From Desulfuromonas acetoxidans DSM 684 (lineage in GTDB: Bacteria; Desulfobacterota; Desulfuromonadia; Desulfuromonadales; Desulfuromonadaceae), in the NCBI RefSeq assembly GCF_000167355.1, contig NZ_AAEW02000003.1, positions 1 to 64,000 of the forward strand: a DNA stretch of 64,000 bases, in the 5' to 3' direction. The translations under genes were made by a program, and so were the position numbers. The notes below the pieces were generated by a model. The model saw only the letters and a list, made by a program, of their open reading frames with translations, made no database searches and was not told the DNA's origin. Below are positions 1 through 64,000 of the stretch, in pieces; within the stretch, counting starts at the first letter, position 1; every line of letters starts with the position of its first letter.

Positions 1-50
1 CCTCTCATCTATTAAAATCTGCGTACTGTACGGGGCTCACAGAAGCACGA

Positions 51-79
51 AACATAGCCGATTCAAGGATGTTCGTCAA
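51..79 (-). promoter_or_regulatory. Probable sigma-70 promoter reading out of the window
   Basis: On the minus strand there is a TTGACG box at 79-74, a 17-base spacer and a TATGTT box at 56-51. The -35 box overlaps the truA stop codon. It would drive a gene beyond the left edge. Seen in sequence; activity is inferred. Confidence 0.4.
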
Positions 80-831
80 GTGATTTCAATATTTTTTTCA
101 TACCAGACCTGCATCAGACACAAGCCCTGTGCAGGCGCAGTCAAACCGGCCCGACAGCGCTGCCCCGAGGCTAGGATTTCGGCAAGTTGACCAGCAGTTA
201 ACTTAGCTCGTCCCACCTCGACCAAACTGCCGACAATGATGCGCACCATGTTCTTTAAAAAACCACTGCCACGCACATCAATGATCAACTCATCGCCCTC
301 GTCAATAAGCAACACCTCAAACAGGGTTCGCTGTGTTGTTGCTGCAGCACAGCCTGACGCTTGAAACGCGGCAAAATCATGTGTGCCGACAAGAGCATCC
401 GCAGCCTGTGTCATCGCCTCAACATCCAGGCCACCAGCAACATGCCAACTGGTTAAACGGTGCAAAGGCGATCGAATCCGTCCCCGATAGAGCCGATAAC
501 GGTACCATTTGCCCTGTGCATCAAAGCGGGCATGAAAATCATCGGCAACCCGACAGACCTGACGAACCACGATATCCTGCGGCAAAAAACGGTTGACCCC
601 TTCGCGGTAAGCGGACAAAGGCAGCAGGGTCTCGACATCGAAATGAGCCTTCATGTCAATTGCGTGAACTCCTGCATCCGTCCGTCCGGATGAATACACC
701 CGAACTGAAGCGCCGATCACCTGTGCAAGAGCCGATTCAATCTGTTCCTGCACCGTCTGAGCATTGGGCTGCACTTGCCAGCCCCCATAGGAGGTGCCGT
801 CGTATTCAACAGTGAGACACAAGCGCGGCAT
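76..831 (-). CDS. truA: tRNA pseudouridine(38-40) synthase TruA
   Basis: TruA converts uridines 38-40 in the anticodon arm of many tRNAs to pseudouridine. The 251-residue protein has the usual family length. It opens with the conserved V-E-Y-D-G-T-x-Y-x-G-W-Q block and carries the catalytic motif GRTDAGVHA, with the nucleophilic Asp at residue 52. It is the last gene of a minus-strand run with the two asd-like genes; its start lies only 6 bases after the stop of the upstream asd paralogue, which suggests cotranscription. Assignment is secure by motif and length. Confidence 0.95.
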   Translation of the reverse strand: MPRLCLTVEYDGTSYGGWQVQPNAQTVQEQIESALAQVIGASVRVYSSGRTDAGVHAIDMKAHFDVETLLPLSAYREGVNRFLPQDIVVRQVCRVADDFHARFDAQGKWYRYRLYRGRIRSPLHRLTSWHVAGGLDVEAMTQAADALVGTHDFAAFQASGCAAATTQRTLFEVLLIDEGDELIIDVRGSGFLKNMVRIIVGSLVEVGRAKLTAGQLAEILASGQRCRAGLTAPAQGLCLMQVWYEKNIEIT

Positions 832-837
832 AGCTAC

Positions 838-1845
838 TTAATTTCTCCACGCCTGCTCAACCATCTGAACCATATTGACAGCCGTCCCCTTACGTAAATT
901 GTCCATAGCGACAAACACCTGAAAGGCCGTGGACGCATCATTGGCTGGCCGCAAGCGACCAACCTGAACATCATCCACCCCCGCTGAATCAATCGGCATG
1001 GGATATTCTCCCTGCGACGCATCATCCAGCAACTCAATCCCTGGCGCATCGGTGAGGGCCTGCTCAAGACAATTCACGTCTACAGATTGGTCAAATTCAA
1101 CATAAAGACTCGCACAATCACCGTAAAAAACCGGCACGCGCATCGCGGTTAAAGCAACCTCAAGCCTGTCATTTCCCAGCAAGTGAAGGAGTTCCATCTG
1201 CACCCGCTGTTCATGATCCGTTTCTCGCCCTTCACCAAACGTCCCAACCTGCGGCACGCAATTGAACGCCATTTGGTGGGGAAAACAACCTTTCTTTGCC
1301 GGACGGCCGTTAAGCAACTCACCGCACTGTTTGCGCAGGTCGTCCACCCCTTTGATGCCACAACCTGAAACCGATTCAAAGGTGGTAATGACCACTTTTT
1401 TCAGCGCCACACAAGACGCCAGTTGCGCCAAAGGCAAAGCCAACATCGTTGTTACACTGGCAGGATTGGATAAGACACGATGCTTGGCGCGGTCCAGACT
1501 AGCACCATTGATCTCCGGAACCACCAGAGTTGCCGCCTCTCGCGCTATCCACGGTGCAGTTGCATCAACACATAATGCACCGGCCTGCTTGGCACGCGGC
1601 AGGAATTCTTCCGAAACACTTTGCGTAGCACAGAAAAAAGCCACATCAACATCAATAAAGGAATCCTTGTCAAGAGCCTGAACCGCGACCGGCTCATCAC
1701 AAAAGTCGATGAAATCACCGACAGAGTTTTCCGAGGCATACAAGCGCAAATTCCGCACTGGGAATTCCCGTTCTTCCAACACCTCAATCAACTGGCGACC
1801 AACAGCTCCTGTCGCTCCAACTACAGCAATCGTTAAAGGGATCAT
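838..1845 (-). CDS. Aspartate-semialdehyde dehydrogenase paralogue lacking catalytic residues (USG-1-like)
   Basis: The 335-residue protein has the N-terminal NAD(P)-binding motif GATGAVG (residues 10-16) and the overall layout of aspartate-semialdehyde dehydrogenase. The family motif N-P-x-C reads NPAS here, so the nucleophilic Cys is Ser130. The substrate-binding/catalytic His that normally follows R-V-P-V is Asp243 (motif MRVPVFYGD). A true asd with both residues lies directly upstream. This resembles the USG-1 type of inactive paralogue found in other proteobacteria. I chose the ATG at 1845 because GGAG lies a few bases upstream; an in-frame start at 1869 has weaker support. The function is unknown, and dehydrogenase activity is unlikely. 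Confidence 0.85.
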   Translation of the reverse strand: MIPLTIAVVGATGAVGRQLIEVLEEREFPVRNLRLYASENSVGDFIDFCDEPVAVQALDKDSFIDVDVAFFCATQSVSEEFLPRAKQAGALCVDATAPWIAREAATLVVPEINGASLDRAKHRVLSNPASVTTMLALPLAQLASCVALKKVVITTFESVSGCGIKGVDDLRKQCGELLNGRPAKKGCFPHQMAFNCVPQVGTFGEGRETDHEQRVQMELLHLLGNDRLEVALTAMRVPVFYGDCASLYVEFDQSVDVNCLEQALTDAPGIELLDDASQGEYPMPIDSAGVDDVQVGRLRPANDASTAFQVFVAMDNLRKGTAVNMVQMVEQAWRN

Positions 1846-1937
1846 GACGCACTCCTGAAAAAACAACATGGCCCGCCCACATCAGTGCAGACGAACCATG
1901 TCATTGTGTCACAAACGTAATCGCTTTGAGCGATTTT

Positions 1938-3035
1938 TTATTTTTCCAGCAAGATTTGCAACATGCGGCGCAGAGGCTCAGCCGCCCCCCACAGAAGTTG
2001 ATCACCGCAGGTAAATGCAGAAAGGTACTGCGGCCCCATCTTCATTTTACGCACCCGGCCAACCGGAACGGTCAAGGTACCGGAAACGGCTGCAGGAGTC
2101 AGTTGTTGTAACGTCTGCTCTTTGAAGTTGGGAACCAATTGCACCCAGTCATTATCATTGGCGATCAGCCTCTCAATCTCCTCGATGGGGAGATCCTTAT
2201 TCAGCTTAATCGTCAACGCTTGGCTGTGACAACGCATGGCTCCAATACGCACACAAATCCCATCGATGGGGATTGGACTTTCAGCAGCCAGGATCTTATT
2301 GGTTTCCGCATAGCCCTTCCACTCTTCACGACTTTGACCATCTTCCACTTCACGATCAATCCACGGCAACACACTGCCAGCCAAAGCATGGCCAAATTCC
2401 GAAGTCGGCAATTGATCACTGCGCAGCATCTCGGTCACTTTTTTGTCAATATCAAGGATTGCTGAAGAAGGATCAGCCAGTAAGTCGGCGACAGAATCTT
2501 CCAGCACACCCATCTGTCCAAGCAATTCGCGCATATTGGGCGCACCGGCACCGGATGCCGCCTGATAGGTCATGGAAGACACCCATTCGACCAAACCGGC
2601 ACGGAACAGCCCTCCGATAGCCATCAGCATCAGGCTAACGGTGCAATTACCGCCAATAAAGTCCTTCTGACCAGCAGCCAATGCTTTATCAATCACCTGA
2701 CGGTTCACCGGATCAAGGACGATGACAGCATCATCAACCATGCGCAATGAGCTGGCCGCATCAATCCAATAGCCCTGCCAGCCGGCTTCACGCAGAGGGC
2801 CGTGCACAGCCTTGGTGTAATCGCCCCCTTGGCAGGTCACAACGGCATCCAAGGTTTTAAGCTCGGCAATATCGGTGGCATCCTTGAGCGTTCCCGCCCC
2901 CATAGGAGCATCTTGCCCCACCTGCGAGGTGGAGAAAAAGACCGGCTCAATCCCGTTGAAATCATTTTCCTCCTGCATACGCTGCAGAAGCACAGAACCA
3001 ACCATACCGCGCCAACCGATAAATCCGACTTTCAT
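1938..3035 (-). CDS. asd: Aspartate-semialdehyde dehydrogenase
   Basis: Asd reduces aspartyl-4-phosphate to aspartate semialdehyde with NADPH, the branch point to lysine/diaminopimelate, threonine and methionine. The 365-residue protein is of the E. coli AsdA type: it begins [16 protein letters not shown], has the active-site Cys131 in [11 protein letters not shown], the block [18 protein letters not shown], and the His in [12 protein letters not shown]. It lies 50 bases downstream of leuB and 92 bases upstream of the degenerate paralogue, all on the same strand, so an amino-acid operon running on to truA is likely. Confidence 0.96.
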
Positions 3036-3085
3036 CCTTTTGTTCCTTTACTGAAAAAACATCGTTGTTTTAAAATATTGCAGCG

Positions 3086-4177
3086 CTAAAGCGCCGCAAC
3101 AATGGCATCACCCATCTCGCAGGTGTTTAATTTCTTTTCATCACTGGTCCCCTGGTAGATATCACCAGTACGGTAGCCCTGATTAAGCACCGTTTCTACG
3201 GCTTTATCAATAGCATCCGCTGCATCGCCCATGGAGAACGAGTAGCGCAGCATCATCGATGCAGACAAAATTTGAGCAATGGGGTTCGCAATCCCCTGAC
3301 CTGCGATATCCGGAGCACTGCCGCCTGACGGCTCATACATACCGAAGGAACCTTCCGCCAGCGAAGCGGACGGTAACATCCCCAGAGAACCGGTCAACAT
3401 GGCAGCTTCATCGGAAATGATATCGCCAAACATATTCCCGCACAACATGACATCAAATTGCTTTGGCCAGCGCACCAGCTGCATGGCCGCATTATCAACA
3501 TACATATGTGACAGCTCAACATCAGGGTAATCTTTGGCGACACGCTCCACCACTTCACGCCAGACAACAGATGTTGACAGGACGTTCGCCTTGTCAATGC
3601 TGCACACTTTACTGCCACGCTTACGCGCCACATCAAAAGCTACACGCGTGATCCGCTCAATCTCCGGCTCGGTGTACATCATGGTGTCAAAACCACGCTT
3701 GACGCCATCAACCGTTTCAACCCCCTTGGGTTCAGAGAAGTAAATGCCGCCGGTCAGCTCACGCACAACCAGGATATTAAAACCACCTTCGATCACTTCT
3801 TCCTTCAAAGAAGAGCTGCCGGTCAATGCTGGGAAGATGATCGCCGGACGAAGATTGCAAAACAGACCGAAAATCTTACGCAACGGCAACAGTGCGCCGC
3901 GTTCTGGTTGCTCATCCGGAGGCAGGGTTTCCCACTTCGGGCCACCAACGCTGCCAAACAGGATGGCATCGGACTGCCGACAGGTTTCCACAGTTTTTTC
4001 GGGCAGAGCCTTGCCATCATTATCAATACCGGCACCGCCGACATTGGCCATGGTCTTGTCAAAAGACACATCGTATTTTTTCTCAATGGCATCAAGAACC
4101 TTGATTGCCTCAGCCATCACCTCGGGACCAATACCGTCACCGGGAAGAACCGCTACCTTAAATGTTTGCGTTGCCAT
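3086..4177 (-). CDS. leuB: 3-isopropylmalate dehydrogenase
   Basis: LeuB oxidises and decarboxylates 3-isopropylmalate to 2-oxoisocaproate, the third dedicated step of leucine synthesis, using NAD. The 363-residue protein shows the start [17 protein letters not shown], the substrate-binding Arg region ([15 protein letters not shown]) and the metal/cofactor motif [29 protein letters not shown] ribosome binding site precedes the ATG. It is separated from leuD by a terminator and has its own consensus-like promoter, so it may be regulated apart from the T-box-controlled leuA. Confidence 0.97.
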
Positions 4178-4280
4178 AGTTGTCTCTCCTCCTCACCTTT
4201 CATTTGAGGCACCATTGCTTAAGCCATGCGAGCACAGCCTGCCGATTCAATGCGTCCGGTACCGTCATAAAAGTGTCATT

Positions 4281-4310
4281 ACTATAGAAATCGGCTCAAA
4301 TAATTGTCAA
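4281..4310 (-). promoter_or_regulatory. Promoter upstream of leuB
   Basis: The minus strand carries a perfect TTGACA at 4310-4305, an 18-base spacer and TATAGT at 4286-4281. This lies about 100 bases upstream of the leuB start and downstream of the leuD terminator, so a leuB-asd-truA transcript is likely. Inferred from consensus only. Confidence 0.6.
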
Positions 4311-4400
4311 ACAGTTTTGTCATTAATCAGCTCAAAACGCACCTACATGTGCCACAAACGTCACACATAATGAGCCAAACGAGACACATAGCCTTACATA

Positions 4401-4429
4401 AAAAAGGGCTGGAGAACTCCAGCCCTTTT
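4401..4429 (-). terminator. Terminator after leuD
   Basis: The inverted repeat AAAAGGGCTGGA / TCCAGCCCTTTT has a 4-base loop and ends in a U run on the minus strand. It sits 58 bases past the leuD stop and is symmetrical enough to work both ways. Confidence 0.8.
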
Positions 4430-4486
4430 CAACAAACAGTTCGGCTGGACACAGCTGAATAATCTCAGAAATGCCCACTCGTTGAA

Positions 4487-5017
4487 TTAATAGCGTTCGT
4501 CAGCAAATTCAACCCAGCCACCGGCCTTAACCAGAGCTTTGTCAAATTCAGAGATTTCAAAATTAAACATCTTCTCCTGACCGGCACTACATGCCTTAAT
4601 TTTCTGACCGTCAACATCAACGTCAATCGTCACCTGACCTGACTTGGCCAGCTCAAACAACAGATCAATATCCGACTTAGGCAATTCAATGGCCAGCATA
4701 CCACCGTTAAACATATTTTGACGGAAGATACGCGCATAACCTTCAGCTATGATCGTATGAACATCATTGACCTCGAACACCCAGGGCGCATGCTCACGAG
4801 ATGAACCACAACCAAAGTTTTGCCGTGAAACCACAACACGTGCATTTTTCAGCGCTTCACCCTTCGGATCAAAACCATCCAACTTGAGATCCTCAAGCAT
4901 ATACGGCTTCAAGGCATCCTTAGTGACTTCGGTCAGATACTTGGCCGGAATAATTTCGTCGGTATTAATATCAGAACGATCGAGAAAGATCGCCGGACCT
5001 TTAAAGATTTTTTCCAT
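4487..5017 (-). CDS. leuD: 3-isopropylmalate dehydratase small subunit
   Basis: LeuD pairs with LeuC to isomerise 2-isopropylmalate to 3-isopropylmalate. The 176-residue protein has the swivelling-domain motifs FLDRSDINTDEIIPAKYL near the N-terminus and FGCGSSREHAPW near residue 70. Its length fits the short LeuD2/homoaconitase-like type. It starts 23 bases after the leuC stop, so the two subunits should be translated from one message. A terminator follows. Confidence 0.95.
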   Translation of the reverse strand: MEKIFKGPAIFLDRSDINTDEIIPAKYLTEVTKDALKPYMLEDLKLDGFDPKGEALKNARVVVSRQNFGCGSSREHAPWVFEVNDVHTIIAEGYARIFRQNMFNGGMLAIELPKSDIDLLFELAKSGQVTIDVDVDGQKIKACSAGQEKMFNFEISEFDKALVKAGGWVEFADERY

Positions 5018-5040
5018 AACTGCGCTTTCCTTTCGTTCGT

Positions 5041-6324
5041 CTATTTCAATGTCCGTGCATCGGTGATTTTACCGGTAATAGCCGTTGCTGCAGCTGTTGC
5101 CGGACTCATCAGATGGACCATACCGCCCTTGCCCATGCGGCCATTGAAGTTACGGTTACTGGTAGAAGCACAGACCTCCCCTTCAGCCAATACGCCGTTA
5201 CTCATCCCGAGACAGGCACCGCAGGTTGGATTGGTGACACAGAAGCCGGCATCCATAAAAATTTGGATAATCCCTTCAGCCAAAGCATCACGGAAAATCT
5301 TCGGCGTTGCCGGAGAAACAATGCCACGGACAGTATCCGCAATTCGCCGGCCCTTTAAAATCGCTGCCGCCTCGCGCAAATCTTCAATACGGCCATTGGT
5401 ACAGGTGCCGATATAGATCTGATCAACAGGAGCGCCTGCCATTTCAGACACCGGTTTCACACAGTCAGGCTTGTAGCCATAGGTCACATGGGGCTCAAGG
5501 GTCGAGATATTGAAATCCAGCACCTGATCATAACTGGCATCCGCATCAGAATGCCATTTTTTGAAGTCCGCAGCCGCCGCAGCTTTATCAGCATACTCAT
5601 CCTGGATAAACGGCCACAGATAATCCACGGTCACCTCATCCGGCATACAGATACCACAGGTGCCCCCGGCCTCAATCGCCATATTACACAGAGTCATGCG
5701 TGACTCCATACTCATGGCATCCACCACGGGTCCGGCAAACTCAATCACCCGGTCAGTGGCGCCATTGACGCCCAACTGGCCGATCACGTAGAGAATAACA
5801 TCCTTGGCAAAAACGCCATCAGACAAGGCGCCATTGAGATTCACGCGAATGGTCGCAGGCTCACGAAACGCACAAACACCCTTGAGAATCCCCACTTCCA
5901 GGTCAGTGGTACCAACACCAGCGGCAAACGCACCGAACGCCCCATGGGTACAGGTGTGGCTATCGCCCATGATGGCGGTAAAGCCGGGACGGATGAACCC
6001 TTTTTCAGGAAACAGGGCATGGCAAACACCGTTGTGGCCGACATCAAAAAAGTCGGTGATTTCATGACGACGCGCCCAATCGCGCAGCATCTTCGCCTGA
6101 ATGGCTGTTTTGGTATCTTTGGACGGAGTGACATGATCGATCACCGCCTTGATTTTTTCCTTGTCAAAAACCCGATCCTTACCGCGCCATTCCAGATCTG
6201 CTATAGCGATCGGGGTAGTGATCTCATGACACAACACACGGTCCAGATCCAGAACTTTTGTTCCGGAAAACGGCTCATCACGCAGATGGCTCGCAAAGAT
6301 TTTTTCTGCAATCGTCTTTCCCAT
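5041..6324 (-). CDS. leuC: 3-isopropylmalate dehydratase large subunit
   Basis: LeuC is the [4Fe-4S] aconitase-family subunit of isopropylmalate isomerase. The 427-residue protein shows the cluster ligands in YIGTCTNGRIEDL and NPTCGACLG, and the N-terminal region GDSHTCTHGAFGAFA. Its length and sequence style match the LeuC2/HacA group, consistent with the short LeuD partner just downstream. AGGAG precedes the ATG. It is separated from leuA by 160 bases with a terminator, so read-through or a separate promoter must supply it. Confidence 0.95.
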   Translation of the reverse strand: MGKTIAEKIFASHLRDEPFSGTKVLDLDRVLCHEITTPIAIADLEWRGKDRVFDKEKIKAVIDHVTPSKDTKTAIQAKMLRDWARRHEITDFFDVGHNGVCHALFPEKGFIRPGFTAIMGDSHTCTHGAFGAFAAGVGTTDLEVGILKGVCAFREPATIRVNLNGALSDGVFAKDVILYVIGQLGVNGATDRVIEFAGPVVDAMSMESRMTLCNMAIEAGGTCGICMPDEVTVDYLWPFIQDEYADKAAAAADFKKWHSDADASYDQVLDFNISTLEPHVTYGYKPDCVKPVSEMAGAPVDQIYIGTCTNGRIEDLREAAAILKGRRIADTVRGIVSPATPKIFRDALAEGIIQIFMDAGFCVTNPTCGACLGMSNGVLAEGEVCASTSNRNFNGRMGKGGMVHLMSPATAAATAITGKITDARTLK

Positions 6325-6428
6325 AATCTCTCCTTCACTCTATCTTTTACACGATCAATCGTGTCAGCACAAAACAGTCTGCCGACAAATCCCTATAACA
6401 GCGTAAACAGCAACGCACACCATACAGC

Positions 6429-6456
6429 AAAACGGGACGCCTGAACAGCGCCCCGT
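6429..6456 (-). terminator. Probable terminator after leuA
   Basis: On the minus strand a 9-bp stem (ACGGGGCGC paired with GCGTCCCGT, one G-U pair) with a 7-base loop is followed by TTTT. It lies about 30 bases downstream of the leuA stop, between leuA and leuC. Confidence 0.6.
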
Positions 6457-6484
6457 GATGCCAGCCTGTATTTTTACACCGATT

Positions 6485-8023
6485 CTACAGATCTACCGGT
6501 GTGCGTTTTTGCAACGAAGCAATCTTGTTCAGAGCGTTGATATAAGCCTTGGCAGCCGCAACAATAATATCAGGGTGAGCCCCCTGTCCTAATTGCTCAC
6601 GACCTTGCTCTTCCAAACGCACTGTACACTCGCCCTGAGCATCTGTACCGCCGGTAATAGCGCCCACTGAAAAATGCAACAGCCGCACATCACAGCCGGA
6701 GAGATCTTTGATCGCTTTGAAGGTTGCGTCAACCGGACCGTCACCAATCACAGCCGTCTTGCATATTTCACCATCCACTTCCATTTGAACCGTTGCCGTC
6801 GGTGCGGCAAAGGAACCAGATGACACATTCATCTGCAACAACTTGTAACGCTCGGGAACGCGGATAATCTCATCGGCAACAATCGCATCAAGGTCTTCAT
6901 CAAAGATCTCTTTTTTCACATCAGCCAACGCCTTGAAGCGGACAAAAGCTTTCTCAATATCCTCTTTGGACAGATCGTAGCCAAGGCTTTCCAAACGCTG
7001 AATAAATGCGTGGCGACCGGAGTGCTTGCCGAGAACCAACTTATTTTGATTGAGACCGATGGATTCCGGCGTCATGATCTCATACGTCGATTTCTCCATC
7101 AGCACACCATGCTGGTGAATTCCAGCTTCATGGGCAAATGCGTTAGCACCGACAATCGCCTTATTCGGTTGCACAACGATCCCGGTAATAGTCGTCAGCA
7201 AACGGCTGGTGGCATAGATGTGTTCGGTAACCACATCGGTCTTATAGGGCATGATATCCTGACGTGTCTTAAGCCCCATCACCACTTCCTCTAAAGAACA
7301 GTTACCGGCCCGCTCGCCAATTCCGTTCACAGTACACTCCACCTGCCCCGCCCCGGCGCGGATAGCGGCCAGAGAGTTAGCGACAGACAAACCGAGATCA
7401 TTATGGCAGTGAACTGAGATCACCGCCCTTTCAATATTCGGCACATTCTCCTTCAGATAGCGGATAATGTCATAGTATTCATTGGGCATGGTGTAGCCGA
7501 CTGTATCGGGGATGTTCACGGTAGTGGCACCGGCATCAATCACCGCCTCGACAATCCGTGCCAGAAATGGCAACCGGGTACGAACCGCATCTTCGGCGGA
7601 AAATTCAACATTAGGCGTATAGCCGGCAGCACGCTTAACGGCCTTAACCGCCGTTTCAACCACCTCATCCTCGGTCATTTTCAGCTTATGTTTCATATGA
7701 ATATCGCTGGTCGCGATAAACGTATGAATACGGCCACGATCACCGGCATATTTCAAAGCTTCCCAAGCGCGGTCAATATCCTTGTCGTTGGCTCGCGACA
7801 GGCCAGCAATCTGCGGTCCCTTGATGGTCTGGGCAATCTTTTTGACCGCCTCAAAATCACCTTCCGAGGCGATGGGGAAACCGGCTTCCATAACATCAAC
7901 ATTCATTTTTTCAAGCTGATGAGCGATACGCAGCTTCTCCTCAATGGTCATACTGGCACCGGGAGACTGCTCACCATCACGTAACGTGGTATCAAAAATC
8001 AAAATCTTCTTGGGTTCAGACAT
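6485..8023 (-). CDS. leuA: 2-isopropylmalate synthase
   Basis: LeuA condenses acetyl-CoA with 2-oxoisovalerate, the committed step of leucine synthesis. The 512-residue protein begins [22 protein letters not shown], with the HMGL-like active-site motif DTTLRDGEQ. It has metal-ligand motif [16 protein letters not shown] and [14 protein letters not shown], then a C-terminal leucine-feedback domain from about residue 380. The chosen ATG follows GGAGG; an in-frame extension to 8095 lacks such a site. Expression is very likely controlled by the upstream T-box leader, so by uncharged tRNA-Leu. Confidence 0.97.
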
Positions 8024-8222
8024 ATTGTCCTCCTGACATAACGCCCCGGCTATAACGAACAGGGGCCTGCGTAGAATAAGGGTACAGTGTAACAAAACAA
8101 AGAGACCTGACTAGCTCACCTAGGTCGGATTCCACACAACCACCCCCTTTCCTGTAAAATTTAGCAGACGCTTCACAAAGCCCATATCTGGACCACAACA
8201 TCGACTGACTGGAGTTAAAAAC

Positions 8223-8465
8223 AAAAAAGGCTTCCCCCCCTGAATAACTTCAGGGGCGAAAGCCTGTAGCTTACGCGGTACCACCCTGTTTCGGTCCGAT
8301 CCTCAGGACCCTTAGTTAAACCCTTTACGCAGGCTCACGATCACGACTAGACTGTTTGCTTCATCGCAACGGCTCCAAGGCGAGTTCACCCTTATCCTGT
8401 ACTGGCTTTCAGCAACCGCCAGCTCTCTGAGACAGGAATAGGAGTTACTACTCCTCTTCAACGCC
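8223..8465 (-). ncRNA. T-box leader (leucine-specific) upstream of leuA
   Basis: Read on the minus strand, the leader has a stem I with the AGAGAGCTGG element, then GGTGAA-CTC-GCC followed by TGGAGC. The CTC at 8384-8382 fits a leucine specifier codon. The hallmark T-box sequence AGGGTGGTACCGCG is at 8287-8274. Next comes a terminator (8265-8223): a GC-rich hairpin (AGGCTTTCGCCCCTGA paired with TCAGGGGGGAAGCCT) and a U run. By family logic, uncharged tRNA-Leu pairs with specifier and T-box, favours the antiterminator and lets leuA be transcribed. The next gene, leuA, starts about 200 bases on. Confidence 0.93.
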
Positions 8466-8486
8466 TTTGACTAATACTTGAACTAA

Positions 8487-8515
8487 ATCATACCTGAACA
8501 ACCCAAGTCAAACAA
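8487..8515 (-). promoter_or_regulatory. Promoter for the leuA T-box leader
   Basis: Minus-strand TTGTTT at 8515-8510, a 17-base spacer and TATGAT at 8492-8487 sit just before the start of the T-box stem I. The spacing predicts a start near 8480. Inferred from consensus and position. Confidence 0.5.
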
Positions 8516-8520
8516 ACTTA

Positions 8521-8538
8521 GCGGAATTTTTTTTCCGC
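8521..8538 (-). terminator. Short hairpin after pssA
   Basis: GCGGAA and TTCCGC form a small stem about 30 bases after the pssA stop, between pssA and the leuA promoter. The U run is poor, so it is a weak terminator candidate. Confidence 0.3.
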
Positions 8539-8568
8539 GTGTCGTTTTTCAACCCGGTAAGATTAAGT

Positions 8569-9327
8569 TTAGCCCTGTGAAACTTTCTTTTCCCGACGGC
8601 GTCGCAAATAACCCATCAAAGCAAGAACCGGGCTGAACATGGTATAGGTGAGGAAAATAATAAAGAACATTACAGCAGGTTGCGCCACGATGACAATAAT
8701 CAGCACAATGGCCAGAACCAAGATACCGAACGGCCGCCGTTTATACAGTTCCGGGTCTTTAAAAGAGTAATACGGCACATTACTGACCATAAGAACAGCC
8801 AAACCATAAATCAGCACAAGAACAGAAACCATACGGATGGTTCCGGTACCACCAAGATGGTAGAACAGCAATACACAGGCCGCAACCATACTGGCCGCCG
8901 CCGGAATGGGCAAACCGATGAAATTTTTCGACTCGACCGTGCTGGCTTGAACATTGAACCGCGCCAGCCGCAAGGCACCGCAAACCACGTAGAGGAATGC
9001 AGCCAGCCAGCCGAGTTTTCCGAACGGCTGCAATGCCCAAGTGTACATTAAAACACCGGGAGCAACGCCGAAGGCGACCAGATCCGACAACGAATCGTAT
9101 TCAACACCAAACTGACTGGTGGTATTGGTCAAACGGGCTATTTTGCCATCCAAGGTATCAAAAACTGCGGAGACCAGAATGAACCAGGCTGCCACATCGT
9201 ATTTGTGGTTCATACTGGCAACAATGCCGTAAAAACCGGCAAACAAGCTTCCAGTGGTTACCAGATTGGGCAGGATATACACGCCACGGCGCACATTTTC
9301 CCGCCGGTCGCTGAACGATTTTTTCAT
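8569..9327 (-). CDS. pssA: CDP-diacylglycerol--serine O-phosphatidyltransferase
   Basis: PssA makes phosphatidylserine from CDP-diacylglycerol and serine at the inner membrane. The 252-residue protein carries the complete CDP-alcohol phosphotransferase signature DGKIARLTNTTSQFGVEYDS (D-G-x2-A-R-x8-G-x3-D) followed by the last Asp three residues on. It has about seven hydrophobic segments and a basic C-terminus. The ATG at 9327 overlaps the psd stop (ATGA), so translation of the two genes is coupled. A longer frame to 9456 runs inside psd and is not the start. Confidence 0.94.
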   Translation of the reverse strand: MKKSFSDRRENVRRGVYILPNLVTTGSLFAGFYGIVASMNHKYDVAAWFILVSAVFDTLDGKIARLTNTTSQFGVEYDSLSDLVAFGVAPGVLMYTWALQPFGKLGWLAAFLYVVCGALRLARFNVQASTVESKNFIGLPIPAAASMVAACVLLFYHLGGTGTIRMVSVLVLIYGLAVLMVSNVPYYSFKDPELYKRRPFGILVLAIVLIIVIVAQPAVMFFIIFLTYTMFSPVLALMGYLRRRREKKVSQG

Positions 9328-9971
9328 TGTAATTGTCCTATTACGGTTTCGCCACCAACACAAACGTCGCCAATTCGAAGCTCGCTTACGGTATCTTTGG
9401 GTAAATAAACATCCAGTCGTGATCCAAACCGGATCAAACCAAAACGCTGGCCACACTCAAGTACATCGCCAATCACAGGATAGGTCACAATCCTGCGGGC
9501 AATCAAGCCTGCAATTTGAACGACAACGACTTTACGCCCTGACGTTGTTTCCACCAGCATGCCTGCTTGCTCATTTTCCAGGCTTGCCTTGTCCAGTGAC
9601 GCGTTGAAGAACTGTCCTTTATTGTAAAATTGATCAACAACCTTGCCGGAACACGGCACGCGGTTGACATGAACATCTAACAGCGACATGAAAATACTGA
9701 TTTTAAGAACTTCGTCTTTACAATAACGTTCTTCGCGGACAATATCGGCAAACACCACTTTGCCGTCCGCCGGTGCCACAACAAGACCTTCACCCTGTGG
9801 TACGGTGCGGTCTGGATTACGAAAGAAATAAACAGAGAACAACGTGACCGCAAGACACAAAACCGTAATCAAACTCCAGTCAAGCAGAGCCACAACAAGG
9901 GTTACAAAGGCAAATAAGCCCACAAACGGATAGCCTTCAACAGCGATCGGCTGATTTTGATTGCGCATCAT
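9324..9971 (-). CDS. psd: Phosphatidylserine decarboxylase, short proenzyme
   Basis: Psd turns phosphatidylserine into phosphatidylethanolamine. The 215-residue protein is of the short family: two N-terminal hydrophobic segments, the motif DVHVNRVPCSG, and the self-cleavage site in RFGSRLD, where Gly-Ser is cut and the Ser becomes the pyruvoyl group. It is upstream of pssA with a 4-base overlap, so the two consecutive enzymes of PE synthesis are made together. Confidence 0.95.
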   Translation of the reverse strand: MMRNQNQPIAVEGYPFVGLFAFVTLVVALLDWSLITVLCLAVTLFSVYFFRNPDRTVPQGEGLVVAPADGKVVFADIVREERYCKDEVLKISIFMSLLDVHVNRVPCSGKVVDQFYNKGQFFNASLDKASLENEQAGMLVETTSGRKVVVVQIAGLIARRIVTYPVIGDVLECGQRFGLIRFGSRLDVYLPKDTVSELRIGDVCVGGETVIGQLQ

Positions 9972-9988
9972 CTCACCTTACATAAAAT

Positions 9989-10010
9989 CGGGGGCGAAAA
10001 ATCGCCCCCG
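9989..10010 (-). terminator. Hairpin between ilvN and psd
   Basis: CGGGGGCGA and TCGCCCCCG form a perfect 9-bp stem with a 4-base A loop, 130 bases past the ilvN stop and just before psd. No long U run follows on the minus strand, so it may only be a partial terminator or an mRNA stabiliser. The rest of the 170-base gap holds nothing recognisable. Confidence 0.5.
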
Positions 10011-10141
10011 TCTACAAATTCAACTCTGACTCAGTGCACAAAACCTGCTTTCAGGTACACTAACAGACGAACCTGTTTCATATACCATAAAAGCGCTTTA
10101 AACAAAACCGTGTTCACATATTGGCACGATGGATGACCACC

Positions 10142-10639
10142 TTACTCAGCGCTTTTCCACCCTTTTGCGCCGCGCCCCAAAACAACCGGGCCAGAACGGA
10201 CCAGTTCTTTCAGCCCCAAAGGACGCAACAGTTCGATGAGCGCATTGATTTTTTGAGGTGTCCCTGTCGCTTCAAGAGAATAAGACCTTGGGGTCACATC
10301 CACAACATTGGCGCGAAAAATATCGGCAATACGCAACACTTCAGCACGCGTTTCTGCTTCTGCCGTCACTTTAACCAGCAACATTTCACGCTCGACAAAA
10401 TCCTGGTCGGTAAAATCAATGACCTTGATAACATCAATCAGCTTATTGAGCTGCTTGGTCACCTGCTCAAGAATCCGCTCATCACCACTGGTTACAATGG
10501 TCATGCGCGAAATACTCTCATCAATGGTCGGGGCGACGGACAAACTGTCAATATTAAATCCGCGTCCGGAGAACAATCCGGCAACACGCGGTAAAACGCC
10601 AAACTCATTTTCAACTAAAACGGATATTGTGTGCTTCAT
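10142..10639 (-). CDS. ilvN: Acetolactate synthase small (regulatory) subunit
   Basis: The small subunit activates acetolactate synthase and carries the valine feedback site. The 165-residue protein starts MKHTISVLVENEFGVLPRVAGLFSGRGFNIDSL, an ACT domain, followed by the C-terminal ALS_ss_C domain, at the usual length. I chose the ATG at 10639 (GGGAG upstream); the frame extends to 10684 without support. It follows ilvB by 82 bases in one operon. Confidence 0.95.
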   Translation of the reverse strand: MKHTISVLVENEFGVLPRVAGLFSGRGFNIDSLSVAPTIDESISRMTIVTSGDERILEQVTKQLNKLIDVIKVIDFTDQDFVEREMLLVKVTAEAETRAEVLRIADIFRANVVDVTPRSYSLEATGTPQKINALIELLRPLGLKELVRSGPVVLGRGAKGWKSAE

Positions 10640-10721
10640 GCAGCAATCTCCCTGGCTACGGTTCTTCGTTTCAGTCCGCAGCAATCAAGAATGGATATCA
10701 ACTCAATCGACTCAAACGCCA

Positions 10722-12419
10722 TCAGGAGGCCAGAACCATCTCATTCAACCCGGCACCGGCAGGAACCATGGGCAGTACGTTCTCCTCACGAGACACTTTG
10801 AACTCCATGATGACCGGACCCGGCGTTTCCAGAGCCTTTTTAATCACATCACCAACCTCTTCCACCTTGGTGGCACGCAGGCCGGTTGCACCATAGGCTT
10901 CAGCCAGCTTGATAAAGTCAATGGGCAGCTCCATGCACGTCTGGCTGTAGCGTTTATCAAAAAACAACTGCTGCCATTGACGTACCATACCAAGGAAATT
11001 GTTATTAAGAATCACAATCTTGACCGGCAGACGATACTGAACCAACGTGGCCAGCTCCTGAGAATTCATCTGAAACGAACCATCACCGGAGATATCAATA
11101 ACCTGACGCTCCGGGAATGCGGCCTGCGCTCCGAGCGCGGCCGGCAAGCCAAAGCCCATAGTACCCAAGCCGCCAGAGGTAACAAAGGTGCGCGGCTGTG
11201 AAAAATCAAAGAACTGGGCAGTCCACATCTGGTGCTGACCAACTTCCGTGGTGATAATGGCATCGTCGTCCGTCAATTCACGCAACTTTTCGATAACATA
11301 CTGCGGTTTGATGGTCGACTTTGTCTGCTTGTACGACATAGGATGCTGCTCTTTCCACTCATCAACCTGTGCCCTCCAGGCATCCGTCGCTTCGATGGTT
11401 TCTTTAAGCTCATCCTGGTCACGCTGTACTTTTTCCGTAAGGCGCGGCAGAACATCATCCAGCATACCGACAACCGGCAAGTCGACACGGACGTTTTTCT
11501 TGATTGAGGTCGGATCAACATCCACATGGATGATCTTCGCATGAGGCGCAAAGGTGGCAATTTTCCCAGTAACCCGGTCATCAAAACGGGCACCCAGAGC
11601 GATCAGCAGATCGGAATTGGTCACCGCCATATTGGCGTAGAAGGTGCCGTGCATACCGAGCATCCCCACAGACAACGGATGCGTTTTCGGGAAGCTGGCC
11701 ATCCCCATCAAGGTGGTTGTAACCGGAGCCTGAATCGTTTCAGCAAACTTCAAAAGATCTTCAGAGACATCGGATAGCGTCGCGCCACCACCAACGTAAA
11801 TGACCGGCTTACGGGCCGCTAGAATCATTTTTGTTGCTTTTTCCAACTGGCGGGGATTAGCGTTCACTGTAGGTTTATAGCCACGCAGCTCAACACTCTC
11901 CGGATAAGAAAATGTTGTTGAATCAACCTGGACATCCTTAGGCAGATCAATCAGAACCGGACCGGGGCGACCGGTACGGGCAATGTAAAAGGCTTGCTTG
12001 ACAATCCGGGCAAGATCTTTGACATCACGCACCAGATAATTATGCTTGGTAATTGGACGGGTGATACCGATCATGTCGGCTTCCTGAAAAGCGTCATTAC
12101 CAATCAGCGGCGTCGGAACCTGGCCTGAGATGATCACCATGGGAATCGAATCCATGTAAGCGGTTGCAATGCCGGTAATGGTGTTGGTTGCACCGGGCCC
12201 GCTGGTAGCAATCGCCACACCAACGTTTCCAGTCACACGCGCATACGCATCAGCCGCATGAACAGCAGCCTGCTCATGACGATTGAGAATGTGCTTGATC
12301 GGCGAATCCATCAGGTCGTCATAGATATTGATAACCGTTCCACCCGGATAGCCAAAAACTGTATCAACGCCCTCAAGGCGCAGACACTCCAACAATATTT
12401 GAGATCCTGTTTTTTTCAC
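10722..12419 (-). CDS. ilvB: Acetolactate synthase large (catalytic) subunit
   Basis: This ThDP enzyme joins two pyruvates (or pyruvate and 2-oxobutyrate) at the start of valine, leucine and isoleucine synthesis. The 565-residue protein has the catalytic Glu49 in NRHEQAAVHAADAYAR, the FAD-linked middle domain, and the ThDP/Mg motif GDGSFQMNSQELATLV...NNNFLG in the C-terminal domain. The start is GTG, preceded by a strong GGAGGAGG site. It sits between ilvD and ilvN, giving an ilvD-ilvB-ilvN order on the minus strand. Confidence 0.97.
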   Translation of the reverse strand: MKKTGSQILLECLRLEGVDTVFGYPGGTVINIYDDLMDSPIKHILNRHEQAAVHAADAYARVTGNVGVAIATSGPGATNTITGIATAYMDSIPMVIISGQVPTPLIGNDAFQEADMIGITRPITKHNYLVRDVKDLARIVKQAFYIARTGRPGPVLIDLPKDVQVDSTTFSYPESVELRGYKPTVNANPRQLEKATKMILAARKPVIYVGGGATLSDVSEDLLKFAETIQAPVTTTLMGMASFPKTHPLSVGMLGMHGTFYANMAVTNSDLLIALGARFDDRVTGKIATFAPHAKIIHVDVDPTSIKKNVRVDLPVVGMLDDVLPRLTEKVQRDQDELKETIEATDAWRAQVDEWKEQHPMSYKQTKSTIKPQYVIEKLRELTDDDAIITTEVGQHQMWTAQFFDFSQPRTFVTSGGLGTMGFGLPAALGAQAAFPERQVIDISGDGSFQMNSQELATLVQYRLPVKIVILNNNFLGMVRQWQQLFFDKRYSQTCMELPIDFIKLAEAYGATGLRATKVEEVGDVIKKALETPGPVIMEFKVSREENVLPMVPAGAGLNEMVLAS

Positions 12420-12490
12420 TGTGTATCCTCCTCCTGTGGCTTACGCCAATTCAAAATCGCCCTGTCATTTTTGCAATATGCATCATGTCG

Positions 12491-14341
12491 TTATTTTTTC
12501 AATTGTTCCAGATCACGCACTGCACCGCGGGCCGCACTGGTTGTCGTTGCCGCATAATTCTGCAGCGCCCGACTCACTTCGCGCTGACGTGCTTTGGGTT
12601 GCCAGGCCTTCTCTCCAAGCGCTTCCATGGACTGACGACGTTGATTGAGCACATCATCACTCACTTCTGCACGGATGACCCGCTTAGGAATATCAATGGT
12701 AATCTGGTCACCGTTTTCGATCAGCCCCATGGGTCCACCTTCTGCGGACTCGGGTGACACATGGCCAATGGATAACCCGGAGGTACCACCGGAGAAACGC
12801 CCATCGGTCACCAGGGCACAAGCTTTACCCAAGCCTTTGGATTTCAGGTAACTGGTCGGATAGAGCATTTCCTGCATCCCCGGTCCGCCTTTAGGCCCTT
12901 CGTAACGGATGATCACGACATCACCAGCCTTGACCTTGTCGCCAAGAATACCTTCAATCGCCTCTTCCTGGCTTTCAAAAATACAGGCCGGACCGGCAAA
13001 AGTCAGATTGGAATCATCAACACCGGCGGTCTTGACAATGCAGCCTTCCGGGGCCAGATTGCCGTAAAGAACAGCCAGACCGCCATCAGCACTGTAGGCA
13101 TGATCGATGGAGCGGATGCACCCTTTTTCCCGATCAAGATCAGCCGACTCCCACAACGTTTCCTGGGCAAAGGGCTCCAGACAGCGCTTACGCCCCGGAG
13201 CGGCCAGATAACGCCGCTTGGTTGCAGAATCATCCGATGTTGCCAGGTCCCATTTCTCCAACGCCTCCCCCATGGAGTTGCAATGAACAGTGCCCACATC
13301 ACGATGAACCAGACCGACACGATCCAATTCTGCAAGAATTCCGAGCACACCGCCGGCGCGGTGTACATCTTCCATATGATAATGCTGAACAGCGGGAGCC
13401 ACCTTACACAGGTTGGGCGTGTTCAAGGACAGACGGTTGATATCCTCCATCGTGAAATCCACCTCGGCTTCCCGTGCGACGCCTAACAGGTGAAGCACGG
13501 TATTCGTGGATCCACCCATGGCAATGTCAAGGCGCATGGCGTTCTCAAAAGCTTCCTTGGTAGCAATAGAGCGTGGCAACACTCGGGCATCGTCGTTCTC
13601 ATACCAAGCTTTTGCCAAACCAACAATCCGCTCAGCCGCTTCGACAAACAGCTCCTTACGATAGGCATGGGTAGCCAACAGGCTGCCGTTACCAGGCAGA
13701 CTCATCCCCAGAGCCTCTGTCAGACAATTCATCGAATTGGCGGTAAACATTCCTGAACAAGAGCCACAGGTCGGACACGAATTTCCCTCATAGGCAGCTA
13801 CATCTTCATCGCTTCTTGTCGGATCTGCGGCAACGACCATGGCGTCAACAAGGTCCAAGGCCACATCTTTATCACCGACCCGAGCATGTCCCGCTTCCAT
13901 GGGACCACCGGTGACAAAGATCGTCGGAATGTTCAAGCGCATGGATGCCATCAACATCCCCGGAGTGACCTTGTCACAGTTGGAGATACACACCAAGGCG
14001 TCAACACAGTGAGCATTCGCCATGTATTCCACGGTATCGGCAATCAATTCACGCGACGGCAAGCTGTAGAGCATGCCGTTATGGCCCATAGCAATACCAT
14101 CACAGATAGCCATGGTGTTCATCTCTTTGGCAATGCCACCGTTTTTTTCAATTTCCTTAACCACCAGTTGCCCGAGATCTTTGAGATGGACATGGCCGGG
14201 TACAAACTGGGTGAAGGAATTCACCACAGCAATGATCGGCTTGCCGAAATCTTCAGATTGCACTCCTGTCGCCTGCCACAAGGCACGAGCGCCAGCCATG
14301 TTTCTTCCTTGTACGGATTTTGCGGAACGATACTCGGGCAT
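12491..14341 (-). CDS. ilvD: Dihydroxy-acid dehydratase
   Basis: IlvD dehydrates 2,3-dihydroxy-acids to the 2-oxo acids that precede valine and isoleucine. The 616-residue protein has the iron-sulfur Cys motifs [12 protein letters not shown] and [17 protein letters not shown]. The C-terminal region has [18 protein letters not shown]. Length fits the E. coli-type enzyme. It is the first gene of the ilvD-ilvB-ilvN run, 71 bases before ilvB. About 110 bases separate it from the upstream terminator. Confidence 0.97.
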
Positions 14342-14453
14342 GATTTTTCTCTTATCCTTTTATAGGGTCAAACACGAGCCGTCAGACCATCCGACGACCC
14401 GATACATTATTAACAAACAAAAGTTTTCTACTGACAAACTTCTCCAAGATGCA

Positions 14454-14488
14454 CAAAAAGGGCTTGAGATACCCTCAAACCCTTTTTG
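14454..14488 (-). terminator. Terminator after the DUF465 gene
   Basis: A 14-bp stem (AAAAAGGGCTTGAG against CTCAAACCCTTTTT, one mismatch) with a short loop ends in a U run on the minus strand. It separates the small DUF465 gene from ilvD. Confidence 0.75.
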
Positions 14489-14516
14489 AATTTATTCGGT
14501 CACGAGATCACTTGAT

Positions 14517-14735
14517 CTACGGGTTACTCGCTTTGATAATCTGCTCCATCTCATCTTTACCAGCCAGTTTCATTTTCTGGATTTTTTTTCGTTCCATCTC
14601 CTGGTCATCGGAGAGGAATGTCATATTGTCGAGCTGTTGCAACTGCTTTTCAAAAATTTGATGTTCTTCATACAGTTTACGGAACCGGGGATCCCCGGCA
14701 AAAAGTTCTCCGATCACTTCCTGGTCTAGATTCAT
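14517..14735 (-). CDS. Small DUF465/YdcH-like protein
   Basis: The 72-residue charged protein is predicted to be almost wholly helical. The pattern D-P-x-F-x-x-L-x-x-E-H (here DPRFRKLYEEH) followed by L-x-x-L and L-x-D-x-x-E-x-x-x-x-x-K-K-x-K-L-x-x-K-D-E fits the YdcH/DUF465 family, whose role is unknown. The ATG at 14735 has AGGAGG upstream; an in-frame start at 14759 would include that site. It is monocistronic between terminator and promoter regions. Confidence 0.75.
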   Translation of the reverse strand: MNLDQEVIGELFAGDPRFRKLYEEHQIFEKQLQQLDNMTFLSDDQEMERKKIQKMKLAGKDEMEQIIKASNP

Positions 14736-14836
14736 AGAGCACCTCCTAGAAAGGGTCACAATACGTCCACCATGTAGTTTACATTAACCAATGGCTGTGC
14801 CCTTGTCAACAGACTGGCGCGCAGAAACGAACAGCG

Positions 14837-15535
14837 TTAAACCGCTGTCGTTGCGTGTTGCAACTCCGCGTCGGAGGGACGGATATAAACCGGATGAAGA
14901 TGAAAAGGATCAAGACTGTGGGCTGCCCCACCTTTACGATGAATCAGCAATCCGACGGCACCGGCTTTAGGAACCAGGTTCACATCAGGACACGCTTGCA
15001 CATTATCATGATCACACTCAAGGAACCAGTGAGAATAACTAACGACGCCATTACCAACAAACAGTGTTTTCTCACATAATTCTTCGATAAGAGATTGAGG
15101 AGAAATAACCCTCTCGCTGCCGACAAGATGAGGCAATCCGTCGAGCCAGCGATAGCAGGCGGCGTAGACCTCTTTTTTGCGGGCATCAATAACTGACATG
15201 ACCGGAATTGTCGAAGGCCCGTTGGAAAAAGCAACAACCTCCAGAGAAGAGACCGGATAAATCGGCTTTTTCAGTGCTAAGGCCAGTCCCTGGACCGTTG
15301 CCAAACCAACACGCAAGCCGGTAAATGACCCCGGCCCGGCAACCACACCGAGCCCTTCAATCTGGTCAAGTTGCCCACCGACTTCTTCAAGAATAATATC
15401 GGTGTAACGCAACAGGTAATCGGAATGCGTTTTACCCGACACATCCAAGGTCATTTCAGCCAGAACGCGACCATCCTGACACACAGCCACACTGCCACAG
15501 GGTGTGGAGCTATCCAGGCACAGGAGCAACGCCAT
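14837..15535 (-). CDS. tsaB: tRNA threonylcarbamoyladenosine biosynthesis protein TsaB
   Basis: TsaB is the scaffold partner of TsaD in making t6A37 on ANN-reading tRNAs. The 232-residue protein begins ALLLCLDSSTPCGSVAV and has the HTSDY-like KTHSDYLL block and the ASKHA-fold GPGSFTGLRVGLATVQGLAL region. Its start overlaps the rseP stop by one base (TAATG), so it is translationally coupled to rseP. Confidence 0.94.
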   Translation of the reverse strand: MALLLCLDSSTPCGSVAVCQDGRVLAEMTLDVSGKTHSDYLLRYTDIILEEVGGQLDQIEGLGVVAGPGSFTGLRVGLATVQGLALALKKPIYPVSSLEVVAFSNGPSTIPVMSVIDARKKEVYAACYRWLDGLPHLVGSERVISPQSLIEELCEKTLFVGNGVVSYSHWFLECDHDNVQACPDVNLVPKAGAVGLLIHRKGGAAHSLDPFHLHPVYIRPSDAELQHATTAV

Positions 15536-16857
15536 TAACCACTCCCCTGTAAAAACAGTCGAACAATATCATTATAAAACGCCAGGAGCATCAACATCAG
15601 CAACAATCCCAAACCAATCTGCTGCATCACCTCTCGGGCTCTTAACGACAACGGACGTCGCCAGACAATCTCGACGAGATTAAAAAACAGATGGCCACCA
15701 TCCAGAACCGGTATCGGCAGCAGATTGAGAATCCCCAACTGAATACTCAAAAACGACAACACGGTCAGAATTGTACTGAAATCAGTCTGTGCAGCTTGCC
15801 CGGCGATCTGCATCACCATAATCGGACCACCGATGTTATCCGCAGGAACATGTCCGGCAACCAGCTTACGGAGAAAAACCAGCGTCAGGTCAATCAACTC
15901 CCCAGTACGATGGACCCCGATTTGCAGTGCTTCGAAAAAACCGTATTTGCGCTGTTCCATCATCTGTTGCGGCGTAATTCCGATAAGCCAGACATTGCTC
16001 TCGGCTTTTTGCGGAGCAATATCAAACTCGAGTTGGCGGCCGGAACGGTGCACAACAAACCGGGCTTCATCTCCGGCAAGTTGCTGAATTACATTATGCA
16101 GCTGATACCAGGAGTCGATGGCTTCATCACCAATGCGGGTAATACGGTCACCAACTTCAAGTCCAGCTTTCTGAGCAGGCATACCGGCATTAACGGTTCC
16201 AATCACAGCATCCCGCATCGGCATTAAACCGAGAGACTGTAACCCTTCTAAACTGCCGTTCTCTGCCGGAACGGCAAGCTCCACGATTTGACCCTGACGA
16301 TCGACAGAGAAATGCAACCGGGCCCCAACCAAGGGGATCAGGGATTTGTCCGTTTGCGTCCAAGTCGTCACCATCTGGTCATTGACGGACACAATGCAGT
16401 CCCCAGCATGAAAACCGGCGTTGGCGGCATCGGAGGACTCGATAACGTAACCGATACAGGGTGGGTCATTGAGAAATGTCGGCACATTGACACCGACCAT
16501 ATAGGCCAAAGGCAGCAACATCAGAGGCAAAAGCAAGTTCATGATCGGACCGGCCGCGACAATCGCCATGCGCCGCGAAACCGCTTTTTCCGCAAAGGAG
16601 CGCTTTTTCTCCTCCTCAGTAAGGGGTTCCTCCTCTTCACCCACGCCTTCGCCAAGCATCTGCACATAGCCACCGAGCGGAATCAGACTGATCAGGTACT
16701 CGGTCTCGCCCCAAGTTCGGCTGACAAGGCGCGGCCCAAACCCCAATGAGAACTTGAGGACCTTAACGCCGGCGAGTTTTGCCACGCAAAAATGACCAAG
16801 CTCATGAATAAAAACCAGAACGCCAAGCATCAAAATGCCAGCTACAACGGTTATCAT
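15535..16857 (-). CDS. rseP: Site-2 zinc metalloprotease RseP
   Basis: RseP cleaves membrane-embedded substrates such as anti-sigma factors. The 440-residue protein has HELGH (His18, Glu19, His22) in the first membrane helix, two PDZ-like regions (about 110-280), and a C-terminal metal-ligand block NLLPIPVLDGGHL. ATG at 16857 follows AGGAGG; the frame to 16905 overlaps dxr and is unlikely. It lies between dxr and tsaB in the classic envelope/lipid block. Confidence 0.95.
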   Translation of the reverse strand: MITVVAGILMLGVLVFIHELGHFCVAKLAGVKVLKFSLGFGPRLVSRTWGETEYLISLIPLGGYVQMLGEGVGEEEEPLTEEEKKRSFAEKAVSRRMAIVAAGPIMNLLLPLMLLPLAYMVGVNVPTFLNDPPCIGYVIESSDAANAGFHAGDCIVSVNDQMVTTWTQTDKSLIPLVGARLHFSVDRQGQIVELAVPAENGSLEGLQSLGLMPMRDAVIGTVNAGMPAQKAGLEVGDRITRIGDEAIDSWYQLHNVIQQLAGDEARFVVHRSGRQLEFDIAPQKAESNVWLIGITPQQMMEQRKYGFFEALQIGVHRTGELIDLTLVFLRKLVAGHVPADNIGGPIMVMQIAGQAAQTDFSTILTVLSFLSIQLGILNLLPIPVLDGGHLFFNLVEIVWRRPLSLRAREVMQQIGLGLLLMLMLLAFYNDIVRLFLQGSG

Positions 16858-16868
16858 AGTTCCTCCTG

Positions 16869-18026
16869 TCAGCGTCCCTGCGCGATCAGCTCTCGAGCGA
16901 TACAACGCGCCCGATCATCACAATGCAACACATCGTCAATAGAGTGAATCGACTCATTGCGATACTGGTCAAGAACCTGACGAATCACGGATGAAATATC
17001 CAAATACTGAATGTTCTGCTGCAAAAACTCTTCTACGGCGATCTCATTGGCCGCATTAAGCACGATCGGTGCCGAACCGCCTTCGGCAAGAGCCTCATAA
17101 GCCAGCTTCAGACAAGGAAATAGTTCCAGATCCGGACGACTGAAGCTCAAATCAGCCCATTGACACAAATCTAAAGCCGGTAGCGACAAAGGCAAACGAT
17201 CAGGCCATGCCAAGGCATAAGCAATAGGGGTTTTCATGTCGGGAATTCCCAACTGGGCAACAACGGAACCATCAATATATTCAACCATCGAATGCACAAT
17301 ACTTTGCGGATGAATATGAACATCAATATGCTCTGCCGGAATATTGAATAACCAATAGGCTTCAATAACTTCCAGCCCTTTATTCATCATGGTCGCGGAA
17401 TCAATGGTGATCTTGGCCCCCATCGTCCAGTTAGGATGATTCAGGGCTTGCTCAAGGGTAACATGCTCAAGTTGATCACGACTGAATTCACGAAACGGAC
17501 CGCCTGATGCGGTTAAAATAAGGCGCCGGACATCTGCATACTGGTGCCCGGAAAGGGATTGGTAGATCGCCGAATGCTCACTGTCCACTGGCAGCAGGTT
17601 AACTTTGTGGCGCTGCACAGCATCCATAATCAACGCTCCGGCAGTGACCAGTGTTTCCTTATTTGCCAGAGCGATATCCTTACCCGCTTCAATAGCGGCC
17701 ATGGTTGGCACCAGCCCGGCCGCTCCAACAATAGCCGAAACCACCATCTGCGCTTGAGGGAGAGTCGCACAACTGACAACACCATCAATTCCGCTAACGA
17801 TTTCGACGGAGCAATCCTGAACAAGGGCCTGCAGACGTGGACAGTCAGCCGGATTAGCGACCGAGACAACGTCCGGTTTAAAGCGACGGATCTGATCGGC
17901 CAGCAATTCGATCTGTCGCCCGGCACTTAGGGCGACAACACGAAATTTATCCGGGAACTCTGCAACCACATCAAGAGTGCTGACGCCTATGGAGCCGGTG
18001 GATCCAAGCACACTGATTGATTTCAT
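16869..18026 (-). CDS. dxr: 1-deoxy-D-xylulose-5-phosphate reductoisomerase
   Basis: Dxr (IspC) forms 2-C-methylerythritol 4-phosphate, the committed step of the MEP isoprenoid pathway. The 385-residue protein starts [20 protein letters not shown] (NADPH site), and has [13 protein letters not shown] and the substrate loop [22 protein letters not shown]. The start at 18026 is preceded by AGAGAG; a longer frame to 18071 enters cdsA. It sits 17 bases after the cdsA stop. Confidence 0.97.
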
Positions 18027-18043
18027 TGCATTTGCACTCTCTA

Positions 18044-18844
18044 TCACCACAGAAGGCAAAAATAAACACAAGGGAACGCGAACAGCAGACTATCAAGGCG
18101 ATCGAGCATTCCACCGTGGCCGGGGAACAACGTGCCGGAATCTTTAACCTCTGCGCTACGTTTCACCATGGATTCGAACAGATCACCAAGTTGGCCAAAC
18201 ACACCGACAACGGCACCGACAACAACAGCGCTGGCAACCGAAGTATCCGGAATAAGCCATGGAATAACCACCATAGCACTCAAAATACTGCCGACAAAGC
18301 CACCCAAGGCCCCTTCAATACTTTTTTTTGGACTGATCTGCGGATACAAACGATGACGCCCTACTGCCGTACCGACAAAGTAGGCACAGGAATCACAAAC
18401 CATGGTCATCATCAAGACCAGCAAGACCCATAAATGACCATGTTCAAGATCATGCAATGCTGCAAAATAACTTATCAGCAAAGGGATATACAACCAACCG
18501 ACGACGATCAGCCCCAACTCCAGAACAACACGGAAAAGGTCCTGATAACGGGCCAGGAAAATCAACGAAAAGACCATAAAAAAAACAGCTAGGACATGCT
18601 GGCCATGGTTTGGCCAATAACTGCTTACAGCCAGAAAAACGATACCACCCGTGGTAGCAACCACCTGTTCAATAAAGCGGCTATCGTCCAGAACCATTCT
18701 GTAAAATTCCCACAGGGCAATGCCGCACACGCCACACAGTGCCAAGGTAAACCAGACCGTATCGCAAGCAAATATTAATAATAAAACGACCGGCAATGCG
18801 ATCAGAGCAGTGATGAGACGTTGTTTAATGGGACCCCTCCTCAA
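18044..18844 (-). CDS. cdsA: Phosphatidate cytidylyltransferase
   Basis: CdsA makes CDP-diacylglycerol from phosphatidate and CTP, the precursor used by PssA. The 266-residue protein is a polytopic membrane enzyme with roughly eight hydrophobic segments. It has [16 protein letters not shown] and the C-terminal signature [19 protein letters not shown]. It is tightly packed between uppS (3 bases) and dxr. Confidence 0.96.
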
Positions 18845-18847
18845 TAA

Positions 18848-19555
18848 TCAGTTTGGATCAACCGCACCAAAACGACGGATGCGGGATTCAAAATCCGCTA
18901 AAGCCTCTTTAAGCTCTACCACGGTAAAATCAGGCCATAAGCAGGAACAAAAATAGAGCTCCGTATAAGCCAGTTGCCACAACAAAAAATTACTGATACG
19001 CATCTCACCGCTGGTACGGATCAACAAGTCGGGATCCGGAATTCCCTGCGTATCCAGATAGCCGGAAAAAACCTCTTCACTGATGTCGTCTTCTGAAAGA
19101 TTTCCATTCTTAACATCACTGGCAAGGTGGCGAACCGCTCGCAGCACTTCATCGCGCGAACCATAAGATAATGCCAGGGTTAACGTTAATCCCGGGTTAT
19201 CGCTGGTTTCATTGATCGTTTGTTCAAGCGAAGCACGAATCTCTTGCGGCAAACGACTTAAATCGCCAATCACACGAAAGCGGATACAGTGCTTCAACAA
19301 CAGGGGCAATTCACTACTGAGATACTGACCGAGCAGAGCCATAAGCGACTGCACTTCGTCATCAGGGCGTGACCAGTTTTCCGAACTAAAGGCATAAAGC
19401 GTCAAATAACGAATGCCCAGCGTTGAGCACTCTTCGACAACAGAGCGAACCGTTGACACTCCCTGCTGATGTCCGGCAATACGCGGCAAACCTCGCCGTT
19501 GCGCCCAACGGCCATTCCCATCCATGATAATGGCAATATGTTCAGGCAGAGCCAT
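18848..19555 (-). CDS. uppS: Undecaprenyl (polyprenyl) diphosphate synthase
   Basis: UppS extends farnesyl diphosphate with isopentenyl units to the C55 lipid carrier for peptidoglycan and O-antigen. The 235-residue protein has the catalytic MDGNGRWAQRRG motif near residue 11, LTLYAFSSENWSRP, and the C-terminal RTSGEMRISNFLLWQLAYTEL. It is the first gene of the uppS-cdsA-dxr-rseP-tsaB run; a terminator lies between it and frr. Confidence 0.97.
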   Translation of the reverse strand: MALPEHIAIIMDGNGRWAQRRGLPRIAGHQQGVSTVRSVVEECSTLGIRYLTLYAFSSENWSRPDDEVQSLMALLGQYLSSELPLLLKHCIRFRVIGDLSRLPQEIRASLEQTINETSDNPGLTLTLALSYGSRDEVLRAVRHLASDVKNGNLSEDDISEEVFSGYLDTQGIPDPDLLIRTSGEMRISNFLLWQLAYTELYFCSCLWPDFTVVELKEALADFESRIRRFGAVDPN

Positions 19556-19710
19556 AGACCTTTTCCTTCATTCTCATCTGAATGCGTAATGACAAAGCGA
19601 CGACTGAAGATTCCAGGATTGAACGCCTTATCATAAGAGCATGAAAATTTAGCATGAACCTGAAGCGGGGGCAATAGAACAGCTCAATTGATTGAGAAAA
19701 AACCAACAAT

Positions 19711-19738
19711 AAAGGGGACCCCCTTGAGAGTCCCCTTT
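19711..19738 (-). terminator. Terminator after frr
   Basis: AAAGGGGAC and GTCCCCTTT form a 9-bp stem, followed by a T-rich stretch on the minus strand. It lies 27 bases past the frr stop and ends the rpsB-tsf-pyrH-frr unit. Confidence 0.75.
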
Positions 19739-19764
19739 GTTTTATCAACAGAGCGTGTCGTTTT

Positions 19765-20322
19765 TTATACTTCCATCAGCTCTTTTTCTTTTTCAGCGAC
19801 AATATCATCACATTTTTGCACATACTTATCGGTCAGATCCTGCATCTCTTTTTCAGATCGCTTAAGATCATCCTCAGTAATTTCTTTGTCTTTTTCGAGT
19901 TTCTTCAATGCATCGTTACCATCACGGCGACTGCTGCGAATACTGATCTTCGTTTCTTCACTCTTGGACTTGACCAGTTTGACCATCTCTTTACGGCGTT
20001 CTTCGGTCAAAGGGGGAATCGAAATTCGGATCAGATCACCATCAGACGAAGGTGTGAGCCCCAAGTCTGATTTAAAAATCGCTTTTTCAATTTCCGGCAG
20101 CAGATTCTTTTCCCAGGGTTGGATCGTAATCAGTCGTGCCTCAGGAACCGAAAGCGTTCCAACCTGATTTAACGGTGTCGGTGTGCCGTAATAATCAACA
20201 CACACTTCATCAAGCAACGAAACGGAAGCTCGCCCGGTCCTGACTTTGCTCAACTCTCGCTTGAGAGCATCAATGGCGCCGTCCATAGACTTGCGCTCTT
20301 TTGACATGATGTCCTTAACCAT
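19765..20322 (-). CDS. frr: Ribosome recycling factor
   Basis: Frr, with EF-G, splits the post-termination ribosome. The 185-residue protein has standard length, the N-terminal helix ending in [20 protein letters not shown], and the C-terminal helices [21 protein letters not shown]. It abuts pyrH, its start following the pyrH stop directly. Confidence 0.97.
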
Positions 20323-21078
<756 letters not shown>

Positions 21079-21993
21079 TTATTTGGTCAGAGCAGCAACC
21101 TCAGCAGCAAAATCGTCGGCGCGCTTCTCAATACCTTCGCCGAGCTGATAACGCTCATAGTTTACCAACGTCACATCAGCGCCAATCTGCTTGGCCAAAG
21201 CTTCGACAACTTTGTTGACCTTCTGATCCGGGTCAATGACAAAGGCCTGCTCGAGCAGACAGATCTCGCCGAAAAACTTGTTGATCTGACCGACGATAAT
21301 TTTATCAATGATATTGTCCGGCTTGCCACTCTCTTTGGCCTTGACACGCATGATGTCTTTTTCTTTTTCAACAACATCCTCAGGAACATTATCGCGGCAC
21401 AAATATTGAGGACTGGCAGCAGCAACATGCATCGCGATTTGACGTGCGGTTGCAGCAACAGCAGGATCATCAGCTTTTTCAGTCTGCAGTTCAACCAGAA
21501 CACCTATTTTCCCGCCGGCGTGAATATAAGATTCAACAACACCGGAGGTAACTTCACTACGGACAAAACGGCGAATATTGATATTCTCACCGATTGTCGC
21601 AATTTGATGGGTCAACTCATCGCCGACATTTCGCCCGGTACCGGGGAACGGCAGCGCTTTGAGTGCATCAAGGTCTGCCGGTGCCGAATCGGCAACAACA
21701 CCTGCAACAGCAGAAGAGAAATTGCAGAATGCATCGTTTTTAGCAACAAAGTCAGTCTCGGCGTTTACCTCAACCAAGACACCGACCGAACCTTCACCTG
21801 CAGCAACAATAGCGCCTTCGGCAGCCACACGGCCGGATTTTTTGGCAGCAGCAGACAAACCTTTTTTACGAAGAAAATCGATCGCTTCCTCAACGTTTCC
21901 GTCCGTTTCACCCAGAGCTTTTTTACAATCCATCATCCCTGCGCCGGTCTTGGAACGCAGTTCAGCAACCATTGATGCAGTAATCTTAGCCAT
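21079..21993 (-). CDS. tsf: Elongation factor Ts
   Basis: EF-Ts is the nucleotide exchange factor for EF-Tu. The 304-residue protein begins with the UBA-like domain and LRSKTGAGMMDCKKAL. It has the core motif EVNAETDFVAKND and the C-terminal EQAFVIDPDQKV module. Its length is of the longer (E. coli-like) type. It follows rpsB, with a hairpin in the 135-base gap. Confidence 0.97.
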   Translation of the reverse strand: MAKITASMVAELRSKTGAGMMDCKKALGETDGNVEEAIDFLRKKGLSAAAKKSGRVAAEGAIVAAGEGSVGVLVEVNAETDFVAKNDAFCNFSSAVAGVVADSAPADLDALKALPFPGTGRNVGDELTHQIATIGENINIRRFVRSEVTSGVVESYIHAGGKIGVLVELQTEKADDPAVAATARQIAMHVAAASPQYLCRDNVPEDVVEKEKDIMRVKAKESGKPDNIIDKIIVGQINKFFGEICLLEQAFVIDPDQKVNKVVEALAKQIGADVTLVNYERYQLGEGIEKRADDFAAEVAALTK

Positions 21994-22080
21994 AATTCGC
22001 CTCCTGTTCCACTATCTGTGGGAACATTCTTAACATAAAATCGTCGATTAAATCGTTTATACACTATAAAGACGTGAAAA

Positions 22081-22105
22081 AAGCGACCAGATGCCTGGTC
22101 GCTTT
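22081..22105 (-). terminator. Hairpin between rpsB and tsf
   Basis: AAGCGACCAG and CTGGTCGCTT form a 10-bp stem with a 4-base loop followed by a short U run on the minus strand, 24 bases past the rpsB stop. It could lower tsf expression relative to rpsB as an attenuating terminator. Confidence 0.7.
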
Positions 22106-22128
22106 CAATCCTACCTGACACATGTGGC

Positions 22129-22899
22129 CTAGGCTTCTTTAGCTTCGCCTTCAACCACTTCAGCAGTTTTTTCAGCCGCTGCTGCGCCCTCGTTTTCAGA
22201 GCAGATCGCCGCTTCACGTGCCTGAGCACCTTCGATGCTAGCATCCGCCATGCTGGAAACAAACAGGCGAATCGCGCGAATAGCATCGTCATTACCGGGG
22301 ATGATGTAATCAATCTCATCCGGATCACAGTTGGTGTCGACAACAGCAACAACAGGAATGCCGAGTTTTTTGGCTTCACAAACAGCAATGGCCTCTTTCT
22401 TGGGGTCAATGACAAACATTGCGCCCGGAAGCTTGGTCATGCCCTTGATACCACCAAGGTTTTTCTCCAGCTTAATCCGTTCACGATCAAGTTGCAGACA
22501 CTCTTTTTTGGTCAGCAGCTCAAACGTGCCGTCTTCAGACATGGTTTCAATTTTTTTCAGGCGGTCGATGCTACCCTTGATCGTTGCGAAGTTGGTCAGC
22601 ATACCACCGAGCCAGCGATGATTAACATAGTATTGACCCGCGCGATCAGCTTCTTCACGAATGGAATCCTGCGCCTGCTTCTTGGTACCGACGAACAGAA
22701 TGCTGTCGCCATTTTCGACAACGCTTTTTACAAAGTTGTATGCCGAACGGAAATAACGAACAGTCCGTTGCAGATCGATGATGTAAATTCCATTACGAGC
22801 ACCGAAAATGTAAGGTTTCATTTTCGGGTTCCAACGCTTGGTCTGGTGACCAAAGTGAACGCCCGCTTCCAGCAGCTGCTTCATTGTAACTTTTGCCAT
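22129..22899 (-). CDS. rpsB: 30S ribosomal protein S2
   Basis: S2 is a small-subunit protein. The 256-residue product starts [27 protein letters not shown] and contains [14 protein letters not shown] and the loop [20 protein letters not shown] longer in-frame start at 22941 has no support. About 220 bases lie between it and the divergent lptF, with room for both promoters and an rpsB leader; I could not confirm a known leader structure. Confidence 0.97.
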
Positions 22900-23120
22900 T
22901 GTTTTTCCTCTCATTTCACGTGGTTTAACCTCCGCCTCCATGAAAGCTCGCTATCGTCATTTACCCCACTGGTAAACACCACGCTTGTAACCATGAAGAC
23001 GTGCGTCGTTTAACGTACCGCGCTTAAATAACATAGCCCCTGCCCCATCGCAAGGAAAAACATCCTTTTAAAGACGCAGAAGTTTACAATTTTTCGCAAC
23101 TGTAATACCATCCTGCGGTT

Positions 23121-24308
23121 ATGTCCTCACTACGTTTACAAACATATATTTCGCGGGAAATCATCGCTCCGTTTCTGCTCAGCCTGGTGTTATTTACTTT
23201 TGTTCTTTTGCTGAGTCGTTTATTGAAACTGATCGAGATGGTTGTTGATAAAGGAGTTGCGGTCAGCGAAATTCTGCACCTCTTTGCCTGCCTGCTGCCG
23301 TCGTTCTTTGTTATCACGGTACCATTGTCATTCCTTCTGGCCGTTATGCTGGCCTTTGGTCGCCTCTCTGCCGACAGTGAGATCGTCGCTATGAAAGCGG
23401 CCGGCTTCAGCCTTTATCGGCTATCCCAACCGGTACTGATTATCGCCCTTCTTGTGTGTGGCTTTACAGCCTACTTGACCTTGGTCGCCGAACCGGCCGG
23501 TCGCGTTAAGCTCAAGCAACGGTTGATCGATATTGCCTACAGTAAAGCCGCCGTCGCTCTGCAACCACAGATTTTCAATGAAGAGTTTGACGGACTGATG
23601 ATGTATGCCAATGATGTTGATAATCAGACCAACACCATGACCGGCGTGTTTATCAGCGATGAAAGGATGGGCAACACCCCCTCAATCATTGTCGCCCAAC
23701 GCGGTGAAATCCGCTCTGATCGCACCAATGGCAGCTTATTGATGCACTTAAGAGACGGCTCGATTCACCGCCCGGTGATCCGCTCCGGAAAACGGTCTTA
23801 TCAGGTAGTGGATTTCCAAAGCTACGATGTCAACCTGAGCCTGAATACAGCCGACAAAGAGGAGAAGTCTCTTAACCTCAAACCCAAAGAGATGACAACC
23901 AAGGCCTTAATGCAGGCAGACCCTGAACTTTCTGAAGAGAAGCAGCGAGAGCGCCGTGTTGAATTGATGGAACGATTGGTCCTACCCTTTTCACCGTTGA
24001 TTTTTGCTCTGCTGGCGGTCCCACTGGGAATACGTTCCCATCGTTCCCCAAAAGGGGGCGGTTTTTCCGTCGCTCTGTTTATCTTCCTGCTCTATTACTT
24101 GTGTCTGTCCGTCGCCAAGACCATGGTCCAGGAAAACAACTGGCCCCTGCTGGGCAGCCTGTGGGGACCAAGCGTCGCTTTCATCGTTGTCGGCATCCTG
24201 CTACTGATCCGGGCAGCCCAGGAACGGCCCCTGCCCGGCAGCGGAGCGGCAACCCTGTTCTACGATGGCCTGTCTGCAATCTTCTATCGCAAAAAGGATC
24301 GGTCATGA
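23121..24308 (+). CDS. lptF: LPS export ABC transporter permease LptF
   Basis: LptF is one of two permeases that, with LptB2, pull LPS from the inner membrane into the LptC-LptA bridge. The 395-residue YjgP/YjgQ-family protein has three N-terminal membrane segments, a periplasmic jellyroll-like middle (about 130-290) and three C-terminal segments (LVLPFSPLIFALLAVPLGI). It overlaps lptG by 4 bases (ATGA). LptB, LptA and LptC are encoded about 14 kb away in this window. Confidence 0.93.
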   Translation: MSSLRLQTYISREIIAPFLLSLVLFTFVLLLSRLLKLIEMVVDKGVAVSEILHLFACLLPSFFVITVPLSFLLAVMLAFGRLSADSEIVAMKAAGFSLYRLSQPVLIIALLVCGFTAYLTLVAEPAGRVKLKQRLIDIAYSKAAVALQPQIFNEEFDGLMMYANDVDNQTNTMTGVFISDERMGNTPSIIVAQRGEIRSDRTNGSLLMHLRDGSIHRPVIRSGKRSYQVVDFQSYDVNLSLNTADKEEKSLNLKPKEMTTKALMQADPELSEEKQRERRVELMERLVLPFSPLIFALLAVPLGIRSHRSPKGGGFSVALFIFLLYYLCLSVAKTMVQENNWPLLGSLWGPSVAFIVVGILLLIRAAQERPLPGSGAATLFYDGLSAIFYRKKDRS

Positions 24309-25387
24309 CACTGATTCAGCGCTACCTTCTCACCACATTCACCAAAATCACCAGCCTGTCGCTGGCCGCTTTTGTCGGCATCTACCTGCTCGTTGATTTT
24401 TTTGAAAAAGTGGATGACTTTCTTGAACATGAGGCAGCGGCCCACCTCTATATCGCTTATTTTGCCTGGAAGATTCCACTGATTGTTTCGCAGATGCTTC
24501 CCCTGACAATCCTGCTGGGAACATTTTTGACTCTGGGCGGATTTACCAAGACCAATGAGTTAACCGCAATGCGTGCCGGTGGCATAGGCTTACAACGCAT
24601 TGTTACGCCTTTTCTTGTGACTGCAGTCCTGTTAACCGGAATCAACTTTGCGTTAAATGAATTTCTCGTCCCCGTCGGTACCCAGCGCTCCAACCATATT
24701 TTTCGTACCGAGGTTAAGGGAAAGACGCAAATGCTGGCCAAGCGCAACGACCTGTGGTTCCGCGAAGCCAACACGCTGTACCATATCCAACTGGCTCTGC
24801 CTGAAAAGAAACAGCTGCGCGGGATCTCCCTCTACCTGGTAGACAGTCAATTGAACCTGTTAACACGCATTGAGGCGCAAGCTGCCACATTCAAAGAGGA
24901 CCAGTGGCAGGCCGAACACGTGACCGTGCGTCACTTCGACCCACAAAGCCGTCAACTGACCGCGCAGAAAGAAGAGAATTTACGCCTGCTGCCGCTAAAG
25001 AAAACGCCGGAAGATTTCGGTACAGTGTCAGGCAAAAACGAAGAGTTGAGTTTTACTCAACTCTCAAAAATAAGCACCCAAATGCAACGAGAAGGCCTGG
25101 ATGCAACCCGCTACCGCGTTGATATGCATTCGCGGCTCTCAACCCCGTTTGCCTGCATCATCATGGCCTTTCTGGCCATCCCTTTTGCGTTACAGAAGAG
25201 TCGCAATGTCAACCTGTCTCTGGGAATCTCCATCAGCGTATTGATCGGCATTTCGTTTTTCATCGTTCAATCAACGCTTATCGCTCTGGGCTATTCGACG
25301 GTTCTGCCACCATTCATCGCGGCCTGGGCGGCCAATATTATCTTCGCCCTGGTCGGACTATTCCTGCTGTTATCCACGCGCGATTAA
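24305..25387 (+). CDS. lptG: LPS export ABC transporter permease LptG
   Basis: The 360-residue protein starts MTLIQRYLLTTFTKITSLSL, has three N-terminal and three C-terminal membrane segments with a periplasmic domain between. Its family hallmarks include NELTAMRAGGI and STPFACIIMAFLAIPFAL. The ATG overlaps the lptF stop, so the frame running back to 24101 is an artefact. A strong bidirectional terminator follows. Confidence 0.93.
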   Translation: MTLIQRYLLTTFTKITSLSLAAFVGIYLLVDFFEKVDDFLEHEAAAHLYIAYFAWKIPLIVSQMLPLTILLGTFLTLGGFTKTNELTAMRAGGIGLQRIVTPFLVTAVLLTGINFALNEFLVPVGTQRSNHIFRTEVKGKTQMLAKRNDLWFREANTLYHIQLALPEKKQLRGISLYLVDSQLNLLTRIEAQAATFKEDQWQAEHVTVRHFDPQSRQLTAQKEENLRLLPLKKTPEDFGTVSGKNEELSFTQLSKISTQMQREGLDATRYRVDMHSRLSTPFACIIMAFLAIPFALQKSRNVNLSLGISISVLIGISFFIVQSTLIALGYSTVLPPFIAAWAANIIFALVGLFLLLSTRD

Positions 25388-25395
25388 ACCTCGAA

Positions 25396-25439
25396 AAACA
25401 CAACCGGCGCACAGCATGAGCTGTGCGCCGGTTGTGTTT
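25396..25439. terminator. Strong bidirectional terminator between lptG and ahcY
   Basis: AAACACAACCGGCGCACAG and its exact reverse complement form a 19-bp stem with a 6-base loop. It lies between convergent lptG and ahcY and likely serves both. The remaining 117 bases to ahcY hold nothing else I recognise. Confidence 0.85.
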
Positions 25440-25556
25440 GTACTCATCAAGACAAAAATCGCTTCAGGGTTTCCTTAACAGCAGCGATCAAAATCAAGGG
25501 TGGGCATTCAAATACCTGCTTGGTCAAAAGCCCCGATTTGAATTTTTAGCATCTTG

Positions 25557-26978
25557 TTAATAACGATAGTGCTCTGGCTTATAAGGACCTTCAACCTTAA
25601 TATCCAAATAATCAGCCTGCTTCTGGGTCAGCGTGGTCAGTTTGGCTCCAAGCTTACCAAGATGCAAACGGGCCACCTTTTCATCCAGCACCTTCGGTAA
25701 CACATAAACCTGCTTCCCATACTGATCGTTGTTGAGCCACAATTCGATCTGTGCCAGCACCTGATTCGCAAAGCTGTTACTCATAACAAAGCTGGGGTGG
25801 CCAGTGGCACAGCCGAGATTAACCAGCCGGCCACGGGCGAGCAGCGTAATGCGCTTGCCATCGGGCCATTCAATCTGATCAACTTGCGGCTTGATTTCAT
25901 GAACAGTCAGAGTGTCATCGCTAAACAGAGATTCCACCTGAATTTCAGAATCAAAATGGCCGATATTGCAGACAATAGACTGATCTTTCATCTGGTCCAT
26001 ATGACTACGATTGATCACATCAACGTTACCGGTTGTTGTTACAAAAATATCTCCCCAACGGCAGGCTTCATCCATGTCAACAACGTTGAAGCCCTCCATG
26101 CATGCCTGCAGCGCACAGATCGGATCTATTTCCGTCACCGAAACCATGGCTCCCATACCACGAAAAGCCTGAGCACAGCCTTTTCCGACATCGCCATAAC
26201 CAAGCACCACGCACTGCTTCCCAGCTACCATCACGTCGGTGGCCCGCTTGATGCCATCGATCAGCGACTCGCGGCAACCATAGAGGTTATCAAACTTACT
26301 TTTGGTCACAGAATCATTGACATTGAACGCCGGGAACATCAAGACGTTATCACGGGCCATCTGGTAAAGGCGATGAACACCGGTGGTTGTTTCTTCGCTT
26401 ACTCCGATCAGATTGGCAGAGATTTTCCGCCAGAACTGCGGGTCCTCCTGCAGGGTTTTGTTCAGTAACGTATCAAGAATCTGAACCTCTTCATGATCCT
26501 GACAAATCTCAGGAAGTGTGCCGGAGGCTTCATATTCCTTTTCACGGGCAACCCCACGATGCACCAGCAATGTCGCATCACCGCCATCATCGAGAATCAT
26601 AGTCGGGCCGTCAGGGAAGGACAGCGTCTTCTTGGTAAACTCCCAATACTCTTCGAGAGACTCCCCTTTGTAAGCAAAGACCGGAACACCAGTCTCTGCA
26701 ATAGCTGCTGCGGCATGATCCTGAGTGGAAAAGATGTTGCAGCTGGCCCACCGCACATCAGCACCAAGCGCGACCAGAGTCTCGATAAGTACAGCAGTCT
26801 GAATCGTCATATGCAATGAACCGGAGATACGTGCGCCCTTGAGAGGCTTTTGTGCCTGATACTCCTCACGCACCGCCATCAAACCGGGCATTTCCGTTTC
26901 AGCGATGGTGATCTCTTTGCGACCCCAGCCAGCCAGAGCCATATCTTTAACAATCGATTCTTCAGACATCGAACTCAT
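25557..26978 (-). CDS. ahcY: Adenosylhomocysteinase
   Basis: AhcY hydrolyses S-adenosylhomocysteine to adenosine and homocysteine, clearing the product of SAM-dependent methylation. The 473-residue NAD enzyme has the substrate motif [13 protein letters not shown], the Rossmann block [20 protein letters not shown], and the C-terminal [13 protein letters not shown]. The ATG at 26978 follows AAAGGAGAG. It overlaps the end of the upstream glycosyltransferase gene by 17 bases. metK, one gene further upstream, is in the same methyl cycle. Confidence 0.97.
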
Positions 26979-28068
26979 CAATCTCTCCTTTAACAGATGA
27001 TAAACGACGACGGAACACGCTATCCGCACACCATGGCAAAGACAACAGAACCGTCAGATAAAACACAATAATAAGCGTAACAGCTGCCGCACTATGGCAC
27101 AAACGGCGATCGAGCACAGTGAGAATTGTCACGTTCCAGCGACTGACCAGCTTTCGCGCCAATCGCGGCGAACCACCCCGCCACCAATACACGCGAAATG
27201 GGACAACCCAAAGATAGCGCACCACGGCAGATCCGCAACAATACCAGAAACACCACCACGCGGACAGGGGCAATTGCCATAGTCGTTGCATCAGAACAAT
27301 CAAGGCGCGGGCAATACCGTGATCAGAGCGATAGCTGCCCATGGCCACCGGCAATAAAGAGCGTTGACCGCTGGCAAAAATCACGAGTAAAAGTGCGTTG
27401 AGAAACTGCCGGTACAGTCGACCGTCCTCTTCGTAACGGCGGCTGGAAGTGATCAGCACGCCAGGCAAAGAAATCATACGTCCCGAACGTGAAAGTCGCT
27501 CCACCAGCTCAACATCTTCAAGAACAGGCAGAGTTTCATCGTAACCATTCAGGTCATGCCAAGTGGTTCGGTGGAGCATCATCCCTTGATCACCAAAGAT
27601 GGTGCCCGGCAAATTCAACGCGGCTTTCTCAGACAGATAACGATAAAAACGGGGACGCAGTGCTTCACCGCTGAACCTCAAAGAAAAATGACCGGCAACC
27701 GGACCGTCTTCCCTCTGCCGTTCATCATTCAGGGTCTGCACGGCTCGGAAAAACAGATCCGCTTGCGACCAAACGCTATCAGCATGCAAAAACAGCATCC
27801 AGGTGCCATGAGCAAGCTGTCCGCCACGATTCAACTGACAGCTCCGCCCTCGCTCCCCCCGTGTCAACACAACCCGGTGACGAGAACTCAAGCGGTACGT
27901 ATCAATCAATGCCGTGGAACGATCTTCAGAACCACCATCACTGAAAATTATCTCCAGAGACAGGCCAACCTGAGATTCCAATGCAGCAAACAATCCAGGC
28001 AACGCGTCCTGTTCATTGAAAACGGGGATGACAATAGAAAGATCATAGGTAGGATCGCAGCAAGTCAT
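26962..28068 (-). CDS. Family 2 glycosyltransferase with hydrophobic C-terminal extension
   Basis: The 368-residue protein starts [20 protein letters not shown], a GT2 fold, with the nucleotide-sugar motif [10 protein letters not shown], the metal motif FLHADS (a DxD variant) and the acceptor region [13 protein letters not shown]. The first 230 residues look like the short TIGR04283-type transferases; the last 140 add two or three hydrophobic segments. The start is uncertain: an ATG at 28104 is also in frame, while the frame to 28128 begins inside a terminator hairpin. It is placed between metK and ahcY but has no obvious link with SAM metabolism. The substrate is unknown. Confidence 0.8.
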
Positions 28069-28115
28069 CGTATCAAGGTCAGATCGAAGTTTCCTGCGGG
28101 ACATGGAGAACAAGC

Positions 28116-28143
28116 CGGCCAGACCCACTTAGGGTCTGGCCGG
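28116..28143 (-). terminator. Terminator after metK
   Basis: CGGCCAGACCC and GGGTCTGGCCG form an 11-bp stem with a 6-base loop, 8 bases past the metK stop. The U run is poor. It would separate metK from the glycosyltransferase-ahcY pair. Confidence 0.55.
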
Positions 28144-28150
28144 AAATCAC

Positions 28151-29320
28151 TTAAAGGCCAGCGCGACTGCGTAGTGACGCCACCCGATCGGTTTTTTCCC
28201 AGGTAAAGTCTGGCAGTTCACGACCAAAATGGCCATAAGACGCTGTCGGACGATAAATCGGCCGCAACAGGTCCAAGGTTTCAATAATACCAGCCGGACG
28301 CAGATCAAACTCTTCCTGAACAATGCGGGCAATCTGGTCCGAGGCAATCACCCCGGTTCCGAACGCATTAATCATGACACTGACCGGTTCAGCAACACCG
28401 ATCGCATAAGCAATCTGAACTTCGCATTTTTCGGCCAGACCGGCAGCGACAACATTCTTCGCCACGTAACGCGCCATATAGGACGCACTGCGATCAACCT
28501 TGGAAGGATCTTTACCGGAAAAGGCACCACCACCATGAGACCCTTGCCCACCATAAGTGTCGACAATAATCTTACGACCAGTCAGACCGCAGTCACCCAT
28601 CGGGCCACCAACAACAAAGCGGCCCGTCGGATTGATGTAATACTTGGTTTTGGCATCGAGAAGATCAACAGGAAGAACCTTTTTGACAACTTCCTCCATG
28701 ACGGCTTCTTCGATCTGGGCCAGAGTCGCTTCAGGAGCATGCTGAGTCGAGACAACAACAGCATCAATGCGTGACGGCTTGTCGTCAATATACTCAATCG
28801 ACACCTGCGATTTGCTATCAGGGCGAAGAAAATCAACAACCCCCTCTTTACGCACCGCAGACAGGCGTTGGGTAAGATTGTGCGCATAAACAATTGGCAT
28901 CGGCATCAATTGCGGCGTATCGTTGCAAGCAAAACCAAACATCAGGCCCTGATCACCGGCACCCTGTTCTTTGTGAAGCCCTTCCCCGGCAGTAACGCCT
29001 TGAGAAATATCAGGAGACTGGCGATCCAGTGACGTCATAACCGCACAGGTATCCGCGTCAAAACCTACATCGCTACCAACATAACCGATCTCACGGATTG
29101 TTTGGCGAACAATATCGGCATAGTCAATACGAGCATGGGTGGTAATTTCACCGGCCAGCATGGCCATACCGGTGGTTACCAGCGTTTCGCAGGCGACACG
29201 TGCCGTATTATCCTGGGCCAGGATCGCATCAAGGATCGCATCAGAAATCTGATCCGCCATCTTATCGGGATGGCCTTCACTGACCGATTCCGAGGTAAAC
29301 ATAAAGTCTGTCATTGGCAT
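28151..29320 (-). CDS. metK: S-adenosylmethionine synthetase
   Basis: MetK makes SAM from methionine and ATP. The 389-residue protein has [34 protein letters not shown], and the phosphate-loop region [17 protein letters not shown] (the usual GAAAMGDA-type hexapeptide reads [10 protein letters not shown] here). Length and motifs are typical. A promoter lies upstream. I looked for a SAM riboswitch in the 180-base leader and did not find one. Confidence 0.97.
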
Positions 29321-29354
29321 GGAAAAATCCCTTTCACTCTAAAATTCGGATGAG

Positions 29355-29383
29355 AGTATATGTCATTCTCAATGGGCCAGCAA
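29355..29383 (-). promoter_or_regulatory. Promoter upstream of metK
   Basis: Minus-strand TTGCTG at 29383-29378, a 17-base spacer and TATACT at 29360-29355 lie 35 bases before the metK start. Confidence 0.5.
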
Positions 29384-29501
29384 TCCAATAATGCATTGCC
29401 CTGTGGGTCCAGAGAACATTTTTACAAGAGGCTCGCAATCCTCGGAAAAAGAGAAGATCTCTTTTATCCCCGAGAAAAACACAACAAGCACCAGAAATTC
29501 A

Positions 29502-31283
29502 TCAAATCTCCCATTCCTGCATATCGTCGGGAAAATGGCGCAGGACGGTCTGGCGTAGATCCGCAGCAATCTGTGTGGCGGTGGATCGAGAGAGAATCTG
29601 TTCAAGAAGGGCATGACCATCCGCTGAATGCCATTGACGCATGATCTTCTTGACGCGCGACAACCCGCAACTGTTCATGGACATATCAGTATATCCCATA
29701 GCCAGTAAGACCAAACTATACATGGGCTCTGCCGCCATCTCACCACAAATAGATGCTGAAATCCCCGCTTGTCTGGCCGCATCAGAAATTGTTTTCAAGG
29801 CCCTGAGAATCGCCGGATGGCAGGGATCATAAAGATAAGCCACATGTTCATTGCTGCGATCAACAGCCAGACAGTATTGAATCAGATCATTGGTACCGAC
29901 TGAAAAAAAGTCTACCTCGCGGGCCAAAAGGTCTGCCAGAAAAACCGCCGAAGGAGTTTCAATCATGATCCCGACAGGAAGGTTTTCATCGAACGCAACG
30001 TGTTCCTTGCGTAATTCATCCATGACTTCAGCAAGAATCTTGCGACAGGCGCGCACTTCGGCCACACCGGAGATCATCGGAAACAATAAACGGACACGAC
30101 CATAGGCGGATGCACGTAAAATTGCCCGCAACTGGATACGAAAAAGATGCTTTTCGTGTAAAGACAGGCGAATTGAGCGTAAGCCCATGGCCGGATTGGC
30201 CTCATCCTGCAAACTGAGATCCTGAACAAATTTATCCCCACCAACATCCAAAGTGCGGATAGTCACTGGGGATGGATGGATCTTTTCCACCAGAGCTTTG
30301 TACCCTTCAAACTGATCCTGCTCCGACGGCGGGGTTGACCGGGCCATGTACATGAATTCGGTGCGCAGCAGACCGATCCCCGTGGCACCGTTTTTCAGGG
30401 CAATATCCGCCTCATCGGGCAGCTCAATATTCGCCTGAAGCGTGACCTTAACGCCATCAGCGGTACAGGCGGGTAGCGCACAGAAAGTTTGAAGATGTTG
30501 CTGATAAAATTCGTAGCGTCGTTTCTTTTCCAGGTACTCCTGCAGTGTTGCCGGGTCAGGATTGAGGATCACCTCGCCATGACTACCGTCAATGATGATG
30601 GCCATCCCAGTTGAAACTGTAGAGGTAATCGTTTCAAGACCTACCACCGCAGGCAGGCCCAAAGAGCGAGCCAGGATTGCCGTATGGGACGTCCGTCCCC
30701 CAAGATCCGTCACAAAACCGATCACCTGCTCCTTGTCCATCTGCAGGGTATCGGCAGGAGACAGGTCGTGGGCAACGACAATCGACTTACGGTCAAGGTT
30801 CTGTATCTGCTGCTGGTTTTTACCGCGGATATTGCGCAAAATCCGCTCCCCGACCAACTCAATATCGGAACCGCGCTCCCTGAGATACTCATCCTCAATA
30901 CACTCGAATGTCTTTTTAAATTGCTTTAGAACTCGCTTTAAGGCTGCCGATGCATTTATCTGTTTTTCCTGGATAAACCCTGTCGTCCCCCTCAGAAGCA
31001 TCTCGTCATCGAGAATCATCAGCTGAGTGTCGATGATGTAAAAATGTTCCGACTGGGTATGGTGGGATAATTGTTGCTGGATGTCGCGAAGTTGCTGACG
31101 CGATTTTTCGACAGCGGCATGGAAAATATCGATTTCCACAGATATTTGCTCGTCGGAAATATCATATTCGACAACGCTTACTCGTTGACGATCGAGCAAG
31201 TAGACTTCTCCTATGGCAATACCAGGAGAAGCCGCAACAGCATGATAGTGCTCTGCCTGTTTACTCTTCACCGAATTTGTCAT
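29502..31283 (-). CDS. ptsI: Phosphoenolpyruvate-protein phosphotransferase (PTS enzyme I)
   Basis: Enzyme I moves the phosphate of PEP to HPr. The 593-residue protein has the N-terminal HPr-binding helices, the phospho-His200 in GGRTSHTAILARSLGLPAVVG, and the C-terminal PEP-binding barrel with LLRTEFMYM, GVMIETPSAV-like GIMIETPSAVF and SVGTNDLIQY. No N-terminal GAF is present, so it is a sugar-PTS-like EI, not PtsP. It overlaps ptsH by 23 bases. Confidence 0.95.
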   Translation of the reverse strand: MTNSVKSKQAEHYHAVAASPGIAIGEVYLLDRQRVSVVEYDISDEQISVEIDIFHAAVEKSRQQLRDIQQQLSHHTQSEHFYIIDTQLMILDDEMLLRGTTGFIQEKQINASAALKRVLKQFKKTFECIEDEYLRERGSDIELVGERILRNIRGKNQQQIQNLDRKSIVVAHDLSPADTLQMDKEQVIGFVTDLGGRTSHTAILARSLGLPAVVGLETITSTVSTGMAIIIDGSHGEVILNPDPATLQEYLEKKRRYEFYQQHLQTFCALPACTADGVKVTLQANIELPDEADIALKNGATGIGLLRTEFMYMARSTPPSEQDQFEGYKALVEKIHPSPVTIRTLDVGGDKFVQDLSLQDEANPAMGLRSIRLSLHEKHLFRIQLRAILRASAYGRVRLLFPMISGVAEVRACRKILAEVMDELRKEHVAFDENLPVGIMIETPSAVFLADLLAREVDFFSVGTNDLIQYCLAVDRSNEHVAYLYDPCHPAILRALKTISDAARQAGISASICGEMAAEPMYSLVLLAMGYTDMSMNSCGLSRVKKIMRQWHSADGHALLEQILSRSTATQIAADLRQTVLRHFPDDMQEWEI

Positions 31284-31530
31284 GAATTAATTTCTCCAGA
31301 CCATCCATTGCCTGTTGGGCATCCTCACCTTCTGTGCGAATTTCGATGAGTGTCCCCTTGGGAGCGGCAAGCATCAAAATCCCCATGATGCTTTTACCAT
31401 TAACCTCAAAACCATCTTTATCAACAAAGACTTCAGCGGCGTATTGCCCGGCGACTTGAACAAACTGGGCGGCAGCACGTGCATGGAGTCCAAGACGATT
31501 GGTAATTTCTATGGTTTTCTTTACTTGCAT
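31261..31530 (-). CDS. ptsH: Phosphocarrier protein HPr
   Basis: The 89-residue protein has the phospho-acceptor His16 in TNRLGLHARAAAQFV and the regulatory Ser47 in NGKSIMGILMLAAPKG. Presence of the Ser site together with HPr kinase in the same cluster argues that HPr is controlled by serine phosphorylation. It overlaps the start of ptsI. A 166-base gap with no strong terminator separates it from the IID gene. Confidence 0.96.
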   Translation of the reverse strand: MQVKKTIEITNRLGLHARAAAQFVQVAGQYAAEVFVDKDGFEVNGKSIMGILMLAAPKGTLIEIRTEGEDAQQAMDGLEKLIHDKFGEE

Positions 31531-31696
31531 GAAAAATCTATCCTATCAGTTTTTAGCAAAAAAACGTCCGGGACTATTTGCTAACACGGTTTAGACTACT
31601 GTGACGTTCAAAACCTTATAAAACCATCGGCAGGTCAACACCCCCGGCTATTATGATCACCCATCCATGGGCTCCACGTACCTTTTTAAAAGGCTC

Positions 31697-32455
31697 CTAT
31701 AAAAAAAATTGATCAACAACGCCGACACATCCGAGAAGACCTAAAATCACAAGATACAAAGGAATTCCCTGACGTAGAATAAAAGTACAACCAATCACAC
31801 CAGCTAAAACAACAGGAACCATGGCCCCGGTATAAGGTGACACCATATCTATCTGATGGCAAAGCACTGCGGCGACAGCACCAAGCATAACAACAGCTAA
31901 ACGCTTAAAAACGAACGCAGCATCAGCAATCCTATACGTTTGCAGAAGCTGAACCACCATGACTCCATGTTGATAACCAAGCCACGGGCCGACCAGGCGA
32001 ACAAACAGCGCCGGGATATTGAACAAAAGCAGAAACAGCACGGGTGACCACCAATAGCCCAAGCTACCGACAACAACGGCAACAGCGCAACACAAAGGAC
32101 GCAGCCCTCCCCAGAAAAACGCATCCCCTGCAGCCGCAAAGGGAGCCATCACAGCTTCAGTAAACGCTTGGGGTGACATGGGAACCGGCTCTTCAAGCCG
32201 TTGGCGTCTCTCCAGCGACAACACAGCCGCGGCAATGGTCGGCACCAAAAAAACATTACTGTTAAAGTAGCCTAAATAGCGTTGAACAATCGGCCGCAAC
32301 GTGCGATCAGCAGGATATAAGCGGCGCAACTCCGGCAACAGGAGATACACCCAACCCAAACCCTGAAATTGCTTAAAATTCCAAGAACATTGCAGCAAGA
32401 GGCTGCGTAGGCTTAAAAGGCACAAACGTCCTTTAGGCAACGGTTCAATAGCCAT
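31697..32455 (-). CDS. PTS mannose-family IID component
   Basis: The 252-residue membrane protein has the ManZ-type layout: LRSLLLQCSWNFKQFQGLGW near the N-terminus, AFTEAVMAPFAAAGDAFFWGGLRP in the middle, and C-terminal hydrophobic segments. With IIC it would form the membrane channel. The ATG at 32455 is 2 bases past the IIC stop; a frame running back to 32740 lies inside IIC. Substrate not known. Confidence 0.9.
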   Translation of the reverse strand: MAIEPLPKGRLCLLSLRSLLLQCSWNFKQFQGLGWVYLLLPELRRLYPADRTLRPIVQRYLGYFNSNVFLVPTIAAAVLSLERRQRLEEPVPMSPQAFTEAVMAPFAAAGDAFFWGGLRPLCCAVAVVVGSLGYWWSPVLFLLLFNIPALFVRLVGPWLGYQHGVMVVQLLQTYRIADAAFVFKRLAVVMLGAVAAVLCHQIDMVSPYTGAMVPVVLAGVIGCTFILRQGIPLYLVILGLLGCVGVVDQFFL

Positions 32456-32457
32456 GG

Positions 32458-33153
32458 CTACAGCTCCAACAATTGCAAAAGACCGTAGGTCAATAAAAAA
32501 CCGCTGACAAACAGGGGGATCGTCTTTCGAACCTGTAATACCGCCATCATCGCCGCAATACCAACGAGAGGAAACACTACAACCAGCAGAGCCGGATGCC
32601 CATCTGCAAGGGGCATCAGCCATGGCAACACGAAGGTTAAAAGCAGACCACCCACGGCAACCACACACACCACGGACATCAGGGACGCCATAGCGAAAAG
32701 CACGGTGCAACGTAAATGGTTTTGCTGAAGAACAGACCACTGCTGACCGGCAAGATGGGAAACCGCATTCTGAAAGCGTTTTTCGTTCTGGTGGCGAGTA
32801 CGGATATCAAGCAATTTACCGATTTCCGCCGTCACCAGAGCAACCACGGCCACTGCAACCACCAGCACCAAGTCCTGCTGGGTGGTGCCAAAAGAAAAAA
32901 AGTACAGCAGAACGACCCCCCCCAGGGTGGCGCTGGTATCATCAGGGGCAACGGCGGCCCCCACCGGAACACGCATCAGCCAGAGCAGCTCCATCATCAA
33001 GCCCAACTGAAAAGCTGCGGGAAACACCCCCAGCAGATATCCGGCAGCAGCAGAACATACCAACGGCCGTCCAAATTGAAATTGGCCAATGGCCGTTCGG
33101 TCCAGTCCACAAAGGAGAATTACACAGAGAACACCCAGCCACGCCAAGATCAC
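32458..33153 (-). CDS. PTS mannose-family IIC component
   Basis: The 231-residue, very hydrophobic protein has the ManY-type motifs DRTAIGQFQFGRPLVCSAAAGYLLG and GLMMELLWL...PVGAAVAPDD. It is between IIB and IID with 2-3 base gaps, so the four EII parts are one operon. Confidence 0.9.
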   Translation of the reverse strand: MILAWLGVLCVILLCGLDRTAIGQFQFGRPLVCSAAAGYLLGVFPAAFQLGLMMELLWLMRVPVGAAVAPDDTSATLGGVVLLYFFSFGTTQQDLVLVVAVAVVALVTAEIGKLLDIRTRHQNEKRFQNAVSHLAGQQWSVLQQNHLRCTVLFAMASLMSVVCVVAVGGLLLTFVLPWLMPLADGHPALLVVVFPLVGIAAMMAVLQVRKTIPLFVSGFLLTYGLLQLLEL

Positions 33154-33156
33154 AAC

Positions 33157-33645
33157 CTACCCCTTGAGTTCCTCGTCATGACAATCCCAGCGCATGGCGC
33201 GATCCGTCGGAATACATTGAGCGGAAATCATCACCCCGAGTTGACACAGTGCATTGAGATCGTCTTGATCTTCAGGACCGACAAACAGTGTGCGGGACAA
33301 ACAGCGTTTCCCTTCTTGAGCGTGCATATTACCGAGATTTAAGCGAGTGAAATGAATCCCTTCACGGTAGGCTTGAAGCGCATCTTGCGGTGTTGAAAAC
33401 AATACAATCACATTGCGTGAATCGAGGAGATGGGCTGAACACAATTGATCGACTTCAGCATGAGAACAAACTTCAACATCCAATTCACCCGGAACGACAG
33501 CAACCATCAACTGCTTGCGAAACGGATCCTGAGCAACAACATCGTCGACGACAATCAGGCAATCCGCCTGAACATGGGGAACCCAGGCTTCCAAAACCTG
33601 ACCATGGATCAGTCGATTATCAACACGTGCCAACACAATCGACAT
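33157..33645 (-). CDS. PTS mannose/sorbose-family IIB component
   Basis: The 162-residue cytoplasmic protein starts MSIVLARVDNRLIHGQVLEAW; His14 is the phosphorylation site of this family. The start overlaps the IIA stop by one base (TGATG), which fixes the start at 33645 and not 33660. Confidence 0.92.
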   Translation of the reverse strand: MSIVLARVDNRLIHGQVLEAWVPHVQADCLIVVDDVVAQDPFRKQLMVAVVPGELDVEVCSHAEVDQLCSAHLLDSRNVIVLFSTPQDALQAYREGIHFTRLNLGNMHAQEGKRCLSRTLFVGPEDQDDLNALCQLGVMISAQCIPTDRAMRWDCHDEELKG

Positions 33646-34055
33646 CAGCTGATCCCACACCCAATCAGGTCACGAGAGACAACGACACTTTTTTGTCCAT
33701 AGTCCTGTAGGAATAGAGTCAGTTCAGCCAGTGTTTTAGACTGCCGACCACTCGGAAATTTCAACAGCATCGGCAGGTTCACCCCATTAATCACTTCAAT
33801 GTCGGGATCAGATAAAAACCGTGCAGCAACATTCGCGGGAGTGCCGCCAAACATGTCGGTCATCACCAAAACACCATCACCGTCACTTCCCACCTCAGCA
33901 ATCAGTTGCGCCATCTGCTGCGCAAGAGCCTCAGGATCACATTGTTTATCAAGACACATGGTACGGGCACGACTCACCGGGCCAATAATGCCCTGCGCCG
34001 CTTCCAGTAACTGTGCGGCCAAATCGGCATGTGTGGCAATGACCAATCCTATCAT
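33645..34055 (-). CDS. PTS mannose-family IIA component
   Basis: The 136-residue protein starts MIGLVIATHADLAAQLLEAA with phospho-His9 and contains VLVMTDMFGGTPANVA, both hallmarks of the mannose-family IIA domain. It overlaps rapZ upstream by 4 bases (ATGA) and IIB downstream by one base. In related bacteria this set is often considered regulatory; transport is not proven here. Confidence 0.93.
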   Translation of the reverse strand: MIGLVIATHADLAAQLLEAAQGIIGPVSRARTMCLDKQCDPEALAQQMAQLIAEVGSDGDGVLVMTDMFGGTPANVAARFLSDPDIEVINGVNLPMLLKFPSGRQSKTLAELTLFLQDYGQKSVVVSRDLIGCGIS

Positions 34056-34915
34056 CCTTCCTCCTTTATCAGGTCGCGATGAGTGATGGTAACATCTTGT
34101 GATTCTTTGAGACAATCCCGTAATGCTTCGACAAGAGCAACACTACGGTGGTGCCCTCCCGTACAACCAATAGAGATGGTCAAATAGCGTTTCCCTTCAC
34201 GCCGGTAGCGTGGAATGAGAAAATCAAGCCACGATTGGGTCCTCTGAAGAAACTCCTGGGATTCCTGTTGGCCAAGTACAAAATCACGCACAGGCTTGTC
34301 ACAGCCCGTCAACGGCCGCAAGGACTCATCGTAGTGAGGGTTCGGCAGGAATCGAACATCAATGACCAGATCTGACTCAAGAGGAACACCGTAGCGAAAA
34401 CCAAAAGATTGCAAGCGGATACTCATAGGCACCCCGGCATCGGGAGACCCATGCAGCGTTCTCAACACGGCCGCCTTGAGCTGATGAACCGACAACAAAG
34501 AGGTATCAAAGACTACCGTTGCAATATCACGTAACGGCTGCAGCAGGCTGCGCTCTTGGCAGATCGCTGCAGACACCGTGCTGTAATTGGACAAGGGATG
34601 ACGACGACGTGTTGTTGAAAAGCGCCGGATCAATTCATCGTCTGCAGCGTCAAAAAAGAAAATTTCCGGCTCATGACCAGCCTGACGCACTGCGGCAAAA
34701 ATCTGTTCATAGCCCGTGACAAAATGGGGATTACGCACATCCATAACGATCGCCACACCGACCGAATCGACGACATTTCCTCCCCCCTGCTCAAAGAACG
34801 TCGGCAACAAGGTCAGAGGAAAATTATCAATAACATAAAAACCCTCATCTTCGAGGACTTTAGCTGCAGTTGATTTTCCCGAACCGGACAAACCGGTAAT
34901 GACAATAAACCTCAC
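34052..34915 (-). CDS. rapZ: RNase adapter/nucleotide-binding protein RapZ
   Basis: RapZ (YvcJ/YhbJ) is a P-loop protein that in E. coli senses glucosamine-6-phosphate and steers RNase E to GlmZ. The 287-residue protein has the Walker A GLSGSGKST at residues 8-16, DNFPLTLLP, and the C-terminal ISIGCTGGHHRSVALVE. It lies between hprK (5-base gap) and IIA (4-base overlap), the usual PTS-linked position. Confidence 0.95.
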   Translation of the reverse strand: MRFIVITGLSGSGKSTAAKVLEDEGFYVIDNFPLTLLPTFFEQGGGNVVDSVGVAIVMDVRNPHFVTGYEQIFAAVRQAGHEPEIFFFDAADDELIRRFSTTRRRHPLSNYSTVSAAICQERSLLQPLRDIATVVFDTSLLSVHQLKAAVLRTLHGSPDAGVPMSIRLQSFGFRYGVPLESDLVIDVRFLPNPHYDESLRPLTGCDKPVRDFVLGQQESQEFLQRTQSWLDFLIPRYRREGKRYLTISIGCTGGHHRSVALVEALRDCLKESQDVTITHRDLIKEEG

Positions 34916-34920
34916 AATCG

Positions 34921-35895
34921 CTACTCCAGATTGTCACCAATAATAACGTGTGAATGTAGCTGAGCCACTTCAGCCATCCGTTTTTCCAGGCGATCCTGAA
35001 ATTCACGTGCAGAATTGTAGCCCATCTCTTTAAGAAGTTGATTGCGTGCACCAACTTCAATAATGGTGGAGATATTTCTCCCCGGACAGACCGGAATCCT
35101 CAACAGCGGAACTTTTATACCCAACAACTCGTAATGCTGTTCATCCAAGCCAAGGCGGTCATACGTGGCTTCATCGTCCCATTCCTGCAATTCCATAGCG
35201 ACGTCAATTTTCTTTCGCTCACGGATAGCAGCAACACCGAACAGATGTTTGATGTTGATGATCCCCAAACCACGAATTTCCATATGGTAATGAAGCAGAT
35301 CGCTGCCCTCGCCAAACAACACAGCCGGCAACTTCGTCCGGACTTTGACCACGTCATCCGCCACAAGCCGATGCCCACGCAAAACCAGATCCAAAGCACA
35401 TTCACTTTTGCCGATACCACTTTGTCCCATAAGAAGCACTCCTACCCCAAACACATCGACCAGAACACCATGGACGGATGTCGACGGCAGTAAACGCTCT
35501 TCAAGAAATTTGGTGATTAAAGAAATAAAAGCCGAACTTTTCATCTGGGTACGCAACAGAGGGATCGCGTACTGTTCGGTCATATTCAATAAAACTTTCG
35601 GCGGGGTTTGCCCTTTGGTGATGATCAGACAGGAAAACCCCAGAGAACAGAGCTGCTCAACATTTGCAGCGGCGGTTTCCGGGGTAAGTTTTTCAAGATA
35701 GCTAAGCTCAGTGGAGCCAAGAATCTGCAGGCGGTTCGGATGGAGATAACTGAGATGACCAGCTAAAGCTAATCCAGGTTTTTGAATGCGATGTGATTCA
35801 ATACATTTGTGAAGACCGTCAGCACCAGCCAGCACTTCGAGTTCCAATCCAGTGTTCTGCTCTTCCAGCAACTCACGTACACTCAACTGCGCCAT
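34921..35895 (-). CDS. hprK: HPr kinase/phosphorylase
   Basis: HprK phosphorylates HPr at the regulatory serine. The 324-residue protein has the conserved His142 in HGVLVDVFGVG, the Walker A GQSGIGKS (157-164), LVADDVV, and the signature EIRGLGIINIKHLFG. I chose ATG 35895, which has AGGTGA 5 bases upstream; a GTG at 35904 would include that site. It starts 17 bases after the ptsN stop. Confidence 0.95.
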   Translation of the reverse strand: MAQLSVRELLEEQNTGLELEVLAGADGLHKCIESHRIQKPGLALAGHLSYLHPNRLQILGSTELSYLEKLTPETAAANVEQLCSLGFSCLIITKGQTPPKVLLNMTEQYAIPLLRTQMKSSAFISLITKFLEERLLPSTSVHGVLVDVFGVGVLLMGQSGIGKSECALDLVLRGHRLVADDVVKVRTKLPAVLFGEGSDLLHYHMEIRGLGIINIKHLFGVAAIRERKKIDVAMELQEWDDEATYDRLGLDEQHYELLGIKVPLLRIPVCPGRNISTIIEVGARNQLLKEMGYNSAREFQDRLEKRMAEVAQLHSHVIIGDNLE

Positions 35896-35912
35896 GCTCT
35901 TCACCTATCGTT

Positions 35913-36371
35913 TCAGGTTGTTTCTTCTACACGGATAATCTCGTAGATCTCCTCACCACTCGTTGCCATGAGTAACCGGTCTCGCACGTCGGTATCTTTG
36001 AGCAATTTAGAGATACGCGCCAAGGTTTTCAAATGGACACTGATCGATTCTTCGGGGGCCAGCAATAAAAAGAAAAGGTGTGCCGGTTTGCCATCCATAG
36101 AATCAAAATCAACCCCTTTACGACTACGCCCAAAAGCCAGAATCAGCTGATCAATCTTTTTGAGCTTACCGTGGGGAATGGCCACGCCTTCACCAATACC
36201 GGTGCTGCCAAGACGTTCACGTTCGAGAAGAACCGATAAGACGTCTTCACGATTGAGATCTTTAGCTGAGCGCAATAACACATCGGTCATCTCAGCCAAT
36301 ACCTCGTTTTTAGTCACCGATTGAATATCGGCTTCAACAGCAGCAGGATCTAGCAATTCAACAATTTTCAT
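35913..36371 (-). CDS. ptsN: PTS IIA-Ntr (nitrogen PTS) protein
   Basis: The 152-residue protein starts MKIVELLDPAAVEADI and has the phospho-site His67 in GVAIPHGKLKKID. It is the usual neighbour of rpoN and hpf and likely acts as a regulator tied to phosphate flow from EI/HPr. ATG at 36371; an in-frame GTG lies two codons earlier and neither has a strong ribosome binding site. A terminator separates it from hpf. Confidence 0.94.
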   Translation of the reverse strand: MKIVELLDPAAVEADIQSVTKNEVLAEMTDVLLRSAKDLNREDVLSVLLERERLGSTGIGEGVAIPHGKLKKIDQLILAFGRSRKGVDFDSMDGKPAHLFFLLLAPEESISVHLKTLARISKLLKDTDVRDRLLMATSGEEIYEIIRVEETT

Positions 36372-36390
36372 AATCACACAACAAAAGAGA

Positions 36391-36420
36391 TCAGCGCGGG
36401 GAGCAAGCTCCCCGCGCTGA
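36391..36420 (-). terminator. Terminator after hpf
   Basis: TCAGCGCGGGGAGC and GCTCCCCGCGCTGA form a perfect 14-bp GC-rich stem with a 2-base loop, 4 bases past the hpf stop. The U run is short. Confidence 0.7.
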
Positions 36421-36424
36421 ATAA

Positions 36425-36973
36425 TTAGCTTTTCGGGACAATCAGACCGTAGTTACCATCTTTGCGACGATAAATAACGTTCACCTCTTCGGTGTCATCA
36501 TCGGTAAAAACCAGGAACTCCTTTTGCAGCAAATCCATTTGCATCACCGCTTCATCAACTGACATTGGCTTGATGGAGAAGCTGTGGCTGCGGATAACCT
36601 TTGGCTCTGGATGGCCTTCCTCAACACTGGCTGCTTCATAAATGGTCTTCGTCAGGTCACGCTCTTTGCCTTTACGGCTGGAGTGACGTTTGAGTTTTTC
36701 CTTGTAGCGCTTGAGCTGACGTTCCAGCTTATCAACCACAGCGTCAATTGCTGCATACATATCATCAGTCACTTCAGCAGAGGCTTTAATGGTAACCCCT
36801 TTGGCAACCAAAGCGACCTCAGCATTGTGACGAATCTTTTTTTCAACGGTCAGAACAACCTGAGCGTCGATGGGTTCTTCAATATACTTATTAACGCGAA
36901 CAAGTTTTTCTTCAACATAATTACGGACCGGCTCACTGGTGTCCATATGACGAAACGTGACTGAAATTTGCAT
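36425..36973 (-). CDS. hpf: Ribosome hibernation promoting factor, long form
   Basis: HPF dimerises ribosomes during stasis. The 182-residue protein has an N-terminal S30AE domain (MQISVTFRHMDTSEPVRNYV; KLERQLKRYKEKLKRH) and the C-terminal dimerisation domain (SFSIKPMSVDEAVMQMDLL). That length marks the long HPF. It follows rpoN, as in many proteobacteria. A GGAGG site precedes the ATG. Confidence 0.95.
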   Translation of the reverse strand: MQISVTFRHMDTSEPVRNYVEEKLVRVNKYIEEPIDAQVVLTVEKKIRHNAEVALVAKGVTIKASAEVTDDMYAAIDAVVDKLERQLKRYKEKLKRHSSRKGKERDLTKTIYEAASVEEGHPEPKVIRSHSFSIKPMSVDEAVMQMDLLQKEFLVFTDDDTEEVNVIYRRKDGNYGLIVPKS

Positions 36974-37001
36974 AAAAACCTCCTTGTTCTTTACCCGTGT
37001 A

Positions 37002-38457
37002 TTAAAATAAACGCTTACGCGCCGTAGAGGAACCTATTCCTAACATTTCCCGATACTTGGTAACAGTACGTCGGGCAATGTCAATGCCATCCTCTTTTAA
37101 CATATTAACAATCTTTTGATCAGAATACGGCTTTTTCTCGTCTTCACCGGCAATTATTTCTTTAATGCGGTTTTTTACGCTCTCCGAAGCAACGGAATCG
37201 CCACCCGTAGTCCCTATTCCACTGTTAAAGAAGAACTTCAGCTCAAAAAGCCCCTGAGGCGTCTGAACATATTTGTTGGTTGTGACACGGCTGATCGTCG
37301 ATTCATGCATTTCGATATCTTCAGCCACATCGCGCAAGACCAGGGGTTTCAAATAACTGATGCCATGATCAAAAAACTCACGCTGAAATTTGACGATGCT
37401 TTTTGTCACCCGGAAAATCGTCCGTTGTCGCTGATGAATGCTTTTAATCAGCCATAAAGCACCACGCATCTTCTCCTGAATATACTCACTAGTCTCGCTG
37501 TCGATCTCTTTTCCAGACAAAGCATTGGAGTAATAGGAGCTGATCTTAAGATTGGCCAGACCATCATCATTCAAGGAGACAACATATTCGTCGGCAACTT
37601 TATAAACAAAAATATCCGGCGTAATGTAATGAATGTCCGATTCACTGAACTGACTACCTGGGCGAGGATCAAGGCTTGAAAGGAAGCGAGCCGCATCAAG
37701 AACTTCATCGACACTGACTTTACATTGCTTGGCAATGACCGGATAGCGGCGCTCTTCGAGTTCTTTGGAATAATCGGTAATAATCCGTTCAGCCAGACTA
37801 CCCTTCAAGCCAAGATAGGCCAGCTGCAATTGCAGACATTCCGGAAGATCTCGTGCGGCAACACCTGCCGGATCAAAAGATTGTACCCGATAGAGAACAT
37901 CTTCAACCTGATCCTGAGTTGACTCCGTTTGCTGACAGATATCTTCGAGAGGAGTTCGCAAATAACCGGCATCATCGATATTGCCAATGATTGCAGCAGC
38001 AATTACCTTGTCGTGGTCAGCAATACTCGACAGATTCAACTGCCACATCAGATGATCAGACAGTGTGGTTTTCGGGGTTAGCAGGTTTTCGTAGGACGGA
38101 TGATCCTCATCATCGAAGGATTCGGCGACACTTCCCCCCTGGGAAAACCCCCTGAAGATATGTTTGCCAGTCATCTATCTGAGCCAGGCCATCCGCCTCG
38201 ACAACTTCCTGGGTCTTTTCCGGATTGTTATCAGGAACGCCCTCATCTGCATCAGGCGAAACAGCTTCAGTTTCTATTTTACGATTTTCGTCAACCTCGG
38301 AGACTTCTTCAAGCACTGGATTCTCTTCCAGTTCCTGATTGACCACCTCTTCCAGCTCAACACGAGACAGCTGCAGCAATTTGATTGCCTGCTGTAACTG
38401 GGGTGTCATTACCAGCTGTTGACTGAGTTTTAATTGTTGACGTAACTCAAGGGCCAT
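37002..38457 (-). pseudogene. rpoN: RNA polymerase sigma-54 factor, frame disrupted
   Basis: RpoN directs RNA polymerase to -24/-12 promoters. The first frame, from 38457, gives the activator-interacting region ([27 protein letters not shown]) and the acidic linker to DDWQTYLQG, then runs into unrelated sequence and stops at 38110. The second frame ends at 37002 and carries the core-binding and DNA-binding domains and the RpoN box ARRTVTKYREMLGI. Removing one G from the GGGGG run near 38148-38152 (minus strand) would join them into a normal protein of about 480 residues ([15 protein letters not shown]...). So only one extra base breaks the gene. A sequencing or assembly error is as likely as a real mutation; a programmed shift is less likely. 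Confidence 0.85.
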
Positions 38458-38539
38458 TCTGTTTCCTGGTCAATGGATTGGCGACATATTCAAAACAATA
38501 ATTTAGATTCACTACAGTGTATTACGTACACGGTATTTT

Positions 38540-39265
38540 TTATAGCCGGAAATCCTCACCAAGGTAAATTTCCCGTGCTGTCGAACTTGTTGCGATCTCT
38601 TCAGGGGTACCGTGTTCGAGAATAGTGCCCGCATTGAGGATGTAAGCACTGTCACACACGCCGAGCGTTTCACGGACATTGTGATCAGAGATCAGTACAC
38701 CGATGCCCCGTTTTTTCAAATCAAGAATAATATTCTGTATATCGATCACCGCCAGCGGGTCAATACCGGCAAAAGGTTCGTCAAGCAGAATAAACCGGGG
38801 ATCGATCACCAACGCCCGAGCAATCTCCGTGCGTCGCCGTTCGCCACCGGATAAGGCATACCCGGGAGACTTTGCTACATGCTCCAAACGAAAGTCACCC
38901 AGCAAGGTGGCCAGCCGTTCACGACGCTGCTCAACATCACTGACATGGTATTCAAGAATCGCCAGCAAATTCTGTTCAACCGTCAGTTTACGAAAAACTG
39001 AAGATTCCTGAGGCAGATAAGCCACCCCTGCGCCGGCACGTTGATACATGGGCCACTGGCTCACCTCAACATCATCAATAAACACCTGTCCCTGATCTGG
39101 TTTAACCAAACCAACCATCATATAAAAAGAGGTTGTTTTACCAGCTCCATTTGGTCCCAACAGCCCGATAACCTGGCCGGAGCGAACCTCAAGATCAACG
39201 CCGTTGACAACAGTACGGCGCCGATAGGACTTTGTCAGACCTGTGGCTTTGAGAAGATGGCTCAC
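38540..39265 (-). CDS. lptB: LPS export ABC transporter ATP-binding protein LptB
   Basis: LptB powers LPS extraction with LptF and LptG. The 241-residue ATPase has Walker [15 protein letters not shown], the Q-loop region [17 protein letters not shown], signature [15 protein letters not shown] and Walker [14 protein letters not shown]. It overlaps lptA by 4 bases and lies 83 bases upstream of rpoN, the common gene order. Confidence 0.96.
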
Positions 39266-39753
39266 TCGGTGGATTCTCCCGGCACAAAGACGGCTTTAAC
39301 ACGCCCCTGCTTGCCGCCTTCAACGATACTACGGCTCTCATTGAGGTAAACGATAATCTTCTCACCCTCAACAACGTTTTCCCCCTGGACAACACGGGGA
39401 TCACCCGTCAACTCCACCCGTCCGTCTTTTTGCCAGAAAACGGCATTTTGTCCCGTAGCAACCCGATTCAACTGGACTATGCGCACGTCTTTTTCAGCCA
39501 CAACGCGATCAACCTGCCTCTGCTCACCATCCGAATAGTAAATCGTCATTTTGTGAGCATACATGGTGACATCGCCCTGCTGCGCCTGGACCTCACCGGT
39601 AAAAATGAAGAACCCTTTTGCGTCGTTGGCTTCGAGACGCTGTGAGGTCACATGGATCGGTTGACTGGCGTCATGTTCCATGTCAGGTTCAGCCATAGCG
39701 GGTGTAAAGCCTACCAGAACAGTACATATAATAAGAAACAACAAGCGCATCAA
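39262..39753 (-). CDS. lptA: LPS transport periplasmic protein LptA
   Basis: LptA forms the periplasmic bridge for LPS. The 163-residue protein has an N-terminal signal peptide ([21 protein letters not shown]) and an OstA-like beta-jellyroll with the motif [25 protein letters not shown]. It overlaps lptB and lptC by 4 bases each. Confidence 0.92.
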
Positions 39754-40340
39754 GGCTGCTCCTTTTGAGCTTCAGGATAAAACGTCGCCGAAACATCAGT
39801 ATTCAACTGCATGGTGCGTAAACCAACATCCAAAACAAGCCCGGTTCCGTGTAACTCCAACTGGTCAGAACGAATCGTCACAGCCACCGGCGATTCAATG
39901 ACACCACTTTGAGAACGATTTCCATAATAGGTGGCTCGCTCCGTCAACAGCGTATATCCGTTATCTGACTTTATTACGACATCTCCGTCAACGTTAACTT
40001 GTTGATCCGACAAAAGAGCTGTGCCCTGATCAGCAGTTAACACAACATCGCCCATATCTTTCTGATCATAGAGTTTCATCATCACCCGGTCTATCCGGGT
40101 TTGTTCCTGATTGAAATCATGTGCCGCAGATTCACCAGTCAATGTCCAATGCTTGGCGCCATCGACGGTTTCTGTGTAGTTAAATGTTGTCAACTCAACA
40201 TCAGCATCCATGACGACATCATCAATGATTTCAACAGAAGTCGGCAAATTCTCGTAATAGAGAACCAACACCAGCAATCCCGCACAAAAAGCCAGAAGTG
40301 CAGCAACAAGAAAACGGCGTATGGTATTGCGTCTAGTCAT
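39750..40340 (-). CDS. lptC: LPS export protein LptC
   Basis: LptC links LptBFG to LptA. The 196-residue protein has one N-terminal membrane anchor (FLVAALLAFCAGLLVLVLYY) and a periplasmic jellyroll with KHWTLTGESAAHDFNQEQTRI. It lies between kdsC and lptA in an operon-like row. Confidence 0.9.
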   Translation of the reverse strand: MTRRNTIRRFLVAALLAFCAGLLVLVLYYENLPTSVEIIDDVVMDADVELTTFNYTETVDGAKHWTLTGESAAHDFNQEQTRIDRVMMKLYDQKDMGDVVLTADQGTALLSDQQVNVDGDVVIKSDNGYTLLTERATYYGNRSQSGVIESPVAVTIRSDQLELHGTGLVLDVGLRTMQLNTDVSATFYPEAQKEQP

Positions 40341-40386
40341 TGAAAAAGGATAACACTAATTGGCGACAGGGGTAAAGAAAGGTGCG

Positions 40387-40905
40387 CTAGTCAAAATAGC
40401 GATCCGTAACGGAATCCCACAAACCAGATTGCCGCAACAGCATGTCACACACTTCACGCACAGCGCCATGACCACCAGGCAGCGTGGTGATATAGTCCAC
40501 ATAAGGTTTGATATCAGCAACAGCATCGGCCACAGTAAATGAACACCCGACTCGACGCAAAATCGGCAAATCGACCAGATCGTCGCCTACATAGGCCACC
40601 TGCTGATCAGACAGTTTCAAATCTGCAAGAATCTGTTCGTACGGCTCCAGCTTGGTCTTAGCCCCCTGATAGACAATATCGATCCCCAATTCGGCAGCTC
40701 GGTGGCTGACGATCTCAGAACTGCGCCCAGTGATGATACCAACCTTGATTCCAGCACGCTGCAGCAACTTCAGACCATGGCCATCACGGACATGAAACGC
40801 TTTGCTCTCAATGCCGTTATTATCATAGATGATCCGACCATCAGTCAGAACTCCATCAACATCCAGTAACAGCAGACGAACTTTTTCGATGGATCGCTTT
40901 TTCAT
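40387..40905 (-). CDS. kdsC: 3-deoxy-D-manno-octulosonate 8-phosphate phosphatase
   Basis: KdsC removes the 8-phosphate from Kdo-8-P. The 172-residue HAD-family protein has the catalytic LLLDVDGVLTDG (two Asp) and TGRSSEIVSHRAAELGI, with YVGDDLVDLPILRRVG for Mg binding. It overlaps kdsD by 4 bases. Confidence 0.95.
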   Translation of the reverse strand: MKKRSIEKVRLLLLDVDGVLTDGRIIYDNNGIESKAFHVRDGHGLKLLQRAGIKVGIITGRSSEIVSHRAAELGIDIVYQGAKTKLEPYEQILADLKLSDQQVAYVGDDLVDLPILRRVGCSFTVADAVADIKPYVDYITTLPGGHGAVREVCDMLLRQSGLWDSVTDRYFD

Positions 40906-41879
40906 ACCACTCCTGCCTTCAAAAGGTCATGCAGGTGAATAATCCCAACCGGGGTTGCATCTTCCTCGTGCTCAAAAACAAACAACGAAGTGATCGAGTA
41001 CTCTTCCATCAACTGTAATGCTTTGGCAGCCAGATTAAAACGCAGCACCCGCTTGGGATGTCGGCTCATAACCTGATCCATCAAGTGTTCCAAGGAGTGT
41101 TGATCTTCAAGACAGCGCCGCAGGTCACCATCAGTGAAAACACCTACCAGCCCATTATCCGCATCAACAACACCGGTTATGCCAAGCTTTTTATTGGTAA
41201 TTTCAAACAATGCGTCCTTGACAGTCGTTGTCTGGGCCACCAGAGGAATCGCATCACCCGTATGCATCAAATCTTCAACACGCAACAACAGACGTTTTCC
41301 CAACGCCCCGCCCGGATGAAACAGCGCAAAATCCTCGGCCTGAAAATTTTTCTCCTGCAACAAGGCAACGGCCAGAGCATCACCCATAGCCAAGGTTGCC
41401 GTTGTACTGGCGGTCGGAGCCAGGCCGAGAGGGCAGGCCTCTTTGTCAACAGAGATATCCAATGATACATCCCCGGCACGGGCCAAGGTGCTGGCGGGGT
41501 TACCACTCATAGCAATCAGCTTCAGCCCCAAACGCTTGATCACCGGCAGAATACGCACAATCTCCTCGGTTTCACCGGAGTTGGAAACTGCCAGAACCAC
41601 ATCACCTTTCATCAGCATACCAAGATCACCATGGATGCCTTCTGCAGGATGCAAAAACAATGCAGGCGTACCAGTAGACGCCATCGTGGAGGCAATTTTC
41701 TGACAAATCAAACCGGACTTGCCCATACCTGAGATCACCAGGCGCCCTTTACAGGCCAGAATCAACTCAACAGCCTGACAAAATTCACCATTAATTCGGT
41801 CATGAAGAGCCAGTACGGCGTCCGCTTCAATTTTCAGGGTGTTTCGAGCAACATCTATAATAGAATTGGTCGTATTCAT
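40902..41879 (-). CDS. kdsD: D-arabinose-5-phosphate isomerase
   Basis: KdsD interconverts ribulose-5-P and arabinose-5-P, the first Kdo step. The 325-residue protein has an N-terminal SIS domain (VISGMGKSGLICQKIASTMASTGTPALFLHPAEGIHGD) and two C-terminal CBS domains (about 205-320). The ATG at 41879 overlaps the kdsA stop (ATGA); a longer frame to 41975 lies inside kdsA. Confidence 0.95.
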   Translation of the reverse strand: MNTTNSIIDVARNTLKIEADAVLALHDRINGEFCQAVELILACKGRLVISGMGKSGLICQKIASTMASTGTPALFLHPAEGIHGDLGMLMKGDVVLAVSNSGETEEIVRILPVIKRLGLKLIAMSGNPASTLARAGDVSLDISVDKEACPLGLAPTASTTATLAMGDALAVALLQEKNFQAEDFALFHPGGALGKRLLLRVEDLMHTGDAIPLVAQTTTVKDALFEITNKKLGITGVVDADNGLVGVFTDGDLRRCLEDQHSLEHLMDQVMSRHPKRVLRFNLAAKALQLMEEYSITSLFVFEHEEDATPVGIIHLHDLLKAGVV

Positions 41880-42700
41880 CGATTTTTCACCACGGCATCT
41901 ACGGCCAGCAGTGACTCCAGAATCGGTTGAAGATCTTTGAGGTACAAGGAGTTCGGCCCGTCGCAGCGGGCACACTCAGGATCAGGGTGGACTTCCCAGA
42001 ACAACCCATCAATACCAATGGCGACGGCCGCTCGAGAAAGTGCCGCAACATATTCACGTTGACCGGCCGAAGCACCATCCGCGCCACCGGGAAGTTGTAC
42101 CGCGTGAGTGGCGTCAAAAATGACCGGCTTGCCCAACTCGCGCATAATCAGCAATGAGCGCATGTCCACAACCAGATTGTTGTAACCAAAACTGGCGCCA
42201 CGCTCGGTCAGCAAGATCTGCTCGTTCCCGGTAGAAGCAACCTTTCCGACCACATGTTTCATGTCCCAAGGCGCCTGAAATTGACCTTTTTTGACATTGA
42301 CGACCCGGCCACTGTTTCCGGCCGCAACCAGCAGATCAGTTTGACGGCATAAAAATGCCGGAATTTGAATAATATCGAGAACTTGAGATGCAGCAGCCAC
42401 CTGAGTTGCATCATGCACATCGGAAACCACCGGCACGTTGAATTCACTCTTGACCTTGGCCAGCATCTCCAGACCCGCATCAATGCCCGGGCCACGAAAT
42501 GATGATACTGAAGTCCGATTGGCTTTGTCATAAGACGCCTTGAAAACAAAATCGATCCCTAACTGATCCGTCAGTTTTTTTAAAGATTCCGCAATGTGTA
42601 GCGTCATGTCCAGATCTTCAAGAACACAGGGACCTGAAACAAGAACAAACGGATGCTGGTCGCCAAAGGCGACATCGCCGATTTTTACTTCCGTAACCAT
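41876..42700 (-). CDS. kdsA: 3-deoxy-8-phosphooctulonate synthase
   Basis: KdsA joins arabinose-5-P and PEP to Kdo-8-P. The 274-residue barrel enzyme has VSGPCVLEDLDMTLHIAESL, FKASYDKANRTSVSSFRGPG and VIFDATHAVQLPGG. It is directly downstream of pyrG and overlaps kdsD. Confidence 0.96.
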   Translation of the reverse strand: MVTEVKIGDVAFGDQHPFVLVSGPCVLEDLDMTLHIAESLKKLTDQLGIDFVFKASYDKANRTSVSSFRGPGIDAGLEMLAKVKSEFNVPVVSDVHDATQVAAASQVLDIIQIPAFLCRQTDLLVAAGNSGRVVNVKKGQFQAPWDMKHVVGKVASTGNEQILLTERGASFGYNNLVVDMRSLLIMRELGKPVIFDATHAVQLPGGADGASAGQREYVAALSRAAVAIGIDGLFWEVHPDPECARCDGPNSLYLKDLQPILESLLAVDAVVKNR

Positions 42701-44329
<1,629 letters not shown>

Positions 44330-44460
44330 TTATGTTTTTTTTTGCGTATCCATCGCGCTGTCAGGCCCTTCCCAACGAAGCATCATGGATATTTTCACCA
44401 AACACAAGTGCGAAACTCTACACTGAACAACACCAAAAAGAAAGGGAAAATCATCGCGAT

Positions 44461-45228
44461 TCAGCGACTGTTTTTCTGCCCTGGTGCAGAGAGAATTTCA
44501 CAGACCCGAAGCAGATCTTGCGGGGTGTCCACCCCCTGAGATTGAAGGTCTGTTTCCACCACGCGAATCCGATAGCCATTCTCCAGAGCACGTAGCTGTT
44601 CAAGCTTTTCCATCTGCTCAAGAGGCGTTGCCGTCAAAGTTGGATACGCGAGCAGAAAATCCCGGCGATACACATAAAGCCCGACATGTTTAAATGCACG
44701 GATCTGGTCAAAAGTCTCAGCCGCCGTTGCACTGTAATCACGCGACCAGGGGATCGGTGCTCTGGAGAAATACAAGGCATCCCCCTGACTGTTGGTGACC
44801 ACCTTAACAACATTGGGGTTCAGATATTCTCGAGACTCTGCAATGGAAATCATTAATGTCCCCATGGCAATGGTTGCATCCTCTTTTAAAGGAGCAATGG
44901 CTTGATCAATCATGCGTGGATCAATCAGAGGCTCATCCCCCTGAACATTGACCACTAGATCGCAATCAAGCTGGGCAGCAACCTCAGCCAAGCGATCCGT
45001 TCCGGTTTCATGTTGGTCCGAGGTCATACAAGCTCGACCACCAAAGGCTTCAACAGTCTCGACGATCCGAACATCGTCCGTTGCCACCAGAACATCATCC
45101 ACCAGTTGAGCCCGGACCGTTTGTTCATAAACCCATTGAACCATCGGCTTACCAAGAATGTCGGCAAGAGGCTTTCCCGGAAAACGGGACGACGCATAGC
45201 GGGCCGGAATAATGGCAGTAATACGCAC
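44461..45228 (-). CDS. kdsB: 3-deoxy-manno-octulosonate cytidylyltransferase
   Basis: KdsB activates Kdo as CMP-Kdo for lipid A modification. The 255-residue protein has [19 protein letters not shown], the ATDD loop and [18 protein letters not shown]. With kdsA, kdsC and kdsD the whole route from ribulose-5-P to CMP-Kdo is in this window. Confidence 0.96.
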
Positions 45229-45389
45229 TACAAACTCCAGTTAGTCGAGCTTTGAGATAAAAGTTCTCAGAGCCCTTGGATGGGCTATCAGAAAATGATC
45301 AGTTCCATGTACAGCATGTTATTTCTTCAGAATCAAAAATCGTTGTTTCCAAAAGCGACAAACGACTGACGGCAAAAAGCTTAGTCAAG

Positions 45390-45821
45390 CTAGCCACCCT
45401 GACAGGACGGACACAAGCCATACAGTTCCAGACGCTGATGCGATAGAGTGAATTGATGATCTGCCGCAGTTTGCTGCAGCAATGTTTCAATTTTCGCATC
45501 TTCAAATTCGATAATCCGGCCACACGAATTGCAGATCAGGTGGTAATGATGATCTTCGCTGGTGTTGGGCTCGTAGCGGGTCTGACGGTCACCAAAATGA
45601 CGCTCACTGGCGATGCCACTATCCGCCAAAAGCTTCATGGTCCGATAGACCGTTGCATAACCAATATTGGGATGATCCTTGCGCAGGCGGAGGTATAACT
45701 CCTCTGCGGACAGGTGCGAGGGCGAACTCATAAAGCCCTCAAGAATAATCTCGCGCTGCCGTGTGACCTTTAATCCATGCTTGGCTAAGTAATCACGAAA
45801 CAGGTCCTTGACTTTTGCCAT
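45390..45821 (-). CDS. Fur-family metal-dependent regulator
   Basis: The 143-residue protein has a winged helix (KVTRQREIILEGFMSSPSHLSAEELY; NIGYATVYRTMKLLADSGI) and a C-terminal dimer domain with metal ligands: DHHYHLICNSCG, and a second CxxC in YGLCPSCQG. It may be Fur or PerR; the sequence alone does not decide. It is monocistronic, with a short AT-rich upstream region. Confidence 0.88.
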   Translation of the reverse strand: MAKVKDLFRDYLAKHGLKVTRQREIILEGFMSSPSHLSAEELYLRLRKDHPNIGYATVYRTMKLLADSGIASERHFGDRQTRYEPNTSEDHHYHLICNSCGRIIEFEDAKIETLLQQTAADHQFTLSHQRLELYGLCPSCQGG

Positions 45822-45888
45822 CAGCCGCCCCCTCTAATTGAAATGAAAATGATGTTCAAATTATCAAACCCCCCTGAAGCCGTCAAGC

Positions 45889-46446
45889 TCAGTCAGCAGA
45901 CTCTGGCAATAAACGACGCATAAACTCAACCACACGCGGCTGACTCCAATTGATACCACCAATGACTTTTTCAACAATCCTCCCCTGAGGGTCAATAATG
46001 AAGGTCTCCGGATATTTAGCAACTCCATAGGATTTTCTGACCTGACCGGACTCATCAAACAGGATGGTAAAATCAACGGGATTTTTCTGCAAAAAGACCG
46101 GAACGGTCTTACGCCCATCCTGTTCAATGTTCACCGCCAGCATCACAAACTCAGTGCCGGACATCATGCCATGCAATTGCTGCATGGATGGCACTTCTTC
46201 ACGACAGGGGGGACACCAGGTCGCCCAGAAATTAAGGACAACAACCTTGCCCCGCAACTCTGAAAGTCGGACGGTTTTTCCCTGTAATGAACTCAGCTCA
46301 AAATCGGGTGCCAATGCCGGCTGCGCAGTGGCATCTTTCTGCGACTGCTCCGGTTCAGAACTGCAGGCGCAAAGCAACACCACTGCAAGCCACAACAAGA
46401 CATGCCCGACATTTTTTACCCCAGCGCCAGATCGCCATACGTCCAT
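45889..46446 (-). CDS. TlpA/ResA-like thioredoxin lipoprotein
   Basis: The 185-residue protein has a lipoprotein-like signal (hydrophobic 15-27, Cys28), a low-complexity linker and a thioredoxin fold with the redox motif WATWCPPC (Cys78, Cys81). It should act at the outer face of the inner membrane in disulfide reduction or cytochrome assembly. A GGGGG site precedes the ATG. It is divergent from the methyltransferase gene. Confidence 0.88.
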   Translation of the reverse strand: MDVWRSGAGVKNVGHVLLWLAVVLLCACSSEPEQSQKDATAQPALAPDFELSSLQGKTVRLSELRGKVVVLNFWATWCPPCREEVPSMQQLHGMMSGTEFVMLAVNIEQDGRKTVPVFLQKNPVDFTILFDESGQVRKSYGVAKYPETFIIDPQGRIVEKVIGGINWSQPRVVEFMRRLLPESAD

Positions 46447-46556
46447 GAGATACCCCCTTTGTGCATTTTTCTATGTATTGACGAGAACAACCTCGCATGA
46501 AATACTCGGCAACTTCACGCTATGGTATACAACACTCATGCTGAAAGGAACAACCC

Positions 46557-47153
46557 GTGGGACGTGTTTTTTCCCCTTTTGTCATTGGCCGCTCATTTCG
46601 TATTTTGCCTCAAGGCCATCCTGCCATCGAGGACGAGCGGATCAATTTATGGATGGCGCCCGGCGCCTTCGGCTCCGGTGAACACGAAACAACAGCCAGC
46701 TGCTTGGAGATCCTCGAAGACCTCGAAGGAGTCAACGGAGCAACCATACTCGACCTGGGAAGTGGAACCGGCATCCTAGCGATTGCGGCATTGAAGCTTG
46801 GGGCACGATCAGCGGTGTGCATCGACATCGATCCAGCCGCAGTTGCCACCTGCCGTCTCAACAGTCAACTCAATGGCGTTGATGCCGACATTGACCATGT
46901 CTGCGGCACCCTCAGCAATCTGCCGGAAGCGGCCTACGACCTGGTTCTCGCGAATATTTACGGGGACATCCTTGTCAATGTTGCTGAAGATCTTTCACAA
47001 AGAGCATGCGCAGATGCCCCCCTGCTGCTTTCCGGAATTCTTTACGAATACAACTTTGACGTGCGTCAACGTTACCAACAACACGGTTGTCATGTGGTCA
47101 AAAACCTCATGCTCGACGAATTTAGCACCGTCTTACTGCAAAAAGGATCTTAG
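46557..47153 (+). CDS. PrmA-like class I SAM methyltransferase (short)
   Basis: The 198-residue protein matches the catalytic part of ribosomal protein L11 methyltransferase: WMAPGAFGSGEHETTASCLEIL, the SAM motif ILDLGSGTGILAIAALKLGA, and LVLANIYGDIL. The N-terminal substrate-recognition domain of full PrmA (about 290 residues) is missing, so the target may differ. It starts at GTG with AAAGGAA upstream. Its last 4 bases overlap the end of the sensor gene on the other strand. Confidence 0.8.
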   Translation: MGRVFSPFVIGRSFRILPQGHPAIEDERINLWMAPGAFGSGEHETTASCLEILEDLEGVNGATILDLGSGTGILAIAALKLGARSAVCIDIDPAAVATCRLNSQLNGVDADIDHVCGTLSNLPEAAYDLVLANIYGDILVNVAEDLSQRACADAPLLLSGILYEYNFDVRQRYQQHGCHVVKNLMLDEFSTVLLQKGS

Positions 47154-50100
47154 AGCGGCTTCTGCGACTGCCGCAGGGCGGCGAATTCGCAGGCTGGCAC
47201 CGGCGGGCTACAATAATACCCCTGATAATAATCACAGCCCAATTGTGCCAGACAATCTCTCTGTGCAACCGTCTCAACACCTTCGGCAAGCAGGTCAAAA
47301 CCGAGACCATGCCCCATCTGCACAATGGCCGTCACCATTTTACAATCATTGGCATCTGCTGGCAGGTCGTCGATAAACGACTTATCAACCTTGAGCAAAT
47401 GCAACGGAAAGTATTTGAGATACGCCAGAGAGGAGTAGCCGGTACCAAAATCATCCAGGGCGAGGCGAACCCCCAGCTCATTTAATGACTTAAGCAGATC
47501 GATGGTCTGCTGTTCTTTGTGCATCAGGGTGGATTCCGTCACTTCCAATTCCAGATACTCCGCCGGATAGCCGGTTTCTTGCAGAGTCTCCTTCAAACGA
47601 CAGGCAATATCCTCCTCAGCAAACTGTACCGCCGATAAGTTTACGGCCAGGGTCAACGGCGGATAGCCGGCATCCAACCAGGCCTTCCCTTGCTCGCAAA
47701 CCTGCCTGAGAATCCAGGTCCCCATCGAACAAATACAGCCAATCTCCTCAGCCAAAGGGATAAAACGATCCGGAGTCACCAGGCCCAGTTCGGGACTGTT
47801 CCAGCGCATCAACGCTTCTGCTCCAACAATCTGCCCGGTCCCTAAATCAACCTGAGGTTGGTAATACACTGCAAACTCCTTCTTTTCCAACGCCTGGCGC
47901 AAATGAAAACTCAGCTGAACCCGTTCCTGAGCCTGCTCAGTCATCTCTTCGTTATAATAGGCAAAGCGAGCACGACCATGTTGCTTGGCCCGATATAATG
48001 CTGAATCAGCACGCTGCAACAATTCCAGAGCATCGCGGCCATGCTCTGGATAAACAGCAATACCAACACTGACACTCACCTGAACTTCCAGATCCGTTTC
48101 CGTCAAACAAATCGGCTGTTGCAACTGATGAAGGATCTCTTCAGCCATCATTGTTACACGATGGGAATCAGCAACATCTTCCAATAACAGGACAAACTCA
48201 TCGCCTCCCAAGCGAGCCAACATATCGCTTTCTCGCAAGCAACTGCGTAATCGATCCGCTATTTTTCGCAACAGAGCATCGCCGACCAGATGACCAAAGC
48301 TGTCGTTGACATCCTTAAAATGATCAAGATCAAAACACAGAACCGCAAAAGAATGATGCTTACGTTCGGCGTGTTTCACTGCTTGGTCAAGGTGGGTGCA
48401 AAACAGGCTACGGTTGGGCAAATCGGTCAGGGGATCATGCCAAGAGAGATAGTCGAGTTTTTCCTGCGACTCTTTGGCCTGACTGATATCAGTGAAAACA
48501 GCAATATAATGGCTGACTTCTTGCTGGTCATCGCAAACGGCACTCATCGACATCAGCTCCGGATACACCTGTCCATCTTTGCGGCGATTCCAGATCTCTC
48601 CCTGCCAACAACCGTGCTCTGCCAGGCAATGCCACATGTTCTGATAAAAATCACGGCCATGACGATTGGATTTTAGAATTCGCGGAGTTTGGCCAAGAAC
48701 TTCATCGTCGCGATAACCGGTAATGTCGCTGAATGCACGATTGACCGACACAATCTTCTCGTTTTTATCTGTAAGAACAATCCCTTCACGACTGTTGTCA
48801 AATACCGTTGCTGCCAGTTGCAGCTGCTTCATGGAAAATGCCTGCTGCTGCTCATGCTCGTGAACGTCCAAAGCAAACGCCACATCCTGAACTAATTCAT
48901 CGAGCAACTGCTGTTCATCGTCCTGCTCAAGCAGTTTCTTATCCTGGGTATAAACAACCAGAAGAGCACCAGCAGCTTGTTTAGGCTGAATTGGAAAACT
49001 GGCAACCGCCTGAAACGGTGAGCGCTGATAAAGTCGATACCCTGTCGGGCACAAGACCTCCTGAGCTGATTCAGCAGTGATGTTTGTTGTTAAATGGTTT
49101 AGCTGACCATTGTTATGAATACAGTGTTGTGGCTCTCCCAGAACTTCCAATGAAATTCCAGAAGAGACTACCGGCTTATAGACCCCCATCTCATTAGGCA
49201 GGCCAATCCAGGCCATGGCAAAGGTGGTATCTTCCAACAACGTGTCACAGACAAACTGAAATAGTTCAATGGGTTGCGGCTTATGAACAATGTGCTGGTT
49301 GACGGCTGACAAAATCCGGTACAACCGTGACAGACGCATGGTTTCCTGCTCGAGCTGTTTTTCCCGGGTAATAATGCGTGCCGAACCAACAGTACCGATG
49401 AGCTCACCATCAGCGCCATAGAACGGCGCCTTGTAAACATCCAGGCAGATCAAAGTGCCTTTAACATGGCCCACCTCCTGAAAGCGCATGGACTGACGCG
49501 TCCTGAGCACTTCACTATCAGACTGGCAGCAAAGCTCACTGAACTGATAGGCTAAAGGATCTTCAGGAAATTCCTTCAAAATTTTATCAGAAAAAAATTC
49601 ATGATTCTTACCGATGGCAATGTCGGTAGAATCGACACACAACAAAGTGCGACAATTGGATTTATTGGTAAAAATATAATGGTGCTCAATATCCTTCGCC
49701 CAGATAAGGTCCGGGACATTATCGCAAATATGTTGCAGCAAACGAGCGGTTTCCTGATGACGTTCCGAAGCGATATGCAACTGTTGCTGTGCCTGCTGTC
49801 GCGTCTGCACTTCGGACTCAAGTCGTTGTGTCTGCAGACGAAGCGTCTCAACTTTTTCAGCGATTTTATCCCGCTGTAGATCAACAACCTGCAACATATG
49901 GTTGAAACCCTCTTCAAGCTGCTTGATCTCAGAAGAGAGGTGCCCCTGCAGTGCAATCTTGCGCTGGGTGTCCTGCCATTGATCAAAACGACGCAAATGA
50001 TCGGTTAATGCCGCCAGTGGGCCAGTCACACTCCGAAGTCCCACCCACGTAATGGCCATTGCCAAGCCACCGAGAACGGTAATAATCACAACCAGCGCTC

Positions 50101-50947
50101 CGGTAACACGACGAGCCGGGACCAAGGCCTCATCCTCAGGGTAATTGGAGGCTAGAATCCATGGCACATTTTTCAACGGTTTAAAACTGGAAAAAGAGCC
50201 TATTCCCCGAGACGTTACAGTAAAGTCCGTTCCCTGCCAGCCGCCAATCGCCTTATCGAACAGAACATTGCTTCCCGGAGGAACATCTTTTTTCATAATG
50301 CGGCTGGAATCAGGATGCACGAGTATCGTGCGATCCTTGGCATAGAGATACAGATAACCGGTTTTGCCGATCTGGTAGCGGGCAAGACCCCCAATCAGGT
50401 TTTGGCCATCGAGACGAATACCACCACAGAGAAATCCCAGCAAGCGGCCGTCCATCCCCCGGATCGGAGCAGAAAATTGCGCCACCGGATGGCAATGGCT
50501 TCGGTTACAGTAGCGCGCCTCAACATCAATACGCGGCCCAGGTTTTTTGAGAGACTTAAGGATAAATGGTGTCTGTTTATCGGCGGACACGCCACCAGAC
50601 AAGTCGCCTGTTGCAGCAATTCTCTGCCCTTCGACCGTATAGATCTCCAGCCCGATATCAAAAATAGAACCAATGCCAACCCGGTCCTCTAAAAAGAGTT
50701 GAGTTTCGTGTCCGCCAGCCATCACCTCGGGAGGCACAACACCAGCGACGGCAGCCAATTGCTTAAGTGCCGATGCGACCTTGGTGTCAATCTCCGTTTG
50801 CAATGCTGTTAATAATGTTTTCTGCTGAATAGCGAGGCTAGAGGATAGATTCCAACGAAACAACGGAACCAACAAACCAATGACAGCAACCAGAAAAACA
50901 ATACTGGTGACGAGCATCATCAACACCAGTTTTTTTCGAATTGCCAT
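47150..50947 (-). CDS. Membrane sensor with dCache-like, HAMP, PAS, GAF, PAS, GGDEF and EAL domains
   Basis: The protein of about 1,265 residues controls cyclic di-GMP. In order: N-terminal membrane helix (about 5-28), a periplasmic dCache-like domain, a second helix near 285-305, HAMP and coiled coil (to about 400), PAS, GAF-like, PAS, GGDEF and EAL. The GGDEF motif is intact (LARLGGDEFVLLLEDV) and the EAL domain has EALMRW, LDDFGTGYSSLAYL and KVDKSFIDDL, so both activities are possible. The start is uncertain: ATG 50947 (MAIRKKL) fits the membrane-helix position, a TTG at 50968 has a better AAAGGAA site, and the frame stays open to 51016. It is the last large host gene before the island. 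Confidence 0.87.
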   Translation of the reverse strand: MAIRKKLVLMMLVTSIVFLVAVIGLLVPLFRWNLSSSLAIQQKTLLTALQTEIDTKVASALKQLAAVAGVVPPEVMAGGHETQLFLEDRVGIGSIFDIGLEIYTVEGQRIAATGDLSGGVSADKQTPFILKSLKKPGPRIDVEARYCNRSHCHPVAQFSAPIRGMDGRLLGFLCGGIRLDGQNLIGGLARYQIGKTGYLYLYAKDRTILVHPDSSRIMKKDVPPGSNVLFDKAIGGWQGTDFTVTSRGIGSFSSFKPLKNVPWILASNYPEDEALVPARRVTGALVVIITVLGGLAMAITWVGLRSVTGPLAALTDHLRRFDQWQDTQRKIALQGHLSSEIKQLEEGFNHMLQVVDLQRDKIAEKVETLRLQTQRLESEVQTRQQAQQQLHIASERHQETARLLQHICDNVPDLIWAKDIEHHYIFTNKSNCRTLLCVDSTDIAIGKNHEFFSDKILKEFPEDPLAYQFSELCCQSDSEVLRTRQSMRFQEVGHVKGTLICLDVYKAPFYGADGELIGTVGSARIITREKQLEQETMRLSRLYRILSAVNQHIVHKPQPIELFQFVCDTLLEDTTFAMAWIGLPNEMGVYKPVVSSGISLEVLGEPQHCIHNNGQLNHLTTNITAESAQEVLCPTGYRLYQRSPFQAVASFPIQPKQAAGALLVVYTQDKKLLEQDDEQQLLDELVQDVAFALDVHEHEQQQAFSMKQLQLAATVFDNSREGIVLTDKNEKIVSVNRAFSDITGYRDDEVLGQTPRILKSNRHGRDFYQNMWHCLAEHGCWQGEIWNRRKDGQVYPELMSMSAVCDDQQEVSHYIAVFTDISQAKESQEKLDYLSWHDPLTDLPNRSLFCTHLDQAVKHAERKHHSFAVLCFDLDHFKDVNDSFGHLVGDALLRKIADRLRSCLRESDMLARLGGDEFVLLLEDVADSHRVTMMAEEILHQLQQPICLTETDLEVQVSVSVGIAVYPEHGRDALELLQRADSALYRAKQHGRARFAYYNEEMTEQAQERVQLSFHLRQALEKKEFAVYYQPQVDLGTGQIVGAEALMRWNSPELGLVTPDRFIPLAEEIGCICSMGTWILRQVCEQGKAWLDAGYPPLTLAVNLSAVQFAEEDIACRLKETLQETGYPAEYLELEVTESTLMHKEQQTIDLLKSLNELGVRLALDDFGTGYSSLAYLKYFPLHLLKVDKSFIDDLPADANDCKMVTAIVQMGHGLGFDLLAEGVETVAQRDCLAQLGCDYYQGYYCSPPVPACEFAALRQSQKPL

Positions 50948-51016
50948 TGTGGTGAGATTAACAGCCAAAAAACCGTTCCTTTCAAGCTTTAGAACAACCA
51001 GAAAGCATTGATACAT

Positions 51017-51356
51017 GTCGACATGAAGGAAGCCCCCCCCCTGTTAACACACATCCAACTTGGCAATTCTACCGTATATCTCAGAGAGCCGCCACACACT
51101 TTCTAATTTTATTTCAGGGCAAATTAAAGAGTGATTTCTAAACTATGACAATTAAATCAGTTATTTAAAATTGCCGCGGCATCTATTAAAAATCTTCACA
51201 GGAAATTATTGATCTATTTGTGACTATAGACTTGTCGCAAAGCTCAGAGATTAAAACTCTTGAACTTGCCTTAACGCTCTCGTACTGTTAGACATAACAA
51301 CTTCACCACATAAGAACGGGAACGGCATAACACCAAATAGATCAACGGAGAGACCA
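51017..51356. other. Gene-free AT-rich stretch
   Basis: About 340 bases between the sensor gene and the next ORF. It is AT-rich, with no convincing ORF or stable hairpin. It probably holds the promoters of the two divergent genes. I see nothing else in it. Confidence 0.4.
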
Positions 51357-51848
51357 TTGAAAAAAACTATTATTATTCTAGTGCTGACCCTGCTCACGAC
51401 ACCATCATTCTCTGCGGACTTCTATACCTGGCAAGACGAGAATGGAAAACTCCATGTTACAGACAAACCACCAGAGTGTCAGAACAAAGATGACGTACTT
51501 GTTAAGGAATACAGTTATTCAGACCACGAAAACAACCAGCCCTCTGAAACGTTTCAGCACCGGGTGTATAATCAGATCGACGCCGTAAATGACCATCGCT
51601 ATCAAGATGCAACCCAAGTTGATACGGTTCAACGAAAAAAAGAAAAACAACGCTTTGAAAAAACGATTGATGTTGAGAAGAAAATGCTCAAAGAACGTAT
51701 CCACTATTACAAATTCCGCTGTGCCGAGATCAACTCACCTGAAAACCGCAAAAACTATTGCGATGGACAACAAAAATTATACGAAAAGAAACTGGACCTT
51801 CTAAACCGCGATCCAGAAGAATATTTCATGCGAGAAACACGACATTAA
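51357..51848 (+). CDS. DUF4124-type secreted protein
   Basis: The 163-residue protein starts at TTG with GGAGAG upstream. It has a signal peptide (KKTIIILVLTLLTTPSFSA) followed at once by DFYTWQDENGKLHVTDKPPE, the DUF4124 pattern, and a long charged coiled-coil-like C-terminus. It should be exported to the periplasm; the function is unknown. It is the last gene before the tRNA-Leu fragment, on the host side of the junction. Confidence 0.75.
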   Translation: MKKTIIILVLTLLTTPSFSADFYTWQDENGKLHVTDKPPECQNKDDVLVKEYSYSDHENNQPSETFQHRVYNQIDAVNDHRYQDATQVDTVQRKKEKQRFEKTIDVEKKMLKERIHYYKFRCAEINSPENRKNYCDGQQKLYEKKLDLLNRDPEEYFMRETRH

Positions 51849-51886
51849 AACACGCTCTATTTTTGAATAACATCAGACAAAGAAAA

Positions 51887-51908
51887 AGCCCCTGACGAAT
51901 CAGAGGCT
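51887..51908. terminator. Terminator between the DUF4124 gene and the tRNA-Leu fragment
   Basis: AGCCCCTGA and TCAGAGGCT form a 9-bp stem (one mismatch) with a 4-base loop. A T-rich run follows on the plus strand, and A-rich on its left gives a U run on the minus strand. It can serve the DUF4124 gene and, originally, the tRNA. Confidence 0.6.
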
Positions 51909-51920
51909 ATTTCTTCTTTA

Positions 51921-51980
51921 TGGTACCCGGGACGAGAATCGAACTCGTACAGTCTTACGACCGAGGGATTTTAAGTCCCT
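51921..51980 (-). other. 3' fragment of tRNA-Leu(TAA): attachment site at the left end of the mobile element
   Basis: On the minus strand the fragment has the whole anticodon arm (AGGGA, loop CTTAAAA, TCCCT; anticodon TAA at 51973-51971), the long variable arm, the T arm with GTTCGATTC, the 3' acceptor strand and CCA (51923-51921). Past 51980 the sequence leaves tRNA: no acceptor 5' strand or D arm follows. So only the 3' 60 bases are present. This is the typical remnant left when an element integrates into the 3' half of a tRNA gene. The integrase gene starts 100 bases inside the element. The intact tRNA should be at the other end, outside the window. Confidence 0.85.
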
Positions 51981-52080
51981 ATTTTATCTACCGTTTTAAA
52001 GTTGCAACATACCGTTATTATGATATATATTATTATCAGAGCATCAACAAAGTCATTAACGGGGACAAAACGGGGACACC

Positions 52081-53067
52081 ATGGCAACATTCAACCAACG
52101 AAAAAGCGGTCGCTGGCAAGCGAAGATCAGACGAAACAATCAAGCCATCAGTAAAACATTTTCACGGCGTTCTGACGCTGAGGCTTGGGCAAGAAAAACA
52201 GAAGCAGAGATCGAGCGCGGTTTGTTCGTTCAGGACCTGGACGCCGCACAACGGATCACGATACGCGAGGCCGCCGATGCCCTGACTCTAGAGTACTTAC
52301 TACCTCGACTCAGTGATGGACACAGAGAAAAAAATCGCTTAGAAGCGCTCCTGGAACGTTCTGGATGGGAAAATAAGACACTAGCCCAGCTCCGAAGCAA
52401 AGACATCTACGACTACATGCGCAATCGAGAACAAGCAGGTGCCTCCGCAAACACTATACGTCTTGACTTAGCTCTCTTAAGCCGTCTTTACAAACACTCA
52501 ATCCAAAAATATGGCCTGGAGGGATTAGCGAACCCGGTTAAGGCCGTTGATCGGCCCTCAACGGCTTCGAGCGCACGAACAAGACGCCTTGAGGAAGGAG
52601 AGGAAGAAACGCTCTTGAAGTCTGCTCACGATGATTTCAAGCCCGCTATTGCCTTTGCATTGGAAACTGCCATGCGCCGCGAAGAAATTGCGACCCTTAC
52701 CTGGCAGAACATCAACCTCGAAAAGAGAACGGCCCACCTACCAAAAACTAAAAACGGATCAGCACGAACTGTCCCGCTTTCAACTGCCGCAATCGGGATA
52801 CTTAAAGCCCTTCCCCGCCAACTTGATGGCCAAGTTTTTGCGCTTACAAAAAAACGAATCACAGATCGAATGCGAACGACGGTAAAACGTGCAGGCTTAA
52901 AGGATTTGAGATTCCATGATTTACGACATGAAGCAACGTCACGCTTTTTCGAACGTGGGACCTTGGATATGATGGAAATCAGCAGAATAACAGGCCACAA
53001 GACCCTGTCAATGCTGTCCCGATATACGCACTTGCGAGCTGCAGATTTAGCCAAGAAACTGGGGTAA
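52081..53067 (+). CDS. int: Tyrosine recombinase (integrase)
   Basis: The 328-residue protein should integrate and excise the element at the tRNA-Leu site. It has an AP2-like N-terminal arm-binding part (WQAKIRRNNQAISKTFSRRSDAEAWA), a core-binding domain (about 60-155) and a catalytic domain with Arg199 (TAMRREEIATLTW), HDLRHEA (His279, Arg282), GHKTLS (His306) and nucleophile Tyr315. All catalytic residues are present. ATG at 52081 follows the direct-repeat-like GGGGACAAAACGGGGACACC, common before such integrases. It points away from the attachment site. Confidence 0.95.
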   Translation: MATFNQRKSGRWQAKIRRNNQAISKTFSRRSDAEAWARKTEAEIERGLFVQDLDAAQRITIREAADALTLEYLLPRLSDGHREKNRLEALLERSGWENKTLAQLRSKDIYDYMRNREQAGASANTIRLDLALLSRLYKHSIQKYGLEGLANPVKAVDRPSTASSARTRRLEEGEEETLLKSAHDDFKPAIAFALETAMRREEIATLTWQNINLEKRTAHLPKTKNGSARTVPLSTAAIGILKALPRQLDGQVFALTKKRITDRMRTTVKRAGLKDLRFHDLRHEATSRFFERGTLDMMEISRITGHKTLSMLSRYTHLRAADLAKKLG

Positions 53068-53137
53068 TGCAAACATAACACGACAAACAAAAACAGCCAC
53101 GAAACGAAGAAATCAATCCACACAGGACGCATACATA

Positions 53138-53701
53138 TTAGGAGATTTTTGAGACTATATAAATAATTACACCAACCAATACCCACAGAAACGATGCGTT
53201 CAAACCTAAACGCAATCGATGCATCTTTACGTCGCGGATGTAAATCAACTTCATGTGCTCAAAAGTCAATTCAGAAACAAGCCCATCCTCACAGTCGGGA
53301 TAATCTCCAGAAAAACTAACTACATCTTTTGACGCCTTCACCACACCACGATTCACAATTGCATCTAACAATCCAAACTCATAGAGGCCACCACCATAAA
53401 ACGAGCCATTATAACTTGATGAATTAACAATATGTCGTGATGGATTATCAATAGCCGATATAGACCGCACTAGAGTCAAAACAGCAAAAAGCCATAAAAA
53501 CAAAAAAGTTCCGCCAAAAATCAGCCCCCAACACAGACCAACAGACAGTGAAAAATGGCTCACATGGGCCCAAATCCTTCCCAAGGAAGAAATCGGCAAC
53601 AACATTGCTGCCAACAGTGCAGCAACCTTAAAATCAACCGCCCGTATTACAGCTTGAGTATCCCCAATGGCGGCAACAATAAAGTTTGTTTTACTATCCA
53701 T
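53138..53701 (-). CDS. Pycsar membrane effector (PycTM-like)
   Basis: The 187-residue protein has hydrophobic segments at about 24-42, 54-78 and 163-185. The N-terminal IRAVDFKVAALLAAM fits the A-D-x-K-x-x-x-L-L pattern of the PycTM/DUF5706 group. The C-terminal ELTFEHMKLIYIRDVKMHRL before the last helix also matches that group. Its start overlaps the end of the cyclase gene by 8 bases. By family knowledge such effectors bind the cyclic pyrimidine nucleotide and damage the membrane of the infected cell. The role is inferred from sequence pattern and from the cyclase neighbour. Confidence 0.75.
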   Translation of the reverse strand: MDSKTNFIVAAIGDTQAVIRAVDFKVAALLAAMLLPISSLGRIWAHVSHFSLSVGLCWGLIFGGTFLFLWLFAVLTLVRSISAIDNPSRHIVNSSSYNGSFYGGGLYEFGLLDAIVNRGVVKASKDVVSFSGDYPDCEDGLVSELTFEHMKLIYIRDVKMHRLRLGLNASFLWVLVGVIIYIVSKIS

Positions 53702-54419
53702 TATCCTTGACCCACTTATCCATAGTCTTATTGATTACGTTACCATGATAGCAATTACGGAATTCATTTTTCTCAAGAAGTCCTTTATTATGATTATTCA
53801 AATTCAAATAAAAGGCGTTCGACACCATAATTTCTTTATCTCCTGATGACTGATTCCCATAAGAACATAATTGCGCTGCCCGACCAACCAACTCACCAAG
53901 CCAAACAACTTCATTCACCCCTGTACCTTTATGTCCTGCCTTAATCAAAAATGACGATCCGTAATCTAAACCAACCCCTACACTAATTTCGCTATAATTC
54001 TTTTTCCTATATTTTATATTTAATATATCAACAAGAGATGACACCCTTGCAGCAACGCTAAAGAGATTATCTATATCTTTCTTCTTAGTAGTATTATATA
54101 TACCCCACACACAGTCCCCCTCAATGTAAACTTCACTCACCCCTGAATGATCCTTAAGTAAGGCAACAAGCTCAGAAATATAAGTTTTAAATATCTTTGC
54201 CAGCACAGGCCTTGTGTGTTTACCACTATTAAGTTCTTTCGAACCTCTCATATCTACAAACAACGCAGAACACTTAACATAATAACCATTATTAAATGTC
54301 AGCAACCCCCTTGAAGGGATCTCTTCCTTATCTTCATAAAGAGAGTCTGAGCTATTCAGTATTTCATCTATCCTTTCAATACTTCTTTGATAATCAAAAG
54401 AACGAAATCCTGCTTCCAT
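53694..54419 (-). CDS. Pycsar pyrimidine nucleotide cyclase (PycC-like)
   Basis: The 241-residue protein is a class III nucleotide cyclase. It has the first metal Asp56 in ALFVDMRGS, the second Asp102 in YIEGDCVWGIYNT, and the PycC-like blocks VGVGLDYGSSFLIKAGHKGTG and NEVVWLGELVGRAAQLC. The DMRGS, GDCVWG and VVWxGE motifs, no transmembrane or sensor domain, and a TM partner encoded with an 8-base overlap separate it from housekeeping adenylate cyclases. In Pycsar, phage infection triggers cCMP or cUMP production. Which base is made is not decided here. The gene is clearly AT-richer than the host. Confidence 0.85.
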   Translation of the reverse strand: MEAGFRSFDYQRSIERIDEILNSSDSLYEDKEEIPSRGLLTFNNGYYVKCSALFVDMRGSKELNSGKHTRPVLAKIFKTYISELVALLKDHSGVSEVYIEGDCVWGIYNTTKKKDIDNLFSVAARVSSLVDILNIKYRKKNYSEISVGVGLDYGSSFLIKAGHKGTGVNEVVWLGELVGRAAQLCSYGNQSSGDKEIMVSNAFYLNLNNHNKGLLEKNEFRNCYHGNVINKTMDKWVKDNG

Positions 54420-54458
54420 TAAAAATACTCCAAAATATTAAAAATAAAATCAAACAAT

Positions 54459-54818
54459 TCAGCCACCAATAAGAGTATTCAATTCTGTACTAGCCCTAAT
54501 TTTATTTAAAAATTCGCATTCATTCCCAGGCAGTAGAGAAATAAGCTCTTTATATTCCGTAAAATGCGTTTCATGAAAAGAAACAGCTCTCATCGCTGAT
54601 TGAAAAGCTTTCCTTCCTGCATAAAACTTCCCCTCAGCATGAAGACAACAACCAAGTGCAAAAAGATTTCTCAATGCGGCTTCAAGCTCATGATTTTGCA
54701 AACCATTAATTGCATCATCTAGCGCAATAAAACATTTAGCGACCACCCCTTCACCTCCCCTCAAAACAAACAATTCTTGCGTCGTACGATTTCGATTGCC
54801 GCCAACGACTTCAATCAC
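54459..54818 (-). CDS. Unknown small protein upstream of the Pycsar cyclase
   Basis: The 119-residue ORF (GTG start) is 39 bases upstream of the cyclase on the same strand, so likely cotranscribed. Apart from a short N-terminal stretch it looks wholly alpha-helical, with ALDDAINGLQNHELEAALRN, CCLHAEGKFYAGRKAFQSAM and a charged tail; the pattern recalls a single TPR-like or helical bundle module, but I do not recognise a family. No signal peptide or membrane segment. An accessory or regulatory role for Pycsar is only a guess. Confidence 0.6.
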   Translation of the reverse strand: MIEVVGGNRNRTTQELFVLRGGEGVVAKCFIALDDAINGLQNHELEAALRNLFALGCCLHAEGKFYAGRKAFQSAMRAVSFHETHFTEYKELISLLPGNECEFLNKIRASTELNTLIGG

Positions 54819-54835
54819 CTAAACTTTACAAAAGC

Positions 54836-54864
54836 AACATAATGCTACATTGCACAAAAGACAA
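54836..54864 (-). promoter_or_regulatory. Promoter for the Pycsar operon
   Basis: Minus-strand TTGTCT at 54864-54859, a 17-base spacer and TATGTT at 54841-54836. Transcription would start near 54830, about 12 bases before the GTG at 54818. It lies in the 100-base gap shared with the divergent SH3 gene. Confidence 0.35.
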
Positions 54865-54919
54865 AACTCAATCTTTTTAACAATAGCCACATGACCCCAC
54901 CTAAAGACATAGGCACGCA

Positions 54920-55993
54920 ATGATTAAGATCCCAAAAACATGTTCACTACAAAGCACCTTGAATGCTTTAGATGAAACCAGAGCAGCCCAAAGAGCAACC
55001 GATGCGATGGAGCTAACCAACTCCTATCGATTCATGATGGACGCACTAGCCCCCACCAGAAGCCTTCAAACAATAACCGACGCAATGGAGCTAACCAACT
55101 CCTATCGATCCATGCTGGACACACTAACACCCACTGGAAGCCTTCAAACAATAACCGACGCAATGGAGCTAACCAACTCCTATCGATCCATGCTGGACAC
55201 ACTAACACCCACTAGAAGCCTTCAAACAATAACCGACGCAATGGAGCTAACCAACTCCTATCGATCCACGCTGGACACACTAACACCCAAAGGAACCCTT
55301 CAAGCAATAACCGACGCAATAAGGGGCAACAATTATTATCAAGCCGCAACCAACTACCTCATTCAGGACATTGGCAAGTCAACGCTACACGACCTAAACG
55401 AAAGCATTACTTTAAAAAGTTCAATAGAAGGCATTCTAAAGAAAGACTATCTTGTTACCATAACGTCCTTCCTACAAGACAACAATTTACCATCATACGA
55501 AAACGTTTACCCTAGCTACACTAAACAAGAAATAGAAGATGTACTCAATGAAATATCGTCTTCTAAAAACATTGATTCACTAAACAACAAACTAAACAAT
55601 ACAAACACTAGAGCAGTAGCAATACTTCTTGCTTTATTAATACATTTCATAATCCCTCAAATAAATAATATATTTTATGATATAGCCAAAAACGTTTCAA
55701 ATGATATTAAATCAGAAAAGACAACTAAAAGGGATAAACTAAATGAAATAGATAGGGCAATATCTGCATCTGGAATAAGAACAGATACGCTAAGAATTGT
55801 AACTGTAAACAACTTAAGGTTAAGGGCATCTCCAAACAAAAATAGTTCAATAATAAACAAACTTCAGCTTGGACAACTTGTAATGGTAATCTCGAAAAAG
55901 AAAAACTGGATTGAGATTCAATATACTTGCAGTGATACTGAAATCTATCAGGGGTGGGTTTTTACGAGATACACGACACGATTAAAGAAATAA
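54920..55993 (+). CDS. Repeat protein with membrane segment and C-terminal SH3-like domain
   Basis: The 357-residue protein is of unknown function. Residues about 27-130 are four 26-residue repeats (consensus TDAMELTNSYRSMLDTLTPT then RSLQTI). Residues 140-230 are polar and helical. A hydrophobic segment follows (AVAILLALLIHFIIPQI, about 233-250), and the end (about 295-352) is a bacterial SH3-like domain (VNNLRLRASPNKNSSIINKL; GWVFTRYT). There is no signal peptide; the membrane segment implies membrane association. It is divergent from the Pycsar operon. The AT-rich composition matches the cargo, not the host. A hairpin at 55992-56014 (AACCTC/GAGGTT) follows. Confidence 0.75.
   Translation: MIKIPKTCSLQSTLNALDETRAAQRATDAMELTNSYRFMMDALAPTRSLQTITDAMELTNSYRSMLDTLTPTGSLQTITDAMELTNSYRSMLDTLTPTRSLQTITDAMELTNSYRSTLDTLTPKGTLQAITDAIRGNNYYQAATNYLIQDIGKSTLHDLNESITLKSSIEGILKKDYLVTITSFLQDNNLPSYENVYPSYTKQEIEDVLNEISSSKNIDSLNNKLNNTNTRAVAILLALLIHFIIPQINNIFYDIAKNVSNDIKSEKTTKRDKLNEIDRAISASGIRTDTLRIVTVNNLRLRASPNKNSSIINKLQLGQLVMVISKKKNWIEIQYTCSDTEIYQGWVFTRYTTRLKK
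54998..55309 (+). repeat. Four tandem 78-bp repeats inside the SH3 gene
   Basis: Units start at 54998, 55076, 55154 and 55232, each 78 bp with no gap, so the reading frame is kept. Units 2 and 3 differ at one base; units 1 and 4 are more diverged. A truncated fifth unit begins at 55310. Recent slippage or unequal crossing-over is likely. Confidence 0.95.
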
Positions 55994-56033
55994 CCTCGAA
56001 AATATTCAGAGGTTCACCCAAATAGGTTATCTT

Positions 56034-56849
56034 TTACTTTGCTGTTGATTTTCGTTTCAAGTTTTGAAGGTCAAAGTCAGGGAAAAAATTCAATCCAGTC
56101 AATGCTTCTATGTGCCGGACCGATACCAGATAGTCCTCGGGATCTCCATGAGCCTTCTGGTGGTGAGGCAGTAAATAAGCCTCCCATTGAGGAGCTCCAT
56201 TTTCATCTTTCCATGCCACGATCTGGAAAAACAGTGGTGCAACATGAACATTGTCACCAACAACATCATAAGATCCTGGGCCAAAAATGGTTCCAACGAA
56301 AACCCAAAGTTCTCCATGTTCATTTAACAGGTCTTCCCGAATTCTTGTTTCCAGTTCGTACCAAACTCCTCCTGAGCCGTTGAAAGCATTATGGTGCTGT
56401 GGGGTCAAGTTTGTCTGGTAATTGATCTGATAAACAGTTTCTTTGTCATCAGTATCCTCTTCAGCCAACTTGCCGTCACCGTCTCTGTCACCACCAGATA
56501 TGAAATATGGTGCCAAATGTCCGTGAGCGTAATTCCTTATCTCGTCCTGGAAGACTCCCGAATAATCATTATCACTGGGTTCTTCGGTTAGGTCAGGATC
56601 GTTTCTGTATGTTGCCCACTTTCCGGTTCTCTTGGGAACATCTCTGTAACCGGGAACGAGATGGTAAGCCAGCCAGCGAGGTGCTTTATGTACGGTGTCA
56701 TATTCGACCACGTAAGCATTTCTTTCCAGCACAGTCCCATTAGAGGGAAGCCCTCCTAAAACATGCTCCTCTGTCAGTGGTCCGGCTTGGGCGAATGTAG
56801 CGAAAGATAAAATGAATATGCTTAAAAAGAACATTGATGATTTTGACAT
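56034..56849 (-). CDS. Exported DNA/RNA non-specific endonuclease (EndoG/NUC family)
   Basis: The 271-residue protein has a signal peptide (MSKSSMFFLSIFILSFATFAQA) and a beta-beta-alpha metal nuclease domain. The DRGH motif is reduced to YAHGHLAP, keeping the general-base His. The metal-binding Asn is seen in NLTPQHHNAFNGSGGVWYELE. The chosen ATG follows GGAAGGG; a start at 56870 has less support. It should act in the periplasm or outside the cell. In a transfer element it could degrade incoming DNA or help exchange; this is a guess. It is convergent with the SH3 gene. Confidence 0.85.
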   Translation of the reverse strand: MSKSSMFFLSIFILSFATFAQAGPLTEEHVLGGLPSNGTVLERNAYVVEYDTVHKAPRWLAYHLVPGYRDVPKRTGKWATYRNDPDLTEEPSDNDYSGVFQDEIRNYAHGHLAPYFISGGDRDGDGKLAEEDTDDKETVYQINYQTNLTPQHHNAFNGSGGVWYELETRIREDLLNEHGELWVFVGTIFGPGSYDVVGDNVHVAPLFFQIVAWKDENGAPQWEAYLLPHHQKAHGDPEDYLVSVRHIEALTGLNFFPDFDLQNLKRKSTAK

Positions 56850-57057
56850 GGCACCCTTCCTACGTGGCATAAGTCACCACTCGACCCTAGTGTTTTTTCG
56901 GGCTTAGATGGATCGTTGCTGGCCTGATCCAAGAAGTTACTCTAGAGCCGAGAATATGGCGTCCTGCCTCTCTTATTGCCCCTCACAATACAAAACTAGC
57001 GGCGGAGGGCATAACAGGACACGCAGACAATCGAATCTCACTTGGTTGATTAAAATC

Positions 57058-57873
57058 TCAAATTCCGAATAAACTTTTCGCTCCTGAAACCATACGTACA
57101 AATGGCTTCATGATTGGATTTTCTTTCGGCGGCGGGGGCAGTTCTTTTTTAATCCATACTTTCGGGGCTCTTTCAGAATCTAGCTTAACAGTGTAACCTA
57201 CATTGGAGGTAATATTCACCCAAGCGACCGTTTCTACTTTTATGTATTTCCCGTTCTTCTTGATCGCTCCCTCAGCTGTAATACGGTACAGGCCAAAAGG
57301 AATCTTTTTTTCAGGAATTACGGTCGTAAAATATGAGTCCCAGTTTTTACTTACAAGGGTAATACCAACAACCTTGTCAGGTTCCCCCATATACGTGATC
57401 GTTCCTTTTGTTTTCGTTTTGTTTTGAGGAATGAGCATACGATCATACAATTCGATCGTTAAAGGAACGTCCAGATAAACCTTTTTCCCGTACTTGTCAC
57501 TTAATACGTCTGGGATATCGATGTTATAGTTTGGCCGAGCAACAGCCACCAAAGGGTAATTTCGGTACTTTTCCAGAAAGCTATCTAATTCCTGAGGCAA
57601 AGCCCTTTCTTGAGCCAGTTTTTTTACGGCTGCGACCTCTTTTGCGTATTTCTCACGTTTTGGGGCCATGCTGTCTTCATAAGAAGAGTAGATAAACCCC
57701 ATGTAGGCAAAAGCTATTAACAGCAAAAAGCTTCGGCCTTTCCAAGTACGCAATAATGCCATCCCTAAAAAGACCGTGATTTTTATAATTCCAGCTCCAG
57801 CAATAACACCAGCAGCAGTTAGACCGGCCCCCGTAACTCCTGCACCACTTGGGAGGTTATCTTTACTAGACAT
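57058..57873 (-). CDS. Unknown membrane-anchored protein in transfer region
   Basis: The 271-residue protein has a Gly/Ala-rich N-terminus, two hydrophobic segments (about 17-38 and 48-62) and a large extracytoplasmic region (about 70-271) rich in beta pattern, ending in a Pro-rich stretch and a short tail. The start at 57873 has AAAGGATA upstream; the frame extends to 57945 without support. I do not recognise a family. It is downstream of the DotA-like gene on the same strand, so a transfer apparatus part is plausible. About 190 bases with no feature separate it from the nuclease gene. Confidence 0.6.
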   Translation of the reverse strand: MSSKDNLPSGAGVTGAGLTAAGVIAGAGIIKITVFLGMALLRTWKGRSFLLLIAFAYMGFIYSSYEDSMAPKREKYAKEVAAVKKLAQERALPQELDSFLEKYRNYPLVAVARPNYNIDIPDVLSDKYGKKVYLDVPLTIELYDRMLIPQNKTKTKGTITYMGEPDKVVGITLVSKNWDSYFTTVIPEKKIPFGLYRITAEGAIKKNGKYIKVETVAWVNITSNVGYTVKLDSERAPKVWIKKELPPPPKENPIMKPFVRMVSGAKSLFGI

Positions 57874-58081
57874 GCGATATCCTTTCAAAAAATACTGCCC
57901 ACGCTCTATAACAATAACGAGCGGGAGCGTATAACATGGGAACAATAGAATTCAATGACTTTAATATTAAAGGCCTTAAGCTCTTTCTTAATCCAGATGA
58001 CAACAGATGGCATCAAAATGTGGACATGGAGCGAACTGTCAATATTTTATGGAAAGGTGATGTTGGCCTTTTCAGATACCA

Positions 58082-60358
58082 TTATTCATTCCTTTTTTTG
58101 ACCATACCGCCAGCTTGCCCAGCTGCGGTACCAGCGGCTTTATTTGCTGCACTTGTTGATCCTGGAGCTGAAACACCTTGGTGCATGGCCCCGGCGAAAA
58201 TCATCCCGCCTTTATCGACACTTGCTTGCTCTCCCAAACTGGCCGCCCCTTGTCCGATCCACCGGATTACATTGTCGGGCAACCAGGTTATCAAGCTAAA
58301 CAGTTTCTGCAGTGCCAACACCATCACGACGGTAAAAATCACGGTGGTTGCAGTGTAAGTGATTGCCCCTGACAGTTGGCCAGCAGCAAGCCCTGCGGTA
58401 TAGATCTGGAACCCTTCGGCGAGGTATTTGCCGATACCGTTTAACATGACAATTGAAAATACAAAGCCAATCATTAACAGCGGTGGCCGCAGCAGGACAC
58501 TGAAAAAAAGGAGATAGCCTTGCTTGGCGCGTTCCCCCGCTAATCCATCACCTTCAGGTAGTGCATGTGCCGCGGCCCAGAGTGGAGCTGCAACCATGGC
58601 CTCCGCAAACTGGATCAACACGCCAATCACCGCCATAGTGAAGAAAATATATGGGATAATCGGCAGGTAGTAAGCCCAGGTCAAGCCGACGATCAGCAGA
58701 GGCAAAGCCAACAAACTGGCAACTGACAATGCAGCCTTCAGAAACGGGCTAATAGCTTTAGCCATCAACCCAAAACCGGGAATCTTTCCGGCAAAACCAG
58801 CAACAGCGCCTGCAGCTTTGCCGATAACGCTATTGTCTATCGACTCTTTAAAGTTCTCGTAGGTCACTTTAGCGACATACAGACCCACGATGCCATTGAT
58901 AATTTGATGCCCTTTGCTTTGCAGGTACAAAAGAGGCTCCTGCCCCTCTGAGAGGGCCTCTATTGGGTCAAACAACACTGAGAGGCCCATACTATTGGAC
59001 GGACCAAGCAAGCCGCTTAAATAGCCCCAGAAGCCCGAAGACTGGGCGGTATTGAATGCAACCTCTGCCAGTTCGGTGGCATCCGTCCTGGTCGCCATAA
59101 TCGTGGCGATTTGCTGGGATGCCATGGTGTAGGTTTCCTGATCCTCATCAGTTTTGACTAGCCGATCAATATCAATTGGTGACTCAATAACAGGGCCTTG
59201 ATTTATTCGCTCGTTGGCCTTTTGGTTCAGGCGCAAGCTGCTCCAGTAGTACCAACCAGACGAGGCCCAGCCCAGCTCTTTAGCGGCTTCGGCATAATCG
59301 GCCACCTCCTTGGCGAAACTGTCTTGGTCCTTTTCCATAGCTGCCGGGATTGCATCCCTCGTACGTAAAATATAGTTATTTAGAGCCAACTCGTATGACC
59401 TGCGCACCTCACTTGCAGATAGAGCCGTACTACTGGTGATCGACTCAACAATCTCCGTTGATGCCTCTTGTAGATCAGCTACCAGCATTGAGACAGCTTC
59501 AAGACGAGCCTGACACACTTCTGAGTCCTGGCCGGTCGGGCAGTCTATCAAGACAGTGCCAAGCACTTGACTGTCGGTTGATTCCTGATTGTTTATCGTC
59601 TGTTTATCATCTGTAAACTTGGCCCACAGATCAGATAGAAAACCGGTTTTCTGGGTTATTGTAACGAATTGCAGGCGGTGGTTCGCGGGGCGGGTTCCGT
59701 CTTCGTCTGGCTCACTTTCAATTGTATCAACGGTCATGACTGCAGGTGGGATCTGAGCGTTTTCCTGTGTATAGTCAAAAGCCCTTTCCTGTTGCAGCAC
59801 CATGGCTGATAGAAGGTGTTGTCCAAGCTCTTCCGTGTGCTGCAAGCTGGTGTCGGTGTAGTACAAAACACCGCCGCTGTTTTGCAGCTGGTCCATGGTG
59901 GCTGAGTGTATCCACGACGCGCCACCAAATGACATGTAGGTTAGACTCAAAACCATTAATTGCATCAGGCAAAGCCCCTTAACTGCAGGAATTGGGGCGA
60001 GGCTAACGAAGGCAAAACATGAACGTATGGATGTCCAAAAAGAATTGTATTTACGGCCCATTGTCTCGCCTGTCTGGCTCGATCCAACCAGGCCTGTGCC
60101 AATGGTGTAAAGCAAAATGACAACGACACAACTGAAAAGAACCAAGTTGAATGCTTTAAGAGCGGCATACAGAACTTCTGAACCGCCAGCTGTCCCTGCT
60201 GGGACATTCAAGAGGTTATGCCAGCCTTCACCGAACCACCGACTAACCAGATGAACTGCAATATCCTGGTCTGGGGGAGTTAACACAATATCCGGCTGCT
60301 GAATGATTGTCTGCGCCGTCGACTCGGCTTGTGTACCAAGAGTTTGTACATCAGGCAT
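58082..60358 (-). CDS. DotA/TraY-family conjugal transfer membrane protein
   Basis: The 758-residue protein matches the DotA/TraY type of type IVB (IncI-like) transfer systems. It has an N-terminal membrane segment (NLVLFSCVVVILLYTIGTGLV), the family block YNSFWTSIRSCFAFVSLAPIP, a large periplasmic insert (about 150-460), and a cluster of C-terminal membrane segments (about 540-700) with PLLIVGLTWAYYLPIIPYIFF and a hydrophilic tail. By family it would be a large inner-membrane channel part. It overlaps the small gene upstream by 8 bases. Confidence 0.85.
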   Translation of the reverse strand: MPDVQTLGTQAESTAQTIIQQPDIVLTPPDQDIAVHLVSRWFGEGWHNLLNVPAGTAGGSEVLYAALKAFNLVLFSCVVVILLYTIGTGLVGSSQTGETMGRKYNSFWTSIRSCFAFVSLAPIPAVKGLCLMQLMVLSLTYMSFGGASWIHSATMDQLQNSGGVLYYTDTSLQHTEELGQHLLSAMVLQQERAFDYTQENAQIPPAVMTVDTIESEPDEDGTRPANHRLQFVTITQKTGFLSDLWAKFTDDKQTINNQESTDSQVLGTVLIDCPTGQDSEVCQARLEAVSMLVADLQEASTEIVESITSSTALSASEVRRSYELALNNYILRTRDAIPAAMEKDQDSFAKEVADYAEAAKELGWASSGWYYWSSLRLNQKANERINQGPVIESPIDIDRLVKTDEDQETYTMASQQIATIMATRTDATELAEVAFNTAQSSGFWGYLSGLLGPSNSMGLSVLFDPIEALSEGQEPLLYLQSKGHQIINGIVGLYVAKVTYENFKESIDNSVIGKAAGAVAGFAGKIPGFGLMAKAISPFLKAALSVASLLALPLLIVGLTWAYYLPIIPYIFFTMAVIGVLIQFAEAMVAAPLWAAAHALPEGDGLAGERAKQGYLLFFSVLLRPPLLMIGFVFSIVMLNGIGKYLAEGFQIYTAGLAAGQLSGAITYTATTVIFTVVMVLALQKLFSLITWLPDNVIRWIGQGAASLGEQASVDKGGMIFAGAMHQGVSAPGSTSAANKAAGTAAGQAGGMVKKRNE

Positions 60359-60551
60359 CTGACAACCTCACTTTCAGCTTCTCAAACATAAACCGTCCAT
60401 CCCGTAGGCCCTGCAGATAGTGATTTAAAGGGTGATCTGGGTTTGGTGCTGACTCAATCAACTGATCGAGGATAGACAGCGAGACAAAAGGGCCTGCTGC
60501 GTCTACCTGGTTAATCCAGTTTTCAGTTTTTATGATTATTTCAGGAATCAT
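60351..60551 (-). CDS. Unknown small protein upstream of the DotA-like gene
   Basis: The 66-residue protein starts MIPEIIIKTENWINQVDAAG. It is short, charged and probably helical. It overlaps the DotA-like gene by 8 bases and follows the 60566-60979 gene by 14 bases, so it is cotranscribed. No family recognised. Confidence 0.5.
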   Translation of the reverse strand: MIPEIIIKTENWINQVDAAGPFVSLSILDQLIESAPNPDHPLNHYLQGLRDGRFMFEKLKVRLSDA

Positions 60552-60565
60552 TTTGGTACCTCCAC

Positions 60566-60979
60566 TTACATGCAAGGTGCAGCGCCATTTTGCCCACCTC
60601 CGCCTCTACTTCGCCCAGCCGGAATCGGCTTGTTGTTAAAATCATCACTGAAAGAATCTTTGATTATTTGATGAATTATCGGACTGACGGCAACCATTGT
60701 TCCAGCCAAGACCAATTCCCAGAGTTTTTGACAGTCCTTATGTCTGTAGATCCTGCGTGTTACGCGATCTGGATGCTTTGGTTTGAATTGATGATAACCT
60801 TCGATCCAGCTTTCTAGAGCATCGAAAACTAAAAGCAAATTTTGACGAAAAGCTTCCCGACTTGCGGCCACTTCGATCTGCTCAAGCTGAGATATGGAAA
60901 AAGCAAAGCCATGCTCCAGTGTCATTTTCACAATCAGTTGTATTAGTTGCATTTCTTGCGCTGCAGAGTTGTACATCAT
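60566..60979 (-). CDS. Unknown protein between relaxase and DotA-like gene
   Basis: The 137-residue protein is helical in its first 75 residues, has one hydrophobic segment (KLWELVLAGTMVAVSPIIHQI, about 84-104) and a Gly/Arg-rich tail ending in Cys. ATG at 60979 follows AAGGA. It starts 9 bases after the relaxase stop. I do not recognise it; its position suggests a transfer role. Confidence 0.55.
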   Translation of the reverse strand: MMYNSAAQEMQLIQLIVKMTLEHGFAFSISQLEQIEVAASREAFRQNLLLVFDALESWIEGYHQFKPKHPDRVTRRIYRHKDCQKLWELVLAGTMVAVSPIIHQIIKDSFSDDFNNKPIPAGRSRGGGGQNGAAPCM

Positions 60980-60988
60980 GTTCAATCC

Positions 60989-62797
60989 TTATCTTGGTTT
61001 GAAGACGTTTGACTCATTATCCTGCTGCTGGCGGCGTTTTTGCTCCAAACACAGGCGTTGGACTTCAGCTTGCATCCTCGCCAACTGGGAAGCTTCGGCT
61101 TGGTCCTTAATTTCTGGGACTTGCGACAGTCTTTTCTCTGCCTGATGGAGATCACCGGAGTTAGGCAGCGTCTTCAATTTTTGGAAGGCGTCAGCCCTTT
61201 CGCTCCTGTTTTCCTGAATCAGCTGGGCGGCTCGGCCTTTCAAGTCGGTGTGACTGTTTTTCAGCTCTGCGCCGTGCTCTCGCAGCAAGATTTTCACTTT
61301 GCTGTCGATCAGCTCGACCCGTTCAGCCAGTTTCTGTAGTTCCTTGCGGTCGCCTCCGGCGAGGGTTTTGGAGGCAAAGGACCTGTCCTGGTATTGCCCA
61401 AGTTTGGTTTTGTACTGATCAACAACCTGTTTAGCCTCTTTTTTCAGTTCTAGATATTCGCGCTCAATCCGCTTAATTTCTGGATTTCGTTCCTTGTTCG
61501 CCATCTTCAAAGCGTCTTTTTCGGCGAGCTCCGGCTGCTGCAACCAGGTGCTCAGCTGATCACGTTCTTCTATCCCGGCTTTGATCCGCTCGATCTCTTT
61601 CCGAAGCTCGGCAATCAACGGCTTATCGCCCAAGGCTTGCTCGATGGCTTCTCGTTCCTGGTCGGTTAGATCGCATTTGATAGAGTCGGCCGGAATTCCC
61701 AGCAGGCGGGCTTGCCTGAACATTTCGGTATGGAAATCTTTATCTCCGCCGCTGACATCGAATTTCGTCCAACCTTTTTGCAAACCGAGTTGCAAGGCTG
61801 CTTTGCAATTGGCTTCCGAGCTACTGCTGACGGTGATCATGTTCTTATATCCATGATCCAACAAGGCAATCGCCTGCGAGTTCTGCCAGCGGAATTCCCC
61901 GGTCGTTTCGTTTTTAACCATGTAGTCGAGAGCTTGTTTATAGCGCTTCGGTTGAGTCGCTTTCGGCGGCTTCGCAGAAATGTCTTTTTCGATCTGAGCA
62001 AGCAGCTTTTCTGCCTGCTGCAGCTGAGCAATGCGCTGATTTATTTTTTCGATTTCTTTGTTCAACTGCCCTCTCTCCGTTTCTTTGCCTTGCCTCTCCA
62101 TGTTCGTCGCCGTTGGCCCTTCGTGCATGGTCGCCACTCGATCAATTCCCTGCGCTACTAACGTTCGCCGGTCAATACGAATATCTAAACCTTCGCGCTC
62201 CAATTCAGCATTGCAGACTCGCTCCCAGGTGTCGCGCATCCACTCGGCGGGGTCTTCATATTTGCTTCCTCCTGGTTTGCGTTTCTTGCAGGCGATGGGG
62301 TCAAGCTCGACAACCTTGTTGCCGAGACTTCCATCCTTTAAAATCTCACAAGCACTGTAGAGGATGTGCGAGTGATGGTTGCGGGGATCGCCGTATTCTT
62401 TTTGTCGCATGTCGTTTGTCGGCCGATGCCTGGCTAAATCGGTCGCAACGTTGTACTTTTCGCGGATCGCCTTCGCCATATTTCGGGCAGCGCGGTTTTT
62501 TCCCTTGTCGCTTAGCTGGTGAGGGATTGCGATTTCACATTCCCGGCTCGTCACGGCGTTGTCTTTTGTAAAATTCACTTCAACTGAATTCCAAAAATCC
62601 TGCCTGCTGATTTCCTGCCCACCGGGCAGGGTGAGTTCGGCGAACTCAATTCCTTTTTTTCTCCGGTAGTCGTAGGTTTCACCGGTTCGGTGATCTTCGA
62701 TTTTCTCCCCGGCCCGATAGGCCGCTTTTCCGCAGGAACTGGGGCCTTTGGACCGATTGAAAGCCTTCAAGCTGCAGTGAAAAAACCCTTTTTCCAT
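60989..62797 (-). CDS. MobA/MobL-family (MobQ) relaxase with LPD7-like domain
   Basis: The 602-residue protein should nick oriT and lead the DNA strand to a recipient. Its N-terminal relaxase domain has FFHCSLKAFNRSKG, catalytic Tyr27 in SCGKAAYRAG, and the metal-binding HHSHIL (His141, His142, His144). A middle coiled coil (about 230-280) leads to an LPD7-like block (about 300-390: RWQNSQAIALLDHGYKN, KGWTKFDVSGGDKDF). The rest is a long helical, charged tail. ATG at 62797 has AAAGGA upstream. oriT lies just upstream of it. Confidence 0.9.
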   Translation of the reverse strand: MEKGFFHCSLKAFNRSKGPSSCGKAAYRAGEKIEDHRTGETYDYRRKKGIEFAELTLPGGQEISRQDFWNSVEVNFTKDNAVTSRECEIAIPHQLSDKGKNRAARNMAKAIREKYNVATDLARHRPTNDMRQKEYGDPRNHHSHILYSACEILKDGSLGNKVVELDPIACKKRKPGGSKYEDPAEWMRDTWERVCNAELEREGLDIRIDRRTLVAQGIDRVATMHEGPTATNMERQGKETERGQLNKEIEKINQRIAQLQQAEKLLAQIEKDISAKPPKATQPKRYKQALDYMVKNETTGEFRWQNSQAIALLDHGYKNMITVSSSSEANCKAALQLGLQKGWTKFDVSGGDKDFHTEMFRQARLLGIPADSIKCDLTDQEREAIEQALGDKPLIAELRKEIERIKAGIEERDQLSTWLQQPELAEKDALKMANKERNPEIKRIEREYLELKKEAKQVVDQYKTKLGQYQDRSFASKTLAGGDRKELQKLAERVELIDSKVKILLREHGAELKNSHTDLKGRAAQLIQENRSERADAFQKLKTLPNSGDLHQAEKRLSQVPEIKDQAEASQLARMQAEVQRLCLEQKRRQQQDNESNVFKPR

Positions 62798-62839
62798 TAC
62801 TGACAAATCCTTTGATTTGGCTTTTGGTTTTCGGCGCAG

Positions 62840-62910
62840 CCCGCACGTGAACTCGAAGAGTTCACTCTAAGTGCGCCCTTCTGAACTTCGCTTCGCTCGT
62901 TCAGTGCGGG
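62840..62910. other. oriT: Origin of transfer, RSF1010 type
   Basis: GTGAACTC (62847-62854) and GAGTTCAC (62858-62865) form a perfect 8-bp hairpin with a 3-base loop. Three bases on is TAAGTGCGCCCT (62868-62879), the conserved nick region of RSF1010/R1162-type oriTs; by analogy, cutting is between G62875 and C62876. An outer inverted repeat CCCGCAC (62840-62846)/GTGCGGG (62904-62910) encloses both, with another hairpin (CTGAAC/GTTCAG, 62881-62904). It lies between the relaxase and the TraD-like gene. Nick position is inferred by homology. Confidence 0.88.
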
Positions 62911-62933
62911 TCAACCACACCAGCGGCGACGGT

Positions 62934-63212
62934 TTAAATTTGCTGCGGTGTCGATTTATTGATTGGCTGCAAACCAAATAATTCTCGGTCCCTGTCGTTA
63001 TTTAGGTAATCATTTAGTTGCCGAATTAGCTTCACTCTAAAATCTGGGTCGGCTTTTGCCCGGCTGATAAAAAATGAACCAACCAAAATCTTGCGGCGGG
63101 TATCTTTCTTGCGTTCTGCTCCTGCAATTTTATTTTTTAGCTTGGCGAGTTTCGCTTTTTCCTGCTCGATCTTTTTCTGTTGTTTTGCTATTTGTTCGTT
63201 GACGTTATTCAC
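62934..63212 (-). CDS. TraD-like conjugation accessory protein
   Basis: The 92-residue, basic protein has a coiled-coil N-terminus (EQIAKQQKKIEQEKAKLAKL) and ERKKDTRRKILVGSFFI, which fits the small TraD proteins of MobQ plasmids. Such proteins lie next to oriT and help the relaxosome. It is transcribed in the same direction as the relaxase and flanks oriT. It overlaps the upstream gene by 4 bases. Confidence 0.7.
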   Translation of the reverse strand: MNNVNEQIAKQQKKIEQEKAKLAKLKNKIAGAERKKDTRRKILVGSFFISRAKADPDFRVKLIRQLNDYLNNDRDRELFGLQPINKSTPQQI

Positions 63213-63520
63213 AGCCCCACCTCGTCATGCTCTTTTTCGATTTCGTCGATTTCATTTTGATCAGCTTTGAAAATTCGGATTCTTACCTTACCGAACAACA
63301 AGGCAAAACTTGGCGCTGACCAAAAAAATAGCCATCCAAACCACCAATAAGTAGGCTGGACCTCTTGCCAGTTGTACCTCGCGGCGCTGCAAGCATCTAG
63401 AAGCGGTTGCAGAGCGTGTTTTGCAGCCAGATCACCCGCAACCGCTGCTGAGATCATGGCTGCGAGTAAGAAAGCGAAAATCACCCCTGTGGCTGCTCCT
63501 TTTAGATCAATGCAAATCAT
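63209..63520 (-). CDS. Small membrane protein of transfer region
   Basis: The 103-residue protein has two hydrophobic segments (about 10-28 and 58-76) joined by an extracytoplasmic loop (about 29-57) and a charged cytoplasmic tail. No family recognised. It overlaps its neighbours by 4 and 14 bases, so is part of the same operon. Confidence 0.55.
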   Translation of the reverse strand: MICIDLKGAATGVIFAFLLAAMISAAVAGDLAAKHALQPLLDACSAARYNWQEVQPTYWWFGWLFFWSAPSFALLFGKVRIRIFKADQNEIDEIEKEHDEVGL

Positions 63521-64000
63521 TGTTTTCTCCTGCTATCTGTTTCATTATTTTTCTTATCTGACTTCTACCTTTTTTTAATTCTGAGTCTGTTATCCCTTTA
63601 TTTTGCAACTCGGGTTGTTTTCGAGTCGCAGACTCTAATAATTTCTTTTTTTCACTTTCACGCCACCTATATAGCTGCTTTCTGTCTATCGCTGATAAAT
63701 CCCCCTGGCTGGCCAGGCGGCGTTTTATTTTTGCCTGAAAAGCATCAGGATCATCGTTCACGCTGCTATATTTTTTGTGCTTAACTGCCAAACGGACGTA
63801 ATCATCTATTTCCAGCTTCGCAGCATGATTATCGTGCACCTTGGCATCCCCTTTTCTTATCATTTTCCTAGATTTTTTCTGATCAAGATAATCCCGATAA
63901 ATATCTAACAGTTTCGAGGTGTTAAGTTGATAACCATTACTTGTTCTGCCACCGTCTTGACGATAGCGAGGCTCAGTAGTCAGCCAGTTTTCTCTTCTCA
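63507..64000 (-). CDS. Partial helix-turn-helix-like protein (5' end beyond the window)
   Basis: The frame is open to the right edge. Before the first internal ATG (63863) it reads WLTTEPRYRQDGGRTSNGYQL then LNTSKLLDIYRDYLDQKK, so the true start is beyond 64000. The R-x-x-D-G-x-x-T-S-N-x-Y-x-L pattern is typical of helix-turn-helix proteins of plasmids and phages, including replication initiators. The C-terminal part is charged and helical. A role in replication or regulation is likely but not certain. Confidence 0.6.
   Translation of the reverse strand, partial: RRENWLTTEPRYRQDGGRTSNGYQLNTSKLLDIYRDYLDQKKSRKMIRKGDAKVHDNHAAKLEIDDYVRLAVKHKKYSSVNDDPDAFQAKIKRRLASQGDLSAIDRKQLYRWRESEKKKLLESATRKQPELQNKGITDSELKKGRSQIRKIMKQIAGENNDLH

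Follow-up and report, generated by a model that had tools for sequence, protein, structure and literature searches.

Introduction

The phage HP1 inserts in a tRNA-Leu gene, and insertion into a tRNA gene with a tRNA fragment left behind is a well-known kind of event. In the islands catalogued by Islander, as described in the available part of that work, an intact tRNA gene and a 3' fragment lie on the same strand with the integrase gene between them, and the block that they share runs from the anticodon stem on; 2083 of the 3919 islands in its Table 1 are anticodon-centred (PMC4383910). A survey of tRNA–integrase pairs sorts them into "shapes" by relative orientation and, in the sections at hand, predicts that an integrase whose promoter overlaps the att region regulates its own gene, as for intS of KplE1 (PMC2951348).

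Some mobilizable elements are also of interest here because of a single transfer component. SGI1-type integrative and mobilizable elements (IMEs) bring one inner-membrane component of the mating channel of their own: according to the available part of PMC11493245, SGI1 brings a distant VirB6 homologue and evades the entry exclusion of its helper by means of its own TraG, while the IncI protein ExcA targets TraY. The 19-kb mobilizable plasmid pXCV19 (NC_007505.1) carries a MobQ relaxase and a DotA/TraY protein, with no other annotated transfer gene and no annotated integrase in the 11.8 kb viewed (the other 7.4 kb lie outside that stretch).

Here we describe an island in a genome of 3.82 Mb in 51 contigs. 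The window, that is, the whole stretch of DNA analysed, comprises the first 64,000 nucleotides (C3:1-64000) of contig NZ_AAEW02000003.1, abbreviated C3. We are confident that the best explanation of the locus as a whole is that 51920-51980 is the displaced 3' half of a tRNA-Leu(TAA) gene, forming the left attachment site (attL) of a 13.3-kb integrative and mobilizable element (Table 1). The island shares with those of Islander the intact tRNA, the same-strand 3' fragment, the integrase between them and the shared block from the anticodon stem on, and nothing in it is excluded by the Islander definition; however, its integrase adjoins the fragment and not the intact tRNA (PMC4383910, available part). 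The pairs treated in the corresponding sections of PMC2951348 likewise have complete tRNA genes adjoining the integrase, whereas here an opposite-strand fragment does so; a point in common with the scheme of that survey is that the integrase reads away from the att core. As for HP1, its integrase structure (1aih) ranks sixth among solved-structure profile matches of the island integrase (E 3.8e-10; best match 5c6k, 1.9e-17), so that five other chains match better, and the two elements differ in type and cargo.

Table 1. Features of the island and its flanks (positions of the window, or of contig C3 where so marked).
Feature	Position	Strand	Evidence or remark
DUF4124 gene, chromosomal flank outside the island	51357..51848	+	in G008, a protein of 91% identity lies left of another island
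Chromosomal terminator hairpin, originally 3' of the tRNA	51887..51908	-	9-bp stem, T tail; fold; relatives
att core at the left junction (attL): displaced tRNA-Leu(TAA) 3' half, positions 28-87 plus one base	51920..51980	-	perfect 61-bp repeat of C3:65214-65274
Candidate arm-site doublet, directly before the integrase start codon	52058..52080	+	AACGGGGAC twice at 11 bp
Tyrosine integrase, 328 aa	52081..53067	+	PF00589 1e-25
PycTM-like membrane effector, Pycsar-type pair	53138..53701	-	PADLOC PycTM 6.4e-12
PycC-like cyclase, Pycsar-type pair	53694..54419	-	PADLOC PycC 7.9e-93
ORF, 119 aa	54459..54818	-	no family match
ORF, 357 aa	54920..55993	+	78-bp tandem repeats and C-terminal SH3_3 domain
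DNA/RNA non-specific endonuclease	56034..56870	-	PF01223 3.7e-28
ORF, 295 aa, next after the DotA/TraY gene	57058..57945	-	no clear family; one PHROG at 0.0075
Orphan DotA/TraY family protein, 758 aa	58082..60358	-	TIGR04346 7.5e-173
ORF, 139 aa	60566..60985	-	no family match
MobA/MobL relaxase with LPD7 domain, 605 aa, MobQ-like	60989..62806	-	PF03389 1.5e-40; NCBIfam MobQ 4.2e-43, below curated cut-off
Small ORF, 92 aa	62934..63212	-	Pfam matches below cut-off only
Small ORF, 103 aa	63209..63520	-	no match in Pfam or PADLOC
O-like replication initiator	63507..64000, continuing to C3:64190	-	PHROGs match
AlpA-like candidate excisionase	C3:64193-64420		PHROGs excisionase match
25-bp tandem array	C3:64789-65001 (= L003:14789-15001)		8.7 copies of CCTGTCTCCCAGGACAGGGGGGGGG, 73.7% G+C
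Far candidate arm-site repeats	from C3:65044		CGGGGAC at C3:65044 and C3:65091, near the far core
Island terminator hairpin, right after CCA of the intact tRNA	within C3:65150-65214		fold -22.6 kcal/mol, z -6.9

The attachment core and the intact tRNA

The 60 bases at 51921-51980 correspond on the minus strand to positions 28-87 of tRNA-Leu(TAA), from the 5' side of the anticodon stem to CCA, in agreement with the original observation of a 3' fragment of this tRNA, and ARAGORN finds no complete tRNA in the 64-kb window. Together with one base past CCA they form an exact 61-bp repeat: compared in register with C3:65214-65274, identity is perfect over 61 bp and ends there, and the only other match of the fragment in the genome at E 0.001 is C3:65208-65274. 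This second copy is part of an intact tRNA-Leu(TAA) gene (C3:65215-65301), which shares the strand of the fragment and lies 1.2 kb past the end of the window. The intact gene and direct repeat that had been predicted for the far end, to be sought past position 64000, are therefore both present, 13.3 kb downstream. A perfect 61-bp repeat is not a product of chance.

The repeat unit measures 13,294 bp, of which 12,020 bp lie inside the window and 1,213 bp beyond it (one core not counted). The integrase start codon at 52081 is 100 bp from the core, exactly as first noted. It had also been suggested that a nearby GGTAGA (TCTACC on the plus strand, 51987-51992) might extend the core, and this we reject: relative to the D arm of the intact tRNA the match is shifted by 2 bp, and the other five tRNA-Leu(TAA) islands (L074, L070, L071, L072 and L073) lack it at the corresponding position. 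The core stops at 51980. The shared block thus starts at the anticodon stem-loop, as in the anticodon-centred class of att sites, and the island has the arrangement for which Islander filters, namely an intact tRNA and an end fragment in the same orientation on one replicon, the 3' fragment downstream of the tRNA, the integrase gene inside, and a length between 2 and 200 kb.

The unsplit site in relatives

A probe made of the joined flanks runs unbroken across the junction in G007, G001, G006, G003 and G013, five of the 30 mqnA loci fetched. An unsplit site in relatives, which is a mark of site-specific insertion and not an Islander filter, is thus found in five genomes, and with the far-end repeat it bears out the claim that the fragment is the attachment core at the left junction of the island. 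The left flank that the unsplit relatives share is only about 40-60 bp long and is the terminator side. The mqnA gene is present in 35 of the 40 genomes searched (the focal one counted), and a tRNA-Leu(TAA) call adjoins it at 28 of the 30 loci retrieved; therefore, the site is old and conserved. Further left, the flank is matched in two genomes that hold islands: in G008, the stretch with the DUF4124 gene aligns over 629 bp at 89% nucleotide match, and in G002 a gene beyond it aligns over 962 bp at 80%. No unsplit site was found together with the DUF4124 gene, whose orthologues in G001, G002 and G007 are located elsewhere.

On either side of the exchange, a hairpin follows immediately after CCA. 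The chromosomal one folds at -20.5 kcal/mol (51875-51920, z -4.2), and in relatives the sequence of 51876-51917 comes directly after the intact tRNA. That of the island is placed by its fold, because a scan of C3:64900-65400 gave no terminator-like site; nor did the scan give promoter-like sites. The G+C content is 45.4% in the island, 49.6% in the left flank and 46.4% in the right flank.

Gene content of the island

Directly behind the integrase gene lies what profile matches identify as a Pycsar-type defence pair: a PycC cyclase gene stands beside a Pyc effector gene, with frames that overlap by 8 bp, and neither protein has a match in Pfam or NCBIfam. The DotA/TraY protein scores 576.6 bits against a curated cut-off of 100 (NCBIfam TIGR04346). 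The relaxase, in turn, reaches 147.4 bits against the curated MobQ cut-off of 200 (NCBIfam NF041496) and 139.8 against 26.7 for PF03389 (MobA/MobL), and it is therefore filed as MobA/MobL and named MobQ-like only. Integrase and relaxase occur together without a complete mating apparatus of the element's own, DotA/TraY being the sole such component among the ORFs scanned, which is the composition of an IME. No capsid, terminase or tail family was matched among the ORFs scanned (10 of 14 ORFs in PHROGs, 14 of 14 in Pfam). Given this content, the best reading is an integrative and mobilizable element that carries defence cargo, both ends of which are pinned to the base by the tRNA fragment.

Two repeat arrays were also observed. 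The 78-bp tandem repeats span 54997-55320, inside the reading frame of the SH3-domain protein, and the 25-bp array, which lies near the replication initiator and candidate excisionase genes, perhaps represents iterons or oriT.

The TIGR04346 match is the only one in this genome, and relatives of DotA occur in only four of 147 genomes searched, the focal one counted. The orphan protein pairs with the MobQ-like relaxase, and no other type IVB transfer gene was matched in the island. A search of this genome for DotI/IcmL (PF11393) gave no match, and neither did it in any control genome, so that this negative carries no weight. A plasmid of Desulfosarcina ovata has DotA/TraY together with genes of the DotD, DotH and DotI families. 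A similar pairing is found on pXCV19, which combines a MobQ relaxase with DotA/TraY as the island does, but which is a plasmid with no integrase annotated in the 11.8 kb viewed.

Islands at the same tRNA in other genomes

At tRNA-Leu(TAA), islands with an integrase of this group occur in six genomes: the focal one, G008, G002, G018, G016 (in which the integrase is broken) and G096. In all six, the 3' half lies beside the integrase and the intact tRNA is 3.2 to 17 kb off, and the cargo differs between them. Shared cargo as proof of one common island was considered and discarded: among 13 relative loci compared at E 1e-3, only the integrase and two genes of the flanks, DUF4124 and mqnA, match, with DotA in addition in G045. 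The G045 island, which occupies tRNA-Leu(CAA), carries a MobF relaxase, a TraD-like protein, a DNA methylase and DotA/TraY; the 160-aa ORF that precedes its DotA shows no similarity to the 139-aa ORF of the focal island. The G096 island has RepA, a relaxase, TrbL/VirB6 and KfrA, and L074 and L092 (G096), an island of about 17 kb, look like an integrated plasmid.

PADLOC, applied to 10 proteins of the relatives, found a PDC-M54A candidate in G008, a TIR protein in G018 and a SoFic protein in G016, and no match in four of four G002 proteins or in two of three from G008. Another defence candidate is thus seen in three of the four other islands scanned at this tRNA (G096 was outside the PADLOC scan). 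Defence cargo as a rule for tRNA-Leu(TAA) is not general, given the four G002 proteins with no PADLOC match.

Polarity of the tRNA across the integrase family

We compared 94 loci, consisting of the best 80 of 576 confirmed relatives of the integrase, 13 loci from further relatives and the focal one. In the common polarity, the tRNA found upstream of the integrase lies on its strand, in most cases whole and at a distance of about 100 bp; in the opposite polarity, a tRNA 3' half lies on the opposite strand. Hand labels on the 92 rows of the tree gave 64 same-strand, 23 opposite and five of neither kind, and the focal island is of the rarer, opposite polarity. Left out of the tree were L073, with its broken integrase (by eye of opposite polarity), and L193, which has a short frame. 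The same-strand rows include five with a same-strand 3' half only (L127, L141, L156, L165 and L174) and count one record twice (L078 and L120), and the opposite rows include two intact opposite tRNAs (L144 and L162) as well as L137 and L155, which were counted as opposite halves by eye against a whole-tRNA call by ARAGORN. The loci are partly non-independent: besides that duplicated record, L070 and L071 have near-identical integrases, and so do five Pseudomonas loci.

On this tree, a quick one computed without bootstrap, polarity must change 11 times, with at least four changes forced by well-supported branches; shuffled labels require about 20 changes, and none of 500 shuffles was as low as 11. 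The focal clade, five rows of opposite polarity, joins a six-row clade at SH-aLRT 95, and this sister clade contains three common-polarity insertions in tRNA-Leu(TAA) (L115, L117 and L118). Polarity has therefore switched while the tRNA target was kept or regained. Fourteen of 19 opposite-strand halves start at tRNA position 28-32. Of the 87 labelled loci, 21 have an opposite-strand half, and not an intact tRNA, next to the integrase, so that such islands would escape surveys based on integrases with an adjacent complete tRNA gene.

In L144, an 82-bp repeat with a whole tRNA-Arg(CCT) is found at both ends, and the element seems to carry an entire tRNA. L127, L141, L156 and L165 have a same-strand 3' half with no 5' half beside the integrase; by eye, arm-like repeats also lie on the opposite side of the half (the same motif in L141), and these may be unintegrated att sites.

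Candidate integrase arm sites

An exact 7-mer repeated at 11 bp within 100 bp upstream of the integrase start was found in 56 of 84 loci, compared with 7 of 1387 control windows taken from those loci (the 84 are 93 loci less nine short or near-identical ones); the other 28 have no exact 11-bp doublet. Among other spacings from 8 to 20 bp, the highest counts were five of 84 at 20 bp (0.55 expected) and three of 84 at 9 bp, and in L070 and L071 the best doublet is spaced at 12 bp, not 11 bp. When all 94 loci are counted, 16 of the 23 opposite ones have the doublet, as do 47 of the 64 of common polarity; it is seen in none of the seven unlabelled loci, one of which, L073, was measured from a misplaced start and does have a doublet before its true start.

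The far end was found for only 11 of the 94 loci, and in these both ends are present; L073 also has both ends, yet it stands outside the counts of doublets among the 84 loci, of their recurrence at the far end and of the tree. In 10 of the 11 islands, the motif beside the integrase is found again no more than 180 bp from the far core, compared with two hits on the same strand and four on the other in the eleven island interiors taken together. L166 has no exact far-end repeat of its doublet. The motif changes from island to island: it is GGGGACA in the focal one, GGATGCA in L072, TGTGACA in L076, CGTTCAC in L144, CATCACA in L170 and CGGTACA in L174, and none of these six occurs at a foreign far end save for one TGTGACA hit in L071. 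The GGGACA-type motifs of L074, L070, L071 and L075 match one another's far ends and therefore do not count as independent matches. Repeats with 11-bp spacing at both ends are, from their sequence and placement, probably the arm sites of the integrase, and they suggest a simple test for such sites, namely whether a doublet with 11-bp spacing next to the integrase is seen again at the far end.

Alternative explanations

That the fragment is a decayed tRNA duplicate unconnected to any island has a negligible probability. Partial tRNA copies do also arise as CRISPR-Cas spacers, as described in the available part of PMC9897764, but here an intact tRNA lies 13.3 kb off on the same strand with an integrase between, relatives have unsplit sites, and the same layout is found in five other genomes; a lone tRNA pseudogene is ruled out by the far-end repeat, the intact tRNA and the unsplit site. 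Very unlikely, too, is a phage satellite or prophage remnant in place of a mobilizable element: the relaxase and the DotA/TraY protein lie in the island and the structural phage families mentioned above find no match among the ORFs scanned, which outweighs the PHROGs matches of the O-like initiator and the excisionase and the likeness of the integrase to phage integrases. An integrative and mobilizable element could nevertheless have become a stranded remnant, now incapable of excision or movement. The lack of a complete mating apparatus among the island ORFs would fit this, and the broken integrase of the G016 island at the same tRNA shows that decay happens; however, the integrase and relaxase genes both retain open reading frames, there is an AlpA-like gene, and all 61 bp of the two cores still agree, so that we consider stranding unlikely.

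A different doubt concerns the two polarities, which might in part be an artefact of labelling if some fragments stem from older neighbouring insertions and are not the integrase's own site. The labels were set by hand, two of them (L137 and L155) against ARAGORN, and among the 23 opposite rows, 17 yielded no far end. Nevertheless, both ends are present in six opposite islands (L003, L074, L070, L071 and L072, and L144 with its whole tRNA duplicated) and in five of common polarity, and the opposite-strand halves begin at position 28-32 in the proportion given above. We therefore regard such an artefact as quite improbable.

Discussion

In the integration of this mobilizable element, the tyrosine integrase would most likely place its crossover inside the 7-base anticodon loop, and the anticodon stem would supply the inverted half-sites of the core. 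The attP site would carry a replacement tRNA 3' half with its own terminator, so that integration would restore a whole tRNA gene at attR, the right end, and the old 3' half with the old terminator would be pushed to the left end, beside the integrase gene. GGGGACA-type direct repeats inside both ends would probably serve as arm sites. Because the left doublet abuts its start codon, the integrase may also repress its own gene; by the reasoning in the available sections of PMC2951348, autoregulation would be expected where, as here, the integrase reads away from the att core and the doublet abuts the start. Excision would perhaps be aided by the AlpA-like factor; transfer of the resulting circle would then involve nicking by the relaxase and a type IV secretion system supplied by a helper.

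In such a transfer, the DotA/TraY protein of the island may replace the copy of the helper. Like SGI1-type IMEs, the island brings one inner-membrane component of the mating channel of its own, but the component here is DotA/TraY. Since ExcA of IncI targets TraY and SGI1 brings its own TraG (PMC11493245, available part), the TraY of the island may serve to dodge exclusion, which by this analogy is a hypothesis only. The orphan DotA/TraY protein with a MobQ-like relaxase suggests a swap of a helper-channel component similar to that of SGI1, in another type of secretion system.

Differing orientations of tRNA and integrase are, as such, already in print, and PMC2951348 counts pairs of differing relative orientation; the available sections of that survey contain nothing that we noticed on polarity switches inside a single integrase family or on agreement of arm motifs between the two ends, and a narrow literature search returned no title on either subject. 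Our results lead us to favor, with moderate confidence, the view that the anticodon stem-loop serves this integrase family as a core of no fixed polarity. The tRNA 3' half and its terminator would then be a cassette that can lie on either side of the integrase gene, while the layout of the arm sites relative to the integrase stays constant; the arm heptamer would change fast between elements and yet be the same at both ends of each. If this is true, because the heptamer is kept equal at both ends, the ends of such islands and the arm-binding DNA specificity of their integrases would be readable from sequence.
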